Below, piece by piece: positions 1-56,111 of a stretch of DNA of 56,111 nucleotides. This DNA is from Actinomycetota bacterium. Its GTDB lineage: Bacteria > Actinomycetota > Actinomycetes > Mycobacteriales > Mycobacteriaceae. The position numbers and the translations under genes were made by a program. Within the stretch, counting starts at the first letter, position 1; each line of letters begins with the position of its first letter. Where the stretch lies: the NCBI GenBank assembly GCA_030836785.1, contig JAUPLT010000229.1, forward strand, positions 1-56,111, given 5' to 3'. The notes under the pieces are model-generated. The model saw only the letters and a program-made list of their open reading frames with translations, made no database searches and was not told where the DNA came from.

Positions 1-2
1 CC

Positions 3-1955
3 GCTGTCCCCGGCCCGGCCGGAGTAGCCGGCGCCCCGATCGCCGAGGCATCTGCCGCCGCGGGCGACGCCGGCGCGGCCCTGGGTGGTGCCGACGCCAC
101 AGCCGGGGTCCTCGGCGGCGGTGCGCTCGGCGCGGGGCTGGAGGGTGTCCCGGGTCTTCCCGCGGCGCTGGCCGGCGGCGAACCCGCAGCGGCGATCTCT
201 CAGGCCGCAGGCGCGGCCGCCGGCGCGGGAGTGCCCGGTCCAGCTGCGGCAATACCGGCAGCCCCGATCGCCGACGCTGCCGCCGTTCCGCCCGCCCCTC
301 CGATCGGAGCCCCGGCACCACCTGCCGGTGCCGGGGCTGCCGTCCCGCCGGCGCCCCCGGCCGGCGTCCCCGGTGCACCCGCCGGTGGCGGAGCTGCCGT
401 CCCGCCGACGCCCCCCGCCGGCATCCCCGGTGCACCGGCTGCAGGTGAGGTCGCCGTCCCGGCAGGTCCGCCCGGCGCGACGCCCGGCGGGCTTGCCCCC
501 GGCGCCGCCGGTGTCCCGCCGGTGCCGCCCATTGAGACACCCGGTGTCCCGGGCGCCGCGGCAGCGGGGACCCCACCCGCTCCGCCGATCGAGATCCCCG
601 GTGGGGAGGTTCCGGTGGCTGCCGCACTCCCGCCTGCGCCGCCCATCGAAACTCCCGGTGTCCCGGGGGCCGCGGCAGCTGGAACCCCGCCGGTTCCGCC
701 GGCGGCTGTTCCGGCCGCCCCGTTTGTGGAGACGTCAGCCGTCCCGGGCGTCTACGTCCCGGTTACCGGCCCGCCGGGTATCGACGGGGGCAGCCTGGAA
801 TTCCCCGGTACCCCCGACATCACCATCCCGGGTGTACCGACCGACGCGCTACTCCCGGGCGCCGCGACCCCGCCTGGCGGCGCGCCCGGAACCCCCGGCG
901 CGCCGGTGATTCAGAGCGGTGGAACCCCGCCGGCCGGCGCACCCGGCATCCCCGGGGCGGCGGCCGTCGATCCGCCGCCCGGGGCCCCCGGCGTGATCCC
1001 CGGTACTCCCGGTGCACCGGGAGGCGGAGGTGCGGCGACGCCTCCCGCCGCAGTTCCCGGTACCCCAGGTGGTATCGGCGGCGATGCCGCGGTCCTGCCC
1101 CCGGCGGAATTCCCCGGCGGCCCCGCCGCCGGAGCAGGCGGTGCTCCTGTCGCCGATGCCGCTGCGGTCCCGGCGCCCCCGGCGGCCGACGCCGGTGGGG
1201 CGGGTGTGCCCGCGGCGGTAATCGAGGACAACGCCGGTCGGGTGGGATCGGAGAACGCTCACCCGGAGAGCCCCGGTGCGGGGGCGGGAACGGGTGCCGG
1301 CGAGGGCGCCGGTGCCGGCCCGGGCGGGATTGAGCCGCGACACGATATCGACACCCAGGCCGCTCAGCTTGCCGGTCTGCCGGCAGAGGCCATCGCCTCG
1401 TTGGCCGCCGGCATCCCGCCGGCGCCGGCCGCGGTGCCACTGCCCGCCGCAACCGGTGCGGGCGGCGCACTCCCGAGCCCCGGCGCGGCGGTGCCGGGTT
1501 CGGCGCTGGCCGTCCCGGCCGCTGTGCCGCCGTTGCCCCCGGCCGCAGTGCCCGGCGGTGTGGTGCCTGGCAATCCGCCGATTCCGGGAACCCCGCCCGC
1601 GGTGTTCCCCGGAACCCCGGGCGCGGCTTCCGGCATCGTCACCCCCGGTCTGCCGGCGCTGCTGCCGGCCGCACCGATCGCTGATGCGGCTGCCAGCCTG
1701 CCGACCCCGCCGGTCCAGGTGCTGCCCGCACTGGCCCAGGGCGTGGCCACCTTCCTGTCGCCGCCGCAGCTGACCATTCCCGGTATCCCCGGTTTCGGTA
1801 TCCCGCTGCCCAAGACCATCTCCGGCCCGCAGGACTTCATCTGCGTGGGGACCGGCTGGTCGGCCGGACCGGGCGCCGGTAACGGTAAGGGCACCGCAGC
1901 GAAGACCCCGCCCGCCGATAACGGGCGCAAGCCGGGACGCTGGGACGGAAAGTGA
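3..1955 (+). CDS. Pro/Gly/Ala-rich low-complexity protein, 5' end truncated by the window edge
   Basis: Frame 3 is open from the left edge into the 231..1955 ORF; collagen-like GxPG/PPAPP repeats including a ~114-bp repeat (copies near 525 and 639); non-repetitive C-terminus PPQLTIPGIPGFG...FICVG. Confidence 0.75.
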   Translation, partial: AVPGPAGVAGAPIAEASAAAGDAGAALGGADATAGVLGGGALGAGLEGVPGLPAALAGGEPAAAISQAAGAAAGAGVPGPAAAIPAAPIADAAAVPPAPPIGAPAPPAGAGAAVPPAPPAGVPGAPAGGGAAVPPTPPAGIPGAPAAGEVAVPAGPPGATPGGLAPGAAGVPPVPPIETPGVPGAAAAGTPPAPPIEIPGGEVPVAAALPPAPPIETPGVPGAAAAGTPPVPPAAVPAAPFVETSAVPGVYVPVTGPPGIDGGSLEFPGTPDITIPGVPTDALLPGAATPPGGAPGTPGAPVIQSGGTPPAGAPGIPGAAAVDPPPGAPGVIPGTPGAPGGGGAATPPAAVPGTPGGIGGDAAVLPPAEFPGGPAAGAGGAPVADAAAVPAPPAADAGGAGVPAAVIEDNAGRVGSENAHPESPGAGAGTGAGEGAGAGPGGIEPRHDIDTQAAQLAGLPAEAIASLAAGIPPAPAAVPLPAATGAGGALPSPGAAVPGSALAVPAAVPPLPPAAVPGGVVPGNPPIPGTPPAVFPGTPGAASGIVTPGLPALLPAAPIADAAASLPTPPVQVLPALAQGVATFLSPPQLTIPGIPGFGIPLPKTISGPQDFICVGTGWSAGPGAGNGKGTAAKTPPADNGRKPGRWDGK

Positions 1956-1971
1956 TCAGACAGGACAGCCT

Positions 1972-3525
1972 TCAGTCCGTGCGCACCGACCTCGTCACCT
2001 GCGCGAAGCTGAATTGCCAACGTTCCACCACGCGGAAGCCGAAGCGGCTGGGCACCTGATACGCCATCGCCCGGCCAAGCCTTGGACCGGGTTCGAGTTC
2101 CGGGCCGCGCTCATGGTCCGGAACGCTGGGATCGCGCTCCGTCACCGTCCACAGGGCCGGGCAGCCGGGCATCCTGTCGGCCCAGGCCCACACCGCACCA
2201 TGGCTGTCCCACAGCCGGTTCCGTTCGACCGCTGTCCGGTCCCGGCCGTAGTCGCGCAGTTTGGCGTAGGCCTCGGGCCGGGCAGCGGTCAGCGGGCGGA
2301 TCGGGCCGGGCATCCAGGCTGCGGAGTTGTCGAGCACCAGGCAGTCTCCGGGGGCGGCGTGGCGGTTGATCACGTCGGCTACCGCGCTGTAGTCCATCTG
2401 CTCCTTGGCGTAAGGACCGCGTTGGGCCAGATAGTTCGGTACAGCGGCGACGGCGAACAGCACCAGGATCCCGGTGATCGCGACACGCGACCGCCAGGTC
2501 GCTACCACGCACAATCCGAGCAGCAGCGCCATGGCGGGCGCGGTGAACGACAGATAACGGGGGTAGTACACCGGGTGACGCACCACCGAATATGCCAGCA
2601 ATGCCAGCGTCGGAATCGCCATCCAGCACACTGTCAGCAGCACGAGGCGGACGGGTCGCCGACCCGCGATCTCGCCGACCTGGTCGACACATAGCAGACC
2701 GCACGCCAGCATTACCGCGGCCAGCAGTGCGAACGGCACAGCATGGTCGAAGTACTGCTCCCCGAGAATCTCGCCGACGGTGTCACGGCTCAGGGGTGAT
2801 ATCCAATGCACTTGGAACAGCTGAGTCTGGGCGAAGACAAGCACCGGGGCCACCAGTCCGGCGGCCATCACGGCGGCGGCCAGCCACCGCCGGCCGGACC
2901 GCGAAGCGCGGGGGCATATCGCCACCGCCACCGCATGCACCGGCAGCATCAGCACCAGGAACACGTTGAGCACCGCGGCGGAGGCGGCCAACACCGCGTA
3001 GCCCAGCCACCAGGACCAGCGACCGCGCCGCAGCGCCACCAGGCAATACACCGTCAGCCACACGGCCGCGGCCATCGTCAGCGCATACGACCGGGTTTCG
3101 GCCCCCGCCCAGGTGACCCTGGGCAGCACGGCGAACAACACCCCGGCGGTCACCGCCACAGCCCGGCCGGACAGTTGCCTACCGAGCAGCACGACCCCGG
3201 CCGCCGCCGCACCGACAGCCAGCGCACTGGACAACCGGGCGGCGAACTCGGTCGTCGGGAACACCGTGAACCAGCCGTGCATAAGCAGGTAGTACAGGCC
3301 GTGCACGGCATCGATGTTGAGCACCATCCGCCACAGTTCCGGCACGGAACGGGTGCCGGCCGACAGCGTGGCCGCCTCGTCGAACCACAGCGACGGCCGA
3401 GCCGCGCCGGCGGCGCTGACCACCGTCGCGAGCAGTGCCACCGCTAGCGCGTCCCATGGCCACGAACGCGGCCGCGGCCGCGTAACCGCGACAGGTGTGC
3501 GGTGTTCACGCACCAGAGTCGTCAT
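1972..3525 (-). CDS. GT-C type polytopic membrane glycosyltransferase (Rv1635c-like mannosyltransferase by position and topology)
   Basis: Multiple hydrophobic segments; N-terminal SLWFDEAATL acidic loop motif typical of GT39/GT-C enzymes; divergent neighbour of an Rv1636-like USP as in H37Rv. Confidence 0.75.
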   Translation of the reverse strand: MTTLVREHRTPVAVTRPRPRSWPWDALAVALLATVVSAAGAARPSLWFDEAATLSAGTRSVPELWRMVLNIDAVHGLYYLLMHGWFTVFPTTEFAARLSSALAVGAAAAGVVLLGRQLSGRAVAVTAGVLFAVLPRVTWAGAETRSYALTMAAAVWLTVYCLVALRRGRWSWWLGYAVLAASAAVLNVFLVLMLPVHAVAVAICPRASRSGRRWLAAAVMAAGLVAPVLVFAQTQLFQVHWISPLSRDTVGEILGEQYFDHAVPFALLAAVMLACGLLCVDQVGEIAGRRPVRLVLLTVCWMAIPTLALLAYSVVRHPVYYPRYLSFTAPAMALLLGLCVVATWRSRVAITGILVLFAVAAVPNYLAQRGPYAKEQMDYSAVADVINRHAAPGDCLVLDNSAAWMPGPIRPLTAARPEAYAKLRDYGRDRTAVERNRLWDSHGAVWAWADRMPGCPALWTVTERDPSVPDHERGPELEPGPRLGRAMAYQVPSRFGFRVVERWQFSFAQVTRSVRTD

Positions 3526-3726
3526 CGCAGCCTGCTCCCTAGATTCCGGGAGAACCGTAGCGGGGGTGTGGCGCGAACGGAGAACCGACGAGGGCTGTCC
3601 GGAAGATCACAAGCACCCTGACGTGCGGAAGCGTTAGTGTTGGAGACTGGGTTGGATATCTCCGGGCGAGGACCGTCCGACGAGAATGTCCGGCGAGGAT
3701 GACCGACGAAGACCTGGAGGGTACGA

Positions 3727-4173
3727 ATGGGCGGCTACCACACCGTCGTAGTAGGTACGGACGGCTCGGATTCCTCGCTGCGGGCGGTGGAACGCGCCGC
3801 CTACCTTGCCTCGGGACCGGATTCCCAGTTGGTCATCGCGACCGCCTATCTGCCGGCTGACGAAGATGCTCGCGCTGCGGACCTGCTCAAAGACGAGGGC
3901 TACAAGGTGACCGGCAACGGACCGATCTACGAGTTGCTCCGCGATGCCAAGGACCGCGCGAAGAGCGCGGGTGCGACGAATATCGAGGAGCGTGCCGTCG
4001 TCGGTGCCCCGGTCGACGTTCTGGTCGATGTGGCAGTCGAGGTAGGCGCTGACCTTCTGGTGGTCGGCAACGTCGGCATGAACACGATCGCGGGCCGGTT
4101 GCTCGGATCGGTTCCGGCAAATGTTGCCCGCCGATCCAAGACCGATGTGCTGATCGTCCACACCGCCGACTGA
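3727..4173 (+). CDS. Universal stress protein (UspA family), Rv1636/TB15.3-like
   Basis: VVVGTDGSDSS N-terminus and VGNVGMNTIAGRLLGSVPANVARRSKTDVLIVHT nucleotide-binding motif; RBS-like ctggagg upstream. Confidence 0.93.
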   Translation: MGGYHTVVVGTDGSDSSLRAVERAAYLASGPDSQLVIATAYLPADEDARAADLLKDEGYKVTGNGPIYELLRDAKDRAKSAGATNIEERAVVGAPVDVLVDVAVEVGADLLVVGNVGMNTIAGRLLGSVPANVARRSKTDVLIVHTAD

Positions 4174-4177
4174 GCCA

Positions 4178-4198
4178 TCGGCGGCGCACCTCCGCCGA
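4178..4198 (+). other. Stem-loop 5 nt downstream of the USP UGA codon
   Basis: TCGGCGG-CGCACCT-CCGCCGA: perfect 7-bp inverted repeat with a 7-nt loop. Confidence 0.6.
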
Positions 4199-4203
4199 CG
4201 CCG

Positions 4204-5205
4204 GTCCGGACGCGACTGTGGGTTGACGGCACGCTGAAGTCGGAGAACTTCCCCCTCTCGGAGGTCTCCGAACATATCCGCGAGCATGGCTCGCTGGTGT
4301 GGGTCGATCTCTGCAATCCCACTGCGGAGGTACTCGATCGACTGGCCGGTGAAGTCGGCTTGAGTACCCGGGCAGTAGCCGATGTCCTCGGCCACACCGA
4401 GCGCACCAGGGCGACCCGCTACGCCGATCACACTTTCCTGACGGTCTATGCCACCGCGTTGGGTCCGCAGATTCCCGGATCGATCGAGTCGCGGCTGCAC
4501 TGCTCCCGAGTCTCGGTATTCGTGCTGCCTTCCGCGCTGGTGACGGTCCGCCGCGAAACGGATGCCGCACAACCGGTTCTGGACATCGACGCCGTGGTCG
4601 GCCATTGGGTTGATAATGCCGACCTGCTTCGGATGGGCAGCCGAGCCCTGATGCTCGGACTCCTCGACATCGTGGTCGAGGGCCAGTTCGACACCATCCA
4701 ACAACTCGATGACGCCATCGAGTCACTTGAGGACGGGCTGTTCGACGACAGAACCCAGACCCGGCAACTGCAGCGCGACACCTACCGGTTGCGTAAGGAA
4801 CTGGTCGAGCTGCGGCGGATCGTGCTGCCGATGCGTGAAGTGGTCAATACCGTGATGCGGCGCAGCGCCGACGCCAACGACAGCGCCGAACTCACCAGCT
4901 GGTATCAGGACCTCTACGACAATGTCATCAGGGCCGCCGAGTGGACCGAGTCGTTGCGGGACATGATCACCACGGTCTTCGAGACCAACCTCTCGCTTCA
5001 GGACGCCCGGCTGAACACCATCATGAAGAAGCTCACCGGGTGGGCGGCGATAATCGCGGTGCCCACCTTGGTGACCGGGTGGTACGGCCAGAATGTTCCG
5101 TATCCGGGTTATGGCGCAGTGGCCGGGGTGGTGGCCAGCGGTCTGCTGACCGTGTTCACCGCCCTGCTGCTTTTCGTCGCCTTCAAGCGGCGCAACTGGA
5201 TTTAG
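4204..5205 (+). CDS. CorA-like Mg2+/Co2+ transporter; start codon uncertain
   Basis: Two C-terminal TM helices with a GMN-like GQNVPYPG segment; conserved N-terminal region VRTRLWVDGTLKSENF lies upstream of the first GTG (4297) with no ATG/GTG/TTG between the USP stop and 4297. Confidence 0.8.
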   Translation, partial: VRTRLWVDGTLKSENFPLSEVSEHIREHGSLVWVDLCNPTAEVLDRLAGEVGLSTRAVADVLGHTERTRATRYADHTFLTVYATALGPQIPGSIESRLHCSRVSVFVLPSALVTVRRETDAAQPVLDIDAVVGHWVDNADLLRMGSRALMLGLLDIVVEGQFDTIQQLDDAIESLEDGLFDDRTQTRQLQRDTYRLRKELVELRRIVLPMREVVNTVMRRSADANDSAELTSWYQDLYDNVIRAAEWTESLRDMITTVFETNLSLQDARLNTIMKKLTGWAAIIAVPTLVTGWYGQNVPYPGYGAVAGVVASGLLTVFTALLLFVAFKRRNWI

Positions 5206-5335
5206 GGCTCAGGCGACGGCTGCGGGCGTTCCTCGAGTTAAATTACCGATGTGTAAACCCGCGGACATCGAGTCCCGTGCTTGCATTACCGTCCATGGGT
5301 CCAACTAGCTTGGCGCGGTGCGGGAGGCAGCTTCG

Positions 5336-8300
5336 GTGGTAGCAAAGTTCGGTGCGCGTGCTGGTGCCGCGGCGTTCGTCCTAGGCCTGTCAGTGGCTGG
5401 GCCGGCAGGGTTTGCCGCGGCCGACACGCCGGATTCCGAATCAGGCTCGGCCCAGGCCGCGGCCGGGGAGTCGGCAGTGCAGACGGCCCCGGCGCGCAGC
5501 ACCCGAGCGAACAAGCCGAGTCGTTCGCGGACCCGCGGCCCCGCCCCCTCGGCAACCTCCGAACGGTTGCCGCGCGAACCGGGGGAGAGGGCCGTCTCAA
5601 CCGGTGATGTCCGGCCGGACAACCCGGCACCTGCTGCTGCCACGCGGCCAGCTGGGCTGACAGCTGCGGCACGCTCATCGGTGTCTGCGCCGACCGCCGC
5701 CGCCACTCGGCGCCCGGTCACCGCTGCTCTGGGTTCCGCGGCCGCGGTCGGCAACACCGACCGCCCAGAGCGCTCGGCGGTAGTGCCGGTGGCGCCCGCC
5801 GCGAGTGTCACCGCGGCCTCCCCGCAGGCGGCGGCAAGCGGGGCAAGCAACTGCGCAGCCTGCTGGGGGGCCGAGGCGCCCTCGATCGCCGCGGCGGTCA
5901 CCACGGCGGTCAACCATGCATTCAATTCGGCGTTCGACTGGCTCGCCAGTCTCCCCGCCAACCCGATCTCCGACCTCGTCGGCGGGGCGCTCGTCCTGAT
6001 CCGGCGGGCATTGTTCCTCGTGCCTGAGGGCGTGACCGTCACCCAGACCACCCCCACGTCGCTGTCGGTGTCGGTGAACACCGGCAGTGTCGCGTACTTC
6101 CGCCATGACGGCACCACCCTTCAGATCTCCGGAGACCCCTGGTTCTTCGGCGCCCAAAGCTATGACGACACCGCCGGACTGGACGTGTCGGTGACCAACA
6201 CCGGCAACGCCGGCTGCGCCGGTATGGTGCTGACCTCCGGCACCGTCAACGGCGACCTGACAACCTCCCAGATCGACTCCATCCGGTTCGGCACGGGTGC
6301 GGCATTCACCGACAAAGTCACCGCATCGGTCTCGGGGGGTCCATTGACCCTGCGCGACGCAGTGCGCGGTCTGACTGGGGTCGAATTGCGCGCACCGGTG
6401 GTCTTGGCCAGCGACGTCGAGATCGATGCCGGAACCAAGAACGCCTTCTTCGGCGGCACCGTCGACGGCACCGCTGAAGGCACGCAGTCCCTGACGGTCA
6501 CCGCGCTGGGCACCACCACCTTCGACGCCGCCGTCGGTGGACAAGTCCCGCTGGCCAGCCTGCTCACCCGAGCCGTCACCCCACTGGACATCCGGCAGTC
6601 GGCCAACACCACGACCATTCCACTGCACTACATGCCGGAGTACTCCACGAGCGGCCAACTCCAGGTCAAGTACGGTATCGACGTCGCGATCGGCGCCAAC
6701 CATTCGCGGACCTTCGTCTTCGACACCGGCGGAAACGGGTTCTTCGCCGGCTACAACCCGGACTACTTCACGGGTGTGACGCTCACCGACGAGCAGGTCG
6801 ACATTGTCTACACGTCCGGCAACTACTACGACGCCGTCGTCGCCAATGCCGTCGTCACCATCGGCCCCGAGGGCGGCCCCCGCGTCTCCACCGTGCGGCC
6901 CGTCCAGATCGGCGCAATCCTGCAGGGCGGCAACCAGTCCGACGGGCAGGTGTTCGACTTCACCAACCCGTTCGCCCCGCCGGTCGACGGACGGTTCTCC
7001 GGTGACTTCGGTGCCGCCTTCGGCGTTCAGCCCAGCGACAATGGCGAGACCGGACTCTCCAGCGTGCTGTTCCAGTTGCCGGGCAACCTTTCCACAGGAT
7101 TCCTGGTTCAGTTGGGGCCCATCGGAATCGATCCGCAGCTGACTGTCGGAATCACCGACGAACTTCGCGACCAGTTCCCCTACGCCATCCCGGTATCGGC
7201 GTTATCCGGCGGCGGTACCTACCCGGTTTCCGGGTATCAGGTTCTCCAGCAGTTCGGGTTCTCCCCGCAGTACTTCGTCTCCTCACCTGAGGGATTGCTG
7301 TATCCCCTTGGCACCGAACAGTTCCAGCAATGCGCGGTCCAGTGCCTGCCCTCGCTGATCGACAGTGGTGCACCGTCGACCAGTGTGCGCCTGCCCGGCG
7401 CACCGACGCCCTTCCCGCTGTCCACCGCGAATAACTCCGCACTGCAACCAGGTTCGACGTTCATCGCGCAGTTCCCGACCACTCAGGGGCGCCCGCCACT
7501 GGAATGGACCTTCGTGGCGGGCAGCATCGGCTCGGTCAACGCGGTGGGCTACGACGACCAGTCGGGCGCTGCGACCACCACCCAGAACGTCAACACCGGA
7601 CTGAACCTCTATAACGGCTACGACGTGATGTTCGACACCCAGAAGCAGGTGATCTGGCTGCGGCCCAACGGCGGTCAGTCGACGGTGAACCTGCAATCGG
7701 TGACCACCACCGGAGACCAGAGCTACCAGCAGAACGCCGTCCTGTCGGGGAGTTACGCCACCGCCTCCGGCGACTTCTCCGTCAGCGGTGTGACCGACCT
7801 CGCCGCCGACACCACCATCAACGCCGGAAGCGGGGCTATCACGTTTTCCGGGACGGTCGACGGACCACACGCGCTGACGGTGAATTCGACGGGGGCAACA
7901 CATTTCGTCCGTGGCGTCGGCCAGCAGATTGCGTTGACGCGCCTCACCACCGATGCCGGTGGATCCACCTCCACTGCCGGTGTCACGACACAGGACGGCC
8001 AGACCTACGGCGACACCGTGACGCTCAACGGCGCCTACCAGGTCAACGACGGGGAGTTCACCGTCGCCGGGGCGGCGACACTGGCCGGTCAGACAAGCAT
8101 CTCGACCACCGGCGGGGATATCACCTTCGTCAGCACGGTGGACGCGACGCCGGGCCAGGGGTTCACGTTGAGGCTGGTCACCGACGGGGGACACACGCAG
8201 CTGAGCGGAGCGGTCGGCGCCGTCAATCCACTCGGCGGCATCGGGATGGCCAATACCGCCGAGCACACCGTCGCGACCGTCACCGCGGCAGGCACCGTCG

Positions 8301-10738
8301 CGGTGAACGGCAGCCTCGGTTACGCCGGATCCTCCGGTCTGTTCATCGGTGACTCCGTCACCGCCGACTTCTCCCACGGCGGTACGATCACCGACTTCAC
8401 CACCAGCGGCGTGGTATTCGAAGGCTCGTCCACGAACTCGACGATCTCGAACTTCACCATCTCCGACAACGTCTACGACGGAATCCAGATCGCCGCGGCC
8501 GCGGGGAGTGTGCCCTACGACTTCACCGGAACTCAGATCTCCGACAACACCATCTACGGCAACTCGGCATTCGGTATCGAGACCCTGGCACCGGTATCGG
8601 GACTGACGATCAGCGGAAACACCATCGGTAAGCAGGGGACGAGCAACCCGTGGGGCTATGTCAGCGACGGGGCCAACGCCCACGGGGTAGTCCTGGCGCC
8701 AGGCACCTACGCCGGTTCCAGCATCAGCGGAAACGTCATCTCCCACAACATGCGCAGCGCCATCTACGCGCCCGGCGGTGTCAAGGGCCTCGACATTTCC
8801 GGAAACGCCCTGAGCGACAACGGAACCCACGGTATCGAGTTCGTCACCGGAGACTTCGCCGGGACCGACATCCAGAACAACGTCATCCGGTCCAACGGTG
8901 CCGATGGAATCTCGCTCGGAGCGGGAATAGGGCAGGGGACACGAACCCCCGGCATCAACCCGTTGGTCGGTTACACCACCGAGGGTGGACGCTACCTCGA
9001 CGCCCACTACGTCCTGCCCTACGCGAACAATCCCGACTTCTACTCCGAGCAGACGCCGCCGCCGGACCCGACGATCCAAATGCGCGTCGGCACCAAACAA
9101 CTCGAGGTCAACCTCGACACCGGCTCGCGTGGACTGTACTTCGACGAAGCCTCGCTGGATCCGAACGTTCTCAGCCAGGGCACCGTCCTGGGGACCGGCC
9201 ACGTCTACCTCAACAGTTCGAACCGGCTGTATTTCGGCGACTGGGTGCAGCTGCCGGTGACGTTCACGCAGTCCTACTTTCAGACAGCCGGCGGCCAGAC
9301 TGACACCAGCCGCAAGGCGGTGGCCACCATGCCGGTGCTCGTGGTGCAGGCGATCGGGGCCTCCACGACTCCCGCCCCTGGGCAGACCCAGGCCAGCACG
9401 ACGTTCAACACCACTATCGACAGCGGATTCGTCACGATCACCAACGGCGCCGGCGATACTCAGCAGGCACCGATCGTGCTCAATCCCAACGACCCCGGTA
9501 CCGGAATCGTGACGATTCCCGGCGGCTACTGGGCCAACTACGCCGACAACGTCGGCAAGCTGGCTCCGGTCGCCAACTTCGGGGTCGGGTTCGACCGCTC
9601 CGGTCAGGGCACCGCCCCCACCGACAACGGGGTCAACCAGGTCTACAACGCGTTCCTGAACCTCACCGAGATGCAGAACGGCACCATGCGGCCGGGGTAT
9701 GTCATGACAGCCCAGGGCGTCACGCTCGGCCTGGACAGCACTGTGTCCGGGTACGCCTACACCGACCTCGCCCCGACCGGGCTGGCCCAGGGCGCCCAGA
9801 CCGCCCCGGACTGGCAACCGGCGACGGGAACCATCACGGCCGGGTCGACGACCTACGGTGTCGGCCAGATCGTCCTCGATATGGGCTACGGAGGCGGAAT
9901 CCTGACCCTGCCCGGCTACGCGCCACCCGGCAGCTTCACCCAGCGCTTCACGGTCAACCTGCTCGACTCGAATGGCGCTGTGCGCTACGACGTGGACCTG
10001 TCCGAGGGCCGGACCAACCTGATGAACCCGGAAAGCATCGACCTGTTCAACCCACTAGCCGGGAACTACTCGCAGAACACTCCACCGCTGAGCCAGCAGT
10101 TCTTCAACACCGGCCGTCCGGCGTTCGCCGGCCTCGACTACCTCTTCGACGCAGGCTCGGGCTATCTGGGCCTTGCCCAAGGGCGGACCCAGCAGGCAGC
10201 GGATGCGCTGGCCTCGGCCAACGGACTCGTTACCCCGGGCTACTACCAGAACGCGACCGCTCCCACGGGGGTCCGCAATCTCACCATCAAGGACAACACC
10301 ATCGCCGATAACGGCGGCGCTGGGGTCGGGGTCAACGGTGCCGGCTCGGTGGGCAACGCCGTCCTCACGAATTCGATCCATTCGAATGTGGGGCAGGGCA
10401 TCTCCCTGACGAATGGGGCCAACGGCGGCCAGCCGGCTCCGGAGTCCGTCGTGGCGAATCGGGTTGCCGACGGGGTCACTGTCCAGGGGACCATGCCGGC
10501 GGTTCCCGGCTACAGCGGAAACTTCACGGTGCAGGTGTTCCGGTCTCCCGCCACGGACGCCGGGAATGTCGAAGGTCGGCAGTATCTCGGCGCCATCCTT
10601 ACTGCCGCGGGTCAATTCCAGGGCCAGCTGCAGGCGACCGGTCTGTTGTCCGGTGACTGGATCACCCTCACCGCAACACCTGTCCAGATCCCCAACAACA
10701 CATCCCAATTCTCAGTACCGGTCCAGATCGAGGTGTAA
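5336..10738 (+). CDS. Giant secreted protein: CAACW/NPxxDLxGGALVLIRR N-terminal module, pepsin-like aspartic protease domain, beta-solenoid/beta-helix with a second protease-like domain inserted
   Basis: Signal peptide MVAKFGARAGAAAFVLGLSVAGPAGFAAA from GTG 5336 with RBS ggaggc; D-T-G at 6722 and D-S-G at 7361 (213 codons apart); parallel beta-helix coils (SGNxI..N) at ~8420-8930 and ~10260-10430; second DTGS at 9116 with DMG at 9878. Confidence 0.85.
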   Translation: MVAKFGARAGAAAFVLGLSVAGPAGFAAADTPDSESGSAQAAAGESAVQTAPARSTRANKPSRSRTRGPAPSATSERLPREPGERAVSTGDVRPDNPAPAAATRPAGLTAAARSSVSAPTAAATRRPVTAALGSAAAVGNTDRPERSAVVPVAPAASVTAASPQAAASGASNCAACWGAEAPSIAAAVTTAVNHAFNSAFDWLASLPANPISDLVGGALVLIRRALFLVPEGVTVTQTTPTSLSVSVNTGSVAYFRHDGTTLQISGDPWFFGAQSYDDTAGLDVSVTNTGNAGCAGMVLTSGTVNGDLTTSQIDSIRFGTGAAFTDKVTASVSGGPLTLRDAVRGLTGVELRAPVVLASDVEIDAGTKNAFFGGTVDGTAEGTQSLTVTALGTTTFDAAVGGQVPLASLLTRAVTPLDIRQSANTTTIPLHYMPEYSTSGQLQVKYGIDVAIGANHSRTFVFDTGGNGFFAGYNPDYFTGVTLTDEQVDIVYTSGNYYDAVVANAVVTIGPEGGPRVSTVRPVQIGAILQGGNQSDGQVFDFTNPFAPPVDGRFSGDFGAAFGVQPSDNGETGLSSVLFQLPGNLSTGFLVQLGPIGIDPQLTVGITDELRDQFPYAIPVSALSGGGTYPVSGYQVLQQFGFSPQYFVSSPEGLLYPLGTEQFQQCAVQCLPSLIDSGAPSTSVRLPGAPTPFPLSTANNSALQPGSTFIAQFPTTQGRPPLEWTFVAGSIGSVNAVGYDDQSGAATTTQNVNTGLNLYNGYDVMFDTQKQVIWLRPNGGQSTVNLQSVTTTGDQSYQQNAVLSGSYATASGDFSVSGVTDLAADTTINAGSGAITFSGTVDGPHALTVNSTGATHFVRGVGQQIALTRLTTDAGGSTSTAGVTTQDGQTYGDTVTLNGAYQVNDGEFTVAGAATLAGQTSISTTGGDITFVSTVDATPGQGFTLRLVTDGGHTQLSGAVGAVNPLGGIGMANTAEHTVATVTAAGTVAVNGSLGYAGSSGLFIGDSVTADFSHGGTITDFTTSGVVFEGSSTNSTISNFTISDNVYDGIQIAAAAGSVPYDFTGTQISDNTIYGNSAFGIETLAPVSGLTISGNTIGKQGTSNPWGYVSDGANAHGVVLAPGTYAGSSISGNVISHNMRSAIYAPGGVKGLDISGNALSDNGTHGIEFVTGDFAGTDIQNNVIRSNGADGISLGAGIGQGTRTPGINPLVGYTTEGGRYLDAHYVLPYANNPDFYSEQTPPPDPTIQMRVGTKQLEVNLDTGSRGLYFDEASLDPNVLSQGTVLGTGHVYLNSSNRLYFGDWVQLPVTFTQSYFQTAGGQTDTSRKAVATMPVLVVQAIGASTTPAPGQTQASTTFNTTIDSGFVTITNGAGDTQQAPIVLNPNDPGTGIVTIPGGYWANYADNVGKLAPVANFGVGFDRSGQGTAPTDNGVNQVYNAFLNLTEMQNGTMRPGYVMTAQGVTLGLDSTVSGYAYTDLAPTGLAQGAQTAPDWQPATGTITAGSTTYGVGQIVLDMGYGGGILTLPGYAPPGSFTQRFTVNLLDSNGAVRYDVDLSEGRTNLMNPESIDLFNPLAGNYSQNTPPLSQQFFNTGRPAFAGLDYLFDAGSGYLGLAQGRTQQAADALASANGLVTPGYYQNATAPTGVRNLTIKDNTIADNGGAGVGVNGAGSVGNAVLTNSIHSNVGQGISLTNGANGGQPAPESVVANRVADGVTVQGTMPAVPGYSGNFTVQVFRSPATDAGNVEGRQYLGAILTAAGQFQGQLQATGLLSGDWITLTATPVQIPNNTSQFSVPVQIEV

Positions 10739-10746
10739 CGGGAGCC

Positions 10747-13700
10747 ATGGCGACAAAGCGCAGTACGCGGGTGGGGGCGGCGGCCTTCGCACTGGGAGTT
10801 TCGTTGGCCGGCCCCCAGGTAGCACTGGCCGGTGCCGACAGCCCGGACTCGGATAGTGCCGCCCAACCGGCGGCCCGCGCCGAGGCCGGCGGCGCCGATT
10901 CGGTGCGCTCCCGCGTTCCGACGCAATCGCGGGACGATGCGGGTGCGGCAGAGGCTGCGGCACCGGAGCCGCGGGGTCCGCGGGCGCGGGTGGCTCCACC
11001 CGCCGACCGCAACCCCGCCGAGCGGCGGCGGATAGCAGCCGAGGGGGCCGTCAGGCAACGCATTCCGGTCGCGACAGCGATGTCACCCACAGTGGCGCAG
11101 CCTGCCGCAGCTGCACGCCGCCCCGCGCCATCAGTCGTCGGCTCGCACACACCCATGCCAGTAGGCGGCCCGGCCGTGGCGCCGGGATCCGCAGCCGTCG
11201 AGGCCGGCGCAGCGGGGCCGTCCGCGGTGGCGCCGGGGGCCGCGTCAGGACTGAGCACCGAGTGCGCCGCTTGCTGGGGAACCCAGGCACCGTCGATCGC
11301 TCAGGCGGCCACGACGGTGGTCAACCATCTGTTCAACTCAGCCTTCGACTGGTTGGCCACCTCTCCGGCGAACCCGCTCACCGATCTTCTCGGGGGTGCG
11401 CTGGTGCTGATCCGGCGAACGTTGTTCTTCGTACCCGACGGGGTCACCGCCAGCCAGACCGGGACAGCGCTGACGGTCTCGGTCAATACCGGCAGCGTTG
11501 CCTACCTGCGTCGGGACGGTACCTCGATCGAGGTATCCGGCGACCCGTGGTTCGTGGGCGCCCAGCGATTCGACGCGGCGACCGTGTCCACCGTGGCGGT
11601 CGGCAATCCCGGCAACGCCGGCTGCGCCGGGTTGGCGGTCACCGCCGGCACCGTCAACGCTGACCTGACGACCTCCCAGATCGACGCGATGCGGTTCGGT
11701 TCCGGTGCGGCGTTCAGCGGACAGGTCGACGCCACCGTCGCCGCAGGACTGCTGAGGCTGACCGATGCGGTGCGCGGCCTTCAGGGAGTTCGGCTGGACG
11801 CCTCGGTCGTTCTCGCCAATGACGTGGAAGTCGACGCGGGAACCGGTGATGCGAAGTTCACCGGTACGGTCGATGCAGCCAGCGCCGGCGAGCAATCGCT
11901 GACGGTAACCGCCCTGCGCACAACAACTTTCGACGCCGCCATCGGGGGCCAGGCCGCATTGGCGAGTCTGCTCACCCGGGGTATCGCCCCGATCGCCATC
12001 GAGCAGTCCGAGGACTCGAAAACCATTCCGCTGCATTACCTGCCGGAGTACAACGCGACCGGCCAACCTCTGGTCAAGTACGGAATCGATGTGTCCATCG
12101 GCGACAATCCGGCGCTGATGTACGAATTCGACACCGGCGGTGTCGCATTCTTCGCCGGCTACAACCGGCAGTACTGGAAGGACGTGCCGCTGACGTCGAC
12201 CGGCGTCGCTGAGGTCTATTCGTCGAGCAACTACTACAACGGCGTCGTGTCGAACACGCCCATCACCCTCGGAACGGGCACCCAGACCGTCTCCACCGTG
12301 CAGCCCATCCAGATCGCCGCCATCCTCGCCGGCGGAGTTGCGAACACTGGCACCGTCTTCGACTTCAGCAACCCCGAGGTTCCGCCCGTTGAGGACCGGT
12401 TTTTCGGCGACTTCGGCGCATCCTTCGACACGCTGGCGGTCAACGGCCTCGACACCCCACTTGCCAACCCGCTGTTCCAGCTGCCGGGAAACCTCTCCAG
12501 CGGATTCTTGGTGCAACTCGGACCGATCGGCATCGACCCGCAGTTGACCGTCGGCGTCACCGATGCGTTGCGCGCCCAGTTCCCCTACGCCGTGCCGGTG
12601 CAGGCAGTGGTGGGGGGAGGCACTTACCCCGTCTCGGGACTGCCGGTCCTGGAATGGTTCGGCTTCTCGCCGAGTTACTACGCCCAGGCCCCGGGCGGAT
12701 CGGAACAGACCATCGGAGTGACCCCGTATCCGCAATGCGCGGTGCAGTGCCTGCCCACGCTCATCGACAGTGGGGCCCCCTCGACCGGTATTCGCCTCAA
12801 AGGCGGTGGCGGCGACCCGTATAACGTCGACAACCAACTGAAACCCGGAGTCAGCCTGATCGCGCGATTCCCGACCACCGAAGGACGTCCGCCACTGGAA
12901 TGGAACTTCGTCGCCGGCAACAACGGATCTGTCAATCTCGTCCAATACCAGCAGGGTTCGCTGATCGACAGCCCGGGCCAGAACGTCAACACCGGGCTTA
13001 ACCTCTACAACGCTTTCGACGTCATGTTCGACGTCAAGAAGCAGGTGATCTGGCTGCGTCCCACCGGTGGTGAATCAATGGTGAGACTGAATTCGGTGAC
13101 CACCACCGGAGACCAGACGTACCGGCAGAACGCCACCCTCGCCGGCACGTATTCCACCGGCGGCGGGAATTTCTCGGTGGCTGGTGTGACAACCCTGCTC
13201 GACGACACCGTCATCAACGCCGACGGCGGCGCCGTCCGGTTCTCCGGAACCGTGGACGGTCCGCATTCCCTCGCGGTGAACAGCACCAGCACAACGGAAT
13301 TCGTCCGCGGCGCCGGGGGAGAGGCAGCCCTGAAATCGCTGCGCACCGATACCGGAGGGTCGACCGCGACCTCGGGTGTCATCACCACCGGCGCCCAGAC
13401 CTACAACGACGACGCAGTACTCAACGGGCAGTACCAGGTGGGCGAAGGTTCGTTCGCGGTGGCCCGAAACGTCAGCCTGACCGGCCCGGTCAGCATCGGT
13501 ACTCCCGGCGGCGACATCATCTTCGGGGGTGCCGTTGACGCCCTGCCGGGCAAGGGCTTGACGCTTGCCTTCACCACGGCACCCGGGCGTCACATCGTGC
13601 TCAGCGGTGACGTCGGTGCCACCAACCCCCTCGGGGGCATTGCCGTGACCAACCCGGGCGGCACTGCCGCCGACCCGGCGAGCCTCTCCGCCGCAGGCTC

Positions 13701-14718
13701 GATCACCCTGACCGGAACTCTCGGATTCGCTGCCGCAGAGGGTATCTCGGTCGCCGACCACGTCACGACCACGTTGACCGGCGGGGGACTGGTCCAGGGG
13801 TTCGCCGAAGCCCAGGGCGGCACTGGCGGGATCGGGATATCCCTCGGCGCGTCGAAGGGCTCCCAAATCAGCGGATTCATCGTGAGCAATAACGCCGCCG
13901 ACGGCATCGTGGCCACCGGGGCCGATGACCTCCGCATCGAGAACGTGGCGATCATCAACAACGGCGGAAGCGGCATCGTGGGCCAGTCCGGCAGCATCAC
14001 AGTGGCCGCCTCGTCGGTCACCGGCAATGGGCTCAACGGTATCGAGTTCGACGGCATCAGCAAGGCGGTGGTCACCGACACCACGATCAGCGGGAACGGT
14101 ATCGGTGGGACTCCCGCCAGCGCCGACGGCATCCAACTCAACAACGCGGTCGACGTGACCGTCGGCGGCAGCACGATCAGCGGAAACACCAAGGCCGGAA
14201 TCCGCTCCACCAACTCCGACACCGTTGCGGTATCGAACAATGTCATCACCGGCAACGGCGCCGTTGGTGTGGTCGTCGACGGCGGGGTGGGCAACTCGAT
14301 CCTGTCCAGTTCGATCTACGCCAATGCCCTACTGGCCGCCACGACGGCCGACGGGATCTCATTGCGCAACGGTGGCAACGCTGACCAGGCAGCTCCGGTG
14401 ATCGATACGGCAGCGTTCCTCGATGGCCGCATCGCGGTAACCGGCACACTGACGCTTCCCGACAGGTACACCGGCGACTACCGGATCCAAGTGTTCTTCA
14501 CCCCGTCGACGACCGCGTCCTCGGTCCAGGGCCAGCAACTGTTGGGCACGATCGTCGTGAACTTCGCCGACGAACGGACCAAAGCCTTCTCGGGCGCGTT
14601 CGTTTCCGTGCCGTCCAGCCCCGGCAACTACGTCACCGCCACGGCCACGCCGTCGACCGGCGACCTGAACACCTCGGAGTTCTCCGTTCCGAGGGTGATC
14701 GGGCCGGTGCAGCTCTGA
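10747..14718 (+). CDS. Secreted paralogue of 5336..10738: one pepsin-like domain plus beta-helix, no second insertion
   Basis: MATKRSTRVGAAAFALGVSLAGPQVALA signal peptide; collinear similarity throughout (CAACWG, DTGG at 12130, DSGA at 12766, right-handed beta-helix coils). Confidence 0.87.
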   Translation: MATKRSTRVGAAAFALGVSLAGPQVALAGADSPDSDSAAQPAARAEAGGADSVRSRVPTQSRDDAGAAEAAAPEPRGPRARVAPPADRNPAERRRIAAEGAVRQRIPVATAMSPTVAQPAAAARRPAPSVVGSHTPMPVGGPAVAPGSAAVEAGAAGPSAVAPGAASGLSTECAACWGTQAPSIAQAATTVVNHLFNSAFDWLATSPANPLTDLLGGALVLIRRTLFFVPDGVTASQTGTALTVSVNTGSVAYLRRDGTSIEVSGDPWFVGAQRFDAATVSTVAVGNPGNAGCAGLAVTAGTVNADLTTSQIDAMRFGSGAAFSGQVDATVAAGLLRLTDAVRGLQGVRLDASVVLANDVEVDAGTGDAKFTGTVDAASAGEQSLTVTALRTTTFDAAIGGQAALASLLTRGIAPIAIEQSEDSKTIPLHYLPEYNATGQPLVKYGIDVSIGDNPALMYEFDTGGVAFFAGYNRQYWKDVPLTSTGVAEVYSSSNYYNGVVSNTPITLGTGTQTVSTVQPIQIAAILAGGVANTGTVFDFSNPEVPPVEDRFFGDFGASFDTLAVNGLDTPLANPLFQLPGNLSSGFLVQLGPIGIDPQLTVGVTDALRAQFPYAVPVQAVVGGGTYPVSGLPVLEWFGFSPSYYAQAPGGSEQTIGVTPYPQCAVQCLPTLIDSGAPSTGIRLKGGGGDPYNVDNQLKPGVSLIARFPTTEGRPPLEWNFVAGNNGSVNLVQYQQGSLIDSPGQNVNTGLNLYNAFDVMFDVKKQVIWLRPTGGESMVRLNSVTTTGDQTYRQNATLAGTYSTGGGNFSVAGVTTLLDDTVINADGGAVRFSGTVDGPHSLAVNSTSTTEFVRGAGGEAALKSLRTDTGGSTATSGVITTGAQTYNDDAVLNGQYQVGEGSFAVARNVSLTGPVSIGTPGGDIIFGGAVDALPGKGLTLAFTTAPGRHIVLSGDVGATNPLGGIAVTNPGGTAADPASLSAAGSITLTGTLGFAAAEGISVADHVTTTLTGGGLVQGFAEAQGGTGGIGISLGASKGSQISGFIVSNNAADGIVATGADDLRIENVAIINNGGSGIVGQSGSITVAASSVTGNGLNGIEFDGISKAVVTDTTISGNGIGGTPASADGIQLNNAVDVTVGGSTISGNTKAGIRSTNSDTVAVSNNVITGNGAVGVVVDGGVGNSILSSSIYANALLAATTADGISLRNGGNADQAAPVIDTAAFLDGRIAVTGTLTLPDRYTGDYRIQVFFTPSTTASSVQGQQLLGTIVVNFADERTKAFSGAFVSVPSSPGNYVTATATPSTGDLNTSEFSVPRVIGPVQL

Positions 14719-14732
14719 TCGGTCGGTGAAAT

Positions 14733-16805
14733 CTAGGTTCGGATCTGCCACCCGACCGACGGATCCAGCGCCAGGCTGAGGACGTCGACCGCCTCGAAGG
14801 CACTCATCGGGATGGTGCTGAGTTCCTGCTGAGCAGTCAGGTGATCGGTCCCGGTCCAGCCGTTGCCCATGGCCAACAGCCCGGCTCCGTCTCGTCCCTC
14901 CCCGAACGAGTCGTAGATCACCGCGCCGTGCTGCTGTAGCGCACGCAGGACCACCTGGGTGGCCGGATCGTAGGTTGAGATGTCGAAGTCGGCGCGCAAC
15001 CGGAATACCGTGCCCATCGGGACACCGTCCGGGTTGGTGCCGGTGCCGTCGCCGGCCAGGGCCGGCCAGCTGTGCCCGGTTCCGCGGTCCTTGGCGATGA
15101 CGATGCCCAGCATGTGGTCGATCTCGCCCCGTTCGAGGTCGTCAGGGCGAAGCATCAGCGGCAGATAGGGCAGTTTCGCCGCGTTGGCCGCACCGATCGT
15201 CGGGTAGAACGGCGAACTCATGTCGTAGTGCACGCCGGCTTCGGCGATCCAGGCCGATCCCCACAATGCGGCGTACGCGGCGTTACCCAACGCGTCGAGA
15301 ACGCCGGCGGCCGGCAGTTCCACTCCGTTGGCGACGTTGATCAACTCCTGGGAGATGCAGGTTCCGGTCTGGAACACCAGCAGGTGCCGATCCCAGGCCG
15401 GAACATCGGGCATGCCCTCAACGAGCGGGTAGTCCGGGATGGCGTAGGGGCGGTCGTCGATATTGGGTCCGGTGGTCGAATATCCGCGGTTGAAGATGAC
15501 TGTCTCGGTGGGGTGGTCGGGGCCGACGATGTTGACCGGCATTGTGGCGGAACTTCCCATCCACGGCGTGGTCTGCCATCGGGCTATCAGGGTGCCGCCG
15601 ATCAGATCGGTCCACGTCTGCGACTCCGCAAGGACCGGCAGGGGACTGACGTCGGCGTGGAAGACGGTGTCCGCGGGCATCAGTGTGCAGCCGCAGAACG
15701 TCGACAGATCGCGCACCGGAGCGCCCGCAACGAAGGTGACCATCACCGGTACCAGGACGCTGCCGCCGTAGCCATCCTCGATCGTCACGGTGAACTGATC
15801 TTGCCGGTCGGCCGCCGTCGCGCCGGGGGCAGAGGCGGCGGCGAGGGCTTCCGCACCGGGGGAGTAGGTGAATTCACCCGAGTCGGTCACCGCGACAGCA
15901 CCCTTGGCCGGTGCCGTTGAGGCCAGATAGGTCAGCGGGTCGCCGTTGGGATCCGAGCCGAGAATCCTGCCGGTGAGCACGCCGGTGACCGGATCGGGCG
16001 GGTCGAGGCGAAGTGTCGCAGACGGTGCGTTGTTGAACGGCGCGACGCTCACGCGGACTGTTGTGGTGGCGGTGTGCCCGGCAGTGCCCACCAGGCCGAA
16101 GGTGAGCAGGTTCAGCAATCCCTCGAGCCCGTGGAGGTGGAAGCCGCCACCGGCGTCGCTGGCGGTCACCTCGAAGGAGTCGACGGAATCACTGCGCGCC
16201 AGCATCGGATCGGCGGTGTACGTGTACTGCCCGGACGGGCTGAGCGTCACAGTGCCGTGGGCCGGGGCGCGGGTCACGGCAAGTCCGATGGGGTCGCCGT
16301 CGTGGTCGGTGGCGTCCACTGACCCGCTGACGATCCCGCCGGGTGATTGCCCGGTCTGGATCCCAACGGGTCGCGGAGCGGAGTTGCCCAGCAGTGCTGT
16401 CAGCGGATCGGACCGGGTGACCGCAGCAAGCGGCGGTGTACCCGGGGAGGCCTTCGTCTGAGCCGCGGCAGGGCGCTGGGAGTCCGCAACCCGCTGGACG
16501 GCCGCCGGGGCCGGCTTCGACCCCCGTTGCCGTGGCGGTGCTGCCGTGTGCCGTGCGCCTGAGCCGACGCCCGGGAACGTTTTCGCCTGGCGCGCAGTCG
16601 CCGTGGCCCGGGAACGTTGGTCGGCGGAGCGGACCGCATCGGCTGAGCCGTCGTCAGCCGGATCTGCCGCAGCCACCCCGGTACCGGCAAGAAGCACCGT
16701 CGCCGCTCCGGTGGCGGCCGAAAGGACAGCCCAGCCGACCCCCGCCGCGATCGTCGTGCCGCTGATTCGCCGCCCTGTGAACATCCCCGGCCCCTTTGCT
16801 CGCAC
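14733..16805 (-). CDS. Secreted VCBS/Ig-like repeat protein with uncharacterised C-terminal domain
   Basis: Signal peptide; VSGSVDATDHDGDPIGLAVTRAPAHGTVTLSPSGQYTYTAD and GVLTGRILGSDPNGDPLTYLASTAPAKGAVAVTDSGEFTYSP tandem VCBS/cadherin-like modules; LLNLLTFGLVGTAGHTATTTVRVSV mycobacterial motif. Confidence 0.8.
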   Translation of the reverse strand: MRAKGPGMFTGRRISGTTIAAGVGWAVLSAATGAATVLLAGTGVAAADPADDGSADAVRSADQRSRATATARQAKTFPGVGSGARHTAAPPRQRGSKPAPAAVQRVADSQRPAAAQTKASPGTPPLAAVTRSDPLTALLGNSAPRPVGIQTGQSPGGIVSGSVDATDHDGDPIGLAVTRAPAHGTVTLSPSGQYTYTADPMLARSDSVDSFEVTASDAGGGFHLHGLEGLLNLLTFGLVGTAGHTATTTVRVSVAPFNNAPSATLRLDPPDPVTGVLTGRILGSDPNGDPLTYLASTAPAKGAVAVTDSGEFTYSPGAEALAAASAPGATAADRQDQFTVTIEDGYGGSVLVPVMVTFVAGAPVRDLSTFCGCTLMPADTVFHADVSPLPVLAESQTWTDLIGGTLIARWQTTPWMGSSATMPVNIVGPDHPTETVIFNRGYSTTGPNIDDRPYAIPDYPLVEGMPDVPAWDRHLLVFQTGTCISQELINVANGVELPAAGVLDALGNAAYAALWGSAWIAEAGVHYDMSSPFYPTIGAANAAKLPYLPLMLRPDDLERGEIDHMLGIVIAKDRGTGHSWPALAGDGTGTNPDGVPMGTVFRLRADFDISTYDPATQVVLRALQQHGAVIYDSFGEGRDGAGLLAMGNGWTGTDHLTAQQELSTIPMSAFEAVDVLSLALDPSVGWQIRT

Positions 16806-16956
16806 TCAATGTAGCGCCTGCGGTGCAGTCACTTATCCAGTTCGAGGCTATTTTCTTGGGTTCGTTGGCGTTCAGTAAAGGTAGCTGGTGGTGTACGTCT
16901 CCCGATCGCCCGCGATGAGCGGCAAGCCGGACTGCCGCCTGAATCTGTCCGCGCTG

Positions 16957-17193
16957 CTACTCGGCGGCGTCTTCTTTGCCGGCGTCTTCTTTGTCGCTCG
17001 TGAACACTTCCTTGGCCTTGTCGACGGCATGGGTAGCGATGGCGGTGGCGTCCTCGACGATGGCGCCGACACCGCCGGCGATGTCGCCCTTCAGGATGTG
17101 ACCGGCGTCCTCGACGATGTCGGCGGCCTTCTCGACGGCATGCGTCGCAATGTCCTTGGCGGCGTCGACGGCGGTCTTCGGATCGAGATTCAT
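16957..17193 (-). CDS. Small Ala-rich amphipathic helical protein with internal duplication
   Basis: 78 aa; DIATHAVEKAADIVED and AIATHAVDKAKEVFTSD repeat the same helix; RBS-like aaggag upstream of ATG. Confidence 0.6.
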   Translation of the reverse strand: MNLDPKTAVDAAKDIATHAVEKAADIVEDAGHILKGDIAGGVGAIVEDATAIATHAVDKAKEVFTSDKEDAGKEDAAE

Positions 17194-17284
17194 GGGATTC
17201 TCCTTGATTCAGTGGACTTGTCTACGACGCTAGTCCGATCCCACGACGGGTGTCACCGCTGTGTGACTATTCACTCCTCGCGCG

Positions 17285-17731
17285 CTAGACATGCACGTCA
17301 CGGAGTCCGACCGCGTTGCGCAGTCCGCTGCAGTTGTAACAGCCAACACACCCGACGCAGTCCGTGCACCTCGCGCAGGCCACGCAGCCAACGCACCGAT
17401 TACAGGCGAAGCACGCGACACACGCAGCGCATCTGCGCATGAACAGCGACAGCGCGGTGACCGCACTGGTCGAGATGCCAGCACTCCCTAACGTCACGAC
17501 CGACCCGGCTACCGCAGCACTGCCGGCGGTGGCGATGGAGCCGGCAACCGCCGCGCTGGCCGCGGTCGCGATAGAGCCGGCAACCGCCGCGCTCGCCGCG
17601 GTCGCGATAGAGCCGGCAACCGCCGCGCTCGCCGCAGTAGCGATGGAGCCGGCAACCGCCGCGCTCCCACGGGTAGCAACCGACCGGGAAACCGACCCCG
17701 ACCCGGTCGCCAGGCGCTTGTCCCGGCTCAC
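17285..17731 (-). CDS. Bipartite repeat protein: SAAVAGSIATAA dodecapeptide repeats plus perfect (C-X-X)12 cysteine ladder
   Basis: Translation ...SAAVAGSIATAA x5-6 ...MRRCAACVACFACNRCVGCVACARCTDCVGCVGCYNCSGLRNAVGLRDVHV; 12 Cys, each exactly three residues apart. Confidence 0.65.
   Translation of the reverse strand: MSRDKRLATGSGSVSRSVATRGSAAVAGSIATAASAAVAGSIATAASAAVAGSIATAASAAVAGSIATAGSAAVAGSVVTLGSAGISTSAVTALSLFMRRCAACVACFACNRCVGCVACARCTDCVGCVGCYNCSGLRNAVGLRDVHV
17486..17675. repeat. 36-bp tandem repeat within the coding sequence
   Basis: gagccggcaaccgccgcgct cores at 17538, 17574, 17610 and 17646, exact 36-bp period. Confidence 0.9.
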
Positions 17732-17818
17732 CAGCCGCTCTCGCGCCGCTGGGGCAGGTGTATCAGCTCCACCTCACCCGGGAACAGGCGTTCAGCGGTG
17801 ATCAGCAGTTTCACCCGA

Positions 17819-18049
17819 TCAGCGTAGGGCCTGGCGGTGCTCCGCCGGGTAGGCATGGACAATCGCGCTGGCCAGCTTGGGCACTGCATGGGTCAGGATC
17901 TGCTCCGCCTCGTGCGCGGCCGACCCGTCGTCGTCGGCGGCGTCGAACACCCGGGTCGTCACATCAACGAGAAGCTGCTCGAACGGGCCGGGCTCCCAAA
18001 GTCTTGCCGACCCCACCCGGGAACCGGGGTTCGCCGGTGACTGGAGCAC
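17819..18049 (-). pseudogene. Remnant of a duplicated CDF transporter C-terminus
   Basis: AHEAEQILTHAVPKLASAIVHAYPAEHR matches AHEAEHTLTHAVPKLTSALVHAYPGKHR at the end of the adjacent CDF gene; no transporter body present. Confidence 0.75.
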
Positions 18050-18061
18050 CCACCCAGTATT

Positions 18062-19099
18062 TCAGGCTCCGACACTGCGGTGTTTTCCTGGGTAGGCATG
18101 GACGAGCGCGCTGGTGAGTTTGGGCACGGCGTGGGTGAGTGTGTGTTCGGCTTCGTGCGCGATCCGGTGAGCATCGGTGATGCTGGTCGCCGGGTCGATA
18201 TCAAGTTCTGCCTCGGCATGGAGACGGTGGCCGATCCAGCGCATCCTGACGCTCCGCACGCCGGTGACTCCCGGTTCGGCGGCCAGTGCGGCTTCGGCAG
18301 CATCAACCAGTTGGGGGTCTACTCCGTCCATCAGACGGCGGAAGATGTCGCGAGCAACGGTACGCAAGATCGCGAGGATGGCTACGGTGATCAGCAGCCC
18401 GACAATCGGGTCGGCCAGGGGAAAGCCAAGAGCAACCCCGGCAGCCCCGGCGACGACCGCCAGCGAGGTGAGTCCGTCGGTGCGGGCATGCAATCCGTCG
18501 GCGATCAGGGCTGCCGAGCCGATGCGCCGGCCAACCCGGATGCGGTAGATCGCGACAAGTTCGTTGCCCACAAAGCCAACAAAACCGGCGGCGGCGACCC
18601 AGCCGACATAACCGACCTGTGCCGGATCGGCGAGTCGCCGGAAGGACTCCGCACCGGCGACGACGGCGGACAGGGCGATCATCGCCACCACGAAGAGTCC
18701 GGCTATATCCTCGGCTCGTCCGAACCCGTAGGTGTACCGACGGGTGGCGGGCTTGGTGCTGATTGCGAACGCGATCCACAGTGGCACAGCGGTGAGGGCA
18801 TCGGCCACGTTGTGGATGGAGTCGGCCAGCAGGGCCACCGACCCGGAAATCGCGACGATCACGAACTGGGCGAGCGCGGTCACCCCGAGTGCCAGCAGGC
18901 TTATCTTTACCGCCCGGATTCCGGCAGCGCTGGACTGCAGGGCATCGTCGATGCTGTCAGCCGCGTCGTGGCTGTGCGGGAGGAATACCTCGCGGAGCGC
19001 GGCGAGTGGGCCATGGTCGCCATGGTCGTGGTCATGGTCATGGTGGTGATGCGCATGGTTCTCGGGGCCTCGGGGTGCAATCCGGGATTCGTGAGTCAT
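18062..19099 (-). CDS. Cation diffusion facilitator (CDF) metal exporter with His-rich N-terminus
   Basis: HAHHHHDHDHDHGDHG; TM helices with DSIHNVADA and DGLHARTDG metal-site motifs (HxxxD/DxxxD type); cytoplasmic C-terminal domain. Confidence 0.93.
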   Translation of the reverse strand: MTHESRIAPRGPENHAHHHHDHDHDHGDHGPLAALREVFLPHSHDAADSIDDALQSSAAGIRAVKISLLALGVTALAQFVIVAISGSVALLADSIHNVADALTAVPLWIAFAISTKPATRRYTYGFGRAEDIAGLFVVAMIALSAVVAGAESFRRLADPAQVGYVGWVAAAGFVGFVGNELVAIYRIRVGRRIGSAALIADGLHARTDGLTSLAVVAGAAGVALGFPLADPIVGLLITVAILAILRTVARDIFRRLMDGVDPQLVDAAEAALAAEPGVTGVRSVRMRWIGHRLHAEAELDIDPATSITDAHRIAHEAEHTLTHAVPKLTSALVHAYPGKHRSVGA

Positions 19100-19503
19100 G
19101 CGCTGCGCCCGTCCTTGCGCTTCCGTTCGTGCAGGACGGCGAGTTCGCCGGTGTCGCGATGGTGCCCGGGTATGCCCGGCCCGGCATGCTCGGCGTTGAA
19201 CACCGCATCGGAGACGAGTTGCCGGATGTGGTCGTTGTCCACGCTGTAGTAGATGGTGGTGCCGTCGCGGCGGGTGTGCACCAGTCGTGCCATGCGTAAC
19301 TTGGCCAGGTGCTGCGACACGCTGGGCGCAGGTTTTCCGACATGAGCCGCAAGGTCGCCAACGGACAACTCACGGGCAACGAGTGCCCACAGAATCTGAA
19401 CCCGTGTGGCGTCGGCCAGCATCCGGAAGACCTCAACCACCAGATCGACCTGGTCGTCGGGGAGCCGCCGAGTGCAAGCTCCACTATCTGCATTCATATG
19501 CAC
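19096..19503 (-). CDS. kmtR: ArsR/SmtB family metalloregulator, KmtR (Rv0827c)-like
   Basis: PDDQVDLVVEVFRMLADATRVQILWALVARELSVGDLAAHVGKPAPSVSQHLAKLRMARLVHTRRDGTTIYYSVDNDHIRQLVSDAVFNAEHAGPGIPGHHR resembles remembered KmtR; 4-nt overlap with the CDF gene. Confidence 0.82.
   Translation of the reverse strand: MHMNADSGACTRRLPDDQVDLVVEVFRMLADATRVQILWALVARELSVGDLAAHVGKPAPSVSQHLAKLRMARLVHTRRDGTTIYYSVDNDHIRQLVSDAVFNAEHAGPGIPGHHRDTGELAVLHERKRKDGRSA
19489..19502. promoter_or_regulatory. Candidate ArsR/KmtR operator palindrome overlapping the regulator start
   Basis: TGCATTCATATGCA, arms TGCAT/ATGCA. Confidence 0.4.
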
Positions 19504-19544
19504 ATAGTACGACGGCCTCCCGGCCCCGACAGAAACCGGCTACC

Positions 19545-20222
19545 TCACCAGCCCCGCTCCCGCCACTCCGCCAGTCGGGGCCGCTCCTCACCGAGGGTGG
19601 TGTCGTCGCCATGGCCGGGGTAAACAATGGTGTCGTCGCCGTAGACCCCGAACACCTGGGTCTCCAGTCCGGTCATCAGTGAGTCGAACTCCTCCGGGGT
19701 TGTTGTCCGCCCAGGACCGCCAGGGAAAAGGCAGTCGCCGGTGAACAGCTGAACCGCAGTGCGCTCTCCACCGGGCCGCAGTGCGAGGGCTACCGAGCCC
19801 GGGGTGTGACCGCGCAGGTGAATCACATCGAAGGTGAGATCACCCAGTTCAAGGACGTCACCGCCGGCCAGCAGCCGCTCCGGTGGGACCGGCAACTGCT
19901 CGGCGTCCAGCTCATGGGCGGCGGTCGGGGCGCCGGTGGCCTCGGCCACCGCCGCCAGCGCCTGCCAGTGATCGAAGTGCTGGTGGGTGGTGACGATCAT
20001 CGCCAGCTTCGGGGCGTGCTCACCCACCAAGCGCACCATCAGCTCCGGGTCGTTGGCGGCGTCGATCAACAGTGACTCACCGGTGGCCGCGCACGTCACC
20101 AGGTAGGCGTTGTTGTCCATCGGCCCGACCGACATCTTGATGATCGAGACGCCGGGCAGGGTGCGCCGCGCCGCGGTCTGCGATTCGACGTGACCGGTGT
20201 AGCTGTCATCCACGAGGGTCAT
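19545..20222 (-). CDS. MBL-fold metallo-hydrolase (Rv1637c-like)
   Basis: THQHFDH motif, GHTPGS, GDCLFPGGPGR, YPGHGDDT; divergent from uvrA. Start chosen at ATG 20222; the longer ORF upstream overlaps uvrA. Confidence 0.9.
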   Translation of the reverse strand: MTLVDDSYTGHVESQTAARRTLPGVSIIKMSVGPMDNNAYLVTCAATGESLLIDAANDPELMVRLVGEHAPKLAMIVTTHQHFDHWQALAAVAEATGAPTAAHELDAEQLPVPPERLLAGGDVLELGDLTFDVIHLRGHTPGSVALALRPGGERTAVQLFTGDCLFPGGPGRTTTPEEFDSLMTGLETQVFGVYGDDTIVYPGHGDDTTLGEERPRLAEWRERGW

Positions 20223-20268
20223 GCAGGTCACGTTACTGAACGTCGGTACCGGCACATAGCATGGGCGC

Positions 20269-23175
20269 GTGGCTGACCGGCTCATCGTCAAAGGCGCGCG
20301 CGAGCACAATCTCCGCAGCGTCGACCTGGATCTGCCGCGCGACAGCTTGATCGTCTTCACCGGGCTGTCCGGTTCCGGGAAGTCTTCGCTGGCTTTCGAC
20401 ACGATCTTCGCCGAGGGTCAGCGCCGTTACGTCGAGTCGCTGAGCGCCTACGCCCGCCAGTTCCTCGGCCAGATGGACAAACCCGACGTCGACTTTATCG
20501 AGGGCCTGTCGCCCGCGGTCTCGATCGATCAGAAGTCGACCAACCGCAACCCCCGATCGACCGTCGGCACCATCACCGAGGTCTATGACTACCTGCGCTT
20601 GTTGTATGCCCGCGCCGGCACCCCGCACTGCCCGGTCTGCGGGGAGCGGATCGCCCGCCAGACCCCCCAACAGATCGTCGATCAGGTGCTGGCGATGGAG
20701 GAGGGCGTCCGCTTTCAGGTCCTCGCCCCGGTCGTGCGCACCCGCAAGGGCGAGTTCGCCGACCTGTTCGACAAGCTCAACACCCAGGGTTACAGCCGGG
20801 TCCGGGTCGACGGTGTGGTGCACCCGCTGACCGATCCGCCGAAGCTCAAGAAGCAGGAGAAGCACGACATCGAGGTGGTGATCGACAGGCTGACGGTCAA
20901 GGCTTCCGCCAAGCAGCGGCTCACCGATTCGGTGGAGACCGCACTCGGTCTCGCCGATGGCATCGTGGTGCTGGACTTCGTCGATCGCGAGGAAGACGAC
21001 CCGCACGGTGCCCCCAGAGAACAACGGTTCTCCGAGAAGCTGGCCTGCCCGAACGGCCATGCGCTGGCGGTGGATGATCTTGAGCCGCGGTCATTTTCGT
21101 TCAACTCCCCGTACGGTGCCTGCCCGGAGTGCAGCGGGCTGGGCATCCGGAAGGAGGTCGATCCCGATCTGGTGGTGCCCGACCCGGACCTGACCCTCGC
21201 CGAGGGAGCCGTGGCGCCGTGGGCGATGGGCCACAACTCCGATTACTTCACCCGGATGATGGCCGGCCTCGGCGAGGCGCTGGGGTTCGACATCGACACC
21301 CCGTGGCGGAAGCTTCCCGCAAAGGCCCGCAAGGCGCTCCTGGAGGGATCCGACCAGCAGGTGCATGTCCGCTACAAGAACCGCTACGGGCGGACCCGGT
21401 CCTACTACGCCGACTTTGAAGGCGTCATGGCATTCCTACAGCGCCGCATGGAGCAGACCGACTCCGAGTTGATGAAGGAGCGCTACGAGGGCTTCATGCG
21501 CGACGTGCCGTGCCCGGAATGTGATGGCACCCGGCTCAAGCCGGAGATCCTGGCCGTCACGCTCTCCGCCGGCGAGCACCGCAAGTCGATCGCCGAGGTG
21601 TGCGAGTTGTCCATCGCCGACTGCTCGGCGTTCCTCAACGAACTCACCCTCGGCCCGCGTGAGGCGGCCATCGCCGGTCAGGTTCTCAGAGAGGTGCAGT
21701 CCCGCCTCGGCTTCCTGCTCGACGTCGGTCTGGACTATCTGACTCTGGGCCGGGCCGCGGGCACCCTGTCGGGCGGCGAGGCCCAGCGGATCAGACTGGC
21801 CACCCAGATCGGTTCGGGCCTGGTCGGAGTGCTCTATGTGCTCGACGAGCCGTCCATCGGTCTGCACCAGCGCGATAACCGCCGACTCATCGAAACCCTC
21901 ACCCGGCTGAGGGATCTGGGCAACACCTTGATCGTCGTCGAACACGATGAGGACACCATCGCCCATGCCGACTGGGTCGTCGACATCGGTCCTGCGGCGG
22001 GCGAGCACGGTGGCCGGGTCGTCCACAGCGGGCCGTACAGCGAGCTGCTGAACAACCCGAACTCAATCACCGGGGCGTACCTGTCGGGGCGGCAGAGCAT
22101 CGACGTGCCCGCCATCCGTCGGCCCGTCGACCGCAAGCGGCAGTTGACCGTCGTCGGTGCGAGGGAGCACAACCTGCGGGGGATCGACGTCGCCTTCCCG
22201 CTCGGGGTGCTGACCGCGGTCACCGGGGTATCCGGCTCCGGTAAATCCACTCTGGTCAACGACATCCTCGCGTCAGTGCTCGCAAACAAGCTCAACGGCG
22301 CCCGCACGGTGCCCGGGCGGCACACCCGGATCAACGGTCTGGACCAGGTGGACAAACTGGTCCGGGTCGATCAGTCACCGATCGGCCGCACACCGCGATC
22401 CAATCCGGCCACCTACACCGGAGTGTTCGACAAGATTCGCAGTCTGTTCGCGGCCACCACCGAGGCGAAGGTGCGCGGTTACCAGCCGGGCCGGTTCTCG
22501 TTCAACGTCAAAGGCGGCCGCTGCGAGGCCTGCTCGGGCGACGGCACGATCAAGATCGAAATGAACTTCCTCCCGGACGTCTACGTGCCCTGCGAAGTCT
22601 GCAACGGCGCCCGCTACAACCGCGAGACGCTCGAGGTGCACTACAAGGGCAAGACCATCTCCGAGGTCCTCGACATGTCCATCGAGGACGGCTGCGATTT
22701 CTTCGAGCCGATCAGCAGCATCCACCGCTATCTGAAGACCCTCGTCGACGTCGGCCTGGGCTACGTGCGACTGGGCCAGTCGGCCCCGACCTTGTCCGGC
22801 GGTGAGGCGCAGCGGGTGAAACTGGCAGCCGAACTGCAGAAGCGATCAACCGGCCGCACCGTGTACATCCTCGACGAGCCGACCACCGGCCTGCACTTCG
22901 AGGACATCCGAAAGCTGCTCAAGGTCATCAACGGCCTTGTCGACAAGGGTAATTCGGTCATCGTGATCGAACACAACCTGGACGTGATCAAGACCTCGGA
23001 CTGGATCATCGACATGGGACCCGAAGGGGGAGCGGGCGGGGGGACCCTGGTCGGCCAAGGCACCCCGGAGGACATCGCCGCCAATCCGCAGAGCTACACG
23101 GGAGCATTCCTCGCCGAACTGCTCGATCCGCCGGCACCCAAGAGTCCGTCCCGACGCAAGAAGGTCAGCGCCTGA
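20269..23175 (+). CDS. uvrA: Excinuclease ABC subunit UvrA
   Basis: Two ABC ATPase modules ([27 protein letters not shown]), zinc finger CPVCGER..., CEACSGDG...CEVCNG. Confidence 0.98.
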
Positions 23176-23187
23176 TCTGACGGTCGG

Positions 23188-23499
23188 TCAGTCCGACTTG
23201 TCCATCGCGGCCCGGATCTCCTCCAGCTTCCGCGCCGCCGCCTCGTGAACCGCGTCGTACCGCTCCGCCACGGCGCGGCCCTCCGGCGTATCCTGCGCCA
23301 ATTCCGTTGCGCCCAAGGCGGTCCCGTACCTGGTCTCGATCTTCTCGCGCACCCCCTCCAACGTCGGCACGCCAGTCGGGCCATACCCGGGGTCGGGGTC
23401 AATCGCAACATGCGGAGCGACGGCCGTATCGCTTGTCGCTGGGGGGTCAGACGCTCCCTCCGCGGCGAGCTGCTCCTCCGGTACCTGCTCGTCGGCCAT
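23188..23499 (-). CDS. Conserved small mycobacterial hypothetical protein
   Basis: 103-aa acidic ORF between uvrA and the esterase gene, with little overlap of neighbours. Confidence 0.65.
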   Translation of the reverse strand: MADEQVPEEQLAAEGASDPPATSDTAVAPHVAIDPDPGYGPTGVPTLEGVREKIETRYGTALGATELAQDTPEGRAVAERYDAVHEAAARKLEEIRAAMDKSD

Positions 23500-23526
23500 G
23501 GCGTCACCGTACTCTCGGTGCGTCCC

Positions 23527-25014
23527 TCACCGCACTCCGGATGTGGGCGCCGGACTGGACTGCGGTCCACCCTCCGCGGTAACGGAAACGCCGTCCCATC
23601 CGCCAGTTCCGGGGAGCGGTATCTCCGGCACGTCGGGGGTGCCGATCCGGCCCGCAAGCCACGGCAGCGAGGACCGGAACGCGCGCCCGGCGAAGGGCCA
23701 GTCGTGCTTCCCGGTCTCAGGGATGACCGCGCAGTCGATCCCGTATTCGTTGCCCAGCCTGCACAGCGCTCTGGCGGCGGAGTTCGGAGTTGTGGGCATG
23801 GCACCCAGTTGCTGTTCCGGCAGGTCGGCGCCTGTCACCGGGTGGGTTCGGGTGCCCGGCGGCGTGGATACCGCGAACCATCCCGCGACGCCCTCGAACG
23901 GCCCGTTCTGCGCAATGATCGTAGAAGGATCCCAGCGCGCATAGGCGGCGGCGTCACCACCGTACAGCCGGTCAATTGTCTGCTGCCGGTCGCCGGCGTT
24001 GGGGGAGAAGTCCCCGTCGATGTTCACGAAGGCGCTGAACAGTTCTGGGTGCTTCACTGCGAGGTTGAGCGCGCAGGTACCGCCGGACGACCATCCGACC
24101 AGGCCCCAGTTTGCCGGATCATCGCTGACCCCGAAGCTCGAAATGACATACGGCACCACATCTTTGGTGAGGTAATCACCGGCATTGCCCCGTGGGCCGT
24201 TGACGCATCCGGTGTCGTTGTTGAATGCGCCGCCAGAGTCCGCGAACACGAACACCGGGGCATTGCCGCCGTGCCGGACCGCGAAATCATCGATGGTGTC
24301 GACCGCCGTGCCGGCACGAATCCAGTCGGCCGGCGTGTTGAACTGCCCGCCGATCATCATCACCACAGGAAGGGCCGGCGGCGGGTTGCTGGCAAAGTAG
24401 GACGGCGGCAGGTAAACGAGTTCGCCACGGTGCTTGAACTTCGAAATCGTGGCGGGAATGTCGACCGGTACGACTTTCCCCTTCGCCGGCACGTCCTGTG
24501 CGGCGAGCATTTTCGAGACGGTGGCACGGTCGGTCTGTCCCGGTAGCGGACCACCGGTGAGTTGACCCCAGGCGGTCTGCACGGTGGGGAAGTAGCCCAC
24601 CCAGAAGTTGAGCATCAGCCCAGCGGACAGCGCACACAACGGCACGGCCGCCACCGCGGTGGCGCGTCGCCACCAGTGCGCCGAGCGCCAGCCCAGCACT
24701 GCCACGACAGCCGCAAAACCGGTGAGCGCAATCCACAACCACATCTGCCGGGGGGCGGGCTCGCCGGCGAGGCCGTTGCTGGCGATGCTCCAGTGGACGA
24801 CGAGAGCCAGAGCCAGTCCGGACAGGCCGGCCGCCGGCACCGCCACCAGCCGCCAACGGCGGGTACGCCAGCCGACTGCCAGGATCACCGTCACGGCGGC
24901 CAGTACCTGCGCCGTCACTGGGATCCAGCCGTGCATCAACGAAACGTGGTCGCGGAACGGGTCGAACGGCTCCGCCAGGATGATGGGAGCGGCCCTCGGC
25001 ACTGAAGGCGTCAC
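23527..25014 (-). CDS. Membrane-anchored alpha/beta-hydrolase (esterase D/antigen-85-like fold), Rv1639c-like
   Basis: N-terminal TM helices; GLVGWSSGGTCALNLAVKHPELFSAFVNIDGDFSPNAGD nucleophile elbow GWSSG. Confidence 0.85.
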   Translation of the reverse strand: MTPSVPRAAPIILAEPFDPFRDHVSLMHGWIPVTAQVLAAVTVILAVGWRTRRWRLVAVPAAGLSGLALALVVHWSIASNGLAGEPAPRQMWLWIALTGFAAVVAVLGWRSAHWWRRATAVAAVPLCALSAGLMLNFWVGYFPTVQTAWGQLTGGPLPGQTDRATVSKMLAAQDVPAKGKVVPVDIPATISKFKHRGELVYLPPSYFASNPPPALPVVMMIGGQFNTPADWIRAGTAVDTIDDFAVRHGGNAPVFVFADSGGAFNNDTGCVNGPRGNAGDYLTKDVVPYVISSFGVSDDPANWGLVGWSSGGTCALNLAVKHPELFSAFVNIDGDFSPNAGDRQQTIDRLYGGDAAAYARWDPSTIIAQNGPFEGVAGWFAVSTPPGTRTHPVTGADLPEQQLGAMPTTPNSAARALCRLGNEYGIDCAVIPETGKHDWPFAGRAFRSSLPWLAGRIGTPDVPEIPLPGTGGWDGVSVTAEGGPQSSPAPTSGVR

Positions 25015-25023
25015 TCCGTCAGA

Positions 25024-28000
25024 TTACCGCGGCTTTGCCAGCGGGAATGGCAGGCTCTCGCGGATGCTGCGGCCGGTAATCAGCATCACCACCCGGTCCA
25101 CACCCATACCCATCCCACCGGTCGGTGGCATCCCGTACTCCATCGCCTGCAGGAAGTCCTCATCGAGTTCCATCGCCTCCTGGTCACCCCCGGCGGCGAG
25201 CATCGACTGCTGCAGCAGCCGCCGACGCTGCTCCACCGGATCAGTCAACTCGCTGTACGCCGTCGCCAGTTCCACGCCCCAGGCGACCAGGTCCCAGCGC
25301 TCGGCAACCCCGGCGCGGCTGCGGTGCGGGCGGGTCAGCGGCGACACCGAGGTGGGGAAGTCCAGGTAGAAGGTTGGCGCCTGAGTGTGCTCCTCGACCA
25401 GCCGTTCGTAGAGTTCGAGAACGACCGCCCCGCTGTCCCAGTGGCTCAGGTAGGGGACCCGTGCGGCATCGCAGCGTCGGCGCAGTTCAGCCAGGCCGGT
25501 CTCCGGACCGATCTGCTCGCCGAGTGCCTCCGAGACGGCGTCGTGCACGGTCTTGACCGTCCACTGGCCGGAGATGTCCACCGGCTCGAGCGATCCGTCC
25601 TCGCGGCGGTGCATCACGACCATCGAACCGTTGGCCGCGGCGGCGGCGTTCTGGATCAGCTCCCGGCAGCCGTCCACCCACACCAGGTAGTCGGCATGCG
25701 CCTGGTAGGCCTCCAGCAGGGTGAACTCGGGGTTGTGGCTGAAGTCCACGCCCTCGTTGCGGAACGCGCGGCCCAGTTCGAAGACCCGCTCCACCCCGCC
25801 GACGCACAGCCGCTTGAGGTACAACTCCGGGGCGATCCGCAGGTACAGGTCCAGGTCATAGGCGTTGATGTGGGTCTGGAACGGCCGGGCGTTCGCCCCG
25901 CCGTGAATCTGCTGAAGTATCGGGGTCTCGACCTCCAGGAAGTCCTTGCCGAACAACGTCTCCCGGATCGACCGCAGGATGTCGCTGCGTGCCCGGATCA
26001 GATCGCGGGCGACCGGGTTGACGACCAGGTCGACATAGCGTGACCGCACCCGCGCCTCCGGGTCGGTCAGACCTTTGCGTTTGTCCGGCAGTGGCCGCAG
26101 ACACTTCCCCAGCAGCCGCCAACGCTGCACCAGAAGCGAGCGAGTTCCGTTGCGGCTGTATCCCATTCGCCCGCTAGCCTCGATCAGGTCCCCGAGATCC
26201 ACTTCGGCGAAGTCTTCGGAGCCCTGCCCGGGGTCGGCGCAATCCCCAGCCTGACCGCCGTCATCGGCGTCGAGTTCGGATCGGTCCAGCAGCAATTGGA
26301 TGTCGCCGGACCAGTCCCGCAGTTGGGCGAAGGTGACACCCCCGTAGTCGCGGGTCCGCAGCACCCGGCCCGCGACCGTGACGCCGTCCTCGTCGGCGGC
26401 GGTCAATGCCTGCGCGACCGTGTGCGTCGGTGGCTGCCCAACCGGGTACGCGTCAACCCCCCTGTCCTGGAGGGCCTTCAACTTCGCCATCCGCACCCGG
26501 ACCTGCTCCGGCAGCCTGTGCTCGTCGGGTTCGGTGCCGGCCTGCGTTGGCGTTGAATCCGCCGGAAGGGTCGGCGCCGTCCCATCGGCGTGCAGCACGC
26601 CACTGGCGGCCAGTTCATGCGGCACGGCTGAGTGGTGCCCGGTGTGCTGTTTGCCCCGCCGCGAAAACGGCAGCACCAGGAATCCCTCGGCGATCACTGA
26701 AGCCACCCCGACCCGCGGGATCAGCCGGGTGTCCTCGTAGCAGGCGTACCGGGGCACCCACTGCGGTTGGTATTTCATGTTGGACCGGTACAGCGTCTCC
26801 AACTGCCACCAACGCGAGAAGAACACCAGGAGCGCCCGCCACAGTCGCGCCACCGGGCCCGCGCCCAGTGCGGAGCCCTGCTCGAAGGCCGACCTGAACA
26901 TCGCGAAGTTCAGCGAAACTCGGCTGACGCCGACGGTATCGGCCTGCTGCAGCAACTCGCTGACCATCAACTCGACGGTTCCGTTCGGCGATGACGGCGA
27001 CCGGCGCATCAGGTCCAGCGACAGCCCGTTGGGACCCCAGGGCACCAGCGAGAGCATGCCCACCACGGTGCCGCCAGCGCCGTCATTCGAGTCGTCGCGA
27101 GTGTCGTCCTGGTCGCCGCCTTGTACGGCTTCGACCAGCAGACAGTCTCCATCGGCCGGGTCACCCAGCCTGCCCAGCGCCATCGAGAAACCCCGCTCGG
27201 TCTCGGTGTCGCGCCAGGCGTCAGCACGGTTGATCACCTCCGCCATCTGCTCGGCGGTGAGGTCGCGGTGACGTCGCATCCGCACGGTCAGCCCGGACCG
27301 TCGGGCCCTGGTCACCGCTTGGCGCACGGCCCGCATGTCCGGCCCGGAGAGGTGGAACTTGTCCGGGTAGAGGATCGCCTCGTCGCCGAGTTGCAGAGCA
27401 CTCAATCCGGCTTCCCGGAAGGCCTGGGCGCCCGTCGAACTCGCGCCCATCACCCCGGGCGCCCAGCCGTAGGCCAGGCAGAGCTCCTGCCAGGCTTCGA
27501 TGGCCGCAGGCCAGGCGCGGGGATCACCGACCGGGTCACCACTGGCCAGGCACACGCCGGCCTCCACCCGGTAGGTGATCGCAGCCCGCCCACTGGCGGC
27601 GAAGATCACCGACTTGTCCCGGCGGGTGGCGAAGTAGCCCAGCGAGTCGTTCTTGCCGTAAACCTCGAGCAATCCCCGAATCGCCGACTCGTCCTCGCCG
27701 GTGAGCGCGTTATCCGCCCGCTGGGACAGGAACAGCACCACGACCGCCGCCATCAGGGCCAACGCACCGAACAGGCCCATCAAGGCGTTGATGAAGCCGT
27801 GTGGCTTCCCGACGAAGAAGTCCGCGGTGGCGAGGGCGAAACCGCTCACCCGATTGATCGCGTAGGGCAACCGATAGCCGGGCTGCAACGAACCGGGGAA
27901 CAACGTCAGCAGCCCCCAGGCCAGGAGGATTCCGATGATGTTGCCGGCGACCAGGACACCAGCGGCCCGGAACAGTGCGCCGCGGCGGACCTTCGCCCAG

Positions 28001-28416
28001 AACTCCTTGTACGAGAGCAGCAGGATCGCAATAGCGGCGAGGTGGAGGGCAAACCCGAGGAGTTCGCCAACCTGCTCCAGCCTCGTGACGTCGCGCTGGA
28101 TCAGGCCGACAACGTCGAAACCCACCGCCACCAGCAGGTTCGCCAGCAGCACCCACCAGGCGATCCGTTTGCGGGCCACCAGTGCGCCGGCCAGGATCGC
28201 CACCGCGAACGCCCAGGCGAAGCTGGTGTCCGGGAAGTTGAACAGGTAGTTGTCGATGAACTCGCGGGGGACTTTGGTGAGGTGCCGGATCGTCGAGGAG
28301 ATGCTCGACAGCAGCGAGGCGCCCGCGATCACCCCGAGCAGCCAGCCCGCCGCGGCCGGAACCCAGTGCAGCCGGCCGGTCATCGCTGCCGTCGTCGGTG
28401 CGGTCGTCGTTGCCAT
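25024..28416 (-). CDS. lysX: Bifunctional lysylphosphatidylglycerol synthetase / lysyl-tRNA synthetase LysX
   Basis: N-terminal polytopic region plus MprF-like domain fused to class II LysRS ([36 protein letters not shown]). Start at ATG 28416 preferred. Confidence 0.95.
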
Positions 28417-28485
28417 AGGGGGCCAGGATATTCGGCGCGGGTCAGTCCGGCCCGGTGGACGTGCCACCGGGCCGGCGAATGTCGC

Positions 28486-28836
28486 CTACTCGACGGGGCC
28501 GGTGTACTTCTCGCCCGGGCCGGCACCCGGCGCATCGGGAAAGGCGCTGCCCTCACGGAAGGCCTGTTGCAGCGCCCGGACGCCGTCGCGAAGCGGCCCG
28601 GCGTGCACCCCGAGATCCGGATTGGCGGCGGTGACCAAGCCGGCCAGTGCGGTGATCAGACGTCGAGCCTCATCAAGATCACGATGCGCGCTGGCGTCGG
28701 GGTCGGCGTCTGCCAGCCCGAGTTTCTCCGCCGCCGCGCTCATGAGCATCACCGCCGCCCGGGTGATGACCTCGACGGCGGGCACGTCGACCAGATCGCG
28801 AACGGTGTCATTGGGGCTGCTGGGATTCTCCGGCAC
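28486..28836 (-). CDS. DUF1844 family protein
   Basis: VRDLVDVPAVEVITRAAVMLMSAAAEKLGL...DLDEARRLITALAGLVTAA; conserved position divergent from infC. Confidence 0.85.
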   Translation of the reverse strand: MPENPSSPNDTVRDLVDVPAVEVITRAAVMLMSAAAEKLGLADADPDASAHRDLDEARRLITALAGLVTAANPDLGVHAGPLRDGVRALQQAFREGSAFPDAPGAGPGEKYTGPVE

Positions 28837-29038
28837 GCCTGTTAGACTCCCACGTACGACCGTCCCGGCTCACGCCAGGACAACAAGAGGAGTCCCACTC
28901 CCACCGCTGGCCGTCGAGAAGCCTTACCGGCATCTCAGCACTGGTACAACGGTCCGGTCGCGGATATCTCGGTATCCGTCCTGCGCGCCGCGCAGGCGAC
29001 GTTCGTCACATGGCGCCCGTTGTGACCGGTCGGCTTTG

Positions 29039-29059
29039 GGCCCTGCCACGTGCAGGGCC
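29039..29059 (+). promoter_or_regulatory. Attenuator/terminator-like hairpin in the infC leader
   Basis: GGCCCTGC-CACGT-GCAGGGCC followed by TTT, 8-bp perfect stem, in the ~280-nt leader upstream of infC. Confidence 0.55.
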
Positions 29060-29131
29060 TTTCCGCTGGTGTGGTGTCTTCCCCGGGTTGTCCCAACGGT
29101 CTGAGGAGATAACGCCAACCAGGGAGGCCAC

Positions 29132-29740
<609 letters not shown>

Positions 29741-29776
29741 TTTCAGGTACGACCACCGAGAAGAACTGAGGAACAG

Positions 29777-29971
29777 ATGCCCAAGGCAAAGACCCACAGC
29801 GGTGCCAGCAAGCGGTTCCGCCGCACCGGCACCGGAAAGATCGTGCGGCAGAAGGCGAATCGCCGCCATCTGCTCGAGCACAAGCCGTCGCGCCGGACCC
29901 GTCGCCTGGACGGCCGCACCGAGGTGGCCGCCAACGACGTCAAGCGCGTCAACAAGCTGCTCAACGGCTGA
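29777..29971 (+). CDS. rpmI: 50S ribosomal protein L35
   Basis: [44 protein letters not shown]. Confidence 0.98.
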
Positions 29972-30027
29972 TCACCCCGCCGTCAGGCACCCCGACTTTC
30001 TGACACCGACGAGAAGAGGAACACCCC

Positions 30028-30417
30028 ATGGCCCGCGTGAAACGCGCCCTCAACGCCCAGAAGAAGCGGCGGACAGTCCTCAAGGCATCCAAGGGCTACC
30101 GTGGCCAGCGCTCCCGGCTGTACCGCAAGGCCAAAGAGCAGCAGTTGCATTCGCTCAACTACGCCTACCGTGACCGGCGTGCCCGCAAGGGCGAGTTCCG
30201 CAAGCTGTGGATCTCCCGGATCAACGCCGCGGCCCGCGCCAACGACATCACTTACAACCGGTTGATCCAGGGCCTCAAGGCTGCCGGTGTGGAGGTGGAT
30301 CGCAAGAACCTCGCTGAGATCGCTGTCAGCGACCCGGCGGCATTCACCGCGTTGGTCGAGGTGGCCCGCGCCGCCCTGCCCGAGGATGTGAACGCCCCGT
30401 CCGGTGAGGCTGCGTGA
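30028..30417 (+). CDS. rplT: 50S ribosomal protein L20
   Basis: [38 protein letters not shown]. Confidence 0.98.
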
Positions 30418-31202
30418 CGGTTCCGCTCACTGAGCGGTCCTCCACAGTCACTGGCGCGGCCAAGCTGCAACGCCGTTCCGAGCGCGTCGCCGCAGGCCGA
30501 TTTCTGGCCGAAGGCCCCAATCTGGTCGAGGCGGCGGCTCGGCATGGTGTCGTCGACCGGGTCTTCGCCACCGAGGTGGCCGCTCTGCGGTACGCCCCCT
30601 TGTTGCGCGGTCTTGCCGTCGTTACCGTCACCGACCGGGCCATGAAGGCGCTGTCCGAGACCGTGACACCCGCCGGCCTGGTCGCCGTTTGCCGGATTCC
30701 TGACGGACGGCTTGACGACATCCTGGCCGCTGGTCCGTCGCTCATCGTGGTCGCAGTGGATGTGGCCGATCCGGGCAATGCCGGAACGCTGATCCGGCTG
30801 GCCGACGCGATGGGCGCCGCTGCGGTGATCTTCGCCGGTGACGCCGTTGATCCCTTCAACGGAAAGTGCGTGCGCGCCTCCGCCGGCAGCATCTTCGCGG
30901 TCTCAATCCTGGGGGAGAAGGACACCGCCGGGCTGATCGGTGGCCTCCGCGGGGCTGGCCTGCAGGTGCTGGCAACCACTCTGGACGGGGAGTTGACCCT
31001 CGACGATGCCGAGTCGGTCCTGGCCGGCCCAACCGCATGGTTGTTCGGGCCCGAGGCGCACGGCCTGTCCGAGGGGGTTGCGGCCGCGGCCGACCATCGC
31101 ATCGTCATCCCGATGTCGGGCGGTGTGGACAGTCTGAATGTGGCTGCCGCAGCGGCCATCTGCCTGTACCAGAGCGCGAAAGCCCAACGTAGCCGAGGTT
31201 AG
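30414..31202 (+). CDS. tsnR: TrmH/SpoU family RNA 2'-O-methyltransferase (TsnR-like)
   Basis: [52 protein letters not shown] motifs; GTGA overlap with rplT. Confidence 0.92.
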
Positions 31203-31358
31203 CCGCTGGGGATCCGTCGCCGGGCAGCCAGGAGTTGCAGCCGGGCGATGGCTTGGCTCGGTTCTCGGCGAAGAGTGCGGCGAATGGGCAGCGGTCCCAG
31301 CCGCGGCCGATGAAGCTTCCAGAGCGCGTGCGGGCCTCGATGCGCTTACGCTTGGCCC

Positions 31359-32255
31359 GTGGTGGAGGTCGAGCCGGTCGAGGAGCAGAACGTCGACAAG
31401 GGCGGTGCCGCGGCGCGGATCTCCGCCTGGCTGCGCGAAACAAACCACAGCCCGGAGGTGGTCGCCGCAATCCGCCGCGCCCGCCGTGCACTGCCCGGCG
31501 ATCCCGACTTCGGCGATCCGTTGTCAACGGCCGGTGACGGTGGCCCGCAGGCCGCCGCCCGCGCCGCCGATCGACTGATCCGCGACCGCAGCGTTGCGAC
31601 GAGGGAGGTGGGGCTGGCCGGCCTACAGCTCTGGCAAGCGCTCACCGAACGATTATCGGGCCAGCCGGCCAACCCCGAGTTGACCATCGTCTTCACCGAC
31701 CTCGTCGGATTTTCGGATTGGTCGCTCAAGGCCGGCGACGAGGCGACCCTGCGACTGCTGCGCAAGGTCGCCGAGGCCGCTGAGACGCCGATGCTGGATG
31801 CCGGCGGTCGCATCGTGAAACGTATGGGCGACGGGATCATGGCGACTTTCCTCGACGCCGGCACAGCGGTCCGGGCCACCCTGACCGCCCAAGATGCCGT
31901 GACGGGTGTCGACGTTGACGGCTATACGCCCCGGATGCGGGCCGGCGCCCACACCGGGCGGCCCCAGCGCATCGGCGCGGACTGGCTGGGAGTCGACGTC
32001 AACATCGCGGCGCGGGTCATGGAACGAGCCAGCAACGGCGGCTTGATCGTCTCGGAGACGACGCTGCACGCGATCGCCGAAGAGGAGTTGGCGGCGCTGG
32101 GGGTGACGGTGAAGCGCGTTCGCCGTCAGGTGTTCGCACCGCGTCAACAGGGCGTACCCGCGGACTTGGTGATGTACCGGCTCAAGACCCGCGCGGGCGC
32201 TTCCGGTTCCGGCGATACCGACGAACCCGATGATGCCGACGAGAACCCGGCGTGA
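31359..32255 (+). CDS. Class III adenylate/guanylate cyclase (Rv1647-like)
   Basis: TIVFTDLVGFSDWSLKAGDEATLRLLRKV, GGRIVKRMGDGIMATF, GVDVNIAARVMERA. Confidence 0.9.
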   Translation: MVEVEPVEEQNVDKGGAAARISAWLRETNHSPEVVAAIRRARRALPGDPDFGDPLSTAGDGGPQAAARAADRLIRDRSVATREVGLAGLQLWQALTERLSGQPANPELTIVFTDLVGFSDWSLKAGDEATLRLLRKVAEAAETPMLDAGGRIVKRMGDGIMATFLDAGTAVRATLTAQDAVTGVDVDGYTPRMRAGAHTGRPQRIGADWLGVDVNIAARVMERASNGGLIVSETTLHAIAEEELAALGVTVKRVRRQVFAPRQQGVPADLVMYRLKTRAGASGSGDTDEPDDADENPA

Positions 32256-32305
32256 AGTTCGCCACGTGAAATTCGGCACGTGAAATTCGGCACGTGAAAT
32301 TCGCC
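32252..32305 (+). repeat. 14-bp tandem repeat: GTGA-linked micro-ORF array between the cyclase and the membrane protein
   Basis: GTGAARTTCGSCAC units starting at 32252, 32266 and 32280, with the fourth copy supplying the start of the downstream gene at 32294. Confidence 0.95.
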
Positions 32306-33069
32306 ATAGTCTGGCTGCTCACCCAGATCGGCCGGGTCAAGGTGACCGTGACGTACGCCACGGCACTCGTCGTGATGGCTGTGATGCTCCGCCGGCTCGG
32401 CCCGGGCAGCAGACAGGAAGTGATTCAGCACGCCAGCACCAACCTGCACAATCTGGCGGACGGCAGCTTCACCACTCTCATCGACAGCGCATTCATCACC
32501 CAGTCCGAATACATCCATATCTGGCTCCCGGGTCTGGTCGCGTTGCTCGCGCTCGCCGAATTGCTGTGGCGGAGTCGACGACTGGTGGTGGCTTTCGCGG
32601 TCGGCCATGTCGGCACCACGCTGGTCGTCGCGGTCGGAATCGCGGCCGCGCTGCGGGCCGGGCTCGTTGAGGGGTCCATCGCCGACGCCGCCGATGTCGG
32701 TATGAGCTACGGGGCCGTCGCCGTGCTGGGCACCCTCACCACCGCCTTGCCGCGGCGATGGTCCGCGGCGTGGGCCGGTGGCTGGCTGGCGTTGGCTGCA
32801 GGCTCCGTGCTGGCCAGCGGGGGAGACTTCACGACTATCGGACACGCGGTGGCGCTGATGATCGGAATGACGGTCGGCACCCGGTTCGGAGAGCCGAGTC
32901 CGTGGACCTCGACCCGCTACGGGTTGCTCGTCGCGGCAAGCGCGTTCGGCTACCTCATGATCTGCTTCGGATACCTGTCCCTCGGCGCCTCCGCCGCGAT
33001 CGGTGCGCTCGGTGCGGTGCTGGGAACGGCGGTGCTGGGAACGGCTTTGTCATTCGCCCGGCGGCCGGC

Positions 33070-35885
<2,816 letters not shown>

Positions 35886-35886
<1 letters not shown>

Positions 35887-38381
35887 TGAAGCTTCCCTAC
35901 AGTTGGCTGCGTGAGGTGGTCCAGGCCGGGGCTCCGGGGTGGGACGTCAGCCCCGATGACCTCGAGCAGGCGCTGATCCGGGTCGGCCACGAGGTCGAGG
36001 ACATCATCCGACTCGGCCCGGTAAGCGGGCCGCTCTCGGTCGGACGGGTGACCGGCATCGAGGAACTCACCGAGTTCAAGAAGCCCATCCGCGCCTGCAC
36101 GGTCGACGTGGGGGCGGGCCTGGATCGCGATATTGTTTGCGGCGCAACCAACTTCACGGTGGGCGATCTGGTGGTGGTGGCCCTGCCGGGCGCGGTCCTG
36201 CCCGGCGATTTCGCGATCGCCAGCCGAACCACATACGGCCGGACCTCCGACGGCATGATCTGCTCGGCCGCCGAACTGGGCCTTGGTGCCGATCATTCCG
36301 GCATCCTGGTGCTGCCGCCCGGGACCGAAGCCCCCGGGGCAGACGCCACCGCGGTCCTCGGCCTCGATGACGTCGTGTTCGACCTGGCCGTCACCCCGGA
36401 CCGCGGCTACTGCATGTCGGTGCGCGGTATCGCCCGCGAGATCGCCTGCGCCTATGACCTGGAATTCGTCGATCCCGCCGACACCGTGACGCCGCTGCCC
36501 TCCACCGGCCCGGCGCTGCCGGTGCGTGTCGAGTCCGGCACCGGGGTCAGCAGGTTCGCCCTGCGCCCGGTCACCGGAATCGACCCGCGGGCGCTGTCGC
36601 CGTGGTGGCTGCGGCGACGGCTGATGCTGTCCGGTATCAGGCCGATCTCACCGGCCGTCGACGTGACGAACTACGTCATGCTCGAACTGGGACATCCGAT
36701 GCACGCCCACGACAGCAGCCGGATTCACGGGGACTTCACCGTCCGGTTCGCCCGAACGGGAGAGACCGTCATCACACTCGATGACATCGAACGCAAGCTC
36801 GACCCGGCCGATGTCTTGATCGCCGATGAGGTCGCCGTAGCGGCGATCGGCGGTGTGATGGGAGCAGGCACGACTGAGATCGACCAGGTCACCACTGACG
36901 TACTCCTGGAGGCGGCCGTCTGGGATCCCGCGGCGGTGTCGCGCACGATCCGGCGGTTACATCTGGTCAGCGAGGCCGGCCGACGCTACGAACGCAGTGT
37001 GGATCCTGCGATATCCGTCGCGGCCGTCGACCGCTGCGCAGCCCTGCTCGCCGAGATCGCCGGCGGGACAGCGCAGCCCACCCTCACCGACTGGCGGGGG
37101 GATCCACCGCGGGACGACTTCGCACCGGCTCCGGTACGAATGGCCGTCGACCTGCCCGACCGCATCGCCGGTGTGACCTACCCCGACGGTGCCACGATGA
37201 GCAGGCTGACCCAGATCGGCGCCCGAGTGACGGCCGCAAACGATGCGGCGGAACTGATTGTCATCCCGCCGAGTTGGCGACCAGATCTGGTCCAGCCCGC
37301 CGACCTGGTGGAGGAGGTGCTACGTCTCGAGGGCCTCGACGTGATCCCGTCCGAACTTCCGAAGGCACCACCCGGCCGCGGGTTGACCGCCGGCCAACGC
37401 CGCCGACGGGCCGTCGGCAAGTCGCTGGCGCTGACAGGATTCGTCGAAGTGCTGCCCACCCCGTTCCTGCCGAGCGGGGTCTTCGACCATTGGGGTCTGG
37501 CCGCCGACGACCCACGCCGGAACACCACGAAGGTGCTCAATCCGCTCGAGGCAGACCGTCCCGAGTTGGCCACCACACTGCTGCCCGCCCTGCTGGAAGC
37601 GCTGGCGCGCAACGTTTCCCGCGGTTTCGGAGACGTGTCGCTGTTCTCCCTCGCCCAGGTGGTGCATCCCACATCACGAACGCGGCCGGTCGAACTGATC
37701 CCGACCCACCGCAAACCCACCGAAGCCGAGATCGCGGACCTCAATCAATCCCTGCCGGACCAGCCGGTGCATATCGGGGTCGTCCTCACCGGCCTGCGGG
37801 AGCCCCGCGGCCCCTGGGGTCCGGGCCGGCCGGTGGAGGCGGCGGACGCGTTTGAAGCGGTTCGGGTCATCGCCCGTGCCTGCGGCGTCGAGGTGACATT
37901 GCGGGCCGTCCAGCACCTGCCCTGGCATCCTGGGCGCTGCGCGGAGGTGATCGTCGGCGGCGACGTGGTCGGTCACGCCGGGCAGTTACACCCGGCGGCG
38001 ATGGAGCGCAGCGGCCTGCCGAAGGGCACCTGCGCCGTGGAATTGAACCTCGACGCCATCCCGCTGATCGAACGCCTTGCCGCACCTCGGGTTTCGCCGT
38101 TCCCGGCGGTGTTCCAGGATCTCAGCCTGGTGGTGGATGCCGGTGTCGCGGCCCAGTCGGTCATCGACGCAGTCCGGGCAGGTGCCGGTGAACTGCTCGA
38201 GGACATCACACTGTTCGACGTCTACACCGGACCGCAGGTCGGCGAGGGCCGGAAGTCGCTGACCTTGGCGATGCGCTTCCGGGCTGCAGACCGCACACTG
38301 ACCGAGGACGAGGCCAGCGCCGCACGGGACGCCGCGGTCGCCCGGGCCGGCGAACTCTTCGGCGCGCAGCTCCGGGGGTAG
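35886..38381 (+). CDS. pheT: Phenylalanyl-tRNA synthetase beta subunit
   Basis: [12 protein letters not shown]; tRNA-binding, B3/B4 and FDX-ACB domains; TGATG overlap with pheS. Confidence 0.97.
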
Positions 38382-40698
<2,317 letters not shown>

Positions 40699-40702
<4 letters not shown>

Positions 40703-41555
40703 CGTCTCAGGCCACCCTGCTCGCCAACACCCTGCCGAAGATCGCTGCGTTGCGCGATAAGACTGTCGTGGTCAAGTACGGCGGCAACGCGATGACTGAC
40801 GACACCCTCAAAAGGGCCTTCGCCGACGATATGGTCTTTCTGCGCCACGTCGGAGTCCGGCCGGTCGTCGTCCACGGCGGCGGCCCGCAGATCAGCGCCA
40901 TGCTTAGACGACTGGGTGTCGAGGGCGAGTTCCGGGGCGGCTTCAGGGTCACCACTCCCGAGGTGCTCGACGTCGCACGAATGGTGCTTTTCGGTCAGGT
41001 CGGACGTGAACTGGTGAACCTGATCAATGTGCACGGGCCGTACGCGGTGGGCCTCACCGGCGAGGACGCCCGTACTTTCACCGCTGTACGACGCACCGTC
41101 GCCGTCGACGGGATACCCACCGACCTGGGCCTGGTCGGCGATGTCGACCACGTCGACACGACGCTGCTGACCGATCTGCTCGACGGCGGGCGCATCCCGG
41201 TGGTGTCGACAATCGGGCCCGACAGCGACGGTGCGGTGTACAACATCAACGCCGACACCGCGGCGGCGGCGGTCGCCGAGGCGTTGAACGCCGAGACGCT
41301 GCTGATGCTCACCGACGTCGAAGGCCTGTACACCCGTTGGCCCGACCGGACGTCCCTGGTCAGTCGGATCGACATCGACGCACTGACCCAACTCCTCCCG
41401 ACTCTCGAGGAAGGCATGGTGCCCAAGATCGAGGCATGTCTGCGCGCGGTGCGGGCCGGGGTGCCGAGCGCACACGTCATCGACGGACGGGTCCCGCACT
41501 GCGTACTGGCCGCACTGTTCACCGATGACGGGTCCGGCACCACGGTGGTCGGCGA

Positions 41556-41559
<4 letters not shown>
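40699..41559 (+). CDS. argB: Acetylglutamate kinase
   Basis: [48 protein letters not shown]. Confidence 0.97.
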
Positions 41560-43738
<2,179 letters not shown>

Positions 43739-43742
<4 letters not shown>

Positions 43743-44233
43743 CCCGCACTTCGGAGACCACCAGAGCGGGACGACAGGCCCGAATCGTGGCACTCCTGTC
43801 CAACCGCCCCGTGCACAGCCAGAGCGAGTTGGCCGCCTTGTTGGCGGACGAGGGCATCGAGGTGACTCAGGCCACCCTGTCACGCGACCTGGAGGAACTC
43901 GGTGCGGTGAAACTGCGCGGCGCCGACGGTGGCGTTGGCACCTACGTGGTCCCCGAGGACGGCAGCCCGGTGCGCGGCGTCGCCGGCGGCACCGAACGGA
44001 TGTCCCGTCTCCTCGGGGAACTGCTGGTGTCCACCGACGCAAGCGCAAACCTGGCGGTGCTGCGGACCCCGCCGGGAGCCGCGCACTACCTGGCCAGCGC
44101 CATCGACCGGGCCGCCCTTCCGGAGGTGGTCGGCACGATAGCGGGCGACGACACCGTGGTCGTTGTCGCCCGCGAACCCATGACAGGTGCACAATTGGCC
44201 GCCAGGTTCGAGTCGATTCGCCGATCCGCCTGA
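43739..44233 (+). CDS. argR: Arginine repressor
   Basis: N-terminal wHTH ([33 protein letters not shown]) and C-terminal oligomerisation domain. Confidence 0.96.
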
Positions 44234-44242
44234 CGACGTAAC

Positions 44243-44305
44243 GAGCGCAGTGAAGCAACGAGAACGAGCGCAGTGAAGCAACGAGAAGGAGTAACCGATG
44301 TCTGA
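44243..44305 (+). repeat. 23-bp tandem repeat: GTGA-linked micro-ORFs between argR and argG
   Basis: cgagcgcagtgaagcaacgagaa twice; GTG ORFs MKQRERAQ* (44250) and [10 protein letters not shown] (44273), the second ending inside the argG start (ATGTCTGA). Confidence 0.95.
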
Positions 44306-45496
44306 GCGTGTCATCCTCGCCTATTCCGGCGGACTGGACACTTCGGTGGCCATCAGCTGGATCGGCAAGGAGACCGGCCGCGAGGTGGTGGCCGTCGCCA
44401 TCGACCTCGGGCAGGGCGGCGAGGACATGGAGGTGGTCCGGCAGCGCGCCCTGGACTGCGGCGCAGTGGAGGCGGTGGTGGTCGACGCCCGCGACGAGTT
44501 CGCCGACGAGTACTGCCTGCCGGCCATCCAGTCCAACGCGCTTTACATGGACCGCTACCCGTTGGTGTCCGCGCTGAGCCGGCCGCTGATCGTCAAGCAT
44601 CTGGTCACCGCAGCTCGCGAGCACAGAGGTGGGATCGTCGCCCACGGCTGCACCGGCAAGGGCAACGACCAGGTTCGCTTCGAAGTCGGCTTTGCGTCGC
44701 TGGCACCGGATCTGGAGGTCCTCGCACCGGTCCGGGACTACGCCTGGACCCGCGAGAAGGCCATCGCCTTCGCCGAGGAGAACGCGATCCCGATCAACGT
44801 CTCCAAGCGCTCGCCGTTCTCGGTCGACCAGAACGTGTGGGGCCGGGCGGTGGAGACCGGGTTCCTGGAGCACCTTTGGAACGCGCCGACCAAGGACGTC
44901 TACGACTACACCGAGGATCCAACGCTCAACTGGAACACCCCCGATGAGGTCATCGTCGGGTTCGAGCGCGGGGTGCCGGTCAGCATCGACGAGCGTCCGG
45001 TGACGGTGCTGGAGGCCATCGTCGAACTCAACCGGCGTGCGGGCGCACAGGGTGTGGGCCGGCTGGACGTGGTGGAGGACCGGCTGGTGGGCATCAAGAG
45101 CCGCGAGATTTACGAGGCTCCCGGCGCCATGGTGCTGGTCACCGCCCACACCGAACTCGAGCACGTCACGCTGGAACGCGAACTCGGCCGGTTCAAGCGG
45201 CTGACCGACCAGCGCTGGGGCGAGCTGGTTTATGACGGGCTGTGGTTCTCGCCGCTGAAGACGGCACTGGAATCGTTCGTCGCCAAGACCCAGGAGCGGG
45301 TGAGCGGCGAGGTCCGGCTGGTGCTGCACGGCGGTCACATCGCGGTGAACGGACGCCGGAGCCCCGAATCTCTGTACGACTTCAACCTGGCCACCTACGA
45401 CGAGGGCGACAGCTTCGATCAGTCCGCGGCCAAGGGCTTCGTGCACGTTCACGGACTGTCCTCGAAGATCGCCGCCCGCCGGGACCTGGGCTTGTG

Positions 45497-45497
<1 letters not shown>
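44298..45497 (+). CDS. argG: Argininosuccinate synthase
   Basis: [46 protein letters not shown] aaggag. Confidence 0.98.
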
Positions 45498-46995
<1,498 letters not shown>

Positions 46996-46996
46996 C

Positions 46997-48241
46997 GTGG
47001 GCCCGAAGCGTGAGACACCCTCGGGTTACGCACTCTTCGGCCACCGGCAGTTCAGGAACCTCTGGGGCGCGAACCTGGTCCTGACGCTCGGCCTGGTGAT
47101 GCTCATGCTCGGGGCCTCCTGGACCATGACGTCGCTGACCGACGACCCCGTGCTGGTCAGCATGGTGCAGACAGTGATGAGTCTGCCGTTCGTGATCTTC
47201 GGCATACCGGTGGGTGTCGCCTCGGATTCCCTGGGCCATCGGACCCTGCTGCTGGCATCTCAGTTCTGGATGCTCACCGTCACCGGTCTGATGGGCGTCA
47301 TCGCCCTGACCGGGGGATGGGACTTCACCCCGGCGCTGCTGCTGTCGACGATGTTCCTCGTCGGCATCGGGGTGGTGGTCCAGCAGGCGGCCTGGAAGCC
47401 GTTTCTGCACAGCCTTGTTCCGGAGGACAAACTCGTCGCGGCGATATCGCTGAACTCCCTGAGCAACAAGATCTCCCAGACCCTCGGCCCGATTCTCGGC
47501 GGCTACCTGATGGGTGTGGCCGGGACGGCGGTGGTGCTGTTCACCAGAGCCGTCTCACACGTGGTGATGATCCTCGCGGTGCTGCGCGAATCGAAGCGCG
47601 CCCCGGCACTGGTCAGCGCTGAGAAGGTGGAGGGTCATTCACTGCGAGACGGCTGGAACACCCTGCGCCGCTCCAGACCACTGCACGGACCGATGGTCCG
47701 GTGCGCCCTGCTGATGGTTCCCTGTTCCGGGGTGCTGGCGCTGTTGCCACTTGAGGCCAAGGAGAACATCCAGACCGGAGCGATCGGCTACGGCGGGTTG
47801 CTGGCCGCGCTCGGGTTGGGCACGACCGTTGGGGTGTCGTTGATGCCGCTGCTGCAGAGCCGGATTCGGCTGAACCCGGTGTCGGGAGTCATGCTCGGGG
47901 TCTTCGCGCTCAGCACCCTCGGGATCAGCCAGTGGGACAGCATGCTGCTGGACGCCGCTTTCCTGTTCTTCTTCGGGTTCGCCTGGAGCGTGCTGAGCGT
48001 GAGTCACCAGTTCGCCGTGCAGGTTTCCGCCCCGAATGAGATGCGCGGCCTGATGACGTCGTTGTACGCCTTGGTGTTGCAGGGGTCGATGGCACTGGGC
48101 AGTCTCGGGTTCGGCGTGCTCGCCCAGCACACGGGGGTGAGCCGGAGCATCCTGATCGCCGGTGTCGTAGCGATGAGCGGTCTGCTCCTGGTCGGCGTCT
48201 ACCGGGTTCCCGACGCCGATCCCGAAGCATCAGCCGACTGA
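46997..48241 (+). CDS. MFS transporter
   Basis: 12-TM-like hydrophobic profile; start GTG 46997 two nt after the argH stop; similar to enterobactin-exporter-type MFS_3 proteins. Confidence 0.88.
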   Translation: MGPKRETPSGYALFGHRQFRNLWGANLVLTLGLVMLMLGASWTMTSLTDDPVLVSMVQTVMSLPFVIFGIPVGVASDSLGHRTLLLASQFWMLTVTGLMGVIALTGGWDFTPALLLSTMFLVGIGVVVQQAAWKPFLHSLVPEDKLVAAISLNSLSNKISQTLGPILGGYLMGVAGTAVVLFTRAVSHVVMILAVLRESKRAPALVSAEKVEGHSLRDGWNTLRRSRPLHGPMVRCALLMVPCSGVLALLPLEAKENIQTGAIGYGGLLAALGLGTTVGVSLMPLLQSRIRLNPVSGVMLGVFALSTLGISQWDSMLLDAAFLFFFGFAWSVLSVSHQFAVQVSAPNEMRGLMTSLYALVLQGSMALGSLGFGVLAQHTGVSRSILIAGVVAMSGLLLVGVYRVPDADPEASAD

Positions 48242-50011
48242 TTCGATCAGCTCCGACAACTCCAACCAGCGGTCCTCGGTCCCGGCGAGTTCGGCCTCCA
48301 GTTCGCGCAACTCAGCGGTGAGTCGGCCCAGCCCCACATGGTCGGATTGGTCGTGCTCGGCAAGCTCGACGTGTTTTGCGTCCACCCGGGCGGCGAGCTT
48401 GGCCAGCAACCGCTCCAGTGCGGCCACTTCCTTTCGCACACGATGAATTTCGGCACCGGACAGCTCAGGATCGGGTAATCGCGGCGCCGCCTCCGCGGGT
48501 TGCGCCATGCGACGGGCGGCGATCCGCAGATACTCGTCCACACCGCCCGGCAGATGCCGCAGTCGGCCGTCGAGCACGGCGTACTGCTGGTCGGTGATCC
48601 GCTCCAGGAGATAGCGATCATGGGACACCACGATCAGCGTCCCCGGCCAGGAGTCGAGCAGATCCTCGGTGGCGGAAAGCATGTCGATATCGACATCGTT
48701 GGTGGGTTCGTCGAGCACCAGCACGTTGGGCTCGGCGAGCAAGGTCAGCATCAACTGCAGCCGCCGCCGTTGGCCACCGGAAAGCTCGCCCACCCGGGTG
48801 GACAGCTGGTCCCGGCCGAAGCCGAGGCGCTCCAGCAACTGTGCCGGGGTGAGTTCCTTCCCGTCGACCTGATAGCCCGCCTTGAGTCGGCCCACCACGT
48901 CTCGAACCAGGTCGTCCTCGATCTCGGCAAGCTGGCCACCCTGTTGGTCCAGGATCGCCAACCGGACGGTCTTGCCGCGCTTGACGCGGCCGCTGTCCGG
49001 ACTCAGCGTTCCGGCGAGCAAACTCAGCAGCGTCGACTTGCCCGCACCGTTGGCGCCGACGATGCCGGTGCGCTCGCCCGGGGCGATCCGCCACTCGACA
49101 TTCCGCAACACCGTCCGGTCACCAAAGGACACCGACACGTCGAGCAGGTCCACGACGTCCTTGCCCAGCCGCGCAGTCGCCAGCCTGGCCAACTCCACGT
49201 TGTTGCGGAGCGGTGGAACGTCGGCGATCAGCTGATTGGCCGCGTCGATGCGGAACTTCGGCTTCGACGTGCGGGCCGGGGCGCCGCGGCGCAGCCAGGC
49301 CAGTTCCTTGCGCATCAGATTCTGGCGCTTGGCCTCGGCGGCGGCAGCCTGCCGGTCGCGCTCCACCCGCTGCAACACGTAAGCGGCATAGCCGCCGTCG
49401 AACGGCTCGACCTGGCCGTCGTGCACTTCCCAAGTAGTGGTGGCGACCTCGTCGAGGAACCAGCGGTCATGGGTGACCACCAGCAAGCCGCCGGTGTTGC
49501 GCGCCCAGCGGCGCTTGAGATGCTCGGCAAGCCAGGTGATGCCCTCGACGTCGAGATGGTTGGTGGGCTCGTCGAGGGCGATGACGTCCCATTCTCCGAC
49601 GAGCAGCGCCGCCAACTGAACACGCCGTCGCTGCCCCCCGGAGAGCGACGCGACCGTGGCCCGCCAGTCGATGTCGGCCACCAGCCCGGCGACGACATCG
49701 CGGATCCGCGGATCCGCGGCCCATTCGTGTTCAGGCCGATCACCCACCAGGGCGGCCCCGACCTCGGCGGCCGGATCCAGAGAGTCGGCCTGCTCCAGCG
49801 CCGCAACCTGCAGCCCGCCACGGCGAGTCACCCGGCCGGAGTCCGGTGCCAACGCGCCGGTCAGCATGGCGAGCAGGCTCGACTTTCCGTCACCGTTGCG
49901 CCCGACGATGCCGATCCGGTCGCCGTCATTGACCCCGACTGTGACGTCGCCGAAGACGACGCGTGTCGGATACTGGAGGTGGAGCGCTTCAGCGCCCAGC
50001 AGATGTGCCAC
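48230..50011 (-). CDS. ABC-F family ATPase (Uup/macrolide-resistance type)
   Basis: Two ABC domains: GRNGDGKSSLLAMLTG, LSGGQRRRVQLAALLVGEWDVIALDEPTNHLD and GANGAGKSTLLSLLAG, LSGGQRRRLQLMLTLLAEPNVLVLDEPTNDVD; no TM; C-terminal coiled coil. Confidence 0.93.
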   Translation of the reverse strand: MAHLLGAEALHLQYPTRVVFGDVTVGVNDGDRIGIVGRNGDGKSSLLAMLTGALAPDSGRVTRRGGLQVAALEQADSLDPAAEVGAALVGDRPEHEWAADPRIRDVVAGLVADIDWRATVASLSGGQRRRVQLAALLVGEWDVIALDEPTNHLDVEGITWLAEHLKRRWARNTGGLLVVTHDRWFLDEVATTTWEVHDGQVEPFDGGYAAYVLQRVERDRQAAAAEAKRQNLMRKELAWLRRGAPARTSKPKFRIDAANQLIADVPPLRNNVELARLATARLGKDVVDLLDVSVSFGDRTVLRNVEWRIAPGERTGIVGANGAGKSTLLSLLAGTLSPDSGRVKRGKTVRLAILDQQGGQLAEIEDDLVRDVVGRLKAGYQVDGKELTPAQLLERLGFGRDQLSTRVGELSGGQRRRLQLMLTLLAEPNVLVLDEPTNDVDIDMLSATEDLLDSWPGTLIVVSHDRYLLERITDQQYAVLDGRLRHLPGGVDEYLRIAARRMAQPAEAAPRLPDPELSGAEIHRVRKEVAALERLLAKLAARVDAKHVELAEHDQSDHVGLGRLTAELRELEAELAGTEDRWLELSELIESVG

Positions 50012-50133
50012 TGCCGACGACCTTAACGTCCGGCGAAGGCCCTGCTGACAGGCACCGAACCAATCGGTGGGCACCTGCCGGTGTGCCATGATGGGCTGCT
50101 GTTGGACATTCTTTCGCCGGAGATTCGGGAGCC

Positions 50134-53112
50134 ATGGTCGATCTGAACTTGTCAGGGCTCACCAAGCCTCTGGAGCGGCTGGTGGCCACCGCCCAGAACG
50201 GCTACGAGGTGGCCCGATGGGGCGGCTTGGAGACCGGCGCGGTGCCCTCGCCGTTCCAGATCTTCGAGAGCACCCCGATGTACAAACTGCGGCGGTACTT
50301 CCCGCCGGACAGCCGGCCCGGCCGGCCGCCGGCCGGGCCGCCGGTGCTGATGGTGCACCCGATGATGATGTCGGCCAACATGTGGGATGTCACCAAGGAG
50401 GATGGCGCGGTCGGCATCCTGCACGCCGCCGGACTGGACACCTGGGTCATCGATTACGGCTCGCCGGATCAGGTCGAGGGCGGTATGGACCGCACGCTCA
50501 CCGACCATATCGTCGCGCTGAGCCAGGCCATCGACACCGTGAAGGAGACAACCGGTCAGGACGTACACCTGGCCGGCTACTCCCAGGGGGGCATGTTCTG
50601 CTACCAGACCGCCGCGTTCCGGCGATCCAAGGATGTGGCGAGCATCATCGCCTTCGGCTCCCCGGTGGACACCCTGGCCGGACTTCCGGGGGGTCTGCCG
50701 GCGAACCTCGCCGTCGGGGTCGCCGACTTCCTGGCCGACCACGTCTTCAACCGGATCGACATACCGAGTTGGTTGGCGCGCACCGGATTTCAGCTGCTTG
50801 ATCCGATCAAGACAGCGAAGTCCCGGGTGGATTTCCTCATGCAACTGCATGATCGGGAAGCATTGCTGCCCCGCGAGCAGCAGCGCCGCTTCCTCGACAG
50901 CGAGGGCTGGATCGCCTGGTCCGGGCCGGCGGTGTCGGAGCTGCTCAAGCAGTTCGTCTCGCACAACCGGATGATGACCGGCGGGTTCGCCATCCAGGGC
51001 CAACTGGTCACCCTCAGCGACATCACCTGTCCGGTACTCGCCTTCGTCGGGGAGGTCGATGACATCGGCCAGCCCCCCGCGGTGCGGGGGATCAAGCGTG
51101 CCGCGCCCAAGGCCGAGGTGTACGAGGCCATCATCCGGGCCGGGCATTTCGGACTCGTGGTGGGCTCGAAGGCCGCGACCATCACCTGGCCGACCGTCGG
51201 CGACTGGGTGCTCTGGGTGTCCGGCCGGGAACCCAGACCCGCCAATATCGTCCCTATGCCGGACACATCCCCCGATGGCGCCGAGACCGGCGTCGCGATG
51301 AGTTCGCTCCTCATGCACGGGTTCGCCGAAGCCTCCGAGTTGGCGATGACACTGGCCCGAGGTGCCGCGGATGCCGTGGTGGCCGCGAACCGCTCGGTGC
51401 GGACACTGGCCATCGAGACCGCCCGCACACTGCCGCGGCTGGTCCGGCTCGGCCAGATCAACGACCACACCCGGATCTCGCTGGGCCGCATCATCGCCGA
51501 GCAGGCCGACGAGGCACCCGACGGCGAGTTCCTGTTGTTCGACGGCAGGGTGCACACCTATCAGGCCGTCAACCGCCGCATCGACAACGTCGTGCGCGGC
51601 CTCATCGAGGTCGGGGTGCGTCAGGGCACCCGGGTCGGGGTGTTGATGGATACCCGGCCCAGCGCCTTGGTCGCCATCGCCGCACTGTCCCGACTCGGGG
51701 CCGTCGCGGTGCTCATGCCGCCGGACGCCGACCTCGAGCAGGCCGCCCGCCTGGGTGGGGTCACCGACATCATCACCGATCCGGGCAACCTGCCCGCTGC
51801 GAGCCAGTTGCCGGTGCAGACCCTGGTCCTCGGCGGCGGCGAGAACCGCACGCTCAACCTGTCCCAGGACAGCACCGTCATCGACATGGAGCAGATCGAT
51901 CCCGACAGCGTCGAACTGCCCGGCTGGTACCGCCCCAATCCGCAGTTCGCCCGCGACGTGGCCTACGTGGTGTTCAACGCCGTCGGCGGCGGCGAACTGG
52001 TCCCCAAGCAGATCACCAACTATCGGTGGGCGCTGTCCGCGTTCGGCACCGCTTCGGCGGCGGCCCTGAACCGCAACGACACCGTCTACTGCCTCACCCC
52101 ACTGCACAACCAGGGCGGCCTACTGGTCAGCCTCGGCGGCTCGGTGGTGGCCGGGTCGCGGATCGCGCTGTCTCGGGGCCTGTGCCCGGAGCGCTTCATC
52201 GACGAGGTCCGCCAGTACGGGGTGACGGTGGTCACCTACACCTGGTCGATGCTCCGGGAAGTCATCGACGCTCCCGATTTCGAGATGTCGGGGAACAACC
52301 CGATCAGGCTGTTCATGGGCTCCGGGATGCCGACCGGACTGTGGCAGCGCATTCTCGACATCTTCGAGCCGGCAAGGATTGTGGAGTTCTTCGCCACCTC
52401 CGACGGTCAGGCCGTGCTGGCCAACGTCGCCGGGCTCAAAGTCGGTAGCGAGGGTCGCCCCCTGCCGGGTGGCGGCGAGGTGGAACTCGGCGCCTACGAC
52501 CCCGACGAGGATCTGATCCTCGAGGACGACCGCGGTTTTGTGCGGGTGGCGGGCCGCGAGGAGATGGGTCTGCTGCTGGCCCGACCGTGGGGTCCGATCG
52601 ACCCGACCGCCGCGATCAAACGCGGGGTATTCACCCCCGGGGACATCTGGATTTCGACGGAGTCGGTGTTCTGGCGCGACGGCGACGGGGACTTCTGGTT
52701 ACTCGGCAATCGCTCCGGGCTGATCCGCACCGCCCGAGGTGTGGTATTTCCCGCGCCCATCACCGACTCGATCGGAGCCGTCTCGGCGGTCGATTTGGCG
52801 GTCACCTATCCGCTAGAGGTGCCTGGTGGGACGCTGGCCGTCACCGCGATCACCCTGCGGCCCGGGATGTCGGTCACGGCGGCCGATCTGTCCGAGGCGG
52901 TCTCCGGAATGCCTGCCGGTCTGCCACCCGATCTCGTCCACGTGGTCGGCGATCTGCCGTTGAGCGCGTCCTACCGTCCGACAGTTTCGGCACTGAAGTC
53001 CGCCGGACTGCCCAAGGTGGGCCGTAACACCTGGTACCTCGACGCCGATACGGGCAGGTACAAGAGACTCACGGCCGCAGCGCGCTCAGCCCTGGCCAAG
53101 GGCAGGGACTGA
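50134..53112 (+). CDS. Fused PhaC/lipase-like alpha/beta-hydrolase plus ANL (acyl-CoA synthetase-like) protein, Rv1683-like
   Basis: N-terminal PHA-synthase-like domain with GYSQGG elbow; C-terminal adenylate-forming fold from ~51490; gene neighbour of an Rv1684-like Trm112 gene. Confidence 0.88.
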   Translation: MVDLNLSGLTKPLERLVATAQNGYEVARWGGLETGAVPSPFQIFESTPMYKLRRYFPPDSRPGRPPAGPPVLMVHPMMMSANMWDVTKEDGAVGILHAAGLDTWVIDYGSPDQVEGGMDRTLTDHIVALSQAIDTVKETTGQDVHLAGYSQGGMFCYQTAAFRRSKDVASIIAFGSPVDTLAGLPGGLPANLAVGVADFLADHVFNRIDIPSWLARTGFQLLDPIKTAKSRVDFLMQLHDREALLPREQQRRFLDSEGWIAWSGPAVSELLKQFVSHNRMMTGGFAIQGQLVTLSDITCPVLAFVGEVDDIGQPPAVRGIKRAAPKAEVYEAIIRAGHFGLVVGSKAATITWPTVGDWVLWVSGREPRPANIVPMPDTSPDGAETGVAMSSLLMHGFAEASELAMTLARGAADAVVAANRSVRTLAIETARTLPRLVRLGQINDHTRISLGRIIAEQADEAPDGEFLLFDGRVHTYQAVNRRIDNVVRGLIEVGVRQGTRVGVLMDTRPSALVAIAALSRLGAVAVLMPPDADLEQAARLGGVTDIITDPGNLPAASQLPVQTLVLGGGENRTLNLSQDSTVIDMEQIDPDSVELPGWYRPNPQFARDVAYVVFNAVGGGELVPKQITNYRWALSAFGTASAAALNRNDTVYCLTPLHNQGGLLVSLGGSVVAGSRIALSRGLCPERFIDEVRQYGVTVVTYTWSMLREVIDAPDFEMSGNNPIRLFMGSGMPTGLWQRILDIFEPARIVEFFATSDGQAVLANVAGLKVGSEGRPLPGGGEVELGAYDPDEDLILEDDRGFVRVAGREEMGLLLARPWGPIDPTAAIKRGVFTPGDIWISTESVFWRDGDGDFWLLGNRSGLIRTARGVVFPAPITDSIGAVSAVDLAVTYPLEVPGGTLAVTAITLRPGMSVTAADLSEAVSGMPAGLPPDLVHVVGDLPLSASYRPTVSALKSAGLPKVGRNTWYLDADTGRYKRLTAAARSALAKGRD

Positions 53113-53160
53113 TCAGCGCTGTTAGGCTTGCCGGGTCGGCAGCCTGAGCGGAGGAGAACA

Positions 53161-53793
53161 ATGGCGGGGATATTCCGCGGTTGGCGGGCAGCGCGCGACG
53201 GCTTCGTCGGAGCGGTGGCTGTCGCTGGACTCAGCACCGGACTGGCACTGGTGCCGACTGCCCACGCCGAACCAGCCCCATCGCCGGGGCCGTCGCCGAC
53301 TACCTCGACGTCTGGCGGAGCCCAGGCAGCCAGCACGTCGACCGAAACCTCCGACGGGTCCGCGGCATCGGCTTCCGGTGCCGGCGGCACGGCAGTCCCC
53401 GCCGCGGCCTCGGGTGATGTCCTGGACCAGCTGGCGCAGGAGTACGCGGTGGGCTCCGGCGGCGGCCAGCTGTCGAATCTGCTCAAGATGAGCCTGAAAC
53501 TTCGAGCCATGGGCTTCAAGCCGTCGAAGGCCAACCTGGCGGAGATCGCCCAGGCGATGAACTACCGGCCCAACCAGATTCCGCTGATCGAGGCACTGAA
53601 GGACGCCATCGCGTACCAGCAGAAGATCAGGGCGCAGATGGAGATTCTGCAGCAGTACCAGCAGCGGCAGGGTTCCAACAGCGCAGTCATGGGTGCGGGT
53701 CAGATGCCCGGTGACTCCAACCCCGCCAACATCCCCGGCGCTCCGCCCGCTGCGGCCGCGGCACCGCCGATGCCGGCCGCGCCGACCCCCTGA
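53161..53793 (+). CDS. Secreted Ala/Pro-rich protein
   Basis: Signal peptide GFVGAVAVAGLSTGLALVPTAHAEP; RBS ggaggagaaca before ATG 53161. Confidence 0.78.
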   Translation: MAGIFRGWRAARDGFVGAVAVAGLSTGLALVPTAHAEPAPSPGPSPTTSTSGGAQAASTSTETSDGSAASASGAGGTAVPAAASGDVLDQLAQEYAVGSGGGQLSNLLKMSLKLRAMGFKPSKANLAEIAQAMNYRPNQIPLIEALKDAIAYQQKIRAQMEILQQYQQRQGSNSAVMGAGQMPGDSNPANIPGAPPAAAAAPPMPAAPTP

Positions 53794-53799
53794 CGAGCC

Positions 53800-54000
53800 G
53801 TGCTCGATCCCGCGCTCCTCGACATCCTGGTGTGCCCTATCGACCGGGGTCCACTGCTTCACCTCGATGACGTGCTCTACAACCCACGGCTGCGCAAGGC
53901 TTACCGCATCGAGAACAACATCCCGGTGTTGCTGGTCGACGAAGCCGCCGACGTCGACACCGCGGAACATGACCGGCTGATGGCGCTCGACCGGCGCTGA
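53800..54000 (+). CDS. Trm112 family zinc-ribbon-like protein (Rv1684-like)
   Basis: [48 protein letters not shown]. Confidence 0.9.
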
Positions 54001-54078
54001 GCCGACACGGCGCCGCCGCCCTGAGCCGACACGGCGGCGCCGCCGCCCTGAGCCGACACGGCGGCGCCGCCGCCCGAC
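53998..54078. repeat. Three direct copies of a 24/27/27-bp GC-rich unit with an internal palindrome
   Basis: TGAGCCGACACGGC(GGC)GCCGCCGCCC repeated from the trm112-like stop codon; each full copy contains GGCGGCGCCGCC. Confidence 0.9.
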
Positions 54079-54094
54079 GAGCAGAATTCCGCAC

Positions 54095-54730
54095 GTGACC
54101 GAACCGTCCCACCAGATGAGCGATGCCGCACTGCGCTGCGATCCGGTGACAGCCGCACGTCGCCTGCTCGGCGCGGTGCTGTCAGCCGGGGGAGTGCGAG
54201 CCCGCATCGTGGAGGTGGAGGCCTACGGCGGTCCGCCGGACGGGCCCTGGCCGGATTCTGCCTCGCACTCCTACCGCGGCCTCACCCCGCGTAATGCCGT
54301 GATGTTCGGGCCGGCCGGAAGGCTCTACACCTACCGCAGTCACGGCATTCACGTATGTGCCAACATTTCCTGCGGGGACGACGACACGGCAGCGGCAGTG
54401 CTGTTGCGCGCGGCGGTGCTGGAGTCCGGGCATGACACTGCCCGCGCCCGCCGCGGACCAGCGGCCGCCTCGGCCGCCTTGGCCCGCGGGCCGGGCAACC
54501 TGTGCGCGGCCCTGGGTATCGGGATGGAGTCGAACGGGGTGGACGTGTTCGACCAGAACTCGCCGGTTCGGCTGCACCCTGGCGCCAGTCCCGTAGAAGA
54601 TCTCAGCGGCCCCCGTGTGGGTGTCAGCACCGCCGCCGACCGTCGGTGGCGGTTCTGGCTGTCGAGGTGTCCCGAGGTCTCCGCATACCGACGCAGCCCG
54701 CGCGCGCCGCGGGCCGGTGCCAGCGATTGA
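54095..54730 (+). CDS. mpg: 3-methyladenine DNA glycosylase (AAG/MPG family)
   Basis: [71 protein letters not shown]. Confidence 0.96.
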
Positions 54731-54860
54731 CTCTGACTGCAACTACTTGTTGCGCGGTTCGGCGCGGCGACGACCCCGCGATGGGGCAAGACCGGTCACC
54801 GTGGAGCAGCATCCATCGTGTAGAACCACTGTGGACGCGTGAGTCGATTCCGGAGGACTT

Positions 54861-55997
54861 GTGATCGAGCTATGCTCCGCCGAGCTGGCACCCGATCCGG
54901 GTGTGCTGGTAAGCCCGGGTGGCTTCACCTGGTTTTACGTCGACCTCGTCGACGAGCGTGGTTTCGGCGCCACCGTGATCTGGTCATGGGGTCTGCCCTT
55001 CCTTCCGGGCTACGCCCACGCGGCCCGGATCGGTCACCCTGAGCTCCCGATCGACCGGCCGAGCGTGAACATCGCCGTGTACGGGCCCGAAGGGGAACGG
55101 TTCTACCTGCTCACCGAACTTCCCCCAGACGAGTGCAGGTGGTCCGCCGACGGCCGGTCCTGGCGTCTCGGCGACTGCACGTTCACCTGGACCGACACCG
55201 CAGCAGCCGATGGGTCGGCCATCACCCGCAGGCTGGAGGCCGACCTCGACCTAGCGTTGCCCACCGGCGGTCAGGCCACCGGACGGTTGTGGTTGTCCGG
55301 ACGACTTCGCCGCGACCCGCAGAACTCCGCTGGCGATGCCGCGGCGGCCGGGCCAGCCGGCTCGCACCTGTGGAGTCCGATGGTCGCCGCCGGCCGCGGC
55401 GGGCTCGAACTGAACACCCCCGACGGGACGCTGCGGGTTGACGGTCGGGCCTACCACGACCGCAACAGCGCCGCTTTGCCGCTGGACGGTCTAGGGGTCC
55501 GAAGCTGGTGGTGGGGGCGATTGGCCTTCCCCGGTCGTGACCTCATCGTCTACCGGCTCGTCCCGTCTGCACCCGGAAGTCCTCCGCGCGATCTCGTCGT
55601 CGAAGTTCGTGAGGACGGATCCTGTCGGGTTCGCGAGGACAGCGAAGTGACGTTCGAGCGTCCGCGCCGCAACATCTGGGGGTTGCGCTGGCCGCGCACG
55701 GCGACATTCCTTGACCCCGATGGCCGGCCGGTGCACATCGAGGTCAGGACGCTCCTCGATAACGGCCCGTTCTATCAGCGCTACCTGTTGCAGGGCCGGT
55801 GCGACGGGGTGCAGGCCTACGGTATCGGCGAGAACCTGGTTCCGCACCGCGTTGACGGCGACCTGTTGCGCCCCTTGGTGCGCATGCGGGTTCACCGCGC
55901 CGACGGGCCCAACTCGATGTGGCTACCGCTGTTCTCCGGCCCCCGACAGGGCCGGTGGGGCCGGCTTATCGGCCGGGCCGGAAAGGTGCGCGCTTGA
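54861..55997 (+). CDS. CrtC-like (carotenoid 1,2-hydratase/hydroxyneurosporene synthase-like, lipocalin-type) protein
   Basis: GGFTWFYVDLVDERGFGATVIWSWGLPFLPGYAHAAR resembles the CrtC N-terminal WYxD motif region; C-terminal beta-rich. Confidence 0.6.
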   Translation: MIELCSAELAPDPGVLVSPGGFTWFYVDLVDERGFGATVIWSWGLPFLPGYAHAARIGHPELPIDRPSVNIAVYGPEGERFYLLTELPPDECRWSADGRSWRLGDCTFTWTDTAAADGSAITRRLEADLDLALPTGGQATGRLWLSGRLRRDPQNSAGDAAAAGPAGSHLWSPMVAAGRGGLELNTPDGTLRVDGRAYHDRNSAALPLDGLGVRSWWWGRLAFPGRDLIVYRLVPSAPGSPPRDLVVEVREDGSCRVREDSEVTFERPRRNIWGLRWPRTATFLDPDGRPVHIEVRTLLDNGPFYQRYLLQGRCDGVQAYGIGENLVPHRVDGDLLRPLVRMRVHRADGPNSMWLPLFSGPRQGRWGRLIGRAGKVRA

Positions 55998-56111
55998 GTA
56001 CCAGCGAGAAGCCGAAGGCGGATCGCGCATGAATACCAGCGAGAAGCCGAAGGCGGATCGCGCATGAATACCAGCGAGAAGCCGAAGGCGGATCGCGCAT
56101 GAATACCAGCG
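55994..56111 (+). repeat. 35-bp tandem repeat: DTGA-linked micro-ORF array running off the window
   Basis: Starts at 55994 (TTG), 56029, 56064 and 56099 (ATG); each complete copy encodes M(S/N)TSEKPKADRA* with TGA overlapping the next ATG. Confidence 0.95.

Follow-up and report, generated by a model that had tools for sequence, protein, structure and literature searches.

A mycobacterial gene for a predicted secreted beta-solenoid/beta-helix protein with two pepsin-like domains, the second divergent at one catalytic site

The gene referred to here as P1 (ORF 5318-10738, + strand, GTG start) encodes a protein of 1806 aa in which two pepsin-like domains are seated in a beta-solenoid/beta-helix scaffold. 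It is located in the window (the whole 56,111-nt stretch of DNA that was analysed), which is one contig of a 4.0 Mb genome in 397 contigs; those relatives of the locus that carry names belong to Mycobacterium or Mycolicibacterium. The reading we favour, and hold to be probable, is that P1 is a Sec-exported rod displaying two pepsin-fold domains, the first a protease and the second a modified protease or a partner. The product would be envelope-associated or extracellular, with both domains borne as side branches of the rod. Domain 1, which has a complete two-Asp site, would most likely cleave surface or environmental proteins as an aspartic endopeptidase and, by analogy with PecA, perhaps also process the protein itself. 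Domain 2 would be a divergent member of the same superfamily that has both Asp and a hydrophobic residue in place of the second-site Thr/Ser, and most likely either works as a modified protease or assists as a partner that binds substrate. The analysis itself shows the domain layout, the fold of domain 1, the conservation and the homology of domain 2; export, location, proteolysis and the sharing of tasks between the domains are inferred from these. The features of P1 are as follows.

5318..10738, + strand: P1, predicted secreted protein with two protease-like domains (1806 aa); open frame, layout common to homologues
5318..5425, + strand: probable Sec signal peptide, aa 1-36; read by eye, N terminus of the paralogue P2 similar
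5426..5842, + strand: Ala/Pro-rich linker, probably disordered, aa 37-175; from the composition of the translation
5852..6025, + strand: conserved segment, probably helical, aa 179-236; from blastp and translations, common to P2 and to stand-alone relatives of 620-674 aa
6035..6601, + strand: beta-solenoid upstream of domain 1, aa 240-428; AF2 model from aa 330 (pLDDT mostly >90) and repeat identity with the solenoid after domain 1
6602..7672, + strand: domain 1, predicted bilobal pepsin fold, aa 429-785; AF2 model, VIA, Foldseek
6722..6730, + strand: first catalytic motif DTG of domain 1, Asp469 (DTGG); Asp in 29/29 aligned rows
6809..6811, + strand: Tyr498 (YTSG), candidate flap Tyr by analogy; conserved at 90% or more in alignment A6
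7361..7369, + strand: second catalytic motif DSG of domain 1, Asp682 (DSGA); Asp in 29/29 aligned rows
7685..8347, + strand: beta-solenoid repeats after domain 1, aa 790-1010; AF2 strands to aa 900 and repeat match
8405..8920, + strand: right-handed beta-helix preceding domain 2, aa 1030-1201; Pfam PF13229, AF2 blocks mostly at pLDDT 66-95 with one at 36
8957..10237, + strand: domain 2, inserted pepsin-like domain, aa 1214-1640; profile homology with controls, structure model poor
9116..9124, + strand: first motif DTG of domain 2, Asp1267 (DTGS); invariant in the domain-2 alignment A2 and in 13 fused rows
9206..9208, + strand: Tyr1297 (YLNSS), candidate flap Tyr by analogy; Tyr in 10/11 aligned rows, Phe in BiH015
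9878..9886, + strand: second motif of domain 2, degenerate D-M-G, Asp1521; Asp invariant, followed by M, I or L in 13/13 fused copies
10259..10735, + strand: beta-helix resuming near aa 1648, followed by a C-terminal beta region; Pfam stretches, end of P2 aligning at aa 1680-1804

The reading frame of P1 is open from end to end, and the motif positions given in a preliminary description of this DNA (DTGG at 6722, DSGA at 7361, DTGS at 9116 and DMG at 9878) were all recovered. The same description placed the domains in a beta-solenoid and beta-helix scaffold, a view borne out by AF2 strands, by repeat identity and by an over-threshold match to Beta_helix PF13229 (whole-protein score 60.1 bits, gathering score 25.9) that extends over three stretches, the best being aa 1030-1201. 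It had further proposed an ordinary signal peptide, and the N terminus indeed reads by eye as a putative Sec signal. No PE domain, the N-terminal hallmark of PE-PGRS_C/PecA membership, was detected in P1 or P2 in a Pfam scan up to E 1, as had been anticipated. A DNA repeat search returned short families only.

Domain 1 is predicted to be a bilobal pepsin fold, with its DTGG (aa 469) and DSGA (aa 682) spaced by 213 codons. The AF2 model (aa 330-900, 24 sequences) has a mean pLDDT of 92.1 and a pTM of 0.91, and comparison by VIA aligned 279 of its residues to the Irpex aspartic proteinase 1wkr (Z 24.9, rmsd 3.1), with Z >23 for pepsin, cathepsin D and renin and Z of at least 8 in 587 of the 992 aligned chains; most rows span model positions 100-456, that is aa 429-785. 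The 50 Foldseek matches listed are all pepsin-like aspartic proteases, several of them titled by their inhibitor alone, and include the mycobacterial structure 4EHC (TMt 0.70). Structure modelling and fold search, proposed earlier as a check, thus agree with the pepsin fold first suspected from the motifs. At the sequence level, the residue that follows the Asp is T, S or A at the first site (A in HRSbin141) and S or T at the second, so that domain 1 has both the two-Asp D-T/S-G motif and the bilobal fold of A1-like aspartic peptidases. Its profile also aligns with that of PE-PGRS_C, both Asp being in register, along 236 columns at E 1.5e-5. The solenoid had been described as following domain 1; this is correct, but it also precedes the domain. 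Across 57 columns, the repeat ahead of it (aa 363-419) shares 44% identity with the one that follows, and domain 1 is therefore itself an insertion within one repeat array, which had been missed.

As to domain 2, a separate segment bearing DTGS and DMG does lie within the beta-helix, although it measures about 430 aa (aa 1214-1640) rather than the 370 first estimated. Both of its Asp, like those of domain 1, passed the conservation check that had been suggested for the catalytic residues, as they are found in all 13 fused copies (the window, nine other mycobacterial and three planctomycete copies, G524 and G470 being read from the alignment) and in all ten stand-alone relatives. In the fused copies the residue after the second Asp is M in nine, I in two and L in two, while it is T in each of the ten stand-alone proteins. 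Domain 2 consequently lacks the two D-T/S-G motifs of A1-like peptidases, with both Asp present and a second site that reads D-[MIL]-G. The Thr/Ser beside the second Asp takes part in the active-site hydrogen-bond network. Candidate counterparts of the hydrophobic-hydrophobic-Gly motif, picked by eye, are DFG (domain 1) or NFG (domain 2) in the first lobe, and the second lobe has NTG instead, like PE-PGRS_C. Codon comparisons of two close pairs gave dN/dS values of 0.07 and 0.19 for domain 1 and of 0.15 and 0.32 for domain 2, which indicates, for these pairs, purifying selection on both domains that is weaker on domain 2. An IDSG at 9419, mentioned in the preliminary description, is present in the window but occurs in this copy only, the position not being Asp in ten aligned relatives; it is not conserved and was hence rejected as a catalytic site.

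These observations lend weight to an account in which domain 2 is a pseudoprotease that has kept the fold and both Asp, has lost peptidase activity via D-[MIL]-G and binds a substrate or partner for domain 1. The hydrophobic residue present in 13/13 fused copies where 10/10 stand-alone proteins have T, together with a dN/dS above that of domain 1 in both pairs, would fit such a loss. A domain devoted to binding would, however, have no need of the two Asp and of the candidate flap Tyr, which are conserved except that one copy has Phe for the Tyr, and we give this account slightly less than an even chance. The favoured reading, in which domain 2 may be either a modified protease or a partner of the domain-1 protease, leaves room for a division of labour between the two domains.

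The gene immediately downstream encodes a tandem paralogue, P2, whose features are listed below.

10747..14718, + strand: P2, tandem paralogue of 1323 aa, domain 1 present and domain 2 absent; 52% by blastp, start 8 bases past the P1 stop
12130..12138, + strand: first catalytic motif DTG of P2
12766..12774, + strand: second catalytic motif DSG of P2

The two proteins align by blastp with 52% identity over 1178 columns, and the alignment is interrupted between about aa 1139 and aa 1680 of P1, in agreement with the earlier statement that the paralogue runs through this region without the second-domain insertion. In the window, P1 and P2 lie between corA and a Big/cadherin-type gene, whereas in HKST-UBA39 (L087) a P2-type gene is found there alone. 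The Big/cadherin-type gene (14736-16805, - strand), convergent to P2, encodes a 690-aa protein with Big_9/cadherin-like repeats, a signal-like N terminus, tandem-95/VCBS repeats according to NCBIfam and weak matches to adhesin families. In M. litorale F4 (L046/L089 and L045/L085), P1-type and P2-type genes are broken over several frames, by decay or sequencing error.

Proximity to this neighbour, with its weak adhesin-family matches, would suit a second alternative, in which neither domain is a peptidase and the rod resembles an adhesin, with the pepsin folds as its modules for adhesion or for binding peptides. A precedent exists in PE_PGRS16, which has the fold and both motifs and for which proteolytic activity was not observed, according to PMC6819658; fold and Asp conservation are therefore no proof of activity. 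Against this stand the two domain-1 Asp, invariant across 29 rows, and the activity demonstrated for PecA, a mycobacterial surface aspartic protease whose DTG Asp is required for self-cleavage and for PE_PGRS processing (PMC6819658). We regard the adhesion alternative as improbable, and proteolysis by domain 1 as the better expectation.

The structural check on domain 2 did not yield a confident fold: the AF2 model (aa 1000-1806, 9 sequences) has a mean pLDDT of 57 with much of the insert below 50, and a fold search with it returned mainly beta-helix proteins and a few weak single-chain HIV protease rows (E 0.03-0.07), which were not counted as evidence. Searches of Pfam, NCBIfam and PDB sequences, run with single domains and with the A1 and A2 profiles, gave no aspartic-protease match for P1, P2, P0003 or P0004, and domain 2 alone matched neither an aspartic-protease family (Pfam, NCBIfam) nor a PDB sequence. 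The case for a pepsin-like domain 2 therefore rests on profiles, built from the domain-2 alignment (A2), from the ten stand-alone mycobacterial proteins (A4), from domain 2 plus those ten (A8) and from domain 1 plus its stand-alone relatives (A9). With hhalign, A4 aligns to A2 at E 3.9e-27 over 308 columns with both Asp in register, and A8 to A9 at E 3.8e-9 over 295 columns, again with both Asp aligned. The latter pair scores 53.3; the reversed alignment gives 17.6, and none of 60 column shuffles exceeded 23.2. The remaining five profile pairs likewise score above their reversed or shuffled controls. When the stand-alone relatives are left out, the match between domain 1 and domain 2 is weak (prob 9, E 0.0036), with a score of 35.5 and a shuffled maximum of 26.9. 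A8, and no other profile, reached 4EHC (PE_PGRS16) among PDB sequences (E 6e-6), a link that covers the first lobe, and the PE-PGRS_C profile aligns to domain-2 profiles over just 43 and 50 columns, which surround the first Asp, in that lobe. At the level of profiles, then, the evidence supports the proposal that domain 2 is a pepsin-like domain inserted in the beta-helix. That it has some other beta-rich fold with a coincidental DTG, as the poor model and missing family and PDB matches might suggest, is very unlikely in view of this controlled profile chain and of the domain-2 piece of the broken M. litorale copy, which matches PF20729 at E 1.4e-5, under the curated cut-off.

The two-protease module is scattered among environmental mycobacteria, and three planctomycete MAGs have it as well. 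Of the 251 genomes in the family sample, three gave a domain-1 match at E 0.001, one of them marginal and from another genus, and two gave a domain-2 match; in the genus sample each domain was found in 18 of 396 genomes. The 18 genomes with domain 2 comprise ten with a long fused protein (including the window, and two cut by contig ends), six with stand-alone forms only, one with broken frames (G258) and one with a fragment (G576). Of the 20 loci given by a scan of genome contigs, 16 bear the titles of mycobacteria or uncultured actinobacteria, three are from planctomycete MAGs and one is titled Bifidobacterium breve (L097). The record titles of L097 and of L095 (Candidatus Kuenenia; GC 0.66) look doubtful. 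Both domains are present in the planctomycete proteins, as a single frame of 2482 aa in L095, in 1477 aa in L092 and in two frames with an N run between them in L090. The three MAG genomes have 55, 58 and 27 matches to PSCyt2, a family that we take to be typical of planctomycetes. The planctomycete copies presumably bear a LEPR-XLL resemblance, and none of the planctomycete N-terminal signal models of NCBIfam matched L090, L092 or L095. In the planctomycete phylum sample only the starting genome matched (1/294), and a plasmid search gave no match for either domain.

In the domain-1 tree, the planctomycete rows fall outside a 29-row group (96/100) of other long proteins, while the domain-2 tree gives them no firm order. 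At least three changes between the one- and two-domain states are needed on the tree. Clade tests, which included the nested row L094 (cut by a contig end, with a domain layout that is not readable), were made with all two-domain rows as one clade (p 0.353), with the mycobacterial two-domain rows as one clade (p 0.461) and with all one-domain rows as one clade (p 0.467). None of the three was rejected; a single gain and a single loss are both compatible with the tree, which does not decide between gain and loss of domain 2. Transfer from phylum to phylum, in whichever direction, would be the likely cause of the patchy distribution. A fuller scenario, combining a two-protease rod with fixed repeat boundaries, horizontal transfer between mycobacteria and planctomycetes, and a second protease that works via D-[MIL]-G and cooperates with the first, is doubtful as a whole.

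The HMM check for PE_PGRS aspartyl protease families had a mixed outcome, as the domains have no over-threshold match but do show the profile-level links to PF20729 and 4EHC. P0003 and P0004 did not match PF20729 (PE-PGRS_C) or NF038019 (PecA) and thus fall outside these families at their cut-offs. Small stand-alone relatives of domain 2 were found in ten sampled mycobacterial genomes (L066-L076 and L005) and are lipoprotein-like in those read, several of the ten having a lipobox-like N terminus by eye. The two that were scanned came closer to the families, with E 2.2e-6 and 6.4e-7 for PF20729 (27.7 and 29.4 bits, cut-off 33) and E 6.4e-4 and 1.5e-4 for NF038019 (19.1 and 21.2 bits, cut-off 150). 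Judged from sequence, the stand-alone group looks like an uncatalogued PecA-like branch. Stand-alone domain-1-like proteins have no family match either; three secreted-looking ones of 620-674 aa (L044:2512-4371, L046:14789-16810 and L053:7674-9593) combine the helical N-terminal segment of P1 with a domain-1-like protease without the beta-solenoid, and two of them are near fused copies. The genome of the window also has an over-threshold PE-PGRS_C gene (G000:C52:18947-19780), and both kinds of aspartic protease may coexist in it.

If the favoured reading is true, P1 represents an architecture apart from the PE/type VII proteases, apparently Sec-exported, in which each chain carries two pepsin domains. 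The fused domain 2 makes the dispensability of the Thr/Ser beside the second Asp a testable matter, and the planctomycete copies would be a case of a whole multi-domain protease common to two phyla. In the titles and abstract openings of the open literature, a scope that mostly excludes subscription papers, no account of a pepsin domain set into a beta-helix in bacteria was found.

Among known systems, the right-handed beta-helix family PF13229 is matched by P1 above threshold, best at aa 1030-1201, but the beta-helix of P1 has a domain of 430 residues set into it. Eukaryotic pepsins (1wkr, pepsin, cathepsin D) agree in fold with domain 1 along its full bilobal extent (Z 23-25), yet with 14-17% identity and for the protease domain alone, without the beta-solenoid. 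The bacterial pepsin homologues of peptidase family A1 have the same two-Asp bilobal fold as domain 1 but are reported to be without signal peptides and were regarded as intracellular (Rawlings and Bateman 2009, PMC2761423), whereas the N terminus of P1 reads as a putative signal peptide. Finally, an aspartic protease domain has been described in PE proteins (PMC4758615), and the PE_PGRS proteases (PecA, which is PE_PGRS35; PE_PGRS16, which is 4EHC; PF20729) resemble P1 in being mycobacterial and, as is likely for P1, located outside the cytoplasm, in their pepsin-like fold with two D-T/S-G sites and in an NTG near the C-terminal end. They differ in carrying PE/PGRS regions and in using type VII secretion, whereas no PE domain was found in P1, which begins with what reads as a Sec signal; its domains are, moreover, larger, seated in a beta-solenoid/beta-helix and connected to these families by profile-level links rather than by direct over-threshold matches.

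What the first reader, a model, noticed from the sequence alone, without database searches (positions are those of the whole stretch)
17285..17731. Perfect (Cys-X-X)12 ladder fused to dodecapeptide repeats
On the minus strand, 12 cysteines occur at every third residue (17330-17431: CAACVACFACNRCVGCVACARCTDCVGCVGCYNC). This would place all thiols on one face of a 3-fold (polyproline-II or 3-10-like) helix. The preceding SAAVAGSIATAA repeats come from a 36-bp tandem DNA repeat. I recall similar CVxC-rich small ORFs in other actinobacteria but no assigned function. The neighbouring CDF exporter and KmtR-like regulator suggest a metallothionein-like metal sink; a RiPP precursor is the alternative.
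Basis: partly seen in the sequence, partly recalled or inferred. Interest (0 to 1): 0.8.

Follow-up and report, generated by a model that had tools for sequence, protein, structure and literature searches.

The report
Mycobacterial beta-solenoid with all-cysteine core
The window holds a real, conserved, unnamed mycobacterial protein that is predicted to coil like a beetle antifreeze protein, with twelve cysteines lining the inside of its last three turns; its job is unknown, and the nearby metal-transport genes look like a coincidence.

Summary
ORF 17285-17731 (-) has 12 Cys at exact three-residue spacing after 12-residue repeats. It is not chance: 167 relatives were found (Mycobacterium sensu lato, Pseudonocardia, Actinomycetospora, Williamsia), with homologues in two sampled genomes outside the class; Cys register, ladder length and tail (C-S-G-L-R-x3-G-x-R) are conserved. 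Pfam, NCBIfam and the PDB do not know it; only an uncharacterised phage family (phrog_15341) shares the ladder.

The interpretation needs changing. Repeats and ladder share one three-residue register (Ser-Val-Ser-Thr, then Cys), and the ladder keeps a 12-residue period. AlphaFold gives an all-beta solenoid for two diverged members. This is the inward register of Tenebrio antifreeze protein (Cys-Ser-Cys-Ala core). So the thiols probably line the core of the last three turns, not one face of a polyproline-II or 3-10 helix.

Linkage to metal genes fails: no CDF gene in the fetched flanks of 80 relatives, nor upstream in the closest one. A YcaO-type RiPP is disfavoured: 18 of 23 carrier genomes lack YcaO. 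Odd Cys totals are as common as even, against an all-disulfide core. My best guess is a reduced thiol core binding soft metal or acting in redox; that step is inference.

The parts
17285..17731 (-). Gene for a 148-aa solenoid protein, GTG start, no obvious signal peptide (by eye; no predictor was run)
   Evidence: homologues
17486..17665 (-). Five 12-residue repeats (residues 23-82, consensus SAAVAGSIATAG); Ser/Val/Ser/Thr lie in the Cys register
   Evidence: (36-bp array 17505-17666)
17432..17485 (-). Degenerate coil(s) joining repeats to ladder (residues 83-100, SAGISTSAVTALSLFMRR), same register; in relatives Ser here is sometimes Cys, giving ladders of 13-14 Cys
17330..17431 (-). Cys ladder, 12 Cys at i, i+3 (residues 101-134), predicted inward core of three 12-residue coils
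17288..17329 (-). Conserved C-terminal tail SGLRNAVGLRDVHV (residues 135-148), low model confidence; cap or partner-binding element (inference)

Best explanation
A protein, probably cytoplasmic, that folds from end to end as a narrow beta-solenoid with 12 residues per turn, of the kind solved for the Tenebrio molitor antifreeze protein (TmAFP). Every third residue points inward. In the N-terminal turns the inward residues are Ser, Val, Ser and Thr (a serine ladder); in the last three turns all four are Cys, so 12 thiols stack in a tube about 14 A long, followed by a conserved Arg/Gly-containing tail. I think it most likely that this thiol core is kept reduced in the cytoplasm and works as a buried thiolate site, binding soft metal ions such as Cu(I) or Zn(II) or reacting to oxidants, with the N-terminal coils as scaffold. 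Shown: a conserved coding gene, fixed register and length, a 12-residue period in repeats and ladder. Predicted: beta-solenoid fold. Inferred: inward Cys, and the cytoplasmic location (no obvious signal peptide). Guess: metal or redox function.
For: 167 relatives in public genomes, with 12-Cys ladders in 51 of 80 loci, 13-14 through in-register Ser-to-Cys changes in 20, and fewer in the rest, where single Cys are replaced or one whole triplet is deleted. Repeat positions in the Cys register are S 82%, T 78%, S 79%, V 64%. Triplet similarity within the ladder peaks at a lag of four triplets = 12 residues, 0.355 against 0.21 for permuted triplets, 0 of 200 permutations reach it; one phage ladder (L126) peaks at the same lag, four other phage ladders do not. 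AlphaFold gives all-beta solenoids for the window protein (mean pLDDT 73, about 80 in most of the repeats and ladder) and for a Pseudonocardia member (72), with a bridge at every third residue in the ladder. [quoted passage not shown] TmAFP 1EZG is the best PDB sequence match of a phage ladder (E 0.0017), and 1L1I/1EZG appear, weakly, in the Foldseek list. Odd Cys totals are about as common as even (20 against 23), which argues for thiols that are not obligatorily paired.
Against: Model confidence is moderate (pTM 0.53 and 0.49); no PDB fold match is significant, and the TmAFP fold hits are poor (E 1.8-4.4, TM about 0.3 by target length); coil length and handedness could not be read from coordinates. 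The match of the phage ladder to TmAFP may be mostly Cys composition. Nothing here tests metal binding or redox, and no conserved gene context points to either.
Confidence: 0.45

Rival explanations
1. Same solenoid, but Cys is only a good small core filler (like Ala, Ser or Val in other narrow solenoids); the function lies in the uncharged flat surface or in the conserved tail.
For: Cys and Ser exchange in register; the 72 residues before the ladder are 89% G/A/V/I/S/T and 3% charged, suited to packing or self-assembly; the tail is among the best conserved parts.
Against: In a 31-member non-redundant set 359 of 372 ladder positions are Cys, and columns 4 and 6-12 are Cys in all 81 members examined, stricter than a mere filler should need.
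Confidence: 0.25
2. Disulfide-zipped solenoid as in TmAFP, formed in an oxidising place or under oxidative stress.
For: TmAFP pairs C2 with C8 across each coil (PMC8038014), and the register is the same.
Against: No signal peptide seen (by eye); four inward Cys per coil rather than two; odd Cys totals as common as even.
Confidence: 0.17
3. Metallothionein-like detoxification sink tied to the CDF exporter and ArsR regulator.
For: Neighbours 18062-19099 (CDF, TIGR01297) and 19096-19503 (ArsR/SmtB, NF033788); Cys-rich.
Against: No CDF hit in the fetched flanks (up to 10 kb per side) of 80 relatives; synteny with the closest relative ends before CDF; no metallothionein model hit; a long ordered scaffold instead of a short peptide.
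Confidence: 0.08
4. RiPP precursor, e.g. azole-type as heterocycloanthracin, which also has a Cys-Xaa-Xaa ladder.
For: Same ladder pattern, and that precursor too is encoded far from its enzymes (PMC2674419).
Against: No TIGR03601 hit in the window protein; YcaO lacking in 18 of 23 carrier genomes of the genus; the ladder and tail are conserved and the N-terminus is variable, the reverse of leader and core.
Confidence: 0.04
5. Cysteine-sensing attenuator ORF, as proposed for polycysteine short ORFs of mycobacteria (from memory), where translation matters and not the product.
For: Many Cys codons; often close upstream of co-directional genes.
Against: Protein-level purifying selection over ladder plus tail, conserved non-Cys residues; downstream genes differ between clades; 148 aa.
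Confidence: 0.01

Closest known systems
Tenebrio molitor antifreeze protein (TmAFP, PDB 1EZG/1L1I)
   Same: 12-residue tandem repeat; every third residue in one register (inward in TmAFP); Cys and a Ser ladder in that register; beta-solenoid
   Different: Two inward Cys per coil, disulfide-bonded, secreted, with Thr ranks that bind ice; here four register Cys per coil in the last three coils, no outward Thr array, no signal peptide seen; no significant sequence match of the window protein
phrog_15341 (phage proteins of unknown function; L126-L128)
   Same: Cys at every third residue over long stretches; the window ladder matches at E 4.6e-6; 12-residue period in L126
   Different: No Ser/Val/Ser/Thr repeat part and no full mycobacterial tail; mostly longer ladders, rich in Asp/Lys
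Heterocycloanthracin precursors (TIGR03601)
   Same: Cys-Xaa-Xaa ladder of about 13 Cys in a small protein; Cys-Xaa-Xaa as the unit of insertion and deletion (PMC2674419)
   Different: Leader peptide plus cyclodehydratase, dehydrogenase and scaffold genes in the same genome; cyclodehydratase lacking here, no model hit
Metallothioneins (e.g. mycobacterial MymT)
   Same: Cys-rich, possibly metal-binding
   Different: Short, low-order peptides (general knowledge); no model hit; no metal-gene linkage

Membership tests
TmAFP-type 12-residue beta-solenoid (fold class) | 12-residue coil repeat | tested here: met
   36-bp array; lag-12 peak in the ladder
TmAFP-type 12-residue beta-solenoid (fold class) | Every third residue inward and small (Cys/Ser/Ala) | tested here: inconclusive
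   Register shown by sequence; side-chain direction not read from coordinates
TmAFP-type 12-residue beta-solenoid (fold class) | Significant fold match to 1EZG/1L1I | tested here: not met
   E 1.8-4.4, TM 0.27-0.30 by target; absent from the rows shown
Insect antifreeze proteins (TCTxSxNCxxAx family) | Outward Thr ranks, signal peptide, TCTxSxNCxxAx consensus | tested here: not met
   Off-register positions are Ala/Gly/Ile/Val; no signal peptide seen by eye; Cys pattern differs
phrog_15341 | HMM match over the protein | tested here: inconclusive
   E 4.6e-6 over the ladder only (residues 101-137); Cys composition may drive it
Heterocycloanthracin/TOMM precursor | TIGR03601 match | tested here: not met
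   no hit at E<=1; no hit, but its control rang nowhere
Heterocycloanthracin/TOMM precursor | YcaO-type cyclodehydratase in the genome | tested here: not met
   absent from G000 (93% complete) and from 18 of 23 carriers of the genus
Bacterial metallothionein | Profile match | tested here: not met
Bacterial metallothionein | Stoichiometric metal-thiolate binding | not testable with these tools
   Needs purified protein

The most novel reading that the evidence does not exclude
A beta-solenoid whose closing turns have four inward Cys each and enclose a one-dimensional thiolate-metal wire or cluster (or a reversible thiol/disulfide stack): a metal or redox site built by a solenoid core, shared by actinobacteria and phages.
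Probability: 0.2. Interest if true: 0.85.

Novelty: new variant of a known kind. Interest (0 to 1): 0.55.

Why it matters
It defines an unnamed, conserved family in environmental and opportunistic mycobacteria, and proposes where Cys-Xaa-Xaa ladders put their thiols: inside a 12-residue solenoid rather than on a helix face. If right, phage and actinobacterial ladders become one structural class with a testable question: is the all-Cys core filled with metal, with disulfides or with nothing? A single purified protein would answer it.

Tried and rejected
Metal-gene linkage (none). YcaO RiPP. DNA-repeat artefact (rejected by dN/dS and Cys codon variation). A conserved operon partner: none over the family, clade-specific neighbours only: succinate dehydrogenase genes plus an acyl-CoA dehydrogenase-like gene in the M. 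vanbaalenii/austroafricanum group, an SDR on either side in another group, RNase Z in an M. kansasii-like group (persicum, attenuatum, innocens). Plasmid and phage record searches found nothing, but their low-complexity filter makes this weak. Foldseek gave no significant match. A literature search for the ladder sequence found nothing relevant. Radical-SAM and other RiPP maturases were not searched. My first two neighbourhood scripts failed to place the gene and were replaced.

Full report
WHAT IS THERE. The ORF and ladder are as described. The gene is in a Mycobacterium sensu lato genome: contigs of same-genus handles coincide in length and position with named records (G009 with Mycolicibacterium litorale F4, CP019882; G036 with M. 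austroafricanum, HG964450). A paralogue lies on contig C195.

HOW WIDESPREAD. 23 of 37 genomes of the genus have a homologue; the one hit outside it (G052) is a low-complexity VGC run. A scan of genome contigs gave 167 relatives, 80 kept: Mycobacterium/Mycolicibacterium, Pseudonocardia, Actinomycetospora, Williamsia and MAGs. In class-wide and phylum-wide samples it is rare: 12 of 395 and 11 of 397 genomes; three of the 11 are weak hits to the repeat part without a ladder. Two of the 11, G499 and G764, lie outside the class and keep repeats plus ladder (E 3e-28 and 5e-31); G764 also keeps the start of the tail (GLRGAVG), G499 has another tail.

ANATOMY. Ladder counts are 12 (51 loci), 14 (13), 13 (7), fewer in the rest. 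Extra Cys replace register residues of the coil before; missing Cys are single replacements or one exact triplet deletion (Actinomycetospora, P. bannensis). Invariant over 77 sequences are, among others, C110, all Cys from C116 to C131, G130, GLR 136-138 and G142. The register analysis shows that repeats and ladder are one continuous three-residue pattern with a 12-residue period. In TmAFP the same spacing marks the inward residues.

STRUCTURE. Two AlphaFold runs, on the window protein and on a Pseudonocardia member, agree on an all-beta solenoid, with short strands every six residues in the repeats and one bridged residue in three in the ladder. Confidence is moderate, the tail is poor, and the two runs use overlapping alignments, so they are not independent. 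Foldseek returns mainly beta-helices at its top, none significant.

FUNCTION. Context gives little: each clade has its own neighbours. The CDF-ArsR pair looks peculiar to this genome: the closest relative (L071) aligns from downstream up to about 17697 and then has a different gene, and no CDF gene occurs in the fetched flanks of 80 loci (many loci are shorter than 10 kb per side). YcaO is absent from most carriers; within the genus the five genomes that have it are all carriers (5 of 23 against 0 of 14), too few to mean much, and not corrected for relatedness. Odd Cys totals (20 of 43) argue against full disulfide pairing. A buried thiolate core is what I rate most likely, with a passive core as the main rival.

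SECURITY OF STEPS. Shown: gene, family, register, period, selection, lack of linkage. Predicted: fold. Inferred: inward thiols, cytoplasmic location. Guess: metal or redox role.

Noticed in passing
window 17834-17918 against 18077-18161: The 3' end of the CDF gene is partly duplicated (85 bp, 78% identical) between CDF and the solenoid gene, a CDF remnant that suggests rearrangement here.
   Followed up: partly
L126, L127, L128 (viral contigs): Phage Cys-Xaa-Xaa ladder proteins (phrog_15341), with more than one ladder ORF in a row in L127 and L128, of unknown function.
   Followed up: partly
L062 (CAMCWJ010000270): A MAG labelled Bifidobacterium breve carries this gene beside crt-type and polyprenyl synthetase genes as in Mycolicibacterium; probably a misbinned contig.
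   Followed up: no
L036 and L037: One assembly (uncultured Mycobacterium UC10) holds the same neighbourhood on two contigs, perhaps a duplicated assembly.
   Followed up: no
L038, L105, L087 and others: An SDR gene lies directly downstream of the solenoid gene in 13 loci and directly upstream in 4; orthology of these SDRs was not tested.
   Followed up: partly
L129:1-1782 (G000 contig C195): Near the paralogue lies a gene with TIR and nSTAND1 domains, a possible defence gene.
   Followed up: no
window 16957-17193 and 14733-16805: Rv1893-like gene (PF23706) and a Big_9-domain protein gene downstream; both kept in the closest relative L071.
   Followed up: partly
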